Source: Siphonodentalium dalli
Taxonomy: Eukaryota; Mollusca; Scaphopoda; Gadilida; Siphonodentaliidae
NCBI GenBank assembly: GCA_032622095.1
Contig: CP136068.1
Coordinates: 164,011,465-164,075,464, forward strand
Direction: 5' to 3'
DNA length: 64,000 nucleotides
The first letter of the stretch is position 1; each line of letters starts with the position of its first letter. Of this stretch, positions 1-64,000 are shown piece after piece. The notes beneath the pieces were generated by a model. It did no database searches. It was not told where the DNA came from and saw only the letters and a program-made list of their open reading frames with translations. The position numbers and the translations under genes were made by a program.

Positions 1-2355
1 GACCAACTTACACCGGGTGGCATCGGGCTCGTATTCCGGACGACAGACCAACTTACACCGGGTGGCATCGGGCTCATATTCCGGATGACAGACCAACTTA
101 CACCGGGTGGCATCGGTCTCATATTCCGGATGACAGACCAACTTACACCGGGTGGCATCGGGCTCGTATTCCGGACGACAGACCAACTTACACCGGGTGG
201 CATCGGACTCGTATTCCGGACGCCATACCAACTTACACCGGGTTGCATCGGGCTCGTATTCCGGACGCCAGACCAACTTACACCGGGTGGCATCGGGCTC
301 GTATTCCGGATGACAGACCAACTTACACCGGGTGGCATCGGGCTCGTATTCGGGACGACAGACCAACTTACACCGGGTGGCATCGGGCTCATATTCCGGA
401 CGCCAGAACAAATTACACCGGGTGGCATCGGGCTCGTATTACGGACGCCATACCAACTTACACCGGGTGGCATCGGGCTCGTATTCCGGACGCCAGACCA
501 ACTTACACCGGGTGGCATCGGGCTCATATTCCGACGCCAGACCAACTTACACCGGGTGGCATCGGGCTCGTATTCCGGATGACAGACCAACTTACACCGG
601 GTGGCATCGGGCTCGTATTCCGGAAGCCAGACCAACTTACACCGGGTGGCATCGGGCTCGTATTCCGGACGCCAGACCAACTTACACCGGGTGGCATCGG
701 GCTCGTATTCCGGATGACAGACCAACTTACACCGGGTGGCATCGGGCTCGTTTTCCGGATGACAGACCAACTTACACCGGGTGGCATCGGGCTCGTATTC
801 CGGACGACAGACAAATTTACACCGGGTGGCATCGGGCTCGTATTCCGGACGACAGACCAACTTACACCGGGTGGCATCGGGCTCGTATTCCGGATGACAG
901 ACCAACTTACACCGGGTGGCATCGGGCTCGTATTCCGGATGCCAGACCAACTTACACCGGGTGGCATCGGGCTCGTATTCCGGACGACAGACCAACTTAC
1001 ACCGGGTGGCATCGGGCTCGTATTCCGGACGCCAGACCAACTTACACCGGGTGGCATCGGGCTCGTATTCAGGATGACAGACCAACTTACACCGGGTGGC
1101 ATCGGGCTCGTATTCCGGATGACAGACCAACTTACACCGGGTGGCATCGGGCTCGTATTCCGGATGACAGACCAACTTACACCGGGTGGCATCAGGCTCG
1201 TATTCCGGATGCCAGACCAACTTACACCGGGTGGCATCGGGCTCATATTCCGGATGATAGACCAACTTACACCGGGAGCCATCGGGCTCGTATTCCGGAT
1301 GACAGACCAACTTACACCGGGTGGCATCGGGCTCGTATTCCGGACGACAGACCAACTTACACGGGTGCCATCTTGCTCGTATTCCGGACGACAGACCAAC
1401 TTACACCGGGTGGCATCGGGCTCGTATTCCGGATGACAGACCAACGTGCGACGGGTGGCATCTGGCTCGTATTCCGGATGACAGACCAACTTACACCGGG
1501 TGGCATCGGGCTCGTATTCCGGATGACAGACCAACTAACACCGGGTGGCATCGGGCTCATATTCCGGACGCCAGACCAACTTACACCGGGTGGCATCGGG
1601 CTCGTATTCCGGATGACAGACCAACTTACACCGGGTGGCATCGGGCTCATATTCCGGAAGCCAGACCAACTTACACCGTGTGGCATCGGGCTCGTATTCC
1701 GGACGACAGACCAACTTACACCGGGTGGCATCGGGCTCTTATTCCGGATGACAGACCAACTTACACCGGGTGGCATCGGGCTCGTATTCCGGATGACAGA
1801 CCAACTTACACCGGGTGGCATCGGGCTCGTATTCCGGATGCCAGACCAACTTACACCGGGTGGCATCGGGGTCATATTCCGGACGCCAGACCAACTTACA
1901 CCGGGTGGCATCGGGCTCGTATTCCGGATGACAGAACAACTTACACCGGGTGGCATCGGGCTCATATTCCGGATGCCAGACCAACTTACACCGGGTGGCA
2001 TCGGGCTCGTATTCCGGATGACAGACCAACTTACACCGGGTGGCATCGGGCTCGTATTCCGGATGCCAGACCAACTTACACCGGTTGGCATCGGGCTCGT
2101 ATTCCGGATGACAGACCAACTTACACCGGGTGGCATCGGGCTCGTATTCCGGATGCCAGACCAACTTACACCGGGTGGCATCGGGCTCGTATTCCGGATG
2201 CCAGACCAACTTACACCGGTTGGCATCGGGCTCGTATTCCGGATGACAGACCAACTTACACCGGGTGGCATCCGGCTCGTATTCCGGATGCCAGACCAAC
2301 TTACACCGGGTGGCATCGGGGTCATATTCCGGACGCCATACCAACTTACACCGGG
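1..2355. repeat. 45-bp satellite array, about 52 copies
   Basis: The unit reads GACCAACTTACACCGGGTGG, then CATCGGGCTCGTATTCCGG, then a variable hexamer such as ACGACA, ACGCCA or ATGACA. Copies differ by a few substitutions. One-base deletions near 533 and near 1362 shift the phase. Because 45 is divisible by three, several frames stay open for hundreds of codons on both strands; these are not genes. The array starts before base 1. A single diverged unit occurs inside dispersed repeat Z at 24624-24680 and 48853-48910. Confidence 0.97.
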
Positions 2356-2700
2356 TGTAATTTGCAATAAATTTATTTAAGGATTATTTCTGATGCCGTG
2401 GTCTGTTTTAGCCGGATTCCAGGGAATGGGGGCGGAACGTTGTCTTCATGGATGGGGGCGGAACGTTGTCTTCATGGATGGACAACAAAATCACATACAC
2501 ATATTTTCATAATCAACTTTATTTGGGCGATATTGAAATGTACACTAAATTATATCCAGGTTATCAAATAATTATTTTATGAATATTATCTCGTTTGGTA
2601 AATATACGTGGTTATGTAGGTTCTGTTATATGTAGGTGTTTTTCTCTGTATATATATGTTTTTCTCTGTATATATATTGTTAAAACCACAATACCACGAG
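2356..2700 (+). repeat. Dispersed repeat W, copy C (truncated)
   Basis: Beginning at the last satellite unit, the sequence (TTTGCAATAAATTTA, the GGGGGCGGAACGTTGTCTTC duplication, then TTTATTTGGGCGATATTGAA) matches 27410-27800 and 50105-50420. In the other two copies W lies beside repeat Z, which carries the single 45-bp-like unit. This copy therefore looks like the same Z/W context with the unit amplified and the rest lost. Confidence 0.85.
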
Positions 2701-2759
2701 TGGTGAACATTTTGTGCTCTCGGCTACCACGCTGGTCATCCTGTTATCCCCGATGTGGG

Positions 2760-2856
2760 CAGTAAACCCAGGTGCGGGCGTCAGTAAACCCCGGTGCGGG
2801 CGTCAGTAAACCCCGGTGCGGGCGTCAGTAAACCCCGGTGCGGGCGTCAGTAAACC
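2760..2856. repeat. 22-bp minisatellite, about 4.5 copies
   Basis: The unit is CAGTAAACCCCGGTGCGGGCGT, repeated four times with a degenerate fifth. It is preceded by CACGCTGGTCATCCT, the same 15-mer that precedes the 27-bp array at 47083, whose unit (GTAAACCGCGTTGTGGGC) is related. Confidence 0.9.
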
Positions 2857-4070
2857 GCACATCGGGCTATAACAGTTAGAGTTTGTTCATACCAGGGCTA
2901 GTCTTGTAAAACACAATCTTAGTCGAGCGCATTTGGAATTTCGGGGTAAATTTAAGTTTCGTTCAGCAAAAATTTCACTGCAAACACTTCTCGAGAATCT
3001 TTTTTGGAAACGTGGAACAATCTATATGGGACACTCTGTCCGTGACGTGTTTTGATACTAAAAAACCCAAATCCCTTTCCAGTAACGCGAATAAAGACAC
3101 CTTTCCAAACAAGCATCGATAAAGTAAAACGTAATACGGGCATGAGTAAACTGCGATACGGGAAAAATCTTGACCGCTTCGGGGTTTACTCCGACACCGT
3201 AGAGGATCACATGCAATTGTCAATATGTTCCTACTTAAATGCAGCAAATTATAATGTGAATGTAGATTTAGTTTCCTAACTATCCATAACAATGTAACGT
3301 TGACAACGATGTCCAAATGTATCACCACGCACTCATCTTGGAGCTGAAAACACACAAATTTGAAAAATGGAATCTTAATCTCACAATTCATCGAGCATTC
3401 CATCACTTTATGGAGCTTTATTTGTCAAACTGTTGACATTTGGCTGAAGATGGGTTCATCAAGCACCTCGTGGATCCGGACTTGTGTCCGATGAAAAATA
3501 ATTAATGAAACATTGTCCCTCAAAACAAACCTACCTGTAGTCTTTAATCGTGCCGTAACGGGTTTTACTCAATATTTGCCCTCAGCGGGTATTTTAGGAT
3601 GACAAGCGTAGCTACTCTATGTGTATTTTATTTATGCCATAATTGTTATTTTTGAGTTATGTGCGTCACGCGTAATGATACATACATTTACGTCATGATG
3701 TCAACCTGTTTCTGAGCCATCAGTCACTTGATATTCCGATTGATATGTTTCCCAGTTCATATAACACTAGAAAGCTACATGTACATCTGTTTGAAATGCC
3801 GGCACTTTTCCTCATATCTAATTTAACAATAATTGACAATCTCCAATTTGTAATGAATGTAACATAAGAACAATTTTGCTAACTACGATGTAGTTTTATA
3901 TAATATTGGTATAAACGTTTAACACACGTAATCATGTTTGAACAGTTACACCCACAGTAGGAAGTTTTATACCCACAGTAGGGTATAAAGATGAAATTTA
4001 CAAACTAGGTTATACATACAATGGCATAGGCAATTATGGTATAAATAGATGTGTCAGAACAAAAACATTT
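2857..4070. other. Intergenic; end of a dispersed element, then nothing recognised
   Basis: Positions 2905-2975 (ATCTTAG, TCGAGCGCATT, AATTTCGGGGTAAATTT, TTCAGCAAAA) are the reverse complement of 47905-47980, so this is one end of the element that also bounds 47069-47990. A 143-codon minus-strand open frame at 2975-3406 has no recognisable domain and overlaps two other open frames, so it is not called. I see no feature from 3420 to 4070 apart from a short direct repeat of TACCCACAGTAGG near 3950-3980. Confidence 0.6.
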
Positions 4071-4975
4071 ACAGTTATGCCCTGTGCCAATGCATTCTCT
4101 TATATATGCGAGTCGACCATAGGTCGCCTCGCATATATAGGAGAATGCATTGGCCTAAAAAAAATCTGTTTTTAACACTTTTTACCATTTGTTCTTACAT
4201 TTTTTAACAATTTTAGAAATATTTCTTACATTTTTTTAAATTTTTATAATATTTTTCTACATTCTTTGACAATTTTATCATTTTGAATATGTGTTAAGCC
4301 AATGCATTCTCTTATATATGCAAGGCGACCTATGGTCGACTCGCATATATAGAGGATCTACAACGAGTCCCCAGTTTATAGCGGAATTTACAAAACGAGT
4401 CCAGTAAATTAGGTCTGGACCGAGCCTTTGGCGAGGTCCAGACCTAATTTACTGGACGAGTTTTGTAATTTCCGCTATAAACTGGGGACGAGTTGTAGAT
4501 TCTATTTATTACATGACCCAAAACACCGACAAAACATACTTAAATCGACAAATGTGACGCGAAATTAACGTCGGCTTCTATAAGGCATGCGATGACGTTT
4601 CACGTAACTATTCGTCATTTTCCCGCGTAACGAAATAGTCCCAGATAAATACAGACTTTTTAGCGCATTTAATGGCGTATATTTAATGACATAACTTTTC
4701 AAACTCTTCATTCGTAATAGTTTGTTGGAAAAATATTGGAAGCCATAGTATTTTGAGACGTAGCGTACGGAATGTTAACAGGTCGACAAACCGGAAGTCA
4801 AAGGTCACCTGGGACTATTTCCTGTTATTAAACGAACGTTTAATATCACAATTTATAGAATGGGTTTATTGAATGGAATAAGGGTAGGATCATGTAATAA
4901 ATAAGAGAATGTATTGGCACAGGGCATAACTGTAACCATCACAATGTGGTCAATGAACCGGTTCCAATGATACAT
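4071..4975. mobile_element. Double-hairpin MITE (family 2), truncated and interrupted
   Basis: The left end TTACAGTTATGCCCTGTGCC leads into a long hairpin (4087-4153: CCAATGCATTCTCTTATATA, TGCGAG, a short loop, then the reverse). After an AT-rich spacer a second hairpin starts at 4299. It is broken at about 4352 and resumes at about 4902 with AAGAGAATG, followed by GGCACAGGGCATAACTGTAA. The intact relatives at 22418-22862 and 58669-59060 carry the same parts inside TTAA-flanked ends. Here the outermost ends are missing. Confidence 0.85.
4353..4902. mobile_element. Palindrome-containing insertion inside the hairpin MITE
   Basis: Positions 4356-4501 form a nearly perfect inverted repeat (ATCTACAAC, GAGTCCCCAG, TTTATAGCGG, then GTCCAGTAAATTAGGTCTGG, with centre about 4428). 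It continues to 4902 with short inverted ends TTTATTACATGA and TCATGTAATAAA. Intact hairpins read CATATATAAGAGAATG, so the inserted DNA lies between CATATATA and AAGAGAATG. The target duplication is unclear (possibly TA or ATA). Confidence 0.8.
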
Positions 4976-5020
4976 TTACTGTTCTTTATACATTTGTATC
5001 AAAATTGGCAGCGAATTAGG

Positions 5021-5400
5021 ACCCATAAACATCATAACATATTGGGAGCCGGCCTGGGCATCTATAAACATTATAGCATATTGGGAGCCGGCCTGTGCAT
5101 CTGGACCCACAAACATCATAGCATATTGGGAGCCGGCCTGGGCATCTATAAACATTATAGCATATATATTGGGAGCCGGCCTGGGCATCTGATAAACATC
5201 ATAGCATATTGGGAGCCGGCCTGGGCATCTGGACCCACAAACATCATAGCATATTGGGAGCCGGCCTGGGCATCTGATAAACATCATAGCATATTGGGAG
5301 CCGGCCTGTGCATCTGGACCCACAAACATCATAGCATATTGGGAGCCGGCCTGGGCATCTATAAACATCATAGCATATTGAGAGCCGGCTTGGGCATCTG
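5021..5400. repeat. Minisatellite, nine copies of 36-48 bp
   Basis: The core ATTGGGAGCCGGCCTGGGCA followed by TCT occurs nine times. It alternates between a short spacer (ATAAACATCATAGCAT) and a longer one that adds GGACCCACA. The open frames across it on both strands are repeat artefacts. Confidence 0.93.
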
Positions 5401-5419
5401 GCACCGGACATTTTCAGAA

Positions 5420-5507
5420 TGAGCTCCCCAGAGGGCGAATTTAGTGACGCTATATATACCCCACACAGCGGGCTAGCATCACTAAATTCACCCTATGGGG
5501 ACCTCAT
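5420..5507. repeat. Long imperfect hairpin
   Basis: The left arm (TGAGCTCCCCAGAGGGCGAA, TTTAGTGACGCT) pairs with the right arm (AGCATCACTAAATTC, ACCCTATGGGGACCTCA) across a loop of about 20 bp centred on ATATATACCCC. This is probably a small foldback or MITE remnant. No second copy was seen in the window. Confidence 0.8.
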
Positions 5508-5795
5508 TATGATTATGCCCCATCTGATATAGGAGATCTATACTTTAAGTTCGATTCCTGATGGTGGATATCCTGATGTACACAGTGCAGTGCACATTGG
5601 GAACCTCGATTATGCAATGTGTCGTCTGCCAATTTGGGGATATAGAGAAATTAAACTAAAAAAGAAAGATAAACTTTTTAAAGAAACTAAACGAACTTGT
5701 TAATTTGATAGTAAATATACTCTCAAGAGAGAGGCCTAAGCAAATTGAGGTCCCCAGTGATTCTATCCCGCTGTCTCCGGGGACTTCACTCTGTA
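5508..5795. other. Intergenic, no feature seen
   Basis: No open frame, repeat or recognisable motif of note. Confidence 0.5.
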
Positions 5796-6212
5796 AGGCT
5801 ACGTTTATACGCTGGCAAGTTTGCACGGTATGTTTTTTGCGGGCATTTCGTCATAGAAAACCAGATGGGGCCAGACTATGAACGGAACCGTGCACATAAC
5901 ATGCATCTCTATCAAAGCGAAATACATGAGAAGTAGCATTTATCTAATTCCACCAGTAACAGTTATATTGGAATTTGCCTTTAAATACCTTTATGATTTA
6001 TTCTTGCGAGATAATTGCATGATATTTACAGGCAAATTCCTGTAGCATCGCTACAGGTGGAACTACAGAGATATTACTTTGGACTTAGTTAGCTGTGGTA
6101 CAGATGCACTTTATGTGCTTGTTTCCGTTCATATATTGGCACCATATCGTTTTCTATGACAAAATGCCTGCAAACCACACCGTGCAAACTTGCCAGTGTA
6201 TGAACGTACCCT
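5796..6212. mobile_element. Palindromic MITE, family 3, copy 1
   Basis: About 110 bp at each end are inverted repeats: the left begins AGGCTACGTTTATACGCTGG and the right ends CCAGTGTATGAACGTACCCT. The arms continue through GTTTGCACGGT and TTCGTCATAGAAAA. Inner arms (TAATTCCACC, AGGTGGAACTA) make the whole 417 bp fold. It has no coding capacity. A second copy without the outer ends lies at 31680-32046. The AGGSTACGTT ends resemble hAT-type MITEs, but no clear target duplication was found. Confidence 0.88.
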
Positions 6213-6411
6213 ATTATCAGGCCTGATTATAGCATGGTGCCTGATTATAGCATGGTGCCTGATTATAGCATGGTGCCTGATTATAGCATGGTGTCTTATT
6301 ATAGCACGGTGCCTGATTATAGCATGGTGCCTGATTATAGCATGGTGCCTGATTATAGCATGGTGTCTGATTATATAGCATGGTGCCTGATTATAGCATG
6401 GTGCCTGGTGT
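6213..6411. repeat. 18-bp minisatellite, about 10 copies
   Basis: The unit CCTGATTATAGCATGGTG is repeated directly beside the right end of the palindromic MITE. One copy has a 2-bp insertion (GATTATATAGCATG). The 18-bp period keeps frames open; these are not genes. Confidence 0.93.
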
Positions 6412-6499
6412 GCGAATTATTGTGATTTATATGTTGCACGCATGCATAATACCACCAAACTCCATACAAGTTTTATCTCTCTTGATGATTCGATACCAT

Positions 6500-7435
6500 A
6501 GCTGCCACCGATGATATTTTACCCACATTTGGAAGTCGTTAATTTAATTTTTCTGGTTGGAGTTATTCTCTGGTAAGTATTTGTAACTTTGTGACACACA
6601 AAAAAACACGTCGAATGTTTTAAACGACTTCCAAATGTAACTTTGTAACCCTTTTTTTTTACAATGATATAGATGAAATATTTTAATTTTTCTAAATGGA
6701 GTTATTCACCGGTGAGCATTTGTAATATTGTGAGACTAAACATGTCGCAATTTTTTAAAACGAATTCAAAAAGTATTCGATATTTGAATCCTGTTCAAGT
6801 TGCGTGCGAAAGTCCATCTGTCCCTCCCGAGCCAGGTCGACATTTTTGTCGATGTTGTCATTATGATGTGTATGATTTGTTTACTGTTTACTGTGACCAT
6901 GTACATAGTGTCAATAGAGGATTAATAACACACAAAAATGTCTCAAAAATATAATAAAGAATAAATTCAAGTCAGCGAATATTACCTCACAAAATATCTA
7001 CTGTATGTGCTGTATATCGCTCCACGTTAAAACCAGGACTCGATACAGGTCGGTATGGTAACTACCCCTTTATATAACGCCCTTGTACACATATAGAGTT
7101 GCTAAGTTCATATCGATTTGAAAGGTTATTGCATAACTGATGTCGTACCATTTTCACAATCCACTGACTTCAGTTGAAAGAAAATAAAATACAGGTTTAA
7201 AGCAGACAATTGCCTATTTGACAATTGAAACATCTCTCTATGTGGATTACAGGGTATATAGTAACTGACTATTTAACCCAAGTGTCTCCTCAATGGAACA
7301 TAACACCGTAAGGCAGCACCATAATACAACAAGCCGCGGGTAACATATCGAACACGCACGATTACAGAACTATACTGACGACCTTTGATTAATAGTTATA
7401 TCCAGTATATGTAAGTGGGTGTCCGAACAGGTAAT
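6500..7435 (+). repeat. Dispersed repeat UR, partial copy
   Basis: This starts with two tandem subunits of about 115 bp (AGTCGTTAATTTAATTTTTC, GGTTGGAGTTATTC, then CATTTGTAACTTTGTGAC) and continues to CAGTATATGTAAGTGGGTGT. It is homologous to 38303-39335 and 61925-62690 along its length. A 93-codon open frame at 6673-6954 is not preserved in the other copies and is not called. The mobility mechanism is unknown. Confidence 0.85.
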
Positions 7436-9650
7436 TTATTCATGAATAAAGGCCGACATTTATACTCAATTTATTCACTGAATAAACCCACGTTTAATAG
7501 TTCTGGACGAAGTCAGTAGAATTCTTTCTAGGCCGCCAAATATTCGAGGTGGTGATAAATAACACATTTTGAAAATTTGTTCATCGACTCAAATCAAATA
7601 CTTTTTATCCACATTGCCAGAGAAGTGGTAATTTAGGGTGTTTAAACGGAATGTGTAACTTTATATTATTGTGGCAATTCCCCCCTCTCTCTCTCTGCCT
7701 TTGCCAGTCTGTCTATTTCTGCCCGCTGTCGTCTTGTCGTCAGCTTATTACTGTTCTTCACTTTTCTCTGATATATCGTCTTATGTCGGCCATTTTCTCC
7801 AATGGGAATTGCAACTGCATTACATCTACAAAAGAATAACATTTCAATATAAACATTTAATTGAGTTGGATTCTAGATAATTCTTACTGTCCGTTTAAAT
7901 CTGGCAATAAATGAGGGTAAATTCACATTTATTTATCAGTTTATTCCCATAAGCTTTTTACTCAAAACATTTATTTTAGTGATGATATGAAAGAGTTTCA
8001 ATATGTTGCACATTAAAGATACGGGATGCCTTGTGGTGGGTATGCTGTTAAAATATTCATATCGGTCAAACCGCCATAAACAGAAGGAATAGTAAGATAT
8101 AGACAGACTTTGTTCTTATGTTAATAAGAAATATGGCATAAGCAGTAAGTTATTGTCAACTTTTCCCCTTTCTTATGTAAACAAAAGCATAAAAAGTTAC
8201 TTTTCAGGGCTTGTATTTAGATCTGGGTATGGTAAACATAAAGAGCGTTATTTCTGTCTGTTATCCTGATATGGAAATAATAAAGAGCGTTCATATCATT
8301 TTTGTGTGATTAACCAATATAACTGCGCTGTGTTATATAAACAAAAGCACAACTTCTGTTACACAACTTCTGTAACAGGCACAGTCTCTGCTTTAAGTAC
8401 ACCAGCGTACGTCTTGACGACAATATACTATTTACGCACTGATTATGTATGGCATATATGAGCGGAACTGTATATATTTTGGTGTTCCTTCTGTTGATGG
8501 CGATTTGAACAAATATAAATATGTCTGCAACAAACGCCGTCAGTGCCTTTAAAGTGAAAAATCTGGCATTCCATTTGTTTTATCATATTTCCATTGTTAA
8601 TACAAAGTGTTATATTTAAGCTACCATAAAAACCAGGCCAACCCCATCAGATATGCACACTTAGAATCAACTGTATTGAGTTGTTATTGAACCAATGCTT
8701 GTTTGGTTGATTCATTATGGTTAAACATTATTAACCATAAGTCTAATATAATGGCATTCACACAAATTGCTGTGATTTCTTAGTAACGTGTTTACTTTTG
8801 TGAATGTCACATTTCTGTTTGAAATTTTGCTTTTAATTGCTTTAAATGCAGGATTCATCGTGGTTTATAGGCTCAGTAAGCGTTAGCGATGGGTATTACT
8901 GTTAAACATTTCACACCCGTAAACACCAGCATAAACAGAAAGAAAGTTATATTAAATACAATTTTTTTTCTTATAACAATCCTAAATAGCGCATAAATAG
9001 TATGTTATTGTCAAGTTAGTAGGCTTTGTTATGCAAACAAAAGCCAAAAACGTTACAGTAATTGGCTTTTATTTACATTACAAAGTGATAAATTTGAGTG
9101 ATAGGTAGGCATTAAAAGGTGTATTAAACAATAGTATGAGTGGGAACCGAAAATTATGTCATCCGTGACTGCGACAAATCTTTATTTTTCGCGATCACGA
9201 ATGCAATAAATTTGATATAAATATTTTTTTAATAAAATATTAGAAGCAAACTCACATTAAAATAATCACTGGAAGATGTGTCGGACACTGGTGGCGATTC
9301 AACAGATGCTGCACTGCTATGCTGTCCTTGAGTGCTGACACTGCCGGTTGATGAATGTTGTACATGTACATTAGTAGATGCGTTATAATTCTATATAACC
9401 AGTTTCATAAATTCACCCGTGGTCGATGACGTCAATGTTGAATTCTTCATGATATCCGCACACATTATTTTAATTTCCTGTACACAATATAACATTTCTT
9501 ACAACAACTTTTGTTTATTTTTCATCGGAAATTGTTGATCAGAAGCTCCAGCCTCACAACCATAAAATGAACGGTGTTCTAGCATGCCATTAACACAGAT
9601 TTGAGATTCCAGACATGTTGGTCTAATTAAATTTACTATCCATGCAACTA
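7436..9650. other. Intergenic; contains one old duplication
   Basis: No gene was recognised. About 8000-8230 and about 8860-9080 are diverged direct copies sharing ordered blocks such as CATAAACAGAA, TTATTGTCAA, ATGTAAACAAAAGC (ATGCAAACAAAAGC in the second) and GGCTTTTATTTA or GGCTTGTATTTA. The short open frames at 7651-7880 cross a pyrimidine-rich tract and look accidental. Confidence 0.5.
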
Positions 9651-9675
9651 TCTCTCTCTCTCTCTCTCTCTCTCT
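9651..9675. repeat. (TC)n microsatellite
   Basis: A pure TC dinucleotide run of 25 bp. Confidence 0.97.
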
Positions 9676-10194
9676 ACCCAGTGCTAAAATTTAATGGCGG
9701 AGCAGCCTTATCAGTGAAATTGATACCGCATGTAGCATTACATGGCCCCTGGAGTCACTTTGATATATATCATACAGACCACATGTTAGATTGGCAATAG
9801 AATACTGACCCCCGTATAAACAGGCGGTATAAACAGGTGGCTGTGTTGTAGAATTTTCCGCTGTCCCGTCCCATTCACAGGTTGTCAGTATTATATGCCC
9901 CGAATTTAAACATCAAACATTCCTCGTTTCTTTATCACTTGTTTCTTGTAGAAGTCATTGCCTGAGAAACTGGACATGTGTCTATAGAGGTATAAAATCT
10001 ATATCACATTTATCTGTAGGGCGTTTTGTCCGGATACATGATGCGAAAGGTCTTTTTGTGGGTAAACGTTGTCAGCATGTCATTTGACTCAATAGTGTTA
10101 AAGTGACATCAAGTGTTTACCACATTGCTACAAATGCTCGCTGGCGACATAATAGCTCTACTGTATGGGCGCCTTCCCTGCAAATATTCGCCAT
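9676..10194. other. Intergenic, no feature seen
   Basis: I see no gene or repeat here. A short direct duplication (CAGGCGGTATAAACAGGTGG) lies near 9820. Confidence 0.5.
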
Positions 10195-10895
10195 TCGGAG
10201 ATATATCCTCGGTTTCAATGAGATATCGGAAATATTTTCAAGGAGATATCTCCTTGAAACCGAGGAGATATCTCCATAATGCGAGCAGATATCTGCTTGG
10301 ATCCAATGAGATTTCTCCTTGGATCCAAACAGATATCTGCTCGGATTATGGAAATATCTGCTTGGCTGTATTTCGATCATAGAAATATGTACTGTGGAGA
10401 AATCATTAATATTTCATGGCCGCGGTTTTCCAAGGAGATATCTCCATAATCCAAGCAGCTATCTGCTTGGAATATTTTCAAGGAGATATCTGCTTGGAAT
10501 ATGGAGGTATCTCCTTGTGTCCAAGGAGATATCTCGTTGAAAACTATTTCAAGGAGATATCTCCATAATCCGAGCAGATATCTCCTTGGATCCAATGACA
10601 TATTTCCTTGGATCCGAGCAGATATTTGCTTGGATTATGAAGATATCTCTTCGGTTTCAAGGAGATATCTCGTTGGCAATATTTCAAGCAGATATCTCGT
10701 AGTTGCGAGGAGATATCTCCTAGGATCCAAGGAGATATCTCCATAATCCAAGCATATATCTCCTTGGATCCAAGGAGATATCTCCATAATGGACCATATT
10801 CCAAGCAGATATCTGCTAAGAATTGCAAATCCAAGGAGATATCTCATCGAAACCGAGGAGATATCTCCGAATTACGAGGAGATATCTCCGAAAAC
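10195..10895. repeat. Array of GATATC-centred palindromes
   Basis: More than 20 copies of GGAGATATCTCC or GCAGATATCTGC occur at variable 20-45-bp spacing. They are linked by fragments such as TTGGATCCAA, CATAATCC and GAAACCGAGG. Each core is self-complementary and many linkers are too, so both strands give near-identical peptides (RRYLLG-type) in several frames. Those open frames are artefacts of the palindromes. Confidence 0.95.
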
Positions 10896-10929
10896 GAATA
10901 TTTGAAGGGATGACGCCCCATACTACTGA

Positions 10930-11147
10930 CCTCCGGCACTGTTTAGTATTTAATATGTATAAATGCATGCATAAATTCAGGGTCCTAAATTTATGCAACA
11001 TTTATGCGAGATTTATAAATATAAATAAGAGATTTATATTTTTGTATAAATGCGAATTTAATATGTATAAATCCATGCAAAAATTCAGGGTCCTAAATTT
11101 ATGCAACATTTAAATTTTATAAATCTCGCTTTTCATGCAGTGACATA
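10930..11147. mobile_element. Short AT-rich MITE-like element
   Basis: The element runs from CACTGTTTAG to CTTTTCATGCAGTG, so its ends are CACTG and CAGTG. Inside are two direct copies of TTCAGGGTCCTAAATTTATG. The right end CTTTTCATGCAGTGA also ends the larger AT-rich element at 14003, which links the two as one family. Confidence 0.6.
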
Positions 11148-11892
11148 TATGTACAGAACGGCAGGAGTGTTAGCGCGGCCAGATACAATAAGAGGCACAG
11201 CCTCAAGTTCTATCCTTCCGCAATGGTACAATTGCCATATTAACAAACCCATTAATACACGCATCGCGCTGTTTATTACACGGCACCAGTTCTAGAATCC
11301 GTATATTAAAAAATACACACAAGGTTTATTTAGGCACACATAGGCATTGTTTTGTCATGTTTGATGATGCTTGTATTGTATAGTTCCGGTTTCATGGTTG
11401 AGGCGAATGTCATTTATCATCAACGAGATGACCTGATTACATAATTAAGAATAAAATAATCAAGACATGCAGAAACATAATCCCCTTACTGTGTGTGGCA
11501 AGCATGATTGTCTCACAAACAGATTCGTACTTGTCAATTTTGCGAAAAGGTTTTTGGACTGTCCTAAAATATTTATGATATTAAACAAATAGCGATTATG
11601 CCACTCAACAAACATTACTTGTTTACCATAGGCATCCGCCCCTAATGTCTCTACCGTGCATGAAAAATGATGCATTTTGTATTCCTGTTAAATTGTGAAA
11701 TACTGCAGTAATTGCTCATATACATGTGGAGTATGATCAAGGTAGAGTTTTCTTCATTGATATGCGCAGTTTATCATTATCTCCCTTAGTGAAACAGGAA
11801 GCGCGGCGAAAATAAAATAGTTGGTGAATAAAGTGGAAGAATAATAACATGATTCACTCGGCCGAACAATATTCACCATGACCTTGTAAGTC
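11148..11892. other. Intergenic, no feature seen
   Basis: A 71-codon minus-strand open frame (11460-11675) has no recognisable domain or splice context. No repeat was recognised. Confidence 0.45.
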
Positions 11893-12232
11893 AGTGCATT
11901 CTCTTATATATGCGAGGATCCATGAGAGACCGCATATATGAGGCCCCCACCCCCTTTTTCGTACGCCGTATTTCATGCCCTGTTATGAGGTACGCCGTAT
12001 TCCAGCCCCTTTGTTAGGAAGTATTCGGTATTCCAAAAATACCGGCCGTATTCGTACGCCGGCCTTCCAAAAAATGAAGTTTTCATATATTTTTATGTAT
12101 TCCATATGGCTGTTAACTGGTATTCCGTATTCCACCCTCTGTGTTAAGTGGTATTCCATATTCCATGGGAGGTGGTGCGGGGGCCTCATATATGAGAGCA
12201 CTCACTGGCATAGGATATGTAATGCAGCACCA
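11893..12232. mobile_element. Element with hairpin-module-like ends and degenerate inner repeats
   Basis: It begins CAGTGCATTCTCTTATATAT followed by GCGAG, related to the hairpin module of the TTAA MITEs. CATATATGAGGCCCCCAC is mirrored near the right end by GGGGGCCTCATATATGAG. The interior holds degenerate copies of GGTATTCCGTATTCCA and TACGCCGTATT. Confidence 0.65.
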
Positions 12233-12363
12233 GCGCATCTCCCGTCATTAAAGGGTTAAACCCGCTGGATATTGTAATGATAACAGGTGAAATAGGCTCA
12301 ATAAATCATGTAATCTTGAGGTAGACATTCATATGATGTGAAATTCATGGTTACCGAACAGGT

Positions 12364-12457
12364 ACAAGTCTGCTTGTACCCACACCAGCTAGGATATTTG
12401 AATAACGAGCATGTCCGTATCCAAATATCCTAGCTGGTTTATGTACAGGTAGACTTG
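12364..12457. repeat. Hairpin, interrupted arms of about 37 bp
   Basis: The inner arms ACCAGCTAGGATATTTG and CAAATATCCTAGCTGGT are perfect. The outer arms (CAAGTCTGCTTGTAC and GTACAGGTAGACTTG) pair imperfectly. The loop is about 20 bp. Confidence 0.85.
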
Positions 12458-12565
12458 GACTAGTACTGGCTAAGAAATTTGTAACATGTATTTTTTATCT
12501 TCAAATCTTTTATCTTCAAACAGTTCCTAGGTTTTGAGCTAATGGTATTCTCGTTTGGTACAAAG

Positions 12566-13045
12566 CAGCCCTGGGAATTAAGGAAAATTTGCCTAGGCAA
12601 TATATTTGCCTAGGTGAAAGAAATCGGCCTAGGCAAAAACAGATTTTACCCAGGAAATTTTCCAACAATATTGCCATCTCAAATCAATATGATTCAATAA
12701 TAACCTGAAATGCTTAGTTATTTTGGGGAACATTATTTCCATGCCACTAGTACTCAACATATATGTAAAAATCCACAAATCATCTTGAAAACAAGTGTCC
12801 TTATACCGGTACATGTAGCTAGTTAATTGCCCAGTGCCATGGAAACAACTGTGGGACAATATATGTAAAGAGTGATAGAAGGAAGTCATTTTGGCTAAAG
12901 AGGTTCTATTTCTGATAGACAAAAATCAAATTTAGTAACCCAATGAACTTGTTTTACCTAGGAAATATAATTGCCTAGGCAAACCAATTTTGCCTCTGCT
13001 TTTACCTAGGCATTGCCTATTGACTAGGCTAATTCCCAGGGCTGC
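12566..13045. mobile_element. 480-bp MITE with CAGCCCTGGGAATT ends
   Basis: The perfect terminal inverted repeats are CAGCCCTGGGAATTA and TAATTCCCAGGGCTG. They are flanked by direct CAAAG on both sides, a candidate 5-bp target duplication. Subterminal regions are rich in TGCCTAGGCA-type palindromes. The 97-codon minus-strand open frame inside (12629-12922) is not supported as a gene. Confidence 0.85.
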
Positions 13046-13189
13046 AAAGTAAGCAGTGGTCATATGGCTTCCACCTCAAAATTCTTCTGATTTTTAGCAC
13101 AGAAAAATGGTTCTTATTTATCCATCTATACATGGAACTTTGAAACAAAATTAAGAGTGTTCCAAAAAGAATGACACTACATAAGTACT

Positions 13190-14006
13190 GAAATTTGGCG
13201 CCTTATGTTTCAATGTTAATTTGCACAGTGCATAATCATGCATGTTGCCACATCTGAGTTCTAAAATTAGGATAATTTTAAAACCATTATAAATTAGGTG
13301 AATGGAATTTAGACACAATTTATTCTAAATTTATGCCATGACTAAATTTAGAAAAATGAGGATAAATTTCGAAATTTATTAAGATAAATGTCGAAATTTA
13401 TCCATATTTAAAAAAATATTTCATGATATAAATGTAGTTGAAATTTACTAACATTGATGTCAGATCAATTTGGATGGTCAGTTAAATGTAGATAAATGGA
13501 AATTTATCCACATAAATTTTGAAATTTATCCACATAAATTTAGAAATTTATCCACATAAATTTTGAAAGTTATCCACATAAATTTTGAAATTTATTCAAA
13601 TAAACTTTGAAATTTATCCCCATTTGCTTAATTTATGTCATAAAGAGCGTTTATATCTCGAATTCGCAGAATTATGAAACATATGTAAGACGATCCCAAA
13701 GTTATGACACTATGAAAGTGTTGAAATGTTGTCCCTTGGATTTCAACATTCATGTAAAATTTATGCAGTGCATAAATTGTGTTAAACTCCAGAATCATGC
13801 CAGATCTATTTTGTTCGAAATCTGAAATTTGAAATTTAGGGAGAATTTATTCGCATTTATTCACTTTGTGAGGAAGAATAAATGTGAAATTTATGCATAT
13901 GCCTAAATTTCAAATTTAGGATAAATTTATCCCGTTGTAAATTGTGTACATGGAATTTAGGCATAATTTATTTTTTTGTAAATTCCACTTTTCATGCAGT
14001 GATGGT
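13190..14006. mobile_element. AT-rich element with AAATTTATCCACAT repeats
   Basis: This region is packed with variants of AAATTTAT and ATAAATTT on both strands. It includes a short tandem array at 13495-13620 (unit about 22-24 bp, GAAATTTATCCACATAAATT) and ends CTTTTCATGCAGTG as at 11147. It is probably a foldback-type non-autonomous element. Its exact left end is uncertain. Confidence 0.6.
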
Positions 14007-14029
14007 AAGTGAACCTTTAGCACACACTA

Positions 14030-17000
14030 TCTATTATATATTTTGGAAGATCTGTCTGTCTGTCTGTCTGTGTGTTCGCGATGAACTCGAAAACGGCCCA
14101 CCCGATTTCGATGAAACTTGGTATGTGGGGGCATTTTCGGCCGGGTGCTAACATAGGCATATTAATTTGTCCGTGCGACGTGACCTTGACCTTGAAATCG
14201 GGTCGTTTCAAGGTCAAACGCCCGAATATCACGGGATTTCGATGAAACTAGGTATGTTGGGGTACTTTCTTATGGCGAGTTTCATAAGCATATTCATTTG
14301 CCCGTGCGACGTGACCTTGACCTTGAAATCGGGTAACTTCAAGGTCAAATCGCCAATTTTGATGGGATTTCGACGAAATTTGATACGTGGGGTTACTTTT
14401 GGGCACTGATTGTTTTGGACGGGTCCAATGGTGACCCCGACCAGACCTTGACCTTCAAAATGATCAATTCAAGGTCAAATCGGGTAAAACCGCATGGATT
14501 TCGACGGGCACGTTTGTCGGGTACTTTTGTCCTGGCAGTGTTTTGGACTGGTCAAATCGTGACCCCACTTGACCTTGACCTTCAAAATGGACAATTCAAG
14601 GTCAAAGCCCGGACGAAGTCGGGTCACCTTCTAGTCTATTATATATTTTGGAAGATCTGTGTGTCTGTGTGTGGTCTGTGTGTGTGTGTGTTCGCGATGA
14701 ACTCGAAAACGTCCCACCCGATTTCGATGAAACTTGGTATGTGGTGGTATGTTCGGCCGGGGACGAACATAGGCATATTAATTTGTCCGTGCGAGGTCAA
14801 CTTTTCACGTGCCGAGGTCAAATCTGTTTTTACGCCGTTTTGCGCTAATATATTTCAGTTCGGTGCTTACAAATCGATTCGAAACAGCGCGAATAATAAC
14901 ATGCCAGTCATAATAATGACACTATGAGAATCTTTCGTGTTTCCTCTTTCCAACGATATATAATATGTATGTATCCGTTTTAGTTATCTGCCTCAATTAT
15001 TAAGAAGAAGTGGTACGATCTTCTATCAGGGTAAAAACAATGCGTAACTTCTATGACGTCGTTAGAGGTCATACAGTTAGATCACGTTAACTCTTACCCG
15101 GCCGATGCATTTGACTGTTTCAGACGTCTTGGCGATATCTCGGGCACCGATGGTAATTTATCTTTACGTTGAAACTTGATAATTAATGAGCGTGTGTATA
15201 TGAGGCGCGTTTATATACTTCAGTGGAAATCAAATCGTGTTAAACTGGCGGATTTTTACGGACGAAATTTGATGCATAGGGTATCTCGGTATCCGCTGGG
15301 CCGATTTCCCGGTATCCGCTGGGCCGATTTCCACCATTTTTGGGGTGTTGGTGTTTGACCCCACCTGACCTTGACCTTCAAAATGATCAATTCAAGGTCA
15401 AATCGGGTAAAACCGGATGGATTTCGACGGGTACTTTTGTCGGGTACTTTTGTTCGGGCACTGTGTTTTGGACGGGTCAAATCGTGACCCCACTTGACCT
15501 TGGCCTTCAAAATAGACAATTCAAGATCAAAGCCCGGACGAAGTCGGGTCACCTTCTAGTCTATTATATATTTTGGAAGATCTGTCTGTCTGTGTGTCTG
15601 TGTGTCTGTGTGTCTGTGTGTGTGTTCGCGATGAACTCGAAAACGTCCCAACCGATTTCGATGAAACTTGGTATGTGGGGGTATTTTCGGCCGGGGACGA
15701 ACATAGGCATATTAATTTGTCCGTGCGACGTCACCTTGACCTTCAAATCGGGTCATTTCAAGGTCAAACGCCCGAATATCACGGGATTTCGATGAAACTT
15801 GGTATGTGGGGTTACTTTCTTATGGCGAGTCTCATAAGCATATTCATCTGTCCGTGCGACGTGACCTTGACCTTGAAATCGGGTAACTTCAAGGTCAAAT
15901 TGCCAATTTTGATGGGATTTCGACGAAATTTGATACGTGGGGTTAGTTTTGTCCACTGATTGTTTTGGACGGGTCCAATCGTGACCCCGACCAGACCTTG
16001 ACCTTCAAAATGATCAATCAAGGTCAAATCGGGTAAAACCGGATGGATTTCGACGGGCACGTTTGTCGGGTACTTTTGTCCGGGCAGTGTTTTTGGACTG
16101 GTCAAATCGTGATCGCACTTGACCTTGACCTTCAAAATGGACAATTCATGGTCAAAGCCCGGACGAAGTCGGGTCACCTTCTAGTCTATTATATATTTTG
16201 GAAGATCTGTCTGTCTGTGTGTCTGTGTGTCTGTGTGTCTGTGTGTGTGTTCGCGATGAACTCGAAAACGTCCCAACCGATTTCGATGAAACTTGGTATG
16301 TGGGGGTATTTTCGGCCGGGGACGAACATAGGCATATTAATTTGTCCGTGCGACGTCACCTTGACCTTGAAATCGGGTCATTTCAAGGTCAAACGCCCGA
16401 ATATCACGGGATTTCGATGAAACTTGGTATGTGGGGGTATTTTCTTATGGCGAGTCTCATAAGCATATTCATTTGCCCGTGCGACGTGACCTTGACCTTG
16501 AAATCGGGTAACTTCAAGGTCAAATCGCCAATTTTGATGGGATTTCGACGAAATTTGATACGTTGGGTTACTTTTGTTTACCGATTGTTTTGGACGGGTC
16601 CAATCGTGACCCCGACCAGACCTTGACCTTCAAAATGATCAATTCAAGGTCAAATCGGGTAAAACCGGATGGATTTCGACGGGCTCGTTTGTCGGGTACT
16701 TTTGTCCGGGCAGTGTTTTGGACTGGTCAAATCGTTACCCCACTTGACCTTGACCTTCAAAATGGACAATTCAAGGTCAAAGCCCGGACGAAGTCGGGTC
16801 ACCTTCTAGTCTATTATATATTTTGGAAGATCTGTCTGCCTGTGTGTCTGTGTGTCTGTGTGTCTGTGTGTGTGTTCGCGATGAACTCGAAAACGTCCCA
16901 ACCGATTTCGATGAAACTTGGTATGTGGGGGTATTTTCGGCCGGGGACGAACATAGGCATATTAATTTGTCCGTGCGACGTCACCTTGACCTTCAAATCG

Positions 17001-18678
17001 GGTCATTTCAAGGTCAAACGCCCGAATATCACGGGATTTCGATGAAACTTGGTATGTGGGGTTACTTTCTTATGGCGAGTCTCATAAGCATATTCATCTG
17101 TCCGTGCGACGTGACCTTGACCTTGAAATCGGGTAACTTCAAGGTCAAATTGCCAATTTTGATGGGATTTCGACGAAATTTGATACGTGGGGTTAGTTTT
17201 GTCCACTGATTGTTTTGGACGGGTCCAATCGTGACCCCGACCAGACCTTGACCTTCAAAATGGTCAATCAAGGTCAAATCGGGTAAAACCGGATGGATTT
17301 CGACGGGCACGTTTGTCGGGTACTTTTGTCCGGGCAGTGTTTTTGGACTGGTCAAATCGTGACCGCACTTGACCTTGACCTTCAAAATGGACAATTCAAG
17401 GTCAAAGCCCGGACGAAGTCGGGTCACCTTCTAGTCTATTATATATTTTGGAAGATCTGTCTGTCTGTGTGTCTGTGTGTCTGTGTGTCTGTGTGTGTGT
17501 TCGCGATGAACTCGAAAACGTCCCAACCGATTTCGATGAAACTTGGTATGTGGGGGTATTTTCGGCCGGGGACGAACATAGGCATATTAATTTGTCCGTG
17601 CGACGTCACCTTGACCTTAAAATCGTGTCATTTCAAGGTCAAACGCCCGAATATCACGGGATTTCGATGAAACTTGGTATGTGGGGGTACTTTCTTATGG
17701 CGAGTCTCATAAGCATATTCATTTGCCCGTGCGACGTGACCTTGACCTTGAAATCGGGTAACTTCAAGGTCAAATCGCCAATTTTGATGGGATTTCGACG
17801 AAATTTGATACGTTGGGTTACTTTTGTTTACCGATTGTTTTGGACGGGTCCAATCGTGACCCCGACTAGACCTTGACCTTCAAAATGATCAATTCAAGGT
17901 CAAATCGGGTAAAACCGGATGGATTTCGACGGGCACGTTTGTCGGGTACTTTTGTCCGGGCAGTGTTTTGGACTGGTCAAATCGTTACCCCACTTGACCT
18001 TGACCTTCAAAATGGACAATTCAAGGTCAAAGCCCGGACGAAGTCGGGTCACCTTCTAGTCTATTATATATTTTGGAAGATCTGTGTGTCTGTCTGTGTG
18101 TGTGTGTGTGTCTGTGTGTTCGCGATGAACTCGAAAACGTCCCAACCGATTTCGATGAAACTTGGTATGTGGGGGTATTTTCGGCCGGGGACGAACATAG
18201 GCATATTAATTTGTCCGTGCGACGTCACCTTGACCTTGAAATCGGGTCATTTCAAGGTCAAATGCCCGAATATCACGGGATTTCGATGAAACTTGGTATG
18301 TGGGGGTACTTTCTTATGGCGAGTCTCATAAGCATATTCATTTGCCCGTGCGACGTGACCTTGACCTTGAAATCGGGTAACTTCAAGGTCAAATCGACAA
18401 TTTTGATGGGATTTCGACGAAATGTGATACGTTGGGTTACTTTTGTTCACCGATTGTTTTGGACGGGTCCAATCGTGACCCCGACCAGACCTTGACCTTC
18501 AAAATGATCAATTCAAGGTCAAATCGGGTAAAACCGGATGGATTTCGACGGGCACGTTTGTCGGGTACTTTTGTCCGGGCAGTGTTTTGGACTGGTCAAA
18601 TCGTTACCTCACTTGACCTTGACCTTCAAAATGGACAATTCAAGGTCAAAGCCCGGACGAAGTCGGGTCACCTTCTAG
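14030..18678 (+). mobile_element. Seven head-to-tail Helitron-like units
   Basis: Units run 14030-14634, 14635-15559, 15560-16184, 16185-16809, 16810-17434, 17435-18059 and 18060-18678; four are exactly 625 bp. Each starts TCTATTATATATTTTGG, then a (GTCT)n/(GT)n tract. Each ends with a small hairpin (CCCGGACGAAGTCGGG) 11-12 nt before CTAG, and the next unit's TC follows with no spacer. A 5' TC and a 3' hairpin plus CTRR are the termini known for Helitrons. The interior has about four subrepeats with TGACCTTGACCTT opposite TTCAAGGTCAA. No Rep/helicase gene is present, so the units are non-autonomous; they resemble the bivalve pearl and Helitron-related MITE class. All open frames here are shadows of the repeat. 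Confidence 0.85.
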
Positions 18679-18705
18679 TATATATATATAGATAGATCAT
18701 GTCAT

Positions 18706-19971
18706 GAATCTCTAGTCCACCTATCCAGTATAGATATAAGTGAGTCTCTAGTCCACCTATCCAGTATAGGTATAAGTGAGTCTCTAGTCCACCTATCCAG
18801 TATAGGTATACGTGAGTCTCTAGTCCACCTATCCAGTATAGGTATAAGTGAGTCTCTAGTCCACCTATCCAGTATAGGTATAAGTGAGTCTCTAGTCCAC
18901 CTATCCAGTATAGGTATAAGTGAGTCTCTAGTCCACCTATTCAGTATAGGTATAAGTGAGTCTCTAGTCCACCTATCCAGTATAGGTATAAGTGAGTCTC
19001 TAGTCCACTTATCCAGTATAGGTATAAGTGAGTCTCTAGTCCACCTATCCAGTATAGGTAAAAGTGAGTCTCTAGTCCACCTATCCAGTATAGGTATAAG
19101 TGAGTCTCTAGTCCACCTATCCAGTATAGGTATAAGTGAGTCTCTAGTCCACCTATCCAGTATAGGTATAAGTGAGTCTCTAGTCCACCTATCCAGTATA
19201 GGTATAAGTGAGTCTCTAGTCCACCTATCCAGTATAGGTATAAGTGAGTCTCTAGTCCACCTATCCAGTATAGGTATAAGTGAGTCTCTAGTCCACCTAT
19301 TCAGTATAGGTATAAGTGAGTCTCTAGTCCACTTATCCAGTATAGGTATACGTGAGTCTCTATAGTCCACCTATTCAGTATAGGTATAAGTGAGTCTCTA
19401 GTCCACCTATCCAGTATAGGTATAAGTGAGTCTCTAGTCCACCTATCCAGTATAGGTATAAGTGAGTCTCTAGTCCACTTATCCAGTATAGGTATACGTG
19501 AGTCTCTAGTCCACCTATCCAGTATAGGTATAAGTGAGTCTCTAGTCCACCTATCCAGTATAGGTATAAGTGAGTCTCTAGTCCACCTATCCAGTATAGG
19601 TATAAGTGAGTCTCTAGTCCACCTATCCAGTATAGGTATAAGTGAGTCTCTAGTCCACCTATCCAGTATAGGTATAAGTGAGTCTCTAGTCCACCTATCC
19701 AGTATAGGTATAAGTGAGTCTCTAGTCCACCTATCCAGTATAGGTATAAGTGAGTCTCTAGTCCACCTATCCAGTATAGGTATAAGTGAGTCTCTAGTCC
19801 ACCTATCCAGTATAGGTATAAGTGAGTCTCTAGTCCACCTATTCAGTATAGGTATAAGTGAGTCTCTAGTCCACCTATTCAGTATAGGTATAAGTGAGTC
19901 TCTAGTCCACTTATCCAGTATAGGTATACGTGAGTCTCTATAGTCCACCTATCCATTATATGTATAAGCGA
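18706..19971. repeat. 36-bp satellite, about 35 copies
   Basis: The unit reads GAGTCTCTAGTCCACCTATC then CAGTATAGGTATAAGT. Two copies carry the same 2-bp insertion (CTCTATAGTCCACC, near 19360 and 19938), 578 bp apart (16 units plus 2 bp), so a block of the array was duplicated. The 36-bp period gives two long minus-strand frames made of a 12-residue repeat; these are not genes. The unit resembles the end of repeat UR (TATCCAGTATAGGTAAGTGG at 62654). Confidence 0.96.
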
Positions 19972-20039
19972 GTGTCCGGAAATATGGGAACTCTTTGATG
20001 TTCTGACCCCTTCTAACAGGGAACTCAATGATTTACTTG

Positions 20040-20138
20040 TAGACCAAATCTTCTCGGTCCACAACAGTTTGGGATATCGGTTGGCATCATTCCAACCGAT
20101 ACCCCAATCTCTTGTGGACCACGTGACGATTTGGTCTA
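20040..20138. repeat. Hairpin, imperfect arms of about 45 bp
   Basis: The left arm (AGACCAAATC, GGTCCACAA, ATCGGTTGG) pairs with the right arm (CCAACCGAT, TTGTGGACC, GATTTGGTCT) around the loop CATCATT. This is probably a small palindromic MITE. Confidence 0.85.
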
Positions 20139-20244
20139 AATGTAAGTAGGGGGTGGTCCCCAGTTCGAGATTTGCATGGTTTTTGTGATTTGTCTTTAGC
20201 CGATATCTCAATAAACATTAAATTAATTATCCGGGAGCTCGATG
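20139..20244. other. Intergenic, no feature seen
   Basis: A short unique stretch before the inverted-repeat nest. Confidence 0.4.
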
Positions 20245-22417
20245 GTGTAGCGACACCTCATATTATATAGTTATCGCCCGCGATTGAGTGATACGCGGGG
20301 ATTTGTCGCCCGCTCGAGACCTGGAATGTCACCCGAGGGCCGCCAGGCCAGAGGGTAACATTCCAGGTCGAGAGCGGCGATAAATCCCCGTGTCTCACGA
20401 AAACAAGAGTGACAACTGTATTGTTATCTGAAAAAGGAGTACACGTGCACGCACCTCCTTAATGGCAGCATATAAGTGCGCCCGTATATTCTTTAATCCA
20501 GTTCGAAGAGTTAATTTTATGTTGGAATCCCCGCTTTATAGAAAATAAGACGTTAAGATGTTGGATCAATTAACACACCCATCATTTGCGCAGCTATTGC
20601 CCGGTCAGTTTGCTGGTCGCGTGGTGGGAATCGGTTCACGGAAAGAGGAATAACAAATTTCGAATTAGATTAGCCATGGGGCGAAATGTTCGGCTTCGTT
20701 TTAAATGAGGTTATAGACGCAGGTAGACGTGTTAATTTCGAGAACGCTAAATTGTTAAACTAACAAGTTTTAGTCGAACACAAGAAATTGACAACTGTTA
20801 TATACAGACTGTTACGCAACATAAGGATATGCTTGTGAAGTCGGAGGAATGAGCGGCTAATTTGAACTTTAGAGCTTAGTACAGAAACGTATTTGTAACA
20901 TTTGTGCATCGTGTTGCAGTAAATACCAACTGCATAATCATTTAGTTGTTCCACGGTATTCATTATTGATATAAACTGGTACAATAGGAACATTACACCT
21001 TATAACGGATTTATGTCCGAGATTACACCATTTATGCACAGCGTGTTTTAATTGCAAATTAAAAACAACAATTATGCAAATTAGCAACTACCATAGTTCG
21101 CTATTGTTACGAAACAGCGGGGTTTACACAATGAGTGTTTTCGGAAAGTATTAGAGCTGTGAGAGAATCTCTGCACGTTGAGTACGTCGTAGTTCTATAT
21201 ATTATACTTAACTGTATAGGAAATGTTACATCGGAAGTCGTTCTATCGCCGGTTTGTGATGGTTCTTGACTGATTTGTGACTGTTCCTTGTGATCGAAAT
21301 TATATATGTTCGCGACTTTTTGACAGTTAAAACGCAATTCTGGAGCCATCTCGCTGATCATTCGATTAACTTTTCCATTCCCCTCACAATCGGTGGCCCA
21401 AACGAGCGCAATAATAACTAAAATTCCATTGTGTGTGTCATAACAACGACGAAAACCGCGAATTTTGATATTTGTTTGTGTTCCATCCTGATCGAGTCGG
21501 TTCTCTTCCCATTTAATCGGTTTTATACGGGTAATACTATGGCTAATATTTGGCAGGATAATGGTTCAAACTGACAATGTCATGAAATTAACCAAAGATA
21601 AACACAACAAAATATGCATTAAGTTGAAATTTGCACCACTTGTCATCAAATTCTATATATTACACTGCCTTCCTATGCTTATGCAATAACCTGTGTTACG
21701 CTTATCAAAATTCATCAAGTCGCCAGCTAGTTTGAAAAATAAGGCGTTTTGCAGGCCCAACATTTCCATGAGTCCATAGCCGGTTAACTATAGTGGAATT
21801 TCATAGCGTTGTACTTAGACGGGATATATAGAGTTATCTGTCTTGTATATTATGTTGTCTATTTTCATAGACGCATTTTAATCAGCAAAAAGCCAAAAAA
21901 TAAGAGGTTAAAAGTTCGTTGACACCCATACATTGTTCTGATTACGCAATTTATTAAGTTTATGTTGGGCATCTGCTTGCTGGATGCTGATTATATAGGT
22001 TAGGTGCTAGAAGTCGTTATTTCTTTATCGCACTTGTTCTGCTGTTCAGGGTAATCTGACCGGCAATCACTCAGCATTTGTTCTAACTCCTAAGCCTCTA
22101 GACAGTGAAGCCATGCCACTCAGATTCCTGTTAAGATATACCTGATTACAACCAATCACGCAATTAATTGTATCCACTCGCCTGTGAAAGGGAATAATTG
22201 TTTTATAATAGAAAAGCTATCTTTTGTAATATTAAATAAAATAAAAATTGGATGAAGTGAAAGCAAAAATTATTTGGTCACCCGCCTTTGACTTACTATA
22301 GCAGTCGTCACGAACATGCAAGATCGCCCCCGGGGCAACTGGTCTTGGGCATAAGTAGTCACGCATCCTCGTGGATATTCCGGAATGTAAATAAGAGTAC
22401 CATTACTAAACCTTTAA

Positions 22418-22862
22418 CCCTTTACCCAACAGAACGGCCCTGGGCCAATGCATTCTCTTATATATGCGAGTCGACCATAGGTCGCCTCGCATATATAAGA
22501 GAATGCATTGGCTTAACACATATTAAAAATGATAAAATTGTCAAAGAATGTAGAAAAATATTATAAAAAATGTTAAAAAATTATAAAATTGTTAAAGAAT
22601 GTAAGAAAAAATGGTAAAAAGTGTTAAAAAAGATTTTGTTTAGGCCAATGCATTCTCTTATATATGCGAGGCGACCTATGGTCGACTCGCATATATAAGA
22701 GAATGCATTGGCACAGGGCATAACTGTAACCATCACAATGTGGTCAATGAACCGGTTCCCAATGATATCCATATCTGTGTGGTGTTATTGAAACAGACCG
22801 AAGATATTTTAGGCTGTTGAAGCTTTATTTGGGCGTTGTTGGCCGTTCTGTTGGGTAAAGGG
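22418..22862 (+). mobile_element. TTAA-flanked double-hairpin MITE (family 2), complete copy
   Basis: TTAA at 22414-22417 and 22863-22866 flanks the inverted ends CCCTTTACCCAACAGAACGG and CCGTTCTGTTGGGTAAAGGG. Two long hairpins (22445-22511 and 22645-22711) flank a spacer of about 130 bp. TTAA duplications with CCC-starting ends are the signature of piggyBac-type transposition. It has no coding capacity and lies inside the 3.1-kb element. Confidence 0.92.
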
Positions 22863-22924
22863 TTAAAAGTAACTCAATGGAAGTTTTACAAAATCATGTG
22901 ACTATTGGTCAAAAGAGTACAAGT

Positions 22925-23030
22925 GAAGTCGGCCCCATGTGAAGTCGACTCTATATGAAGATGGCCCTATACGAAGACGACCCGATGCGAAGTCGACCTG
23001 AGAGAAGTCGGCCCCGATGATTAGATAGGA
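22925..23030. repeat. Degenerate GAAGTCG repeat
   Basis: About six copies of GTGAAGTCGGCCCCAT-like 14-17-bp units, strongly diverged. Confidence 0.7.
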
Positions 23031-24254
23031 ATTGAATATTATTTTAAATGAGCGCGGCGGACAATTACACTTTAAGCGAACACATTATTATTACAATGTG
23101 TGTATGTACACAAGGAGAGACTTTCCTCAGTCATTGTTGTAAAATCAAACTAAGGGAACAATATCAACATACTGTTGGTGTGAAATTTCCAACAATCTAG
23201 TGTGAGGTATGAAATTTGTAACTGTTGAAAAATTTGACCAAAGTTCTGTTTAATATTTTATTGTGCATCCCATATATACATTTCAAACAAATTTGTTTAT
23301 AACAGACTGATGTAGGATGAACGAATGGGGATTGGAGCACAAGTTATAGCAACTTTGGTGGAGCTCCCAAAGTTTTGGGCATACACCAATTAAGCACCCC
23401 TCCCTGTCAAAGCCCCACCCCATCCACACCGCCCATCACGCTTTAACATATCAATGATTCAGTTGAACGTGATTTCATAAGATATGTTCATGTCTGGGCG
23501 AAAACCACGCTTAAACGTCCCTTAGGCGGGACTTTCGAGGAAGAAATATGTTGGTGCTGACATCGAAACATTGTCCCACCTGGATATTTCAGTCATGGCC
23601 CTGTATTAATTAAATGAATAACATCTCGTAATCTCCTGAGAGTAGATTTCTATTACCATTGATTATTTATATAGGCAGGCATGATTATGATATTACACCC
23701 CTCGGACTTTCAATATTTGGTTTCTGCCAATTAATGTCACTTACAATTATTAGTAGGTATTTATTGTATTATTTCTTAATATACCTGTTGTATTAATTAT
23801 GTAATGGCATAAGCTACAGTCATTGTCTGGTTTAAACTGTCAAATACACAAGACAATATTCAGCCCAAAGTGCATAAACCGTTCGAATAAATCTTATGTA
23901 TAGAACCGTCACAGCCATTATTGGCTTGAAACCGTAACACGCACACGTGTTGATTACGAGGCTATAACTGTTCCAAATTATCAACGGCTATCGGGATATT
24001 TTCTCACCTATTTTACAGAAGAATAACACGGGTATACTTTACACTCAGGGTTCGTGTACACAATGCGTTTCATATTTTATTCCCCCACCAAAAACAAAGG
24101 AATTGCGTTTACGTGGCTTGATTTTCTGTGATAACATGTTGATATTTACGCGTTAATTCGCTAATCAGCCTCTGTTCATTTAGGAAAGTATAATACATTC
24201 AAGATATCTATAAGTATCCGTGATTTTATACCGAAAATATTATTTTTAATCATA
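23031..24254. other. Interior of the 3.1-kb element, no gene seen
   Basis: Positions 23170-23245 (TGAAATTTCCAAC, TGAAATTTGTAACTGTTGAA, TTTGACCAAA) resemble part of the hAT-like MITE at 60240-60320. Nothing else was recognised. Confidence 0.5.
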
Positions 24255-24716
24255 AGGAACCGTAACAAATCAGTCAAGAGCCATCACAATACCGGCGATA
24301 GAACGACTTTCGATGTAACAGTTCCTGCAAGGTGATATTTACTGGTAATCGCTGAGCGGTCAACAACATTCCAAATGTTTCCCTCGAGGGTAACAAGTTA
24401 TTTGCGACCCGCCATGTGACGCTCTCTCAACCAATCAGACGAGAGGAGAATGGGATGAAGGATAACAAAATCTATTATATAACTACACTATATATAGTTA
24501 TATATACAAATGTAGGTATTGCAGCTATATCTGGGATTAGTTCAATGCCTTTATATAGTTGTGTTGAATGGATGAGGGTTACGACCACCCTTTTCGGACA
24601 CCGGATTCGGGGTATGTTACAGCGTATTCCGGACGCCAGACCAGCGTACGCCGGATGCCATCGGGCTCATATTTCGGACGACGGATGCTTCCATTGATAT
24701 TCTTTTTTGACGTTAA

Positions 24717-25184
24717 CCCTTTCAGTGCCAGGGGCCGATCTCATCGGCCCTAATTTACGATCTGTAAAATCGGCCCTAAAAAATATTAAAAAATTTGTTT
24801 TTTGTTTTTTTTAGATGTTTTTGGGTTGAATTTTTTTTTTTTGGGGTATGCTTAAGCATGCTATAGCGAATTTAAAAACAAACTGGATAAAACCTATGGG
24901 GCATGTTATAACTAAAAACTATCACCAAGTATTCATAGTAATAATTTTGATGACCATGAAAAACGTAAGATTCCCTGGCACTAAACCTACAAAATAAGTC
25001 TGTTAAAGAATATAAGAACAAATTATTAAAATTGTAAAAAATAATAACAAATGATGAAAAATTGTCAGGCCAATGCATTCTCTTATATATGCGAGACGAC
25101 CTATGGTCGACTCGCATATATAAGAGAATGCTTTGGCACAGGGTATATGGGTTGATACAAAAATCGGACTTGGCACTGAAAGGG
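24717..25184. mobile_element. TTAA-flanked MITE (family 1), with empty site in the window
   Basis: TTAA at 24713-24716 and 25185-25188 flanks ends CCCTTTCAGTGCCA and TGGCACTGAAAGGG. The paralogous copy of Z at about 48938-48950 reads GACGTTAAATACCG with a single TTAA, the expected empty site. The element contains GGGCCGATCTCATCGGCCC near its left end and one complete long hairpin (25072-25137). It is piggyBac-type and non-autonomous. Confidence 0.93.
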
Positions 25185-25256
25185 TTAAACACCGAAAAAC
25201 AACCAAGTTCAGTCAGCTGATTTATATTTCTTTGCTCGAACATAATATGACATAAA

Positions 25257-26100
25257 TTTACCTCCGTACGTCTGGTAACATTGGTTTTTACCTCCGTACG
25301 TCTGGTAACATTGGTTTTACCTCCGTACGTCTGGTAACATTGGTTTTACCTCCGTAGGTCTGGTAACATTGGTTTTACCTCTGTACGCCTGGTAACATTG
25401 GTTTTACCTCCGTACGTCTGGTAACATTGGTTTTACCTCTGTACGTCTGGTAACATTTGTTTTACCTCCGTACGTCTGGTAACATTGGTTATACCTCCGT
25501 ACGTCTGGTAACATTGGTTTTACCTCCGTACGTCTGGTTACATTGGTTTTACCTCCGTACGTCTGGTAACATTGGTTTTACCTCCGTACGTCTGGTAACA
25601 TTGGTTTTACCTCCGTACGTCTGGTAACATTGGTTTTACCTCCGTACGTCTGGTAACATTGGTTTTACCTCCATACGTCTGGTAACATTGGTTTTACCTC
25701 CGTACGTCTGGTAACATTGGTATTACCTCCGTACGCCTGGTTACATTGGTTTTACCTCCGTACGTCTGGTAACATTGGTTTTACCTCCGTACGTCTGGTA
25801 ACATTGATTTTACCTCCGTACGTCTGGTAACATTGGTTTTACCTCCGTACGTCTGGTAACATTGGTTTTACCTCCGTACGTCTGGTAACGTTGGTTTTAC
25901 CTCCGTACGTCTGGTAACGTTGGTTTTACCTCCGTACGTCTGGTAACATTGGTTTTACCTCCGTACGTCTGGTAACATTGGTTTTACCTCCGTACGTCTG
26001 GTAACATTGGTTTTACCTCCGTACGTCTGGTAACATTGGTTTTACCTCCGTACGTCTGGTAACATTGGTTTTACCTCCGTACGTCTGGTAACATTGGTTT
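25257..26100. repeat. 29-bp satellite, about 29 copies
   Basis: The unit is TTTTACCTCCGTACGTCTGG followed by TAACATTGG. Copies are very homogeneous, so the array is probably young. It sits inside repeat Z. The equivalent place in Z copy B carries the Helitron-like pair instead. Confidence 0.97.
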
Positions 26101-26164
26101 GCGATCGCATGCTATGGCTTGTTTCAGCATAAGCGTACACCAGTGTATGCATATATGTGCTAAC

Positions 26165-27287
26165 ATATTTTGTTATCCTTCATCCCATTTCATCCCATTT
26201 TCCTCTCTTCTGATTGGTTGAGAGTGCGTCACATGGCGGGCCGTAAATCACCATATTACCCTCGAGGGTAACATTGTCTCAGTTATTGACCGCTCAGCTG
26301 TTACCAGTAAACACATAACTACGAAGAACTCAACGCGCAGAGATTCTCTGACAGCTCTATAATAATTTCGAAAAACACTGCTTTTATAAACCCCACTATT
26401 TCATAACAACCGCGAACTGTGATGTTTGCTAATTTGCATAATTGTGTGGTTTTTTTATTTGCAATTAAAGCACGCTATGTATAAATGGTGTTATCACCGA
26501 CACAAATCCGTTATAAGGTATAATGTTCCAATTGGACCTTTTTATATCAATAATAAAGACCGTGGGACAAATAGATAAACCTTATTATGCAATTGGTATG
26601 TGATGCAGACAATTGCACATACGATGTACATAAGTTACAACTACGTTTATGTACTAGATCAAATAGCCACTCTTTGATGTTTATCAATTGACTATTTCTT
26701 TTCTTCAATACATTCCTCAGACTTCAGAGAATATCCATATGTTGCGTAACGATCTGTGGTATATGTCAATTTCTTTTTGTACCACTACAACGTGTTAGTT
26801 TCACATTTTAGCAATCTGGAAATTAACACGTCTGTCGGCGTCTTCACGCTCATTTGAAACGAAACCGAACATTTCGCTGCATGGCTACTCAACTTCGAAA
26901 TTGCTTTACTCCTCTTTCCGTGAACCGATTTCCACCATGCAACCAGCAAACTGACCGGAGAATAGCTGCACAAACGACGGGTCTGTTAATTGATCCAGAT
27001 TATGAATGTTTTATTTTCTAATTAGCGATGATTCCAACATAAAATTAACTTTTCGAACTGGATTAAAGAATATATGCGCGCATTTATGCCTGCTATTAAG
27101 GAGGTCCGTGTGTACTCCTTTGTCGGATAACAAAACGGTTATCACCCTTGTTTTCGTGAGGCACGGGGATTTGTCGCCGCTCTCGACCTGGAATGTCACC
27201 CTCGGGCATGGCGGCCTCGGGAGACATTCCGGGTCTCGAGCGGGCGACAAATCCCCGTGTCTCACTCAATCGCGGGCGATAACTGTA
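26165..27287 (-). mobile_element. Element Y, 1.12 kb, inverted relative of X
   Basis: Y lies exactly between repeats Z and W. In the paralogous locus (about 49985-50010) Z continues into W through TCAGAATATATTTTCAG with nothing between, so Y is an insertion. The ends read TTTGTTATCCTTCATCCC and GGGCGATAACTGTATAATAT and share only GTTATC when inverted. A subterminal hairpin lies at about 27165-27265. Open frames at 27006-27326 follow that palindrome on both strands and are not genes. Confidence 0.8.
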
Positions 27288-28060
27288 TAATATTTTCAGT
27301 AAAAAAAGGCTGAATCTTTCAGTCAAGCTGCTAATTCATATCATTACTATCCAATATATGAGACTAATTTCAATGTATAATGGAAACTGTTGCTTCATTT
27401 ATCATCAGGTTATTTGCAATAAATTTAGTTAAGGATTATTCCTGATGCCAGGGTCTGTTTAAGCCGGATTCAAGGGAATGGGGGCGGGTCGTTGTCTTCG
27501 TGAATGGACCAGGGGATGGGGGCGGATCGTTGTCTTCATGGATGGCCGGATTCCAGTGGAAGGGGTGGGTCGTTGTCTTCACGGATGGACAAAATAACCA
27601 CATACACATATCTGCATACTCAACTTTATTTTGGGCGATTTTTGAAATGTACAATAAATTATTTCCAGGTTATCAAATAATTATTTTTAAATATGATCTC
27701 GTTTGGTGAATATACGTGGTTATGTAGGCTCTGCGTCGATCCAGAAAACAGAAAAGTCTTGCTATATGTTGGATTGTAGGTGCTTTTTCTCTGTAACAAG
27801 ATTGTTTTTCTCTGTAAAACAAGATTGTAGAAGATTAAGAATATGCGTATGTTTAATCAGCTATTCCTTATATGTTTAATCAGCTGTGATTTATTTTCGA
27901 ACGAAAATTGATTTAGTTTCTCACATCCAGGTCCGGGATGAAGAGCGACAAATCTGAAAAGTTCAACGATATCGGATGATGATACTAAAATATGAAATGG
28001 ACACCGGTGTGTGTGTGTGATCATACATGTAGGATTCATGACCAGAAACCCACGTCACCA
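27288..28060 (+). repeat. Dispersed repeat W, copy A
   Basis: From TTTCAGTAAAAAAAGGCTGA to AATCAAGTGCTAAA it is homologous to 49990-50660. It includes three local copies of a GGGGGCGG, TCGTTGTCTTC, TGGATGG unit near 27475-27590. No gene is called. Confidence 0.85.
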
Positions 28061-28620
28061 ATCAAGTGCTAAATGCACGAATGCGAATGCCATAATAATA
28101 GCGTAGATGCATCACTTCTGCGTAGAAAATAACCTCATATAGGGAACTTCATTTACGACTGCCATCTTGGAAGCCATCCTCAATAAATAAAGGTTCACAT
28201 GGATGCAAAGTTTAGTTGGGCTTGAATGTAGAGTTTTGTTATTTGCTACAGACGAATACTAACCGAAAAAGCGTTAGTGTGTATATGTAGGCCAGACATA
28301 GAACGTTCGTCAATGTATGATCCAACTGTCCTTTTTATGCTTTTTTGGGGTGTTAAGTTTACGATATTGTGTCCATATGATTGGCACCTCCAAAGCAACA
28401 ACAAAAATTTACACAAACATGCCAACAGTTAATTTTAGATCGAAGAAGATCCTAACATGTTTTAACAAATACATGTTTGTGTGGTTCTCATGATCCGGTT
28501 GTTTGGAGAAAAAAATATTTTTGCGAAAAATACACTTCTCTCGACCATTACATAGACTGTAGTTTCTGTCTTCGTGTGTGTATATCCAGTTGTGCCTAAA
28601 CTCAATTACAATGGCAATTT
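28061..28620. other. Intergenic, no feature seen
   Basis: No repeat or convincing open frame. A 74-codon minus-strand frame (28409-28633) lacks recognisable features. Confidence 0.5.
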
Positions 28621-28796
28621 TTTTGAGTGCCACGGGCCGATCTCATCGGCCCTAAACCTACAAAATAAGTCTGTTAAAGAATATAAGAATAAATTATTAA
28701 AATTGTACAAAATTGTAAAAAAAAATAATAAATAAATAAATAAATTGTTAGGCCAATGCATTCTCTTATATATGCGAGGCGACCTATGGTCCGTTA
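28621..28796. mobile_element. TTAA MITE family 1, truncated
   Basis: It matches 57675-57830 from GAGTGCCACGGGCCGATCTC to the first half of the long hairpin, then stops at GGTCCGTTAAATC. The right hairpin arm and right end are missing, and the left end lacks its CCC and TTAA. Confidence 0.85.
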
Positions 28797-28878
28797 AATC
28801 TGTATTGGCATTATGAGCAAAATCTCAACTGTCCCCAAAATTGCAATAAAATAGTTTTTTTCGTGGTAGTGTTTTTTG

Positions 28879-28929
28879 ATGTGTTGCCACTTGGCACGAT
28901 TGTCGCAATCGTGCCAGGTGGCAACACAT
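28879..28929. repeat. Near-perfect short hairpin
   Basis: ATGTGTTGCCACTTGGCACG followed by ATTG pairs with CAATCGTGCCAGGTGGCAAC followed by ACAT. The loop is TCG and there is one mismatch. Confidence 0.9.
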
Positions 28930-29127
28930 TAGAAAATACCGAGACATGTTGAGGGCTCGTCCATGCAGGGACAACATATATTTTCCGAAATCCGTAGCAG
29001 CGTAAATGCAGTTATAATCGAACAGTTTGTACACTGTGCTTTATGGTAAATTTGTCTTCAAACTGTTTCGGTTAAAACTCGTTACCTTAATCTGAACAAG
29101 AGTCAATCTTATAATTTAATCCCACCA

Positions 29128-29300
29128 GTCCATTATCTTATATATGCGAGTTTCCCCACAGAGAGCCTCTTATCTATAGGAGGATACACTTGCTGAGAAG
29201 GTAAAGGTAAATATTGTTAGGCCAATGTATTCTCTGATATATGCCAGGCTCCCTATACGACAGACTCGCATATCTAAGATAATGCATTGGTACAGGGGTT
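29128..29300. repeat. Two degenerate hairpin modules
   Basis: CATTATCTTATATATGCGAG at 29133 and GCCAATGTATTCTCTGATAT at 29220, with ATCTAAGATAATGCATTGG near 29290, are decayed versions of the long hairpin module of the TTAA MITEs. Confidence 0.7.
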
Positions 29301-29334
29301 TCGCTCAATTTCAGGAAGCTCCAGTCATATAAGG

Positions 29335-30040
29335 GTATACATGTGTACGTACACCAACTCAGTATATATGTGTACGTACACCAACTCGGTATATATGTGT
29401 ACGTACACCAACTCGGTACATACATGTACGTATGCGCGTGTATGTACATTAACTCATACTTTATAACTAGGCATATATGTGTACGTACACCAACTCGGTA
29501 TATGTGCGTGTACGTACCCCAACTCGGTATATGTGCGTGTACGTACACCAACTCAGTATATATATGTACGTACACCAACTCAGTATACATGTGTACGTAC
29601 ACCAACTCAGTATATATATGTGCGTACACCAACTCGGTATATACATGTACGTATGCGCGTGTATGTACATTAACTCATACTTTATAACTAGGCATATATG
29701 TGTACGTACACCAACTCGGTATATGTGCGTGTACGTACCCCAAATCGGTATATATGTGTACGTACACCACTCAGTATATATGTGTACGTACACCAACTCA
29801 GTATATATGTGCACGTACACCAACTCGGTATATACATGTACGTATGCGCGTGTATGTACATTAACTCGTACTTTATAACTAAGTATATATGTATACGTAC
29901 ACCAACTCTGTATATGTGCGTGTACGTACCCCAACTTGGTATATATGTGCGTGTACGTACACCAACGCATATGTAAGTGAACGTACCCTAACTCAGTATA
30001 CATGTGTACGTACACCAACTCAGTATATGTGTATACATAC
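29335..30040. repeat. 27-bp minisatellite abutting a stop codon, with higher-order structure
   Basis: The unit is TATATATGTGTACGTACACC then AACTCGG. A longer cassette containing TATGCGCGTGTATGTACATT recurs at 29431, 29652 and 29843 (spacing 221 and 191). The array runs without a gap into the stop codon of the gene at 30041-30457. A shorter version lies in the same place beside the paralogue at 55396. The 27-bp period creates several false open frames. Confidence 0.95.
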
Positions 30041-30457
30041 CTAACTCAGTATGTCCGGGTACGCATCTTGGAGGAATGTCTTGATGCTGGTACACATTTC
30101 GCCGAATAATTCTTCCACCTTTTGCTGTGATGGGACGGGGAACTCCTCGTCTGGGTACTTTTCCTTCACGTCACTGATTAAATCTCCCATATGATCGATG
30201 GTTTTACTGATGTCTTCATTCTTCTCCATGCGCACGCAAACTTCCATGATCGTCTTCAATGGGTTTTCATCTTCCTCTACGTCTCCCTCAGTATGTTCGT
30301 CTCCCATTCCGCGTTTTGACTCCAGTTCGTTGGCTAAGTCATTAAATCTGGATAGCCTCTCTTCATTTCTTCGAATTAACTTAGCACGCTTAGCTGTGTA
30401 ATGTGGTGAAAGGGCTACAGCAACGCCACATATAGCAAGAATGATCACTATACGCAT
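30041..30457 (-). CDS. Small secreted protein, 138 residues, paralogue 1
   Basis: The family was not recognised. Residues 1-16 form a signal peptide (MRIVIILAICGVAVAL), so the product is probably secreted. A basic segment follows (residues 22-36, including KRAKLIRR), then an acidic stretch (DEHTEGDVEEDEN, 53-65), then a helical C-terminal half with two cysteines (C74, C122) and the motif KYPDEEFPVPSQQKVEEL. The paralogue at 55396-55845 differs at only 9 of the last 114 residues, while flanking DNA carries many indels, which supports selection on the protein. The start aligns with the second Met of the paralogue. A conserved TTCTCTTTTTAG lies 15 bases upstream and looks like a 3' splice site, so a 5' non-coding exon is likely. 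The stop codon is embedded in the 27-bp array. It might be a peptide precursor or extracellular protein; no function is assigned. Confidence 0.82.
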   Translation of the reverse strand: MRIVIILAICGVAVALSPHYTAKRAKLIRRNEERLSRFNDLANELESKRGMGDEHTEGDVEEDENPLKTIMEVCVRMEKNEDISKTIDHMGDLISDVKEKYPDEEFPVPSQQKVEELFGEMCTSIKTFLQDAYPDILS

Positions 30458-30472
30458 TTTCGTGTATTTTCA

Positions 30473-30486
30473 CTAAAAAGAGAATT
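30473..30486 (-). other. Probable 3' splice site upstream of the start codon
   Basis: On the minus strand the sequence is TTCTCTTTTTAG followed by the exon start TGAAAATACACGAAA and then ATG. The paralogue has TTCTCTTTTCAG at the same position (55855-55868). Preservation of the pyrimidine tract and AG supports an intron in the 5' leader. The upstream exon was not identified. Confidence 0.6.
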
Positions 30487-31087
30487 TAAAAACAATAAAT
30501 CATACGAAGTAATTAACTTTTAAACCCCGGAATCACCCCTCTCGTTTTGGTACGCGGGATTTAGGCCATTTCCAGGCGATACGTGGGGTTTATACCATTC
30601 TGAAAATGTTTAAGTCCCACTTAATTTTCGAACCCCTAGATCACATATTAAATATATGCCATATTATATACCATTTGAAAGAGGAAGCTCCAAAACATTG
30701 TATTGTCAACTTATCCAGCGTAATAAACTTTGATCATGTTGTTTTTTGTTGAGGTACCCCGATGTGTTATTTGTGGTTAAGTTTCATATGGATTGTAGTG
30801 CAAAGTTAATTATCTTCAATAGAAGAGGAATAACTCTATATATTAGTTTTAATTATATTGCATTCTTGGAGCGAGACGGTGGAAATGTTTCCATGATATC
30901 GGCTATTGTATATTACTCTATGTGCACCTTCTGAGACACAGACGTTCAAAATGGTGATGATTTATAGTATTTTAATCATGTGTTATGTCATATGTTGTTA
31001 ATAAACCGTATGCCAAGAACTATAAAAAAAATTAATCGGTGACTCGATAATTAAATGCGCCTTTAACTCAGGATTTATCTGCCCGCT
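30487..31087 (-). other. Duplicated 5' flank of the secreted-protein gene
   Basis: This is homologous to 55869-56585 plus 57308-57556. It includes one copy of the CCAGGCGATACG, GGGTTTATACC unit, which is expanded to about 12 copies in the other segment. No coding exon was recognised. It probably holds the leader intron and promoter. Confidence 0.6.
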
Positions 31088-31091
31088 TTAA

Positions 31092-31545
31092 CCCTTTGAG
31101 TGTCAGGGGCCGATCTCATCGGCCCTAATTTACGGTCTGTAAAATCGGCCCTAAAAAAAAATTAAAAAAACTTTTTTTTGTTTGTTTTTGGGTTGAATTT
31201 TTTTGGGTATGCTTAATCATGCTATAGGGAATTTAAAAACAAACTGGATAACACCTTAGGGGCATGTTATAACTCAAAACTATCACCAAGTATTCATAGC
31301 AATAATTTTGATGCCCATAAAAAACATAAGATTCCCTGGCACTAAACCTACTAAATATACATGTTAAAGAATATAAGAAAAAATTATTAAAATTGTAAAA
31401 AATAATAACGAATGATGAAAAATTGTTAGGCCAATGCATTCTCTTATGTATGCGAGGCGACCTATGGTCGACTCGCATATATAAGAGAATGCATTGGCAC
31501 AGGGTATATGGGTTGATACAAAAATCGTACCTGGCACTGAAAGGG
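31092..31545. mobile_element. TTAA-flanked MITE family 1
   Basis: TTAA at 31088-31091 and 31546-31549 flanks CCCTTTGAGTGTCAGG and CCTGGCACTGAAAGGG. The duplicated segment at 57556-57559 shows CTTTAACCGTTGAG without the element, a probable empty site. It contains one long hairpin (31432-31497). Confidence 0.9.
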
Positions 31546-31679
31546 TTAACAGGTAGCAGGATTCAACATAGAGTCTTGTACGCAGCATTTATAGAACACA
31601 GTTTTTTTGTTTTATGGTGCCCATATTCAGAATGAACAATGGGTGATGCCACAGTGTCCTGGGCCCACAAACAAGTATG

Positions 31680-32046
31680 TTTTTGCACGGTATGTTTTTG
31701 CGGCCATTTCGTCATAGAAGACCACATGGTGCCAGAATATGAACGGAACCGTGCACATAACATGCATCTTTACCAAACTGAAAGACACGAGAAGTAACAT
31801 TTATCTAATTCCACTAGTAACAATGTTATGGGAATTTGCCTTCAAATACCTGTATGATTTATTCTTGCGAGATAATTGCATGATATTTACAGGCAAATTC
31901 CGGTAGCAATGTTACTAGTGGAACTACAGAGATTTAACTTCGCGCGTAGTTAGCTGTAGCACAGATGCACTTTATATGCTCGTTTCCGTTCATATTATGG
32001 CACCATATCGTGTTCTACGACAAAATGCCTGCAAACCATACCGTGC
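31680..32046. mobile_element. Palindromic MITE family 3, copy 2
   Basis: It matches 5822-6188 throughout (TGCACGGTATGTTTTTGCGG, TATGAACGGAACCGTGCACA, AGGCAAATTCC, AAACCATACCGTGCA). The outer AGGSTACGTT ends are absent, so it is truncated on both sides or is a shorter subfamily. Confidence 0.88.
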
Positions 32047-32507
32047 ATTTCTGAGTATTTCTGAGTATTTCGGAACAAATAAGGTATACACGTGTTTTAA
32101 AAATAAAATAGCATATGCTCGTAAAAGTCAAAATGCTACTGTTGTGTCAATTCCTCATATATTATGATTGGGTATGTTTGCCATTTTGAAAGCGTGATAC
32201 TCACAACCACAAAAACCACATGATTCCCCACCGTGTTAGTGTAAATTTAAATTACTAAGTATCCATAGTTTTTTAACTCGTACGCAAACAAATATAATTT
32301 CCAGGCATAAACATATAGTCTCTGCCACAGACTATGCAGGCAATTTTGGTCAAGTTTGAAATGTATTGAAGATAGCCTATCGTAATCATTTGTGTTTTAA
32401 TAAATTGCGTTCATAATATACGACCAGCATTCTTCTGATAAAAGCAAAATATTCGTGTTTCATCACTTGATCGGAGGCACTTGTGACCCGCCATATCAAA
32501 TCCAGTC
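32047..32507. other. Intergenic, no feature seen
   Basis: No gene or repeat recognised. The last 20 bp (CCGCCATATCAAATCCAGTC) recur at 33249. Confidence 0.5.
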
Positions 32508-32902
32508 GTAAGTCGGGATTTTTTGACCCTGTGCCAATGCATTCGCTTATATATGCGAGTCGACCATAGAGAATGCATTGGCCTAACAATTTTGTATCAT
32601 GTTTTTTAAATAAATGTTTCTTACAATTTTTAGGACATAAAATAAAAAACATCCATTACCCTGCAGGGAGCCCCACGCATATATAGAAGCATATAGAAGA
32701 GTGTCGTCTGCTCATGTTTGTCTGGGGCTCTGTATGGGTGAAATTATAAAATTGTTAAAGAATACAAGAAAAAATTATTAAAATTGTAAAAAATTGTTAG
32801 GCCAATGCATTCTCTTTTATATTCGAGGCGACCTATGGTCGACTCGCATATATAAGAGAATGCATTGGCACAGGGTAGAAAAATCCCTATCATACTATTC
32901 TA
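32508..32902. mobile_element. Double-hairpin element (family 4), copy 1
   Basis: It runs from TAAGTCGGGATTTTTTGACC followed by CTGTGCC to GGCACAGGGTAGAAAAATCC. The left hairpin is shortened (CGACCATAGAGAATGC) and the right one (about 32803-32869) is complete. The interior contains ACCCTGCAGGGAGCCCCACG and GTTTGTCTGGGGCTCTGTAT. The same interior lies in the opposite orientation in copy 2. Confidence 0.85.
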
Positions 32903-33255
32903 TAGCAGTGAGTATTGAACGCTTTGATGTTGTAGATAACAAAATAAATGATGATCGGTCACATTCGTGAGACTGCTCTGAGTACATATGTGTTTGATCT
33001 AGAAAAGGTCACATAATCAATCCTTCTCTACTATATCACATTTAACTGTTTTTAATTACAATATATCACACGATTCAAGATAAACAGTACAGAAAAAACT
33101 GCGTTACTTTTCCATTTGCGGACGCCCAAATGTCCAGCTCACACAGTTGCACGAGAACCTACTTTCGCTTGCTCTCTCGTAATATAAATTAGAGAGAATT
33201 CGTACATCTCTGATCAAACGTTTCTATTATACGCTGCAATCATTCTTCCCGCCAT
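32903..33255. other. Intergenic, no feature seen
   Basis: Spacer between the two double-hairpin elements. No open frame or repeat of note. Confidence 0.5.
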
Positions 33256-33676
33256 ATCAAATCCAGTCATAAGCCGGGATTTTTTTACCCGGTACCAAAG
33301 CATTCTCTTATATATGCGAGTCGACCATAGGTCGCCTCGCATATATAAGAGAATGCATTGGCCTAACAATTTTTTACAATTTTGATAAAACAAAATTGTA
33401 TTCTTTAACAATTTTATAATTTCACCCATACAGAGCCCCAGACAAACATGAGCAGACGACATTCTTCTATATGATTCTATATATGTGTGGGGCTCCCTGC
33501 AGGGTAATGGATGTTTTTTATTTATGTCCTAAAAATTGTAAGAAACATTTATTTAAAAAAATTGATAAAAAATTGTTAGGCCAATGCATTCTCTTATATA
33601 TGCGAGGCGACCTATGGTCGACTCGCATATATAAGAGAATGCATTGGCACAGGGTAAAAAAAATCCCGACTTACTT
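33256..33676. mobile_element. Double-hairpin element (family 4), copy 2, interior inverted
   Basis: The left flank is the same as for copy 1 (CATATCAAATCCAGTCATAA), and the outer ends are ATAAGCCGGGATTTTTTTAC and AAAAAAAATCCCGACTTAC. Both hairpins are complete (33292-33361 and 33583-33648). The interior, from GGCCTAACAATTT onward, is the reverse complement of copy 1 relative to the shared left flank. Confidence 0.85.
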
Positions 33677-34099
33677 TCCTCACTTTACTTTCGATCGATT
33701 ATTCACTCTTACAGCACTAACTATTCAATATTACTCAAAATTAAAATTTCATTAAATTTTGTCCAATTTGGCGGCCATTTTGTGACAGACATTATATATA
33801 TATGGTTGATGACTAAGCAATGTGTGTCTATATTTCAATTTATTACAAATTTGGCATTAATTGGAGCATTTACCGCAGAATTTCAGATTGTTCCGATTCC
33901 AATAGCTAGTGTGGACGCCATCTTGGATATTGAATTTTCACATGATCATTTTTTTTTAGGATTTTGGATATGTTGTTCGCATGATGTTTTTTTCCGAGTC
34001 GAATGACACCAAAATCTGATTGTATCCAATTTTTATTCCGGTTTCAATTTCCCCACGACCATACTAATGACCACGCAAACAAACAAAATATCTAACAGT
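33677..34099. other. Intergenic, no feature seen
   Basis: A 120-codon plus-strand open frame (33644-34006) starts inside the MITE and has no recognisable domain, so it is not called. Confidence 0.45.
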
Positions 34100-35127
34100 C
34101 TTTGCGTAATTTCCTCAGTCATTAAGTTTGGAAAATCCCAATAAAACAAAAAAATATTACGCATATAACATAGTGTGCTTCTCGGGTTATTATATCAACA
34201 CTAGTGTACAAACGCACACTGACAACTACAAGCATGACAGACATCAGTTAAATCAAACGAAATAGGTCTAATTGGGTGCCATTTTGCTGAGTTGTATGTA
34301 AAAATCGTCAACAAGAACTTCCGCTCTAAATAAGATACATGTATGTCCAGATTTGGTGCAAGAAATATAGATAACGGGTTTGTAATCGGGTTACAGGGGT
34401 TGGTTACAAGTCATATGTGTTTTTTGTTTTGTTTTGTTTTTTAATTTTTGTTTTGTCACAACGTTTGCCGACCTTAGAGAATAACTCAAACTAGAACAAT
34501 TTAAATATTCCCGCTATGCTTGTGAAAAAAGGGGGATACAAAGGTACATTTGGAGGTCGTTTAAAGTGATATGAAACACTCATCTTGGGTGATCAAATAG
34601 AAATGGACAATAGTCTTGCTCAAAGTAGTTATTTTTTTTACAAATATTATATCCAAATTGACAACACACCCCGTAATTCTTATATATTCATTAAATGCAG
34701 CGACTCTCGATGCTTAGCGAAATTAGTTAGCTAGTTAGTCGCTGATATCGTGAAGTATATATTTACAATTGAGCGTATTTAGTTCAGACGATGTATTCTA
34801 TGGAGTTCTGCGGTTAATTGGCTTGAGATTGTCGGCGATGTTAGTAGAATGCTACATTCCTCAAGTTGACATAGCGCCTGCATGAGTACTAATTTATAAG
34901 TGTAACACACCCGAACAAGTGCAAACAAATCTTCTTCTTTTTTGTCACAAAGTTACATATGGAAGTCGTTACTTTCATTTTTCTAGTTGGGCTTATTCCC
35001 CGGTGAGCATTTGTACCTTTGTGACAAAAAATCACGTCGGATTTTTCAAACGACTTCCAAATATAACTTAGTAAACCTTTTTACAATGATAGGTGAAATA
35101 TTTTAATTGTTCTAGTTGGTGTTATTC
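34100..35127 (+). repeat. Dispersed repeat UR, copy 1, left part
   Basis: This is homologous to 60710-60777 plus 61590-61985 (ACGCATATAACATAGTGTGC, AAATAGGTCTAATTGGGTGC, ATGTATGTCCAGATTTGGTG). About 350 bp at 34575-34925 are absent from the second copy. It is interrupted at GGTGTTATTC by the long inverted-repeat element and resumes at 38301. Confidence 0.85.
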
Positions 35128-37063
35128 ACCCCCGTGTACATGATATCGCCAAAACCGAGGGTATCGCCAAAACCGAGAATATGGGAAAGTCATTTTCACG
35201 TATATGATATGGGGATATGTTTGTTTCTCATCGTTATACAGACATCGAGCATCGTATTGTGTATGTCCACACGAAGCAGGAGTATGTATCCACTAGTTGT
35301 CATTTAGTTTTCCCAGATCAGACCATTAATTTTGTTTTGTCGAATTTTTTCATTGGTGGTTTTTCTTTTGCTCACTCAAATTTTCGAGAACATCCATTCA
35401 CTAGTATAGATCCTGGACATCCACGCTTCCAAAACAAATGCCGGTATATAGTTGAATCTGTCAATGAAGCATAGGATTTGACAGAATTTAAAAAATCCGT
35501 GTCGTTCTCAATATCCGCGCGATATGAAGGGACCACTGTCGGTCCAGAAAGATGCGAACGGCACAGATGAAGATGCGACCAAACGCCGAGTTTCTGTGCA
35601 GTAAATATGCGTATTACTTAAGGAGTTCTGATGAGTTTTCGAGTGTTTTTATGTGCATCTGAGACTGATCAATTGGACTGCGAATGTCATCTGAAATATG
35701 AATCCATAACATATTCGAAATATTGTGTGCATATATATTATGAATGTGTTTCAATTGAAATTAATTGACCATCCATCTCATCATTCAGATTTGCGTTCTC
35801 AAGAACGTGAATGAAAGATAACGCGATACCTTGATCACACGCACGTGAATGCTGCCGTTCGCATGCATGCAGCTAATCGGTTATTCGTTTAGTATTAACA
35901 TGCTTGGAGTTTGTACAACCACACATGCCGGACGACACGCTACGGCGTATCAACGATTTGTTATAATCATGTTTATTTTACAGACTTTATGACTCGTTCC
36001 CACTCGAGTAGACCGTTACGAGACAATGAAACCGAATCATCTTATGGATTATACATACATCGTATTGCTCCAAATTATGCAATTTTTTAAGAGTCATCAG
36101 ATAAAATTGTAACGATTCTATGTTAACACACTAAGCATCCGAACATATATGTACACACACACAACAAAGTTACTGCTATTTATAATAAACACTTCACTGT
36201 GGAACATGTGTATACTGCCATGCTTGTCATGTGCACATGTAAATTGCACTATAGTTTACAACTTTTATAATTTAGCCCTAGGACCACATATTTAGTGGGC
36301 ATAATATTTACACAAGACTTCATTATGTTATCGTATAGGTTGCATATACTGTAATTGATATGTATGTTTAACCGAAATGAATCTTATCTTATCAGGGTCT
36401 CCGTCCTGGGTTTGGTTTATGGTTCTAACCAAAATTGTTATGGATGTTCAGCGTCAAGTCGCATCTGACTTTCCCTAACGCTTCGTCTATGGGCACAATT
36501 TCCAATGGCGCATCTGATTCAGACATGGTGTTTCATAATACTAAATTCGAGATGCCACAAAATATCCGCGCAACACATAAGGGATCGGATGAATTGACTG
36601 ATTAATGGATTAATTATAATTTAATTAAGCCTCCGCGCCCGGTGATTTTATGCGGACTGGCTGTTTTTGCTTTGTTCACAGACAGAGAAAATTGTTGCGA
36701 TTATAGCTCCACTCGTGCAAACATTCACGAGACCCGATGATGAGTATAACGTGTCATGCATCACAAATGTATTTGTCTTCAAGGAGAGTATTTGTTTTGT
36801 TGGGGGGGGTCTTAACATCTGTCAAACCATTCAACAGAGAAAAATGGATACCATGGCACATGGTGGCGGTCAAGCGAGCAATTTCCAATAATAATTCTTA
36901 TACAAAAGATCACAGGAAAAAAGATAAATATGTATACGGGCTCTATCCGCGAACATACTAGGCTACATCTGAAGATAACATGTTCTGTCTTTTAGTCGGC
37001 TAATTCATCCACTCGGTTATAGGGATGTGACAGTGGTGTGTTGGTGCAACATAACACTTCCCC

Positions 37064-37140
<77 letters not shown>

Positions 37141-38300
37141 GCTTCATATCTGAGGAAGATACGTTATTGATCAAAACCGCATGGTCTGGTTTGATTTTGT
37201 TTAAACATGGTTTTGTACATAGACACAATACAGAGGTCCATCGACATCCGGATAAGAAGGCACACACGTGTGCCACACATAGCACATTCTGATGATATAT
37301 GACTGATGTTTAAGGTTAACATAGAATCGTTACAATATTATCTGATGACTCTTAAAAAGCCACAATACGAGATATGTATATTCGATAAGATGATTCGGTT
37401 TCATTGTCGCGTAACGGTCTACTCGAGTGGGAACGAGTCATAAAGTCTGCAAAATAAACATGATTATAACAAATCGTTGATACGCCGTAGCGTGTCGTCC
37501 GGCATGTGTGGTCTATATACAAACTCCAAGCATGTTAATACTAAACGAATATCCGATTAGCTGCATGCATGCAAACGGCAGCATTCACGTGCGTGTGATC
37601 AAGGCATCGCGTTATCATTTATTCACGTTCTTGAGATCGCAAATCTGAATGCTGAGATGGATGTTCAATTAATTTCAATTGAAACACTTTCTTAATATAT
37701 ATGCCCATAATGTTTCGAATATGTTATGGATTCATATTCAGATGACATTCGCAGTCCAATTGATCAGTCTCAGATACACATAAAAACACTCGAAAACTCA
37801 TCACAACTCCTTAAGTAATACGCATATTTACTGCACAGAAACTCGGCGTTTGGTCGCATCTTCATCTGTGCCGTTCGCATCTTTCTGGACCGACAGTGGT
37901 CCCTTCATATCGCGCGGATATTGAGAACCACAAGGATTTATTAAATTCTGTCAAATCCTACGCTTCATTGACAGATTCAACTATATACCGGCATTTGTTT
38001 TGGAAGCGTGGAAGTCCAGGAATTATACTAGTGAATGGTTGTTCTCGAAAATTTGAGTGAGCAAAAGCAAAAACACCATTGAAAAAATTCGCCAAAAAAA
38101 AAATAATGGTCTGATCTGGGAAAACTGATTGACAACTGGTGGATAAATACTCATGCTTCGTGTGGACATACACATACGATGCTCGATGTCTGTATTACGG
38201 TGATAAACAAACATATCCCCATATCATATACTTGAAAATGACTTTCCCATATTCTCGGTTTTGGCGATACCCTCGGTTTTGGCGATACCACGTACACGGG
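35128..38300. mobile_element. 3.2-kb element with about 1-kb terminal inverted repeats
   Basis: The left arm (35128 to about 36135) and right arm (about 37315 to 38300) are inverted copies. The ends are CCCCCGTGTACATGATATCG and CGATACCACGTACACGGGGG, and the arms continue to CGTTACAATTTTATCTGA-like sequence. GGTGTTATTC directly flanks both sides (35118-35127 and 38301-38310), whereas other UR copies read GGAGTTATTC once. This is an 8-10-bp target duplication that carries a private base. The interior (36136-37314) has no recognisable transposase. Open frames in the arms (35116-35474, 37958-38342) are the same sequence seen twice and are not called. Confidence 0.9.
37063..37136. repeat. (TA)n microsatellite
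   Basis: About 70 bp of uninterrupted TA in the interior of the long inverted-repeat element. Confidence 0.97.
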
Positions 38301-39335
38301 GGTGTTATTCCCCGGTAAGCAGCATTTGTAATTTTGTGACAAAACCTCGTCGGATTTTTAATCGAATTCCAAAATTAATGTAACTTAGTAACCCTTTTTT
38401 ACAATGATAGGTAACTATTTTAATTTTTCTAGTTGGAGTTATTCCCCAGTAAGCATTTGTAACTTTGTGACAAAAACACGTTGGATTTTTTAAACGAATT
38501 CTAAATATAACTTTGTAATTCTTTTTTACAAGGATGGGTGAAATATTTTCATATATATATCGTTCATTCATTAACATAATCTGTGACACTGTAAAATAAA
38601 AAAGAGTGATGTGTCGTATTCGATTTTTGAATGTGTGCAAGACGTGTGCGAGTTGCGTTCAAAAGTCACCCTCGTCGCCCATAACAGGATATTATTGTTG
38701 CTATTGTCATTATACTGCGTATGTTTGTTTTTTAATGTGACCATGTATATAGTGTCGATAAAGTATTAATCAAATAAAAAAATGTCTCAAAAGTCTATCA
38801 AGAATAAACTCACCTCAGCGAATATTACCTCACAAAATCTGAGAAATCAAGATATGTGCTGTATATCGTCACGTTAAAACCTGGACTCGATACATGTCGG
38901 TGTGTTAACTGCACCTTTATATAATGTTCATGTACGCCCCACACACATACAGGGTTGCTAAGTTCATATCGCTTTGAGAGATTGTTGCATAACTGAAATC
39001 GTACCATTTTTACAATCCACTGACTTCAGTTGAAAGGAAATAGCATACAGGTTTAAAGCAGACAATTGCCGATTTGATAATTGAAGCAGACACATAGATT
39101 ACCGGGTATACAGTAAACTGGTTATTATTACACAGGGATTACCGGTATATAGTAATCTGGTCATTTAACAGGATGATCTGCGAAATTGGAAAAATAAAGT
39201 CCGTAAGCCAGCACGGTAATATAACAAGCCGCGGGCAACATATATAACACGCACGGTTACATAACTATTCATGACGACCTTTTAGAAGTTCTTGTTTAAA
39301 AGTTATATTCAGTTCTGATCCCTTCTGACAGGGAA
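38301..39335 (+). repeat. Dispersed repeat UR, copy 1, right part
   Basis: It resumes at GTGTTATTCCCCGGTAAGCA and continues through two tandem subunits of about 115 bp to CAGTTCTGATCCCTTCTGAC. It is homologous to 6500-7435 and 61925-62690. No gene is called. Confidence 0.85.
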
Positions 39336-39389
39336 CTTTATACATACTAAATAACAGAGTGGCAGGACTTAACAGAGGTAGATAATTGC

Positions 39390-39520
39390 CAAATGTTGGG
39401 TTCAGTGTTGCCACTTCTTGGGGACAATTTTACAACTTTAGGGGGCAATGTTGCCAGTTCTTGCGGGCAATGTTGCCGCTCGTTGGGGGATGTTGCCACT
39501 CTTTGGTGGCAATTTTACCA
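39390..39520. repeat. Degenerate 24-27-bp minisatellite
   Basis: About five diverged copies of GGGGGCAATGTTGCCACTTC. Confidence 0.8.
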
Positions 39521-39631
39521 CGTATGGATCAAATTAGGCCACTCACAGAGGGCAACCATATCCCCTTCTAGGTAAACAGTATATAGGTATGGGTTCATGA
39601 TTGAAGCTTCCTTAAATTATGCGAAAACCTT

Positions 39632-39702
39632 GTGCCAATGCATTATCTATTATATGCGAATCTCCCTATGTGAGCCTCACATATATCAGAGAATACATTG
39701 GC
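39632..39702. repeat. Degenerate hairpin module
   Basis: TGCCAATGCATTATCTATTA followed by TATGCGA pairs with TCACATATATCAGAGAATAC followed by ATTGGC. This is a solitary decayed version of the long hairpin. Confidence 0.8.
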
Positions 39703-40734
39703 TAACAATATTTACCTTGACCATTTTCACTCACTTCCAACCATTAAAGTTAAACTCATGTTGAAAGTGTTCTCGTAATTTGACATTCCAATGAATAATT
39801 GATGGGGAATGTGCTGCTTTTAGCAATATAATTTCCTGCTTTTTGGTCAGAATTTTGGATTCAAATGCATTTGATCGAATTGGAATTTTTCTTTCCATCA
39901 ACAGCGTCGAGACTCAAACATTAACTAGAGGCATTTCATAACAGGACTAAACACCTTATAAAATAAGTCTAGTCACCAGAAAAATGTGTAAAAAGCACCT
40001 TGAACATGAACAATATGCATATTATGAAATTATGGATGGACTCTAGCCTGCTTGGTTATTTTAATAAAACTCTTACGGCCATTTTGGGATAAAAACCACT
40101 ATTAATCGGCTAACCTAGAGGTTACAACGAGTGGTTAACCTGGTGTGAAAATCCGGTGACAGTTTCAGCCCTAATCCTACAGCTATTACCTATAATTTGG
40201 CCCTTCCAGTGTTTGGGCACCCATGCCTGTAACAGATATCAAAACAGCCCTGGATCCTGCCCTGACTCGGCTGAGTATAAATTAACTACCTTTCTATAGC
40301 AGGAAACTTATCATAAATATTGGAAATGCGACAATGTTAGGGTTCACGCAGTTAATGGTTAGCGGCCTGGTTCATGCAACTATTTTGTGATCATATTCAA
40401 AGATATTCCAGGAGTCACATGGTTTGCACACTAGACATTCCAGGCTAGTGCCTAATATTGATACAATCATGTAATGTTCTCTTTTTCCTGATGGAATTCG
40501 CCATGCTCCATCCTTATTTGGCCCTGTACATTCATTTTTTTTTACTTATATTGACCCAACATTATCTAGTAAGGCAAAGAAGGCAGCATTGCTTTCCGTT
40601 CGGAACCCTCCGTGACCATAATCACATTTGGGCATGTGTGAATAATTTATATTCACTTCTGAAACCAATGTATTGCTGAAAACATGATTGATAGTGTCAA
40701 TGACACTGTGGCTCAAGTTGGATGGGGGATAATG
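39703..40734. other. Intergenic, no gene seen
   Basis: Positions 40560-40690 and 41500-41600 share ordered blocks (GGGCATGTGTGAAT or GGGCATGTTTGAAT, TGTATTGCTGAAAACATGA or TGTGTTGCTGAGAACATGA), suggesting an old duplication. Confidence 0.5.
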
Positions 40735-41330
40735 TATTGTGTTACAATCAGTGGAGCGATTAGGAATGCGGAAAGTTGAAATGTCTAAGTAATACTAGAT
40801 GTCAACATGAAGAGATACATGTATACATTATATAAAGTAAAATCCAAGATGGCTGCTGGTGGCCCTGTTTTCTAATGAAATTCAAAAAACAGAATTCAGA
40901 AAAAAAATGATAAGCTCCCATATAGAAGTCACCCTGGGCCCACAGATCCCAAACAGATGAGGGATATCGATGTGGCCTGTGGCCTGTAGGGTGCGCCAAA
41001 TATTTAGTGATGCATAGAGTAAGATCAAAGATGGCTACCGGCGGCCATGTTTTTCATCGAAAACATTGTTTTAAAAATAGTAAGCGCCCATCTAGGAGTT
41101 ACCCCGATGATCCATATCAAATTTGGTGACAATATGGTGAGGGGTGTGGCCTATAGGGTGTGCTAATGGATTGAAAACTGAAATCCAAGATGGCCGCTGG
41201 CGGCCATGTTTTTTAACGAAATTCGGGGGGAAATGGTAAGCTATAGGTCACCACCACGAGATCTCTTTGGCGTTTGGTGGCGATCGGACGAGGGGCGTTG
41301 TCTGTAGGGTGTGCTAGCGCAAATTGTTGA
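40735..41330. repeat. Three diverged units of about 150-180 bp with CAAGATGGC cores
   Basis: Units begin near 40838 (ATCCAAGATGGCTGCTGGTG), 41023 (ATCAAAGATGGCTACCGGCG) and 41184 (ATCCAAGATGGCCGCTGGCG). Each ends in a GGCCTGTAGGGTGYGC-like sequence. The leader (AATGCGGAAAGTTGAAATG, 40767) and first unit recur at 63792-64000. The cores match the known YY1 binding consensus; whether that matters here is unknown. Confidence 0.8.
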
Positions 41331-42774
41331 CGTACGTACGTACATACGACGGACGACCAACCCACGGCAGTACATGTGGCTCAAACTTTACAAAATCACA
41401 ATATTTGCCAGTTAATTTTGGGAAAATGACTGATAGTGATATTTATGAAGGAACTAGCTATTGAAGCATGATCAGAGGCTATACAGCCTCACATTTTTCT
41501 TTCAGACTCGCCTTATCAGTTCAATACATTTTGGGCATGTTTGAATGCTTTATATAGATTTTCAAACCGATTGTGTTGCTGAGAACATGAAACAGCTAAA
41601 TTTCCACCTCTAAAGTAATGAAATTGACCTATAACCAGTTATTAAAGCACAGAATATTTTACCCATGTAATATGGTCATAATACAATGGGAAGAAACCAA
41701 GATTAACAATCTCCATTGCAATTTTATCAACACTATGAAGATGCCCCAAAAAGTCCCAAATTTTCAGCCATATTTATTTTAAGAAAAATCTCGTACATGC
41801 AATGTTGGATCGTAAATGATTGTTGTTTCCATTGTATTTTATTTGTGTATACTAAGCTATACTTGTAACTACAGAAAGTTCCAATATTCGGAACAAACCT
41901 TGGAACTAAAGCAGTCATATCATTAAACAGACATACCAATTAACTGGCGACTGTGCTCGGTAAATTGCCATTTATTGCTATAAAATTTATTTTTGAGAAT
42001 TATATTCTTGAATTACAACACTTGACCTAGTTTTAAAAAATCAATATAAAATTCAAATATAAATTCACCAACTTTCTAATGGGAAAAAAAACCCGCCAGG
42101 TAAATATGTATTGTTTTCAATACCGCACAAAGTCACATCCAGAAATATTTGCAACTCCGTAACTTTTGCTGTGGAGAATTGCATGGAAATGACCATTCAA
42201 AATTGGTGATGTGACCTCCTCCTTAACACTTGTGCACACGAGAGCAGCTAACTCTTATTACGGAAGTACGGTCGAATAAGAAGTCACCTGTGCTTGTAAA
42301 AAATGTGTTCCTTTTTTGGGGAACCTTAACAAAGTCACGGACTAATTTGAGAACTTCGTCTAGAGTCATGTTTTGTAAACATAAACACACACAGCGGACA
42401 TTTGTTCAAACGCACCTCTGACGTTTATATTGTATCTTGCTTACATAAACTGGACGATTTTGAGGTCCCGATGCACTGAACTGTTGTATCCAAATTCATT
42501 CTAGCTCTACGGTCTGAGGTGACAGCAATTCGGATTTGACATGTCGGAGTGTCATGAAATATTGTCAATTCTACAATTTTCAAGAAATTGATCTATATAC
42601 TTCAAAATAATTGCTTCGTTGGGAAGCTAGATCACTTGATTATTTCAAGCATTGTTTTGTTTTCCGAAAATATAATTCAAATTGGACTACTATATATATA
42701 TGAGGTATGTATTTACTCCAGTGACTATCATTATCACATGTATATGCGGTATGTATTTACTCCATTGAATGAAG
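41331..42774. other. Intergenic, no gene seen
   Basis: Positions 41902-42000 (GGAACTAAAGCAGTCATATC, ATTTATTTTTGAGA) resemble 60600-60705. No convincing exon was recognised. Confidence 0.5.
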
Positions 42775-43128
42775 GCCGCAAAGTTTATTGTGTACATATA
42801 CTCTTACTATGTCATGGCTCAGCAAAGTTTATAGTGTACATATACTCTTACTATGTCATGGCTCAGCAAAGTTTATAGTGTACATATACTCTCACTATGT
42901 CATGGCTCAGCAAAGTTTATAGTGTACATATACTCTTACTATGTCATGGCTCAGCAAAGTTTATAGTGTCCATATACTCTTACTATGTCATGGCTCAGCA
43001 AAGTTTATTGTGTACATATACTCTTACTATGTCATGGCTCAGCAAAGTTTATAGTGTGCATATACTCTTACTATGTCATGGCTCAGCAAGGTTTATAGTG
43101 TACATATACGCTTACTATGGCATGGGTC
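42775..43128. repeat. 44-bp minisatellite, eight copies
   Basis: The unit reads AAAGTTTATAGTGTACATAT then ACTCTTACTATGTCATGGCT then CAGC. Open frames crossing it are artefacts. Confidence 0.96.
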
Positions 43129-43640
43129 AGCCACTTTCAACTGATGCTAATATATTGGTTTAAAATATAATAATTGTTTGACTTTATATAAAATGTTCTG
43201 GCTTTACTTCTTTTGTCTTCACATTTCAAAATTTTAAAGTTTTACATTTTATCCTCAAATTACCAAATTTATGATTCTTTGGTTTATTAAATCCTCATTT
43301 AATCGCTCGTTCCAAATTTATTCTCACAGTTCTGATAATCCGCACCGGGACATTACTTTCCAGCTCCCACGTTGCTATGCCAAGAACACGAGGAACCAAG
43401 TAACTGCAAGTGATTGGGATCGAGGCCATATTGTATACAGCCCATTCTTGTATATGCTTTGCTGACACCTCTTGTATTTGACATCCATTACATATTTGCA
43501 GCACCAACATAATATGGGTAAACGTGTGTTCTAATCCGTTTTTTTTTTCCACTAAAACCTGTTTTGACCAACAAAAAGACCTTCTTGGTCAACCTGCTAG
43601 TGCATTACTCTGACTTGGTCTCTGACAGTCGCCTTACTAA
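43129..43640. other. Intergenic, no gene seen
   Basis: Opposing open frames at 43271-43465 (plus) and 43295-43552 (minus) overlap and have no recognisable domain. Positions 43545-43635 resemble 43805-43890. Confidence 0.45.
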
Positions 43641-43735
43641 ACAAGGTCAAACAAGGTCAAACAAGGTCAAACAAGGTCAAACAAGGTCAAACAAGGTCAA
43701 ACAAGGTCAAACAAGGTCAAACAAGGTCAAACAAG
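43641..43735. repeat. 10-bp repeat AAGGTCAAAC, about nine copies
   Basis: Perfect tandem copies of ACAAGGTCAA. Each contains AAGGTCA, the half-site recognised by many nuclear receptors. Confidence 0.96.
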
Positions 43736-43882
43736 CCACCCATCCAAACATATATACTGCATGAATATAATCTGTATATTACATCTATGTTTTTTTCCGT
43801 TTTAATATTTGTTTTTACTTTTTGTTTTGATTAACAAAAAGTATTTTGTATTTTGGTCAGCCTGCCAGTGCAGTACTCTGAC

Positions 43883-43947
43883 CTCTGCATTACTCTGCAT
43901 TACTCTGCATTACTCTGCATTACTCTGCATTACTCTGCATTACTCTG
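43883..43947. repeat. 10-bp repeat TACTCTGCAT, about six copies
   Basis: Perfect tandem copies following CAGTGCAGTACTCTGACC, a sequence paralogous to the one (AGTGCATTACTCTGACTTGG) that precedes the AAGGTCAAAC array. Confidence 0.96.
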
Positions 43948-44495
43948 GTTTCTGTAACATGTCTTTCTAACAATATGTTGGGTAAGTATATTTTACTCCA
44001 GTGAACGTTATTTATATTTTACATTATCCAACTGACACATCTCTGGACGCTGGCAAAATTGCACTGCAAACTGCATAAATGTCATGCCCGATGGTCGTTT
44101 GGTCAGTTGACATTTTTGCCGGGTGTGGACAAGCTCGTGCCCCGTCGCGGTGGATGAAAACAGTCAACGATGTTTTATAAAACGGCGTGTACCTCTTTGT
44201 CTGTGACCACAACACGAGACCACTAAGAATAATTGCAAGGGTCCGGTGTCCATGTTGTCCTTGGTACGAATTGTGTATCGGGGAGGGGCATTGGTTGAAA
44301 AGTTTGTTATTAGCGATTTGCATACCTTCTTAATTATACATGTATACGCTTCTCCGTTATACGCGAGGAATATCATGACGTGGTACAAAGAGACCCGAAA
44401 GTGCGCGGTACTTCTCAGGTCAGAAATGTGGAAGTTATGGGAAGGGGGCTGGAAAAATGGACACAAACTTCACCAAACGTACATGTGTATAATAG

Positions 44496-44783
44496 TTATG
44501 GAGACACGGATTCATTTTGAGCATTCGTTGCTTCGAACATGATTGATTCAATGAGCTTGAACAATTTCTCATTAGTTGTCGAAATTGCCACGTATCGATC
44601 GGAATGGCACATTTGAGAGGTCCCATGTTCGTCCATGTCGGGATTAGAACCTGTGCCAACCTCGTCTAGCCCAGACTGCAGTGATCGCATCCACTGTATT
44701 GATGTAACATAGTTGTTTTTAAGTGACATTGCTTGTGTCATGGTGGGGTCTTGGCAGTAGTGGTTATGGTTAGTATTTGGCAT
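44496..44783 (-). CDS. Possible exon or small open frame, 95 codons, unrecognised
   Basis: The frame begins MPNTNHNHYCQDPTMTQAM and ends in a stop after ATNAQNESVSP. Its composition is balanced and not repeat-derived, which is unusual for open frames in this window. It has no signal peptide, transmembrane segment or known motif. The Met is preceded by an in-frame stop 18 bases upstream and lacks a strong start context. Further minus-strand open frames at 44024-44466 overlap each other and could be exons of the same gene or chance. Confidence 0.2.
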   Translation of the reverse strand: MPNTNHNHYCQDPTMTQAMSLKNNYVTSIQWMRSLQSGLDEVGTGSNPDMDEHGTSQMCHSDRYVAISTTNEKLFKLIESIMFEATNAQNESVSP

Positions 44784-45674
44784 TGATAAAGCATATATCT
44801 ACATGTATACAACTATTCAGTTAATTATTATGTATATATGCATAGGCTATTATTATATAACTTTGGTACTGACATAAAACATTTAAAAGTTCCAACACGC
44901 ACGGACAACGTCCGATAGCCCAGTTAGTTACATATAAACATTCTCAATTATTCTCATAAACCTATTTCAATCAAGGTAATACTTTACCACCAGGGACGTG
45001 TGTCAGGAATGGACCCCCAAAATACAACAGTTTGACGTTGCATGCCTGACACAGCATTAGCTGGAAATTAATTTCCGATCAAACTATTTTCAATATTATG
45101 CTGATAATTTGATATACCAAACAATATTAAGTGTGATATTTGTTATTTTTAGACCGAAAGACCGAAGTATTTGACTGAAATGTAGCAATCAGTTGAGAAT
45201 GGTCAACCATATATGGGTGTTACGATGGGAATTTCCAATATTTGGAAATTCTGTTGATACAGATTCAGACTAAATAATGTATGTTTGTTACACGGGGGAC
45301 TTTGCATGCAGGCAGTTGTATTATTTTTTAGTTAATTGCCAATCATGGATGTTATGTTAGGAATTTCCAGCGACAGTTTGAAAGCTTACGGTACCAGTTG
45401 AAAAATCCAATCCAAGGCGAATGGGTACCAAATTACCAATAGGATTTTTTTCGGAAAGTCGTCGGATTTCTTCGTTGAGCCAACTGTGGACCCGCCATCT
45501 TCGCGATATAGTTCTTTAGTTCTAGTGGGACTTTCCAAACGTAAAGTATGAACTTACACACATTTTGCCAGAAAGTACATAAATCGGTTTCACTCGAGCT
45601 ATTACAGAATGTACATATATTTCAATATACGGATTCTCTCTAATCTAATTGTGAACGTTATATTTACTCGTCTC
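44784..45674. other. Intergenic, upstream region of the two-exon gene
   Basis: No repeat or gene recognised. The last part may contain the promoter of the gene starting at 45713. Confidence 0.45.
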
Positions 45675-45683
45675 TATTTATAA
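45675..45683 (+). promoter_or_regulatory. Possible TATA box
   Basis: TATTTATAA lies 30 bp before the ATG at 45713, which would imply a very short leader. It is AT-rich sequence in an AT-rich region, so support is weak. Confidence 0.3.
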
Positions 45684-45712
45684 TCCTATACACAATTCAT
45701 TTCGTATAGGAG

Positions 45713-47047
45713 ATGCTTCTCAGAATTACTCTATATAGTCTAGTGCTACTTCTCCCACAAGTACCGTGCCACAGCAAGAAAGTTTCAGATTCGACGCCAA
45801 ATTATAAACAAAACTTTTACGGTAAGTTCCTGATTTTTGTTCTCTAAAATTCGACGAAAATTTTCCAGATCTGACCGATTATCCTCGGCTTGTAAAGTGT
45901 CTGCGGACTCTTTTTTGTCGTTATTTGTGTTGTATTTGTTTTACTAGAAAACTGCCCGTCAACAACACATGCTAAAGCCACATGGCGGATTGCACTCGAA
46001 AATACGCCAAAAATATAACTTTGAACACAATGTTTGGGTGGCAAACAAAATATCCATTTAAAAGTTAAATACAGTTTTCAGGATAGGCTCCTTTTAACCC
46101 CGCCCGCCTCTTTTGGACCCATTGGCTGTTAGCTGCAACTGTTCGGAAACCGACAAAAGCCGCGTGTTTCTTTCACAATATTAAGGCATTCAGCGATGCA
46201 AGGGTCATAACTCTATCAGTCTATATCGTAGTTTGCCTATAATGTACAATATGCATACAGGTACGGGTGGCGTTTGCATGACAGCTGTGAAACACGTAGA
46301 TACCATTAACTGTTGTATTTGCCTATAATGTACTTGTTCGGGTGTCGCTTGGTTCTTGAAAGACTGCAAAAAGTCCCTGAGTGTTCATATCGTAATCCAG
46401 ATATTTTAACTCTATATTGCATTCTAAAATTATTGAATTCTATTTTTGAATGCATTATAGAGTTAAAATATCCGGATTACGATATTCAGGTTGAAAATAT
46501 TGTAATATGTGAACAATAATTTTTTTTTGCTGTTACACATACTGTCATGTCAGCCCCTTTATCCCTCAACAATCTGTCTGAAAATTGAACTAGTTTTATA
46601 TGCACAAGCTCATTACAATCTCTGTGTTTGGGTACACAAATTTGCCCCTTGTGGTAATTATCTCATTTGTGATGACAAAAGAAATGAATTTCCACTCGTG
46701 GCAGAGCCACTTTTTGTTATCGTTGTCGTCGTCGATGTTGTAGTCGTTGTTGTTGTTGTTAACGTTTTTGTTGTTGTTTGTGTTGTTGTATTTGTTGTTG
46801 TTGCTGCTGCTGCTGTTGTTGTTGTTGTGGACCACAAGTTACTTTTTGTGGTTGATCATGCTTTCTTTCTCTTCTATCAGGGTTTTCCGGTATAACGCTC
46901 TCTACTCAGTTGTGTCGCCTGTGCTATCGTCTGCGAGACATGGAATGTTTATCCAGGTTTTGTGACGTCGCGCCGCTGTATGTCCAGACAGTCAATGAGA
47001 ATGATATGGTGCATAATTACTTTATCTACAGATCTTTCGCTCCGTGA
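45713..47047 (+). CDS. Two-exon gene for a 91-residue secreted cysteine-containing peptide
   Basis: Exon 1 is 45713-45821 and exon 2 is 46881-47047, ending in TGA. The junction is phase 1: TTTTACG, then donor GTAAGT (perfect consensus), and acceptor CTTTCTTTCTCTTCTATCAG then GGTTTTCC. The product starts MLLRITLYSLVLLLPQVPCH, a good signal peptide with probable cleavage near residue 21. The mature part has four cysteines at 48, 51, 59 and 64 (C-x2-C-x7-C-x4-C) in TQLCRLCYRLRDMEC and LSRFCDVAP. It ends YRSFAP. The only dibasic site is KK at 22-23. The family was not recognised; a neuropeptide-like or other extracellular peptide is possible. The intron (1,059 bp) holds a 115-bp palindrome and a trinucleotide repeat. 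A second donor-like GTGAGC lies just after the stop, and a repetitive element starts within 40 bp of it. This is inferred from the sequence alone. Confidence 0.6.
46376..46490. repeat. 115-bp palindrome inside the intron
   Basis: CCTGAGTGTTCATATCGTAA followed by TCCAGATATTTTAACTCTAT pairs with ATAGAGTTAAAATATCCGGA followed by TTACGATATTCAGG, around AATTATTGAATTC. The 68-codon frame at 46313-46519 is a by-product of it. Confidence 0.92.
46716..46835. repeat. (GTT/GTC)n trinucleotide repeat
   Basis: An imperfect run of GTT, GTC and GCT triplets within the intron. It produces poly-V, poly-L and poly-N open frames that are not genes. Confidence 0.95.
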
Positions 47048-47068
47048 ATTAAAGGTGAGCTAAATTGA

Positions 47069-47480
47069 TCACGCTGGTCATCCTATAAACCGCGTTGCGG
47101 GCATACAATCCATAAACCGCGCTGTGGGCATATAATCCGTAAACCACGTTGTGAGCATATAATCCGTAAACAGCTTTCTGGACATATAATCCGTAAACCG
47201 CGTTGTCGGCATATAATTCGTAAACCGCGTTGTGGGCATATAATCCGCAAACCGCGTTGTCGGCATATAATCCATAAACCGCGTTGTCGCATATAAACCG
47301 TAAACCGCGTTGTGGGCATATAATCCGTAAACCTCGTGACAGGCATATAATCCGTAAACCTCGTGACAGGCATATAATCTGTAAACCTCGTGACAGGCAT
47401 ATAATCCATAAACCTCGTGACAGGCATATAATCTGTAAACCTCGTGACAGGCAATAATCCGTAAACCGCGTTGCGGACAC
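47069..47480. repeat. 27-bp minisatellite, about 15 copies
   Basis: The unit is ATAATCCGTAAACCGCGTTG followed by TGGGCAT. In the later part it switches to a subtype with CCTCGTGACAGGCAT. It starts after CACGCTGGTCATCCT, as at 2734. Frames open through it are artefacts. Confidence 0.95.
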
Positions 47481-47990
47481 GAGTTGTGACTACATATATG
47501 TGTGTTGTGAGGGTAAGTTTGTTATAAATTGTTTTCTTTGGTTATTAATCCGGATCCACAAGGTGAGTGATGAACACAGATTCAACCAAAATGTTAATGT
47601 TAACATTTGGTTGAAAAATGCTCCATAAAGCTGCATAAAGTGAAGAAATGTTTCAATTGTGTTTTCAGCTCAAAGTTGAGCGCGTGGTGATGAAATTTGG
47701 ACAATGCTGTCGGCGTTCCATTGAAAAAGATATTTTAGGAAATTACATCTCCATTCACAACAAAATGCGATGTATTTAAGTAGGAAATTAATTACCATTT
47801 CACGTGAAACTCCATTGTGGCCGAGTAAATTCCACAACCGTTGTAAGTGTGGTTTACTGCTGCCCGCAGCGCGGTTTACGTTTTCGTTGTATACAATTAG
47901 CGAATATTTTGCTGAATGAACCTGAAATTTACCCCGAAATTCAGAATACACTCGGCTAAGATTGCAATTTTTGTTTTAATTTGGAACATG
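47481..47990. other. Spacer and inverted end of the dispersed element
   Basis: Positions 47581-47615 form a hairpin (TTCAACCAAAATGTTAA, TTAACATTTGGTTGAA). Positions 47850-47890 hold GTTTACTGCTGCCCGCAGCG and CGGTTTACG, a reverse-strand single unit of the 27-bp repeat. Positions 47905-47980 are the reverse complement of 2905-2975. Together these bound an element of about 0.9 kb starting at 47069. Confidence 0.65.
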
Positions 47991-48630
47991 TGATTAATGA
48001 AACACACATTTTAACCCTTTGTTACTGAAAAGTGTATATTGGAATAATCTATCATTCGTTTGGAGGGGTGTCTAGAAAATGTTAGCAGACGACAGACATA
48101 TATATTAGAAAACATAATACAAGTGCAGAAAGATTTATATTCAGTGGTGGAAAATGTTCAGGGGAGTGGCAAGCAATAGATGATGTCTACCTCAGGTGAC
48201 TAATAATTAATATCGCGCTATTACGTGATAAGACTTCACAAATAACAATTTTAACCTGGTGATAGGGAAACATGAACAGGTGACAACAAGAAAATATGTC
48301 AAATGACCACGACAAATGACAACAAGACAGTCAACAATGATGAAGCGGTATAAATACTGTTTTAGATTTTTCACAAATGGCACAGGTTCATGATGCCCCA
48401 GGGATTTATACAAACATAGGAACGGAACTTTGACAGATTTGGGCCTCACGACACCACCAAACGGGATATCCTGAGTTCAAGTCATTAATATCCCGCAATC
48501 TCTTTACAAACATGTAGACAAATGAATTCTCGAAACAACAAAACTGTACGGAACTGGATCGCATAAACATCGTCCAATATCTATCTGTGTCAAAATATAA
48601 AGTGTTCGTGTATGGCCGATGACTCCAAAC
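47991..48630. other. Intergenic, no feature seen
   Basis: The minus-strand open frames at 48207-48654 have no recognisable domain and are not called. Confidence 0.45.
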
Positions 48631-48752
48631 GGCATCTTGGTTGTGTGGCGACACCTAATAATCTACATGTATTATCTAAACACTAGTTTAAGGCATCTTG
48701 GTTGTGTGACGACACCTAATAATCTACATGTATTATCTAAACACTAGTTTTA
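48631..48752. repeat. 61-bp tandem duplication, two copies
   Basis: GGCATCTTGGTTGTGTGGCG through CTAAACACTAGTTT is repeated once with one mismatch (GTGTGGCG versus GTGTGACG), indicating a recent event. Confidence 0.95.
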
Positions 48753-48999
48753 TATAAATGTAACTATTACCACTAAAACTCATATAGTTGTGTGGATTGG
48801 ATGAGAGTTACGACCAACCACCCTTTTCGGACGCCGGATTCGGGGTATGTTATTATTCCGGACGCCAGACCAGCGTACGCCGGGTGCCATCGGGCTCATA
48901 TTTCGGATGCCGGATGTTTCCATTGATATTCTTTCTTGACGTTAAATACCGAAAATCAACAAAGTTCCGTCCGCTGATTTATATTTCACCGCTCGGACA
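48753..48999 (+). repeat. Dispersed repeat Z, copy B, with a single satellite-like unit
   Basis: It matches 24560-24716 and 25185-25245. The unit at 48853-48910 (TATTCCGGACGCCAGACCAG, CGTACGCCGGGTGCCATCGG) is one diverged 45-bp satellite unit. The TTAA near 48942 is unoccupied here. The Helitron-like pair follows at once. Confidence 0.88.
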
Positions 49000-49946
49000 T
49001 CTCATATATATTTTGAAGACCTCTGTTTGTATGTTTGTCTGTCTGTCTGTCATTAATACAAATCTACGATTCTCGACCGATCGGGACGAAACTTGGTACG
49101 TGTGTGTAGTTTGACCAGGCGGTCGTCGTTGTCGTATTGGCGAGCCCGTGCGGCGCCCGCTTCGCGCATGCGCAGACGAGATCTCGGAAATGGGTGGAGC
49201 TATTGACTTGAAATTTGCTATGTGAATGTATCTTGCCCCGGATACGAATTTTATCGGGTCGCCGAGCCCGTGCGACGCCAGCTTCGCGCATGTGCAGACG
49301 AGATCTCGGAAACGGGTGGAGCTATTGACTTGAAATTTTTTATGTGACCAGATCTCGGAAACGGGTGGAGCTATCGACTTGAAATTTGGTTTTTGAATAG
49401 CCCGGACAACGTCGGGCTCATCGGCTAGTCTCATATATATTTTGAAGACCTCTGTCTGTTTGTTTGTATGTTTGGCTGTATGTTTGTATGTTTGTCATTT
49501 ATACAAATCTACGATTCTCGACCGATCGGAACCAAACTTGGTACGTGTGTGTAGTTTGACCAGGCGGTGGACGTTGTCGTATTGGCGAGCCCGTGCGGCG
49601 CCCGCTTCGTGCATGCGCAGACGAGATCTCGGAAACGGGTGGAGCTATCGACTTGAAATTTGGTATGTGAATGTATCTTGCCCCGGATACGAATTTTATC
49701 GGGTCGCCGAGCCCGTGCGACGCCAGCTTCGCGCATGCGCAGCCGATATCTCGGAAACGGGTGGAGCTATCGACTTGAAATTTGGTATTTGAATGTATCT
49801 TGCCCCGGATACGAATTTTATCGGGTCGCCGAGCCCGTGCGACGCCAGCTTCGCGCATGCGCAGACCAGATCTCGGAAACGGGTAGAGCTATCGACTTGA
49901 AATTTGGTTTTTGAATAGCCCGGACAACGTCGGGCTCATCGGCTAG
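49000..49946 (+). mobile_element. Two head-to-tail Helitron-like units
   Basis: Units are 49000-49428 and 49429-49946. Each starts TCTCATATATATTTTGAAGA, then a (TGTT/TGTC)n tract. Each ends with CCCGGACAACGTCGGG, then 12 nt ending in CTAG. The 5' flank ends in ACA and the 3' flank begins TAA, and the paralogous Z copy at 25248 reads GAACATAATATG uninterrupted. That is an insertion between A and T without target duplication, as known for Helitrons. Internal subrepeats include GATCTCGGAAACGGGTGGAG followed by CTATCGACTTGAAATTTGG. Open frames are shadows. Confidence 0.87.
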
Positions 49947-50660
49947 TAAGAATATATACCAGTGTATGTACATGTATATATGTGTTATCAGAATATATTT
50001 TCAGTAAAAAAATTAAATCTTTCAGTCAAGCTGCTAATTCAAATCATTAATATCCAATATATTGAGACTGATTCCAATGTGTAATGGTAACTGTTACTTC
50101 ATTTATCAGGTTATTTGCAATAAAATTCAGTTAAGGAATATTCCGGATGCCGGGGTCTGTTTTAAGCCAGATTCCAGGGGATGGGGCGGGAAGTTGGCTT
50201 CATGGGTGGACAAAATAATCGCATACACATATCTGCATAGTCAACTTTATTTGGGCGATTTTTGAAATTTACACTAAATTATATCCAGGTTATCATATAA
50301 TTTTGTTTTAAATATGATCTTGTTTGGTAAATATACGTGGTTATGTATGTTCTGCGTCGATCCAGAAATCAGAAATGTCTTGCTATATGTTGGATTGTAG
50401 GTGCTTTTTCTCTGTATATCTGAAAACAAGATTGTATCAGATTAAAAATATGTTTATATTTAATCAGCTATGAATTACTTTACTTTACTTTAGAACGAAA
50501 AATTATTTAATTTCTGAGTTCCAGGTCCGAGAGGAAGGGCGACATCTCTGCAAAGTTCAACGAAATCGGATGAAGATACTAAAATATGAAAAGAACATCG
50601 ATGTGTGCGATCATAAAATTCACCACAAGGAATCTACGTCACCAATCAAGTCTCTAACTC
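49947..50660 (+). repeat. End of repeat Z and repeat W, copy B
   Basis: TAAGAATATATACCAGTGTA to GTCACCAATCAAGTCTC matches the 26130-26165 and 27288-28060 parts of copy A. There is no element Y between them, so this is the empty site for Y. Confidence 0.87.
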
Positions 50661-50999
50661 AAAGCGATTTTGATTTTAAATATTTTTAAACGTATATTGT
50701 ATTATCTGGCGGGATTAGTTGTGGAATTTCACAATGCACATTAAATCTCAATAATCGCTAAACCTTATTTATAACTGAAAGTTACAATGCACATTCAAAA
50801 CTCAGTATTAAACCATTAAAAATTCATATGAATAACTGAAATTAACACAAGGAACAAAGGTATCGATTGTCCACGGAATTTGAACATCAAACACACCTCA
50901 ACTAGTTAGTAGATGTTAGTATAATACACGTGAACTGCTGCCACAAAAATGTAGCTCATCCACTGCACGAGTTCCCAATGGCAGCTATCCTATTGTCTG
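50661..50999. other. Intergenic, no feature seen
   Basis: A short internal direct similarity (AATGCACATTMAAA, twice) and nothing else. Confidence 0.5.
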
Positions 51000-52440
51000 A
51001 AGCAACGGTTAAGAGATTACATTATTGACGTAGGCTCCTGGCCCTGGACGTATGAAGCGACGGTTAAGAGATTACATTAGTGACGTAGGCTCCTGGCCCT
51101 GGACGTATGAAGCGACGGTTAAGAGATTACATTAGTGACGTAGGCTCCTGGTCCCGAACGTCCGAAGAGACGATCTAGAGATTACAGTAGTGACGTATGT
51201 TCCTAAAGAGATGGTTTTGAGATTACATTAGTGACGTATGTTCCTGAAGGGATGGTTTTGAGATTACATTGGTGACGTATGTTCCAGAAGGAATGGTTTT
51301 GAGATTACATTGGTGACGTATGTTCCAGAAGGAATGGTTTTGAGATTACATTGGTGACGTATGTTCCTGAAGGGACGGTTTCGAGATTACATTAGTGACG
51401 TATGGTCCTAAAGAGATGGTTTAAAGATTACATTAGTGACGTATGTTCCAGAAGGAATGGTTTTGAGATTACATTGGTGACGTAGATTCCTGAAGGGATG
51501 GTTTTGAGATTACATTAGTGACGTATGTTCCTGAAGGGATGGTTTTGAGATTACATTGGTGACGTATGTTCCAGAAGGAATGGTTTTGAGATTACATTGG
51601 TGACGTATGTTCCAGAAGGAATGGTTTTGAGATTACATTGGTGACGTATGTTCCAGAAGGAATGGTTTTGAGATTACATTGGTGACGTATGTTCCAGAAG
51701 GAATGGTTTTGAGATTACATTGGTGACGTATGTTCCAGAAGGAATGGTTTTGAGATTACATTAGTGACGTATGTTCCTGGATGGATGGTTTTGAGATTAC
51801 ATTAGTGACGTATGTTCCTGAAGGGATGGTTTTGAGATTACATTAGTGACGTATGTTCCTGAAGGGATGGTTTTGAGATTACATTAGTGACGTATGTTCC
51901 AGAAGGAATGGTTTTGAGATTACATTAGTGACGTATGTTCCAGAAGGAATGGTTTTGAGATTACATTAGTGATGTAGCTTCCTGGATGGATGGTTTTGAG
52001 ATTACATTAGTGACGTATGTTCCAGAAGGAATGGTTTTGAGATTACATTGGTGACGTATGTTCCAGAAGGAATGGTTTTGAGATTACATTAGTGACGTAT
52101 GTTCCTGAAGGGGTGGTTTTGAGATTACATTAGTGACGTATGTTCCTGAAGGGATGGTTTTGAGATTACATTAGTGACGTATGTTCCTGAAGGGATGGTT
52201 TTGAGATTACATTAGTGACGTATGTTCCAGAAGGAATGGTTTTGAGATTACATTAGTGACGTATGTTCCAGAAGGAATGGTTTTGAGATTACATTAGTGA
52301 CGTATGTTCCTGAAGGGATGGTTTTGAGATTACATTGGTGACGTAGGTTCCCGATGTGATTTTTTTGGAGGTTACATTAGTGGCGTAAGTTCATGAAAGG
52401 ATTGTTTAGAGTTTGCATTAGTGACCTATGTTCCTGTTCC
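51000..52440. repeat. 41-bp satellite, about 34 copies
   Basis: The unit is GAGATTACATTAGTGACGTA then TGTTCCTGAAGGGATGGTTT then T. The first three units are a longer 52-55-bp variant with GGCTCCTGGCCCTGG. The edges are more diverged than the centre. Each unit contains TGACGTA, close to a CREB/ATF half-site; its significance is unknown. Confidence 0.96.
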
Positions 52441-54120
52441 TGGGAATTGTCCGTAAGATAGAGTCAGCAAACTGTATGTAGGGATGTCGAGACAACTTTA
52501 CTGTAACCAATATTGTCAGCATATGGAAATGTCTTGTCTGACACACCATTGAAATGCCATGACTGACACCTCATTGATATGTCATGACTTACACAACACT
52601 TGGATGTTTCGGATCAAAAGTAGGTTGTAATATTAGTGATAGATTGTTACAGCAATCATTGTTAAAAGTGCTAAATTTGTCGTTTTAGAACAACAGCTAG
52701 AATATTTTCGTATTCATTCTCTCAAGTTTTTACTGACATTTGCGATCAGTTATTAATTTTCAACTACAGCCTTGGTATGTTCTTAGTTAGAATATTTTGT
52801 TATAATTTAGTTTATTTTCATGCAATATGTCACCATTAAACATTAAAGTTGTACATACTAAATCTACATTTTATATCTGAAAAATAGAATCTTATGAGAC
52901 AACATAACAACTATCACATGCACGTTTTAATAATTTCTGTTTTATTAAATTATCTATATTATTCATTCTTGCTTGTGTTTTATTTAGACATTCTTACTTA
53001 TGTTCAGTTTTTGTGATCGAAATTTACTTCTTGTAGAAATATAATGCAAGTTTTTTACCAAATTGTTTTCCAGTCAAGTGTCGTTAATTAAATTGTTAAG
53101 TTAGAAATTGCCAACTATTGCAAAGGTTTGCAAAGTACGGACGCTTTGGGTCGTATATGGACTATATCTGATTTTATGACGTCACCAGTTATTATCTAAC
53201 ACGACACTGGTTTTTTGAATTTTAGCGAGCACTTTTGTCGCACAGTGGACAGGTGGGCTTAAAGCATTAATTCTTAATCGTAAATAAACGTATGTCTTTC
53301 AATTGCCGGCGTTCCAAAATGAGGGGAGTTACAATCGGAATTATGCACAGCGAAGTTCATTCGTAGTGGCGGTTTACATGTTATTGAGAACATAATTAGG
53401 ACATATTAAGGACTGTCAAATATTTGAATTGGACTGCCCTATAATATAAATCATGCAAACGTTATTATATCGCGTTTAAATTATCCTAATATTACATAGT
53501 TCATACGTGACTCTGATAATCCTTAAATATCCTTCTATTTGCATGAATCGACAAGAAACACACACTTATGAACAAATCAGAAGATACAGTCAGGTTATAT
53601 CGAATTCGGTCGATGGTGAACGCTACATGATGACGTTGTTCGTCCAGTTTCGTTGAAATCGACATGATGACATTTTATGAATAAAATGAACATGATGAAA
53701 TCGACAAGCTTCTCAGTCGGATTGCGCACAAACCGTCAATAATATAATGGTTAATTTCAGTAAAATAATCCCCCCACCCGACAAAAAACAAACAGTCTAT
53801 TGACTTTTGAATACTTTCAGTTTGGTGTTGGGAGTTTACATTCTATAATAATTTGTACAAAAGGAACGGCTTTTAAACGTTTCTGTTATGTTTTAAGTCT
53901 GAGGTGGTGAGCTCGTAGTCTGCTTGCGTTGTGAATCTCTTATTTCTCACATTCCCTGATGTATGATTGAGATAATTTATACACGAAATTGCTAGCTGTA
54001 TGACCCACTCTTTCGATGAACAATTGTGCATGTCTTGAGTGATATTAATCATAATCACACCACGATATAAGGCCTAAGTGAATCTTATTTGATGGGAATA
54101 CTCATCTATGAAGATAAGTC
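52441..54120. other. Intergenic, no feature seen
   Basis: This is one of the longest apparently unique stretches in the window. No open frame longer than 61 codons and no repeat was recognised. A short duplicated phrase (ACACACCATTGAAATGYCATGACT-like) lies near 52545-52590. Confidence 0.5.
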
Positions 54121-55070
54121 TTGCACCTTAACATGACCCACCAACCTCGTAGCACCTTAACGTGTCCCACAACCCTCGTAGCACATTAACATGACCCACC
54201 AACATCATGGCACCTTAACATGACCCACTAACATCGTAGCACTTTAACATGACCCACCAACATCATAGCACCTTAACATGACCCACCAACATCATAGCAC
54301 CTTAACATGGCCCACCAACATAGCACCTTAAGATGACCCACCAACAGCATAGCACCTTAAAAGGGCCCACCAACAGCATAGCACCTTAACATGACCCACC
54401 AACATTATAGCCCCTTAACATGACCCACCAACATCATAGCACCTTAACATGACCCACCAACATCATAGCACCTTAACATGACCCACCAACATCATAGCAC
54501 CTTAACATAAGCCACCAACATCATAGCACCTTAGCATGTCCCACCAACATCATAGCACCTTAACATGACCCACCAACAGCATATCACCTTAAAAGGGCCA
54601 ACCAACAGCATAGCACCTTAACATGATCCACCAACACCATAGCACCATAACATGACCCACCAACATCATAGCACCTTAACATGACCCATCAACATAGCAC
54701 CTTAACATGACCCACCAACAGCATAGCACATTAACAGGACCCATCAACAGCATATCATCTTAAAAGGACCCATCATCATCGTAGCACCTTAACATGACCC
54801 ACCAACATCATAGCACCTTAACATGACCCACCAACATCATATCACACCTTAACAGGACCCACCAACATCATAGCACCTTAACAGGACCCATCAACAGCAT
54901 AGCACATTACCAGGACCCATCAAAATCATAGCACCTTAACAGGACCCACCAACATCATATCACACCTTAACAGGACCCATCAAAATCATAGCACCTTAAC
55001 AGGACCCATCAACAGCATAGCACCTTAACGGGACCCATCAACATCATAGCACATTAACAGGACCCGCCAA
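54121..55070. repeat. 29-bp satellite, about 32 copies
   Basis: The unit is ACCTTAACATGACCCACCAA followed by CATCATAGC. Variants include AACAGGACCCATCAA, which is enriched toward the right end. It ends where the ACGTACAC array of the gene's 3' side begins. Confidence 0.96.
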
Positions 55071-55074
55071 CGTC

Positions 55075-55395
55075 GTACGCGTACATGGGTACATGGGTAC
55101 GTACACAACCGCAATATATATGTATGTACGCACATGAACTCAGTATATGTGTGTGTACATATACTTAATCAGCATATATGTGTATGTACACTAACTTAAT
55201 ATATATGTGTGCGGACCCTAACTCAGAATGTATGTGTACACTAATTCGGTATATATGTGTCGTACGACTCGTACACCAACTCGTTATATATGTTTGCGTA
55301 CGTACACCAACTCAGCATATATATGTGAGTGAACGTACACCAACTCAGTATATATATGTGTAAGTACACCAACTCAGTATATGTGTATACATACC
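55075..55395. repeat. 27-bp-type minisatellite abutting the stop codon of paralogue 2
   Basis: About ten degenerate copies of TATATATGTGTACGTACACC followed by AACTCAG run directly into the stop codon of the gene at 55396. This is the counterpart of 29335-30040 but shorter and more diverged. Confidence 0.9.
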
Positions 55396-55845
55396 CTAAC
55401 TCAGTATGTCCGGGTACGCATCTTGGAGGAATGTCTTTATGCTGGTACACATTTCGCCGAATAATTCTTCCACCTTTTGCTGTGATGGGGCGGGGAACTC
55501 CTCATCCGGGTACTTCTCCTTCACGTCACTGATTAAATCTCCCATATGTTCGATGGTTTTACTGATGTCTTCATTTTTCTCGATGCGCACGCAAACTTCC
55601 ATGATCGTCTTCAATGGGTTTTCATCTTCCTCTACGTCTGCCTCAGTATGTTCGTCTCCCATTCCGCGTTTTGCCTCCAATTCGTTGGCTAAGTCATTCA
55701 ATCTGGCTAGCCTCTCTTCATTTCTTCTAATTAGCTGTGAACGCTTAGCTGCATATGGTTTACCGCCATTATTCCCAGCAGGAACGTAGCCATGGACTGC
55801 AGCAACGCAAAATATAGCAAGAATTATTACTGTACGCATTTTCAT
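55396..55845 (-). CDS. Small secreted protein, 149 residues, paralogue 2
   Basis: The family was not recognised. A signal peptide (MKMRTVIILAIFCVAAVHG) is followed by an insert absent from paralogue 1 (YVPAGNNGGKPYA). The shared body follows: basic segment KRSQLIRRNEERLARLND, acidic stretch 65-76, cysteines at 85 and 133, and C-terminus FLQDAYPDILS. The last 114 residues differ from paralogue 1 at 9 positions, mostly conservative (S/A, M/I, D/E, V/A). Two start codons are possible (Met1 or Met3); only Met3 aligns with paralogue 1. TTCTCTTTTCAG ends 11 bases upstream of the first ATG, a good 3' splice site. The gene is probably extracellular; no function is assigned. Confidence 0.82.
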   Translation of the reverse strand: MKMRTVIILAIFCVAAVHGYVPAGNNGGKPYAAKRSQLIRRNEERLARLNDLANELEAKRGMGDEHTEADVEEDENPLKTIMEVCVRIEKNEDISKTIEHMGDLISDVKEKYPDEEFPAPSQQKVEELFGEMCTSIKTFLQDAYPDILS

Positions 55846-55854
55846 GTGTTTTTA

Positions 55855-55868
55855 CTGAAAAGAGAATT
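55855..55868 (-). other. Probable 3' splice site upstream of the start codon
   Basis: On the minus strand TTCTCTTTTCAG precedes TAAAAACACATGAAAATG. It is conserved with 30473-30486 of paralogue 1. Confidence 0.62.
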
Positions 55869-56588
55869 TAAATAAATAAAGCATACGAAGTAATTCACTT
55901 TTGATCCCGGGATTTACCCCCTCTCTTTTTGTTACGCGGGATTTACCCCCTCTCTTTTTGTTACGCGGGAATTTGGTTATTTCCAGGCGATACGCGGGGT
56001 TTATACCATTTCCAGGCGATACGCGGGGTTTATACCATTTCCAGGCGTTTATACCATTCCAGGCGATACGCGGGGTTTATATCATTTCCAGGCGATACGC
56101 GGGGTTTATACCATTTCCAGGCGATACGCGGGGTTTATACCATTTCCAGGCGATACGCGGGGTTTATACCATTTCCAGGCATTTATACCATTTCCAGGCG
56201 ATACGCGGGGTTTATATGATTTCCAGGCGATACGCGGGGTTTATACCATTTCCAGGCGATATACGCGGGGTTTATACCATTTCCAGGCGATACGCGGGCT
56301 TTATACCATTTCCAGGGGATACGCGGGGTTTGTACCATTCTGTACATGTTAAAGGCTCACTTAATTTTCGAACCCCTAGATCACATTATATTAAATATAT
56401 GCCATATTAAATACCATTTGAAAGAGGAAGCTCCAAAACATTGTATAATCAACTTATCCGGCGCAATAAACTGTGAAGTTGTGAACATATTGTTTTTGTT
56501 GAAGTGCCGACGTGTTATTTGTTGTTAAGTTTCATCTGGATTGTAGTGCAAAGTGTATTATCTGCAATGGAATTGGAATAACTCTATA
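55869..56588 (-). repeat. Duplicated 5' flank with 29-bp minisatellite (55980-56340)
   Basis: This is homologous to 30487-30850. The unit CCAGGCGATACGCGGGGTTT followed by ATACCATTT occurs once in the other segment and about 12 times here, with a few truncated copies (CCAGGCGTTTATACC, CCAGGCATTTATACC). The plus-strand frames through it are artefacts. Confidence 0.9.
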
Positions 56589-57305
56589 CCTTACTCGTAT
56601 TTAAATTCTCGCAGTACTATTTTTCGCGCACACGTCGGTGCGCGAATTTACAACTGAGCGTAATATAGTACGACTCTGAATTTTAAATATACCACACGGA
56701 AAACAAGAGAGTTATGTTGATAAGTTACATACATTACGAAACGTTGGACACTGAATAGACAATTACGCTTATACATACACTATCCAACAATTCAAAACCA
56801 TTATTAAATGCCAAGCGACATACAAATGGTAACATCGACGATGTTGAAATGCTTGTAAGAAATTAACATATTCTAGATTGCATTTGCATGAAAGCACACA
56901 CCTCCCCATTCACCAGCCTGGAATGACACCGTTCCCATACAGTCTTATTCAGCTTTGTCATCACAATCCGAAACCAAGTCTTGATTTTTGTGATATCAGT
57001 TGCCTTGATGTCCAGTCCATAACTATTTCAATATCAGAATCATTATTTGGAGCATATGAACATCCATCATCGCAACAAATTGATGGTGTATTTATGTTTT
57101 ACACGATGTAAATAGACTGTGATCGTGTTTAATACACACATATATATTCAGAAACGACTGAGAACTGAAACTGTCACCAGATCAAAGACTTTTACGAAAA
57201 TAGTTTTTTCAGTTTTAAATTCGCGCAGATTGGTGCGGGAATTAAAGTGCGAATTTAAAACTGAGCGAAAAATAGTACTGCGCGAATTTAATATTACGAG
57301 TAAGG
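56589..57305. mobile_element. 717-bp MITE inserted at TA, with empty site in the window
   Basis: The ends are CCTTACTCGTATTTAAATTC and GAATTTAATATTACGAGTAA followed by GG. TA flanks both sides (56587-56588 and 57306-57307). The paralogous segment reads AACTCTATATATTAGTTTTA at 30834 without it. Subterminal palindromes such as AGTACTATTTTTCGCGC and GCGAAAAATAGTACTGCGCG lie inside each end. TA duplication suggests Tc1/mariner-type mobilisation. No transposase is present. Confidence 0.9.
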
Positions 57306-57307
57306 TA

Positions 57308-57662
57308 TCTTAGTATTAATTATATTGCATTCTTGGAGCGAGACGGTGGAAATGTTTCTCTGATTTCGGCAATTGTATATTACTCTATGGGCACCTTCTG
57401 AGACACAGACGTTCCAAATGGTGATGATTTAAAGTATTTTAATCATGTGTTATGTCATACGTTGCTAATAAAACCGTATATCAAGAACTATAACAAAATT
57501 AATCGGTGACTCGAAAATTAAATGCGCCTTTAACTCGGGATTCATCTGCCCACTTTAACCGTTGAGTATTCCATTAAAAGGCTGGTACGCAGCTTTTATA
57601 GCACATTATGAATATTTTCCAGCCCAAGTGCAATATTTTGATCTAATTCAGTCTAATACGTG
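57308..57662. other. Rest of the duplicated 5' flank
   Basis: It matches 30855-31090 and 31550-31600 (GCATTCTTGGAGCGAGACGG, TCTGAGACACAGACGTTC, AATCGGTGACTCGAAAATTA). It contains the probable empty site (TTAACCGTTGAG, 57556) of the MITE at 31092-31545. Confidence 0.7.
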
Positions 57663-57666
57663 TTAA

Positions 57667-57908
57667 CCCTTTGAGTGCCAGGGGCCGATCTCATCGGCCC
57701 TAAACCTACAAAATAAGTCTGTTAAAGAATATAAGAATAAATTATTAAAATTGTAAAAAATTGTAAAAAAAACAAAAACAAAACAATTGTTAGGCCAATG
57801 CATTCTCTTATATATGCGAGGCGACCTATGGTCGACTCGCATATATAAGAGAATGCATTGGCAAAGGGTATATGGGTTGATACAAAAATCGACCTGGCAC
57901 TCAAAGGG
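57667..57908. mobile_element. TTAA-flanked MITE family 1, short form
   Basis: TTAA at 57663-57666 and 57909-57912 flanks CCCTTTGAGTGCCAGG and CCTGGCACTCAAAGGG. It lacks about 200 internal bases present in the 24.7- and 31.1-kb copies and has one long hairpin (57795-57861). Confidence 0.93.
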
Positions 57909-58084
57909 TTAATGTTGTGCATACTACACCGGCAAACGTATGGAAACTCCGGTGGGGAAATCGCATGGTTTCGACTTGATGAGTATCACGCATTAAAAAT
58001 GGCCGACCTAAAGCGAGGAAAAAGATAATAAGCCAAGATATGATATAGAACGTAGTATTTTGTCAGCTACGGTATATGCATATC

Positions 58085-58600
58085 CAAAGGAGAAATTAAA
58101 ACATCAGTATATGGTGGTCTCAAACGTAAAATAAATTCCCAATGGAGAACAGAACTACAAGATGACAGACAAAATAAAAGTATGGTAACAAACTGAGAAC
58201 ATACAGATTACATATGTATTTAAAAATGACATTAAACTAGAACCATATCTTTCAGAGCCCCACATATATAGGGCAGCTGTACTTATGACAAAATTTCGAA
58301 TAAGCGCTCATAATCTAGAAATTGAAAGATGTAGGTATATAGATCTAGATGAAGACAAAAACAATGTTTTGCTTTGTAATACCGGTGTTGAGTCAAAAAT
58401 ACACTTTTTGTTAGAATGCCCCAACCTTGAGTCTGCTTTGAGAGAAATATGTTTTGCTGGAAATGGAAATAGTATACCCCGGCTTCAACGAACTTGAGTC
58501 AGTTGCTAAACTTGCATGGCTGATGGCAGTGGATGATGAAAATATATTACTGACACTAAAATAATTCATTTATAATTTACACACTTCAAAACTAAGAATG
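58085..58600 (+). pseudogene. LINE-type retrotransposon C-terminal fragment, frameshifted
   Basis: The open frame 58285-58497 reads MTKFRISAHNLEIERCRYID, then VLLCNTGVESKIHFLLECP, the C-terminal region typical of reverse-transcriptase proteins of non-LTR elements in aquatic invertebrates. H40-x4-C45 of its zinc knuckle is kept but one expected cysteine is absent. KLRTYRL and FKNDIKLEPYLSEP lie just upstream in adjacent frames, and FNELESVAKLAWLMAVDD continues downstream in another frame. At least two frameshifts are therefore present. It is a dead fragment with the 5' part missing. Confidence 0.75.
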
Positions 58601-58668
58601 CTTGAGGAAATATAAATACATGAACCTGCATTATATACAGATGTATATAATTTGTCATTGCCTGTTAA

Positions 58669-59060
58669 CCCTTTACCCAACAAAACGGCCAAAACCGGCC
58701 AAATAAAGCTTCAACAGCCTAAAATATCTTCGGTCTGTCTCAATAGAACCATACAAATATGGATATCATTGGAACCGGTTCATTCACCACATTGTGATGG
58801 TTACAGTTATGCCCTGTGCCAATGCATTCTCTTATATATGCGAGTCGACCATAGGTCGCCTCGCATATATAAGAGAATGCATTGGCCTAACAAAAACTTT
58901 TTTTAACACTTTTTACCATTTTTTCTTACATTCTTTAACAATTTTATAATTTTTAATGTGTTAAGCCAATGCATTCTCTTATATATGCGAGGCGACCTAT
59001 GGTCGACTCGCATATATAAGAGAATGCATTGGCACAGGGCCCTTCTGTTTGGGTAAAGGG
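58669..59060 (-). mobile_element. TTAA-flanked double-hairpin MITE (family 2)
   Basis: TTAA at 58665-58668 and 59061-59064 flanks CCCTTTACCCAACAAAACGG and GGGTAAAGGG. It is the same element as 22418-22862 in the opposite orientation. Hairpins lie at 58819-58885 and 58968-59034. Confidence 0.92.
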
Positions 59061-59064
59061 TTAA

Positions 59065-59448
59065 CTTCGATCACTGTACTTGCTGAACAGTATAATTAAA
59101 CATTAAACTTGAACAATTTAAGCACCGTCATATAGATATAATGTATTTGAATCATTCATTGTTTTTTCCTGTTTTATGTGTTTTATTTAGAGGTACATGT
59201 GTACCTCAATAACTCCTCACCATTTCTTTATTTAGTTCACAGTCAGCCTGCCATGCATACTAATGTATTATTAACATTCTTGAATGACTTTCACATACAA
59301 AAAACGCGCCTCCATTTTGCATTATTATCACACTGATCGCAGGACACTTTACCCCTTCTAGTCATATTGAGTAAACAACCATGATTGATGATGTATTCGT
59401 CAATTTGGACTTGCTTATACTCAACTTAACACTCTTAGTACTACATGT
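59065..59448. other. Intergenic, no feature seen
   Basis: No repeat or gene recognised. Confidence 0.5.
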
Positions 59449-59456
59449 TTTAGAGG

Positions 59457-60364
59457 CAGGGACGTGGCTAGAGGGTCTCCGTTGGGGTGTCTACCTTGAG
59501 AAATTCCAACTGCAAAGCACCCCCCCCCCCCCCCATTGAATCAGAATCAGACCAAACACAAGTTTTGCATAATTCCATTTGCACGCCCCTTGCACCATTG
59601 TTTTATATACCCGGTATGAGAACATTCAGATATTTTAACCTGAAAATTGCATAAATCATAACATCTAGTGCTCTAACTCCAGACAGATGCACACGGCTAC
59701 GGACAAGATACCAGGACACACATGGTTGTTCGGCCCGGTGTGAGAAAATTTTGAAAACTAAACAAATCCTAGCATCTAGACTGGCCTCAACTGAAGCTTT
59801 CCTAGTGTTGGAAATTTCAAACCTCATACTTCTCCTCTGGTTGGCAAATTCTCCAACTGATGAGCATTTCAGTCCACAAGTTTGACCAAATGTAGTAAAA
59901 TATTGTTTTCTTAAACAAATTAGCAGTTTTTTATTGGCCACCGGGGAGGGACAATGACACACCGGGCCGACCATGGTTCGACCTGTTGTGCGAAAATTTT
60001 GAAATCGGAACAAGAAAATCACAAAATCCTAGCATCTAGACTAGTCTCAAGCCTTCCTAGAGTTGGAAATTTCAAACCTGTCTCCCTCCCCCCTAAGGTG
60101 GAAAATTTCCAACTGATGGCCATTTAAATCCAAAATTTTGACCAAAAATAGGAAAATATGCAAATATTGGTAAAAAAAACAATAAATTCCCCCCCCAATA
60201 AATTGTTTGAAAATCAAACTATAAGAACATTTTCAACCTATTGTTGGTGTGAAATTTACAACTAATGTTGTGTCAGGTTTGAAATTTCCAACTGTTGAAA
60301 CTTTTGACCAAATTTGGGGGGCGAAACACCCCCCCCCCCAAATCCCCCTGTCGCCACGTCTCTG
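59457..60364. mobile_element. 908-bp hAT-like MITE with 8-bp target duplication
   Basis: TTTAGAGG flanks both sides (59449-59456 and 60365-60372). The ends are CAGGGACGTGGC and GCCACGTCTCTG. An 8-bp duplication with CAGGG-like ends is the hAT signature. The interior has two direct repeats of about 240 bp (CACAAAATCCTAGCATCTAG or equivalent, then GTTGGAAATTTCAAACC) and two poly-C tracts (59520-59534 and 60330-60339). The minus-strand 139-codon frame (59603-60022) has no transposase features. Confidence 0.88.
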
Positions 60365-60372
60365 TTTAGAGG

Positions 60373-60709
60373 TCAGGATGAGGACTAATTTTCATACTAT
60401 TATTTCTCACTAATGAACATAATCATAATTATCTCTTTATTTCCTTTATGTTACATTTTTAAGAGAAATTGTTCTGTCTGAAAGAGTGTCTTGATTGACC
60501 AATAGACTATTCGTACGTTGGAAGGAAGTCAGGTGACCGGTTTTTGATAGGGTTTCCATGCGGGTCTCCCCAGCGGGGGGTTATATATGAGGCAATTGTC
60601 GGGGAACTAAAGCAGCCATATAATTAAACAGATATAACATTTAACTGAGCTGGTCTTGTTAAATAGACATATTTTATTATAAATTTATTTTTGAGATTTT
60701 TTTTCTGGA
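60373..60709. other. Intergenic, no gene seen
   Basis: Positions 60600-60705 resemble 41902-42000. A decayed hairpin-module fragment (GGGTCTCCCCAGCGGG, TATATGAGGCA) lies near 60560-60590. Confidence 0.5.
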
Positions 60710-62690
60710 AATACCAATAAAACCAAAGAACTATTTCGCGTATAACCTAGTGCGCTTCTCCGGTTATTATATCAACACTCAATTCAATTATTTATTCACT
60801 CAAATCGTCAAATATGACACAATAGAGCTTGGTGGAATACAGTGCATATAATTTCTGTGCAAATTACAAAAGTGGTGCGCGGTGAAAATTACACATATTA
60901 TAATAATACAGTTGATTGAGAACAGCCCATGGTTGTGCAAATGTCGGATTTTATTGTGTTACGTATATAGTATGCCTCAGGAGTTTTTGAATAAAATCAG
61001 GACCCGTCTAATGAAAAGAGATTGGTTTTTCAAGGTTTTACGTCGTTTACAGTTAAAAAGTTCGCTTAATTTGATGGTATTTGGTCGACAATAATAATAT
61101 TTGTGTATGTATTTGACTCTCAGGTATTTTAAACACGGGCATTGCAATATTACGTGGAATTCGTCCCCTATATTTGTACCGCATAGAGTACATAGTCTAT
61201 CGGAATAATCTGAGTTAATCCATGAACCTGATTCGATTGGTAAGTGGTGGTTGCGGGTACGAAATTTCAGAAGTATTTGGACGGTGTCGTTTTTCACGAA
61301 AAAGAGGAATTTGTCTTTGGTGAAGTCGTATTTTATAATTCTGTAAAAGGCATACTTATTTGAATTACATATTGTACCTCTCCATTCTTGAATGAATTGG
61401 TCTTCCATCCTACACTTGACCGACTTCTTTAATCTGTCGAGACTAGATAATGTGTGATTGATCCATGTACCCCCCATTCCAAGTTCATTTAACACTTTAT
61501 GCACATTTGCAATCCATGGGTTGTTAACGTTAGATGAGTTGTAATAAGTGAGTAATATATAATACAGTATAAATGGTAGCCTATTGCAGTTCAAACGCAC
61601 ACTGACAACAATAATCGCGACAAGCATCAGTCAAATCAAACGAAATAGGTCTAATTGGGTGCCATTTTGCTGAGTTGTATGTAGAAATCGTCAACAAGAA
61701 CTTCCGCTCTAAATAAAATACATGTATGTCCAGATTTGGTGCAAGAAATATACATTACACGTTTGTAATCGGGTTACAGGGGTTACAAGTCAGACATATT
61801 TTTTTTGTCACAACGTTTGCTTACCGTTAGAAAAATGCAAATATTTCCGCTATGCTTGTGAACAAGGGTTTACACAGGTACATTTGGACGTCGTTTAAAG
61901 TGATATGAAAAAATCCTTTTTTTTTACTTTTTTTTTTTGGTCACAAAGTTACATTTGGAAGTCGCTAATTTCATTTTTCTAGTTGGAGTTATACAAAATA
62001 GTGATGTGTCGTATTCGGTTTTTGAATGTGTGTAAGACGTGTGCGAGTTGCGTGCGAAAGTCCCCCTCGCCGCCCAAAACAGGACATTATTGTTGCTATT
62101 GTCGTTATGCTGTGTATGTTTGTTTAATGCGACCATGTATATAGTGTCGATAAAGTATTAATCAAATAAAAAACATGTCTTAAAAGTATATCAAGAATAA
62201 ACTCACCTCAGCGAATATTACCAAATAAAATCTGAGAAATCGACTGTATGTTTTATATATCGTCACGTTAAAACTAGGACTCGATACAGGCCTGTCTGTT
62301 ACCTTCGACTTTATATAACGTTCGTTTACCCCCACACACATACAGGGTTGCTAAGTTCATATCGCTTTGAGAGATTGTTGCATAACTGAAGTCGTACCAT
62401 TTTCACAATCCACTGACTTCAATTGAAAGGAAATAACAAAGAGGTTTAAAGCAGACAATAGCCGATTTGATAATCGAAGCAGACACATGGATTACCGGGT
62501 ATATAGTAAACTGGTTATTTAACAGGATGATCTCCAAATTGGAACATTTCGACCGTAGGCCAGCACCATTATGCAACATGCCGAGGGCGATATATCGAAT
62601 ACGCACGGCTACAGAACTAACTGACGACCCTTTCGAAGGTCCTGATTAATAGGTATATCCAGTATAGGTAAGTGGGTGTCCGACCAGGTA
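60710..62690 (+). repeat. Dispersed repeat UR, copy 2, with a LINE insertion
   Basis: The UR blocks 60710-60777, 61590-61900 and 61925-62690 are homologous to 34100-35127, 38301-39335 and 6500-7435. It ends CAGTATAGGTAAGTGGGTGT. The interruption at 60778-61589 is a LINE fragment. Confidence 0.87.
60778..61589 (-). pseudogene. 5'-truncated LINE reverse-transcriptase fragment
   Basis: An uninterrupted minus-strand frame (60977-61627) reads into the element from the UR flank; its first 12 residues are flank-encoded. The body contains NPWIANVHKVLNELGMGGTW, LLKFRTRNHHLPIESGSW and then the zinc knuckle C146-x2-C149-x8-H158-x4-C163 (RLCTLCGTNIGDEFHVILQ). This is the C-terminal end of a non-LTR retrotransposon protein; the RT domain itself is absent. 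Copy 1 of UR at about 34202 (CAACACTAGTGTACAAACGC) is the empty site. About 200 bp of 3' UTR follow the stop, with no clear poly-A tail. Confidence 0.82.
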
Positions 62691-62758
62691 ACACAAGAAA
62701 ACTAAGATGCATGCATCAGGTCGGCCGTGAACTATCTACCATAGAATTGTTGTAGCTA

Positions 62759-63620
62759 TCAATTATACATTTTGAAACACCTGTCTGCATGTATGTATGT
62801 ATGTATGTGTGTATGCATGAATGCATGTGTGTATGTGTTATAGACTCTAACACTGCTCGAATTTGGTATTTAACGTGTCAACTTGACCTCGCTCATAGAC
62901 ATGTTTCTGGACCTTGACCGATCCGACTAAAAATTTGTGTGTAGGACTACTTCGATCCCGGGAGCAATATGGACGGGTCCAATTTCACGTGGGACCATGT
63001 TCTCGAACGTGCTGATATAGGCATGTTTCTGGACCAATTGAACAATAGTTTGGCCAGACGCTGTATATACTGGGTACTGTCCAGATGGAGGTGATCACAA
63101 ACAAATCCCTAACTAGCCCGAACGAAGTCGAGTACATCAGCTAGTCTAATATATATTTTGGACATTTGTCTGTCTGTTTGTCTGTTAGCTATGGCCGGGA
63201 ACACTGCCTGACAGATTTGACGAAATTTGATACCCAGGGGAAATTATTTCCAGGGAGTATTTTGGACGGGTCAAATCTTGATCCCGACCTGACTTTGACA
63301 TTCAAAAAGATCAATTCAAGGTCAAATCTGGTAAAACGGAAGTATTTCAACGAAATTTGATACCTACTGTTACTTCTGTCCCAGGAGTGTTTCGGGTGGG
63401 TCAAATCCTGACCCTGACCTGATCTTGACATTCAAAATTGTCAATTCAAGGTCAAATCGGGTAAAGCCGGGCGGATTTCGACGGGTACTTTTGTCGTGAC
63501 TTTTGTCCGGGGCGTGTTTTGGACGGGTCAAATCGTGACCCCGTCAATTCAAGGTTAAATCGCGCAATTCTCCGAAAATCAGAGGGGAACATCCCGGACG
63601 AAGTCGGGTCCACCAGCTAC
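62759..63620 (+). mobile_element. Two head-to-tail Helitron-like units, diverged
   Basis: Unit 1 (62759-63144) starts TCAATTATACATTTTGAAAC, has a (TGTA)n tract, and ends CCCGAACGAAGTCGAG followed by TACATCAGCTAG. Unit 2 (63145-63620) starts TCTAATATATATTTTGGACA and ends CCCGGACGAAGTCGGG followed by TCCACCAGCTAC, so its final G is mutated. Unit 2 is related to the 14-18.7-kb array (GACCTGACTTTGACATTCAA, TCAAGGTCAAATC). Confidence 0.8.
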
Positions 63621-63784
63621 TATTATATATTTCTAGATTTAGTTACAAACTAAATACCTGTATATTGTACAAAGAAATGTTTGACAAATATATCTGTATC
63701 AATATTACCATGCGGGTCATTAAAATAGATACGACGAAACAAATTTTGAAGGGTGCATGTATCAGGTAAATTTTTATATTTCAA

Positions 63785-64000
63785 ATGATGACAGGAATGC
63801 GGAAAGTTGAAGTACCTACGTAATACTGGCTATCCGCATGAAGAGATATACATGTATATAAAAACCAAAATAGAAGATGACTGCTGGCGACAATGTTTTC
63901 CAACAAAATTCAAAGCATTCGATAGCTCCCATCTAGTTGTCAGTCCGAAGATCAATATGAAGTTTGGTGACTATCAGATGAGGGATATGTCTGTACAGTT
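63785..64000. repeat. Partial copy of the CAAGATGGC-type repeat, runs off the window
   Basis: AGGAATGCGGAAAGTTGAAG, then GCATGAAGAGATATACATGT, then AAATAGAAGATGACTGCTGG match 40759-40860. The YY1-like core is degraded here. Confidence 0.8.

Follow-up and report, generated by a model that had tools for sequence, protein, structure and literature searches.

Short secreted-peptide genes that are split by an intron are among those that annotation misses most easily. The locus described here raises the question of whether two short exons, neither of which is conspicuous as an open frame, together form such a gene, and what kind of peptide it would encode. It lies in a window of 64 kb, by which we mean the whole stretch of DNA that was analyzed (C8:164011465-164075464, in a host genome of 2.23 Gb in nine contigs). 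It was first noticed in the raw sequence, and the conservation of its paralogs then provided the confirmation.

Structure of the gene in the window

The elements assembled in the original prediction are all exact in the sequence, i.e., exon and intron coordinates, the GTAAGT donor, the CAG acceptor and the matching phase on either side of the intron, and the pattern C-x2-C-x7-C-x4-C, the stop codon and a product of 91 residues (276 nt of coding sequence including the stop) are present where it had placed them. The features are as follows, with splice-site ranks that refer to the + strand of the window and to generic matrices rather than ones trained on the host species:

45687-45712, + strand: 26-nt leader preceding the ATG, identical in all six copies on contig C8
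45713-45821, + strand: coding exon 1, 36 codons plus 1 nt, ATG at 45713, open in all six C8 copies
45713-45775, + strand: predicted signal peptide, hydrophobicity score 2.64
45822-45827, + strand: donor GTAAGT, rank 4 of 4,088 GT sites
45822-46880, + strand: phase-1 intron of 1,059 nt, from GTAAGT to CAG
46387-46485, no strand assigned: MITE-like inverted repeat in the intron, arms of 44 nt that are 93% complementary, outside the coding gene
46485-46711, no strand assigned: dispersed repeat pieces covering this part of the intron, each of the nine contigs having matches to them, outside the coding gene
46861-46880, + strand: pyrimidine tract and CAG acceptor, rank 1 of 2,789 AG sites
46881-47047, + strand: coding exon 2, 54 codons past the junction codon, TGA at 47045-47047
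46913-46963, + strand: cysteine core C48-x2-C51-x7-C59-x4-C64, none of its 17 residues varying among the six C8 copies
47055-47060, + strand: strong donor GTGAGC, separated from the stop by 7 nt, rank 2 of 4,088, possible start of a 3'-UTR intron

The signal peptide is presumably cut after Ser21, as judged by the (-3,-1) rule.

There is a substantial possibility, somewhat short of an even one, that the exons are real and that the transcript is longer than they are, with an additional 5'-UTR exon or a 3' exon following the donor at 47055, the coding core being the same in either case. The high rank of this donor points in that direction, as does AAAGGTGAG, which follows the stop in all six C8 copies (it is absent past the stop of both copies found near 150 Mb, see below). 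On the other hand, the stop precedes the donor in six of six copies, so that the coding end would be unchanged, the acceptor available on the 5' side, at 45709, is a poor one (score -0.6, rank 418 of 2,789 with the same matrices), and no third exon was identified beyond 47055.

Copies, distant relatives and purifying selection

When the genome was searched with the peptides encoded by the two exons, six matches to exon 1 and six close matches to exon 2 were obtained, all of them on C8 and all of them open; broken copies were not seen among these matches. Pairing of the exon matches yields six genes:

163.68 Mb, + strand: paired exon matches
163.81 Mb, + strand: paired exon matches
164.06 Mb, + strand: paired exon matches, the window's own gene
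167.02 Mb, - strand: paired exon matches
167.08 Mb, - strand: paired exon matches
167.18 and 167.16 Mb, - strand: paired exon matches, one gene with its exons at these two places

They form two facing groups, one at 163.68-164.06 Mb on the + strand and one at 167.02-167.18 Mb on the - strand. The proposal of a two-exon gene for a secreted peptide therefore stands, but the gene is not a lone one; it is a member of a cluster. All six genes have a coding sequence of the same 276 nt without stop or indel, and share the phase-1 junction and the cysteine core. The donor is GTAAGT in every copy, in a weaker context with A at position -1 in two of them (163.68 and 167.18 Mb). The acceptor was scored in five copies, that of the window among them, and has the same score throughout (11.1 for the window's gene); in the sixth copy the intron ends with the same 20 nt. 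Introns measure 1,059, 1,059, 1,908 and 1,312 nt in four genes, again including that of the window, and about 5.3 and 16.6 kb, as reckoned from the places of the exons, in the remaining two.

The six copies are under purifying selection. Nei-Gojobori dN/dS ratios range from 0.14 to 0.37 in all 15 pairs of C8 copies, pairs that are not independent of each other. When the three mirror pairs, read from position and introns (window/167.02, 163.81/167.08 and 163.68/167.18), are pooled, 12 synonymous changes at 185 sites stand against 8 non-synonymous changes at 634 sites (Fisher p = 0.0003, rounded sites), and comparison of the window copy with the 163.68 copy gives p = 0.0007. Variable columns are distributed over the first, second and third codon positions as 13, 8 and 23 of 92 each (p = 0.019). 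Variation is lower in the core than in the leader, the linker and the tail; between C48 and C64, five nucleotide columns vary, four of them at third positions.

The coding sequence of the 163.81 copy is 96.0% identical to that of the window copy and 95.7% identical to that of its mirror partner, while the corresponding values for the intron are 79.6% and 94.1%. Since coding and intron identities disagree, some exchange of sequence between C8 copies may possibly have taken place. The six copies differ at synonymous sites by up to 0.28, which argues against their being assembly duplicates of a single locus. Between mirror partners, dS amounts to 0.03, 0.12 and 0.05; a double assembly of two haplotypes hardly accounts for the pair with 0.12, and it could account for the pair with 0.03.

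The search with exon 2 returned 13 matches in total, of which four weak ones (E 0.6-5.2) were left out, three containing stops and one lacking the cysteine spacing. Beyond the six close copies, three distant ones were retained:

C8:150259441-150259608, - strand: distant exon-2 copy, acceptor score 8.4, 44% identity over 34 residues
C8:150378724-150378891, - strand: distant exon-2 copy, acceptor score 8.4, 46% identity over 35 residues
C4:166985315-166985425, - strand: distant exon-2 copy, acceptor score 6.1, 43% identity over 28 residues

All three have an acceptor in the same phase 1 and keep the C-x2-C-x7-C-x4-C spacing, and the core common to the nine sequences reads C-x-[IL]-C-x4-D-x-E-C-[IL]-x-[RK]-[FY]-C. 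Two of the distant copies, used as queries, found the close copies back; two rows with a stop each were left out of the reverse search from a distant copy, and the one stop counted there in the C4 row arises where the match overruns the end of the exon frame. E-values between the three groups (close copies, 150-Mb pair, C4 copy) lie between 3.9e-6 and 0.059, the C4 copy being the weakest link. Exon 2 of the 150-Mb pair differs by a dS of 0.23 and a dN of 0.09 (Fisher p = 0.04). A candidate leader exon with a phase-1 donor is located 12.1 kb upstream of the C4 copy, where about 0.3 such exons are expected by chance according to the density of leader-plus-donor pairs in shuffled sequence. A first exon shared by the 150-Mb pair was not found in about 17 kb; a single weak candidate lies 2.1 kb upstream of the 150.38-Mb copy and has no equivalent at 150.26 Mb. 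As a separate observation, a similar stretch CHFAELYV[EK]IVNKN occurs in the window at 34277-34318 and 61660-61701 (+ strand), probably as part of one repeat element, and gives a weak chance match to the tail of exon 2 (E about 1).

Conservation of the cysteine frame, which the original prediction had named as one of its tests, was found within this genome in nine of nine copies, and together with the six intact copies of the same structure it leaves us almost certain that this is a genuine spliced gene for a secreted disulfide peptide. The pattern of the core and the phase-1 intron provide a handle for finding the family in other animals.

Properties of the predicted product

No family had been recognized for the product from the sequence, and indeed no credible match was obtained in Pfam, NCBIfam or the PDB. 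With Pfam, neither the full window product nor four other copies matched a family at E <= 10, a search whose HMMER filters discard the majority of weak matches; NCBIfam, which as a library of prokaryotic families says little here, gave no match for two products; and in a PDB sequence search the window product had no hit, and the family profile had three rows at chance level. The only hint in Pfam, a zf-DPOE zinc finger, was rejected: exon 2 alone reaches 14.5 bits compared with a curated cut-off of 21 (E 0.04), and the match is absent for the full protein and four other copies.

AlphaFold2, run with exon 2 alone as a single sequence, predicts two helices, L43-L54 and M57-F63, and a weaker pair of strands, with a mean pLDDT of 76 for the best model and 62-66 for the other four. 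Foldseek and VIA-align searches with the exon-2 model yielded nothing credible. Hydrophobic leaders are read in all six C8 copies. From these features we infer a secreted helical hairpin held together by disulfides. Exon 1 would provide the signal peptide and a short linker, and exon 2 the mature four-cysteine region. On its way through the secretory pathway, the product would be shortened by about 21 residues and acquire two disulfides, probably nested as C48-C64 and C51-C59, that staple the short helices to each other; what the cell releases would be one chain of about 70 residues. Its gene belongs to a C8 cluster that was amplified locally and is in part a mirror image; at least six copies there are intact, and three older relatives lie elsewhere.

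The suggestion that the peptide might belong with neuropeptide precursors finds no support in the processing sites of the nine sequences. Dibasic convertase sites flanking the core are lacking in the six C8 copies, the only dibasic pair being KK right after the signal peptide; in the three distant copies, RK or RR occurs only inside the core; and an amidation signal (GK or GR) is present in none of the nine sequences, two of which are represented by exon 2 only. Because neither flanking convertase sites nor amidation signals are found, the sequence of the four-cysteine product does not suggest a neuropeptide precursor of the standard type.

Several known peptides invite comparison. Hairpinin-type cysteine-stapled helical hairpins have the spacing C-x3-C ... 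C-x3-C. Like them, the product is expected to consist of two short helices joined by two disulfides, but its cysteine spacing is different and no match in sequence or fold was obtained here. Endothelins are short secreted peptides with four cysteines and an acidic-Cys step, their core is encoded close to the beginning of the second coding exon, their cysteines are spaced C-x-C-x7-C-x3-C, and Pfam holds an endothelin model. The present family resembles them as a short secreted four-cysteine peptide with an acidic-Cys step, probably nested disulfides and a core near the start of exon 2; it differs in that the endothelin spacing occurs in none of the nine sequences, a dibasic site just before the core is absent and no Pfam match was found. 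Endothelin genes are reported to occur in vertebrates only (PMC4815360).

The nearest described kind are the PXRX pro-neuropeptides of conchiferan molluscs, for which four conserved cysteines, two expected intramolecular disulfides and no match to any other family are described (PMC6425005). Four conserved cysteines are likewise present in all nine sequences studied here, a likeness in cysteine number. The P[FM]R[WY] motif of PXRX is found in none of the nine (two of them represented by exon 2 only), and two Dreissena PXRX sequences are reported to be without it as well (PMC6425005). With CLCCY and other cysteine-containing precursors of lophotrochozoans, compared by description only, the family would share restriction to a lineage, secretion and an obscure function (PMC3890597, PMC8557429, PMC8398477). 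One exact APGWamide-type pattern had no match in this genome, and a hemocyanin family search gave no match here or in any of 14 control genomes, which makes this search uninformative; a placing among molluscs or annelids thus receives no support from either.

Cluster neighbors, possible roles and chance expectation

Two further open frames in the window, at 30041-30469 and 55396-55851 on the - strand, are paralogous to each other, look secreted and comprise about 140-150 residues. Pfam returned rows far below the cut-off for one of them and none for the other. When the genome was searched with the frame at 55396-55851, 20 match rows were obtained. They fall on 18 places, of which 17 lie on C8 (163.74-167.13 Mb) and the remaining one on C4. 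This second secreted family is interleaved with the four-cysteine family, in both groups as well as between them (164.10, 164.56, 166.94 and 166.98 Mb). The mirror arrangement of the two families on C8 could be either an inverted segmental duplication that was later rearranged or, in part, an assembly duplicate.

As a whole, we favor with a probability of about 0.6 the explanation that the four-cysteine gene belongs to an amplified cluster and that its product is a disulfide-stapled helical hairpin serving as an extracellular receptor ligand. The role as a ligand, in which the invariant core would contact a receptor, is in itself put forward tentatively, because the unvarying core and the amplification point in opposite ways: the former favors a fixed binding partner over a fast-evolving effector, and the latter argues for the reverse. 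The combination of an unvarying core with a variable leader, linker and tail fits better with a conserved ligand than with a hypervariable effector.

Venom and immune peptides usually show the opposite pattern, i.e., a variable core and higher dN/dS. It therefore appears rather unlikely that the product is a secreted effector, be it a venom, defensive or antimicrobial peptide with two disulfides that was amplified in a cluster; the residues between the cysteines are invariant in six of six copies and none of the 15 pairs has a dN/dS anywhere near 1, even though the presence of six copies among those of another amplified family of small secreted proteins, and the failure of any known hormone family to fit, are what such an effector would lead one to expect. 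For an antimicrobial peptide in particular, the core with about two net positive charges (our own count for C48-C64) is not strongly cationic as many such peptides are. Local amplification, the lack of convertase sites and co-clustering with the second secreted family would also suit a structural, mucus, egg or reproductive-tract protein that does not signal through a receptor. We consider this improbable as well: the product is very small, has a single cysteine core without internal repeats, and it is this core and not the whole chain that is conserved.

Returning to the receptor ligand, a bolder version would make the family an undescribed family of animal peptide hormones, stapled hairpins released without convertase cleavage and co-amplified with the second secreted family in the mirror-image cluster, perhaps as a result of their acting together; this we regard as a long shot. 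If the peptide does signal, its family would be a further candidate source of ligands for the orphan receptors of invertebrates.

That the open frames, the splice-like donor and the pyrimidine tract fell into line by chance and that there is no gene is practically negligible in view of six conserved copies with fixed phase and length under purifying selection and three distant copies, despite the fact that loosely defined models do arise in shuffled sequence. For this comparison, we counted models on both strands that consisted of an ATG, a hydrophobic leader, a donor, an acceptor within 2-3 kb and a phase-matched open second exon, and used 300 block-wise order-3 shuffles of the window as the null set. 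With each of five settings, the window itself yielded a single model, namely the four-cysteine gene. At approximately the candidate's own scores, with thresholds set post hoc, none of the 300 shuffles contained a model; at least one was present in 1/300 with moderate scores and four cysteines, in 19/300 with loose scores and four cysteines, in 87/300 with loose scores and any number of cysteines, and in 36/300 when, again with loose scores and any cysteine count, the second exon had to encode at least 50 residues. A separate set of 60 shuffles gave no model at three other settings. Taken alone, the outcome of the shuffles is suggestive and not proof; it is the paralogs, and not the shuffles alone, that settle the gene as real.

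Among the other elements of the window, an open frame of 217 codons at 60977-61630 on the - strand has no Pfam match and resembles the C-terminal region of non-LTR reverse transcriptases. In addition, the window contains long arrays built from distinct minisatellites with units of 27-45 bases at 1-2357, 18705-19973, 25257-26100, 47086-47476, 51178-52434 and 54123-55071.
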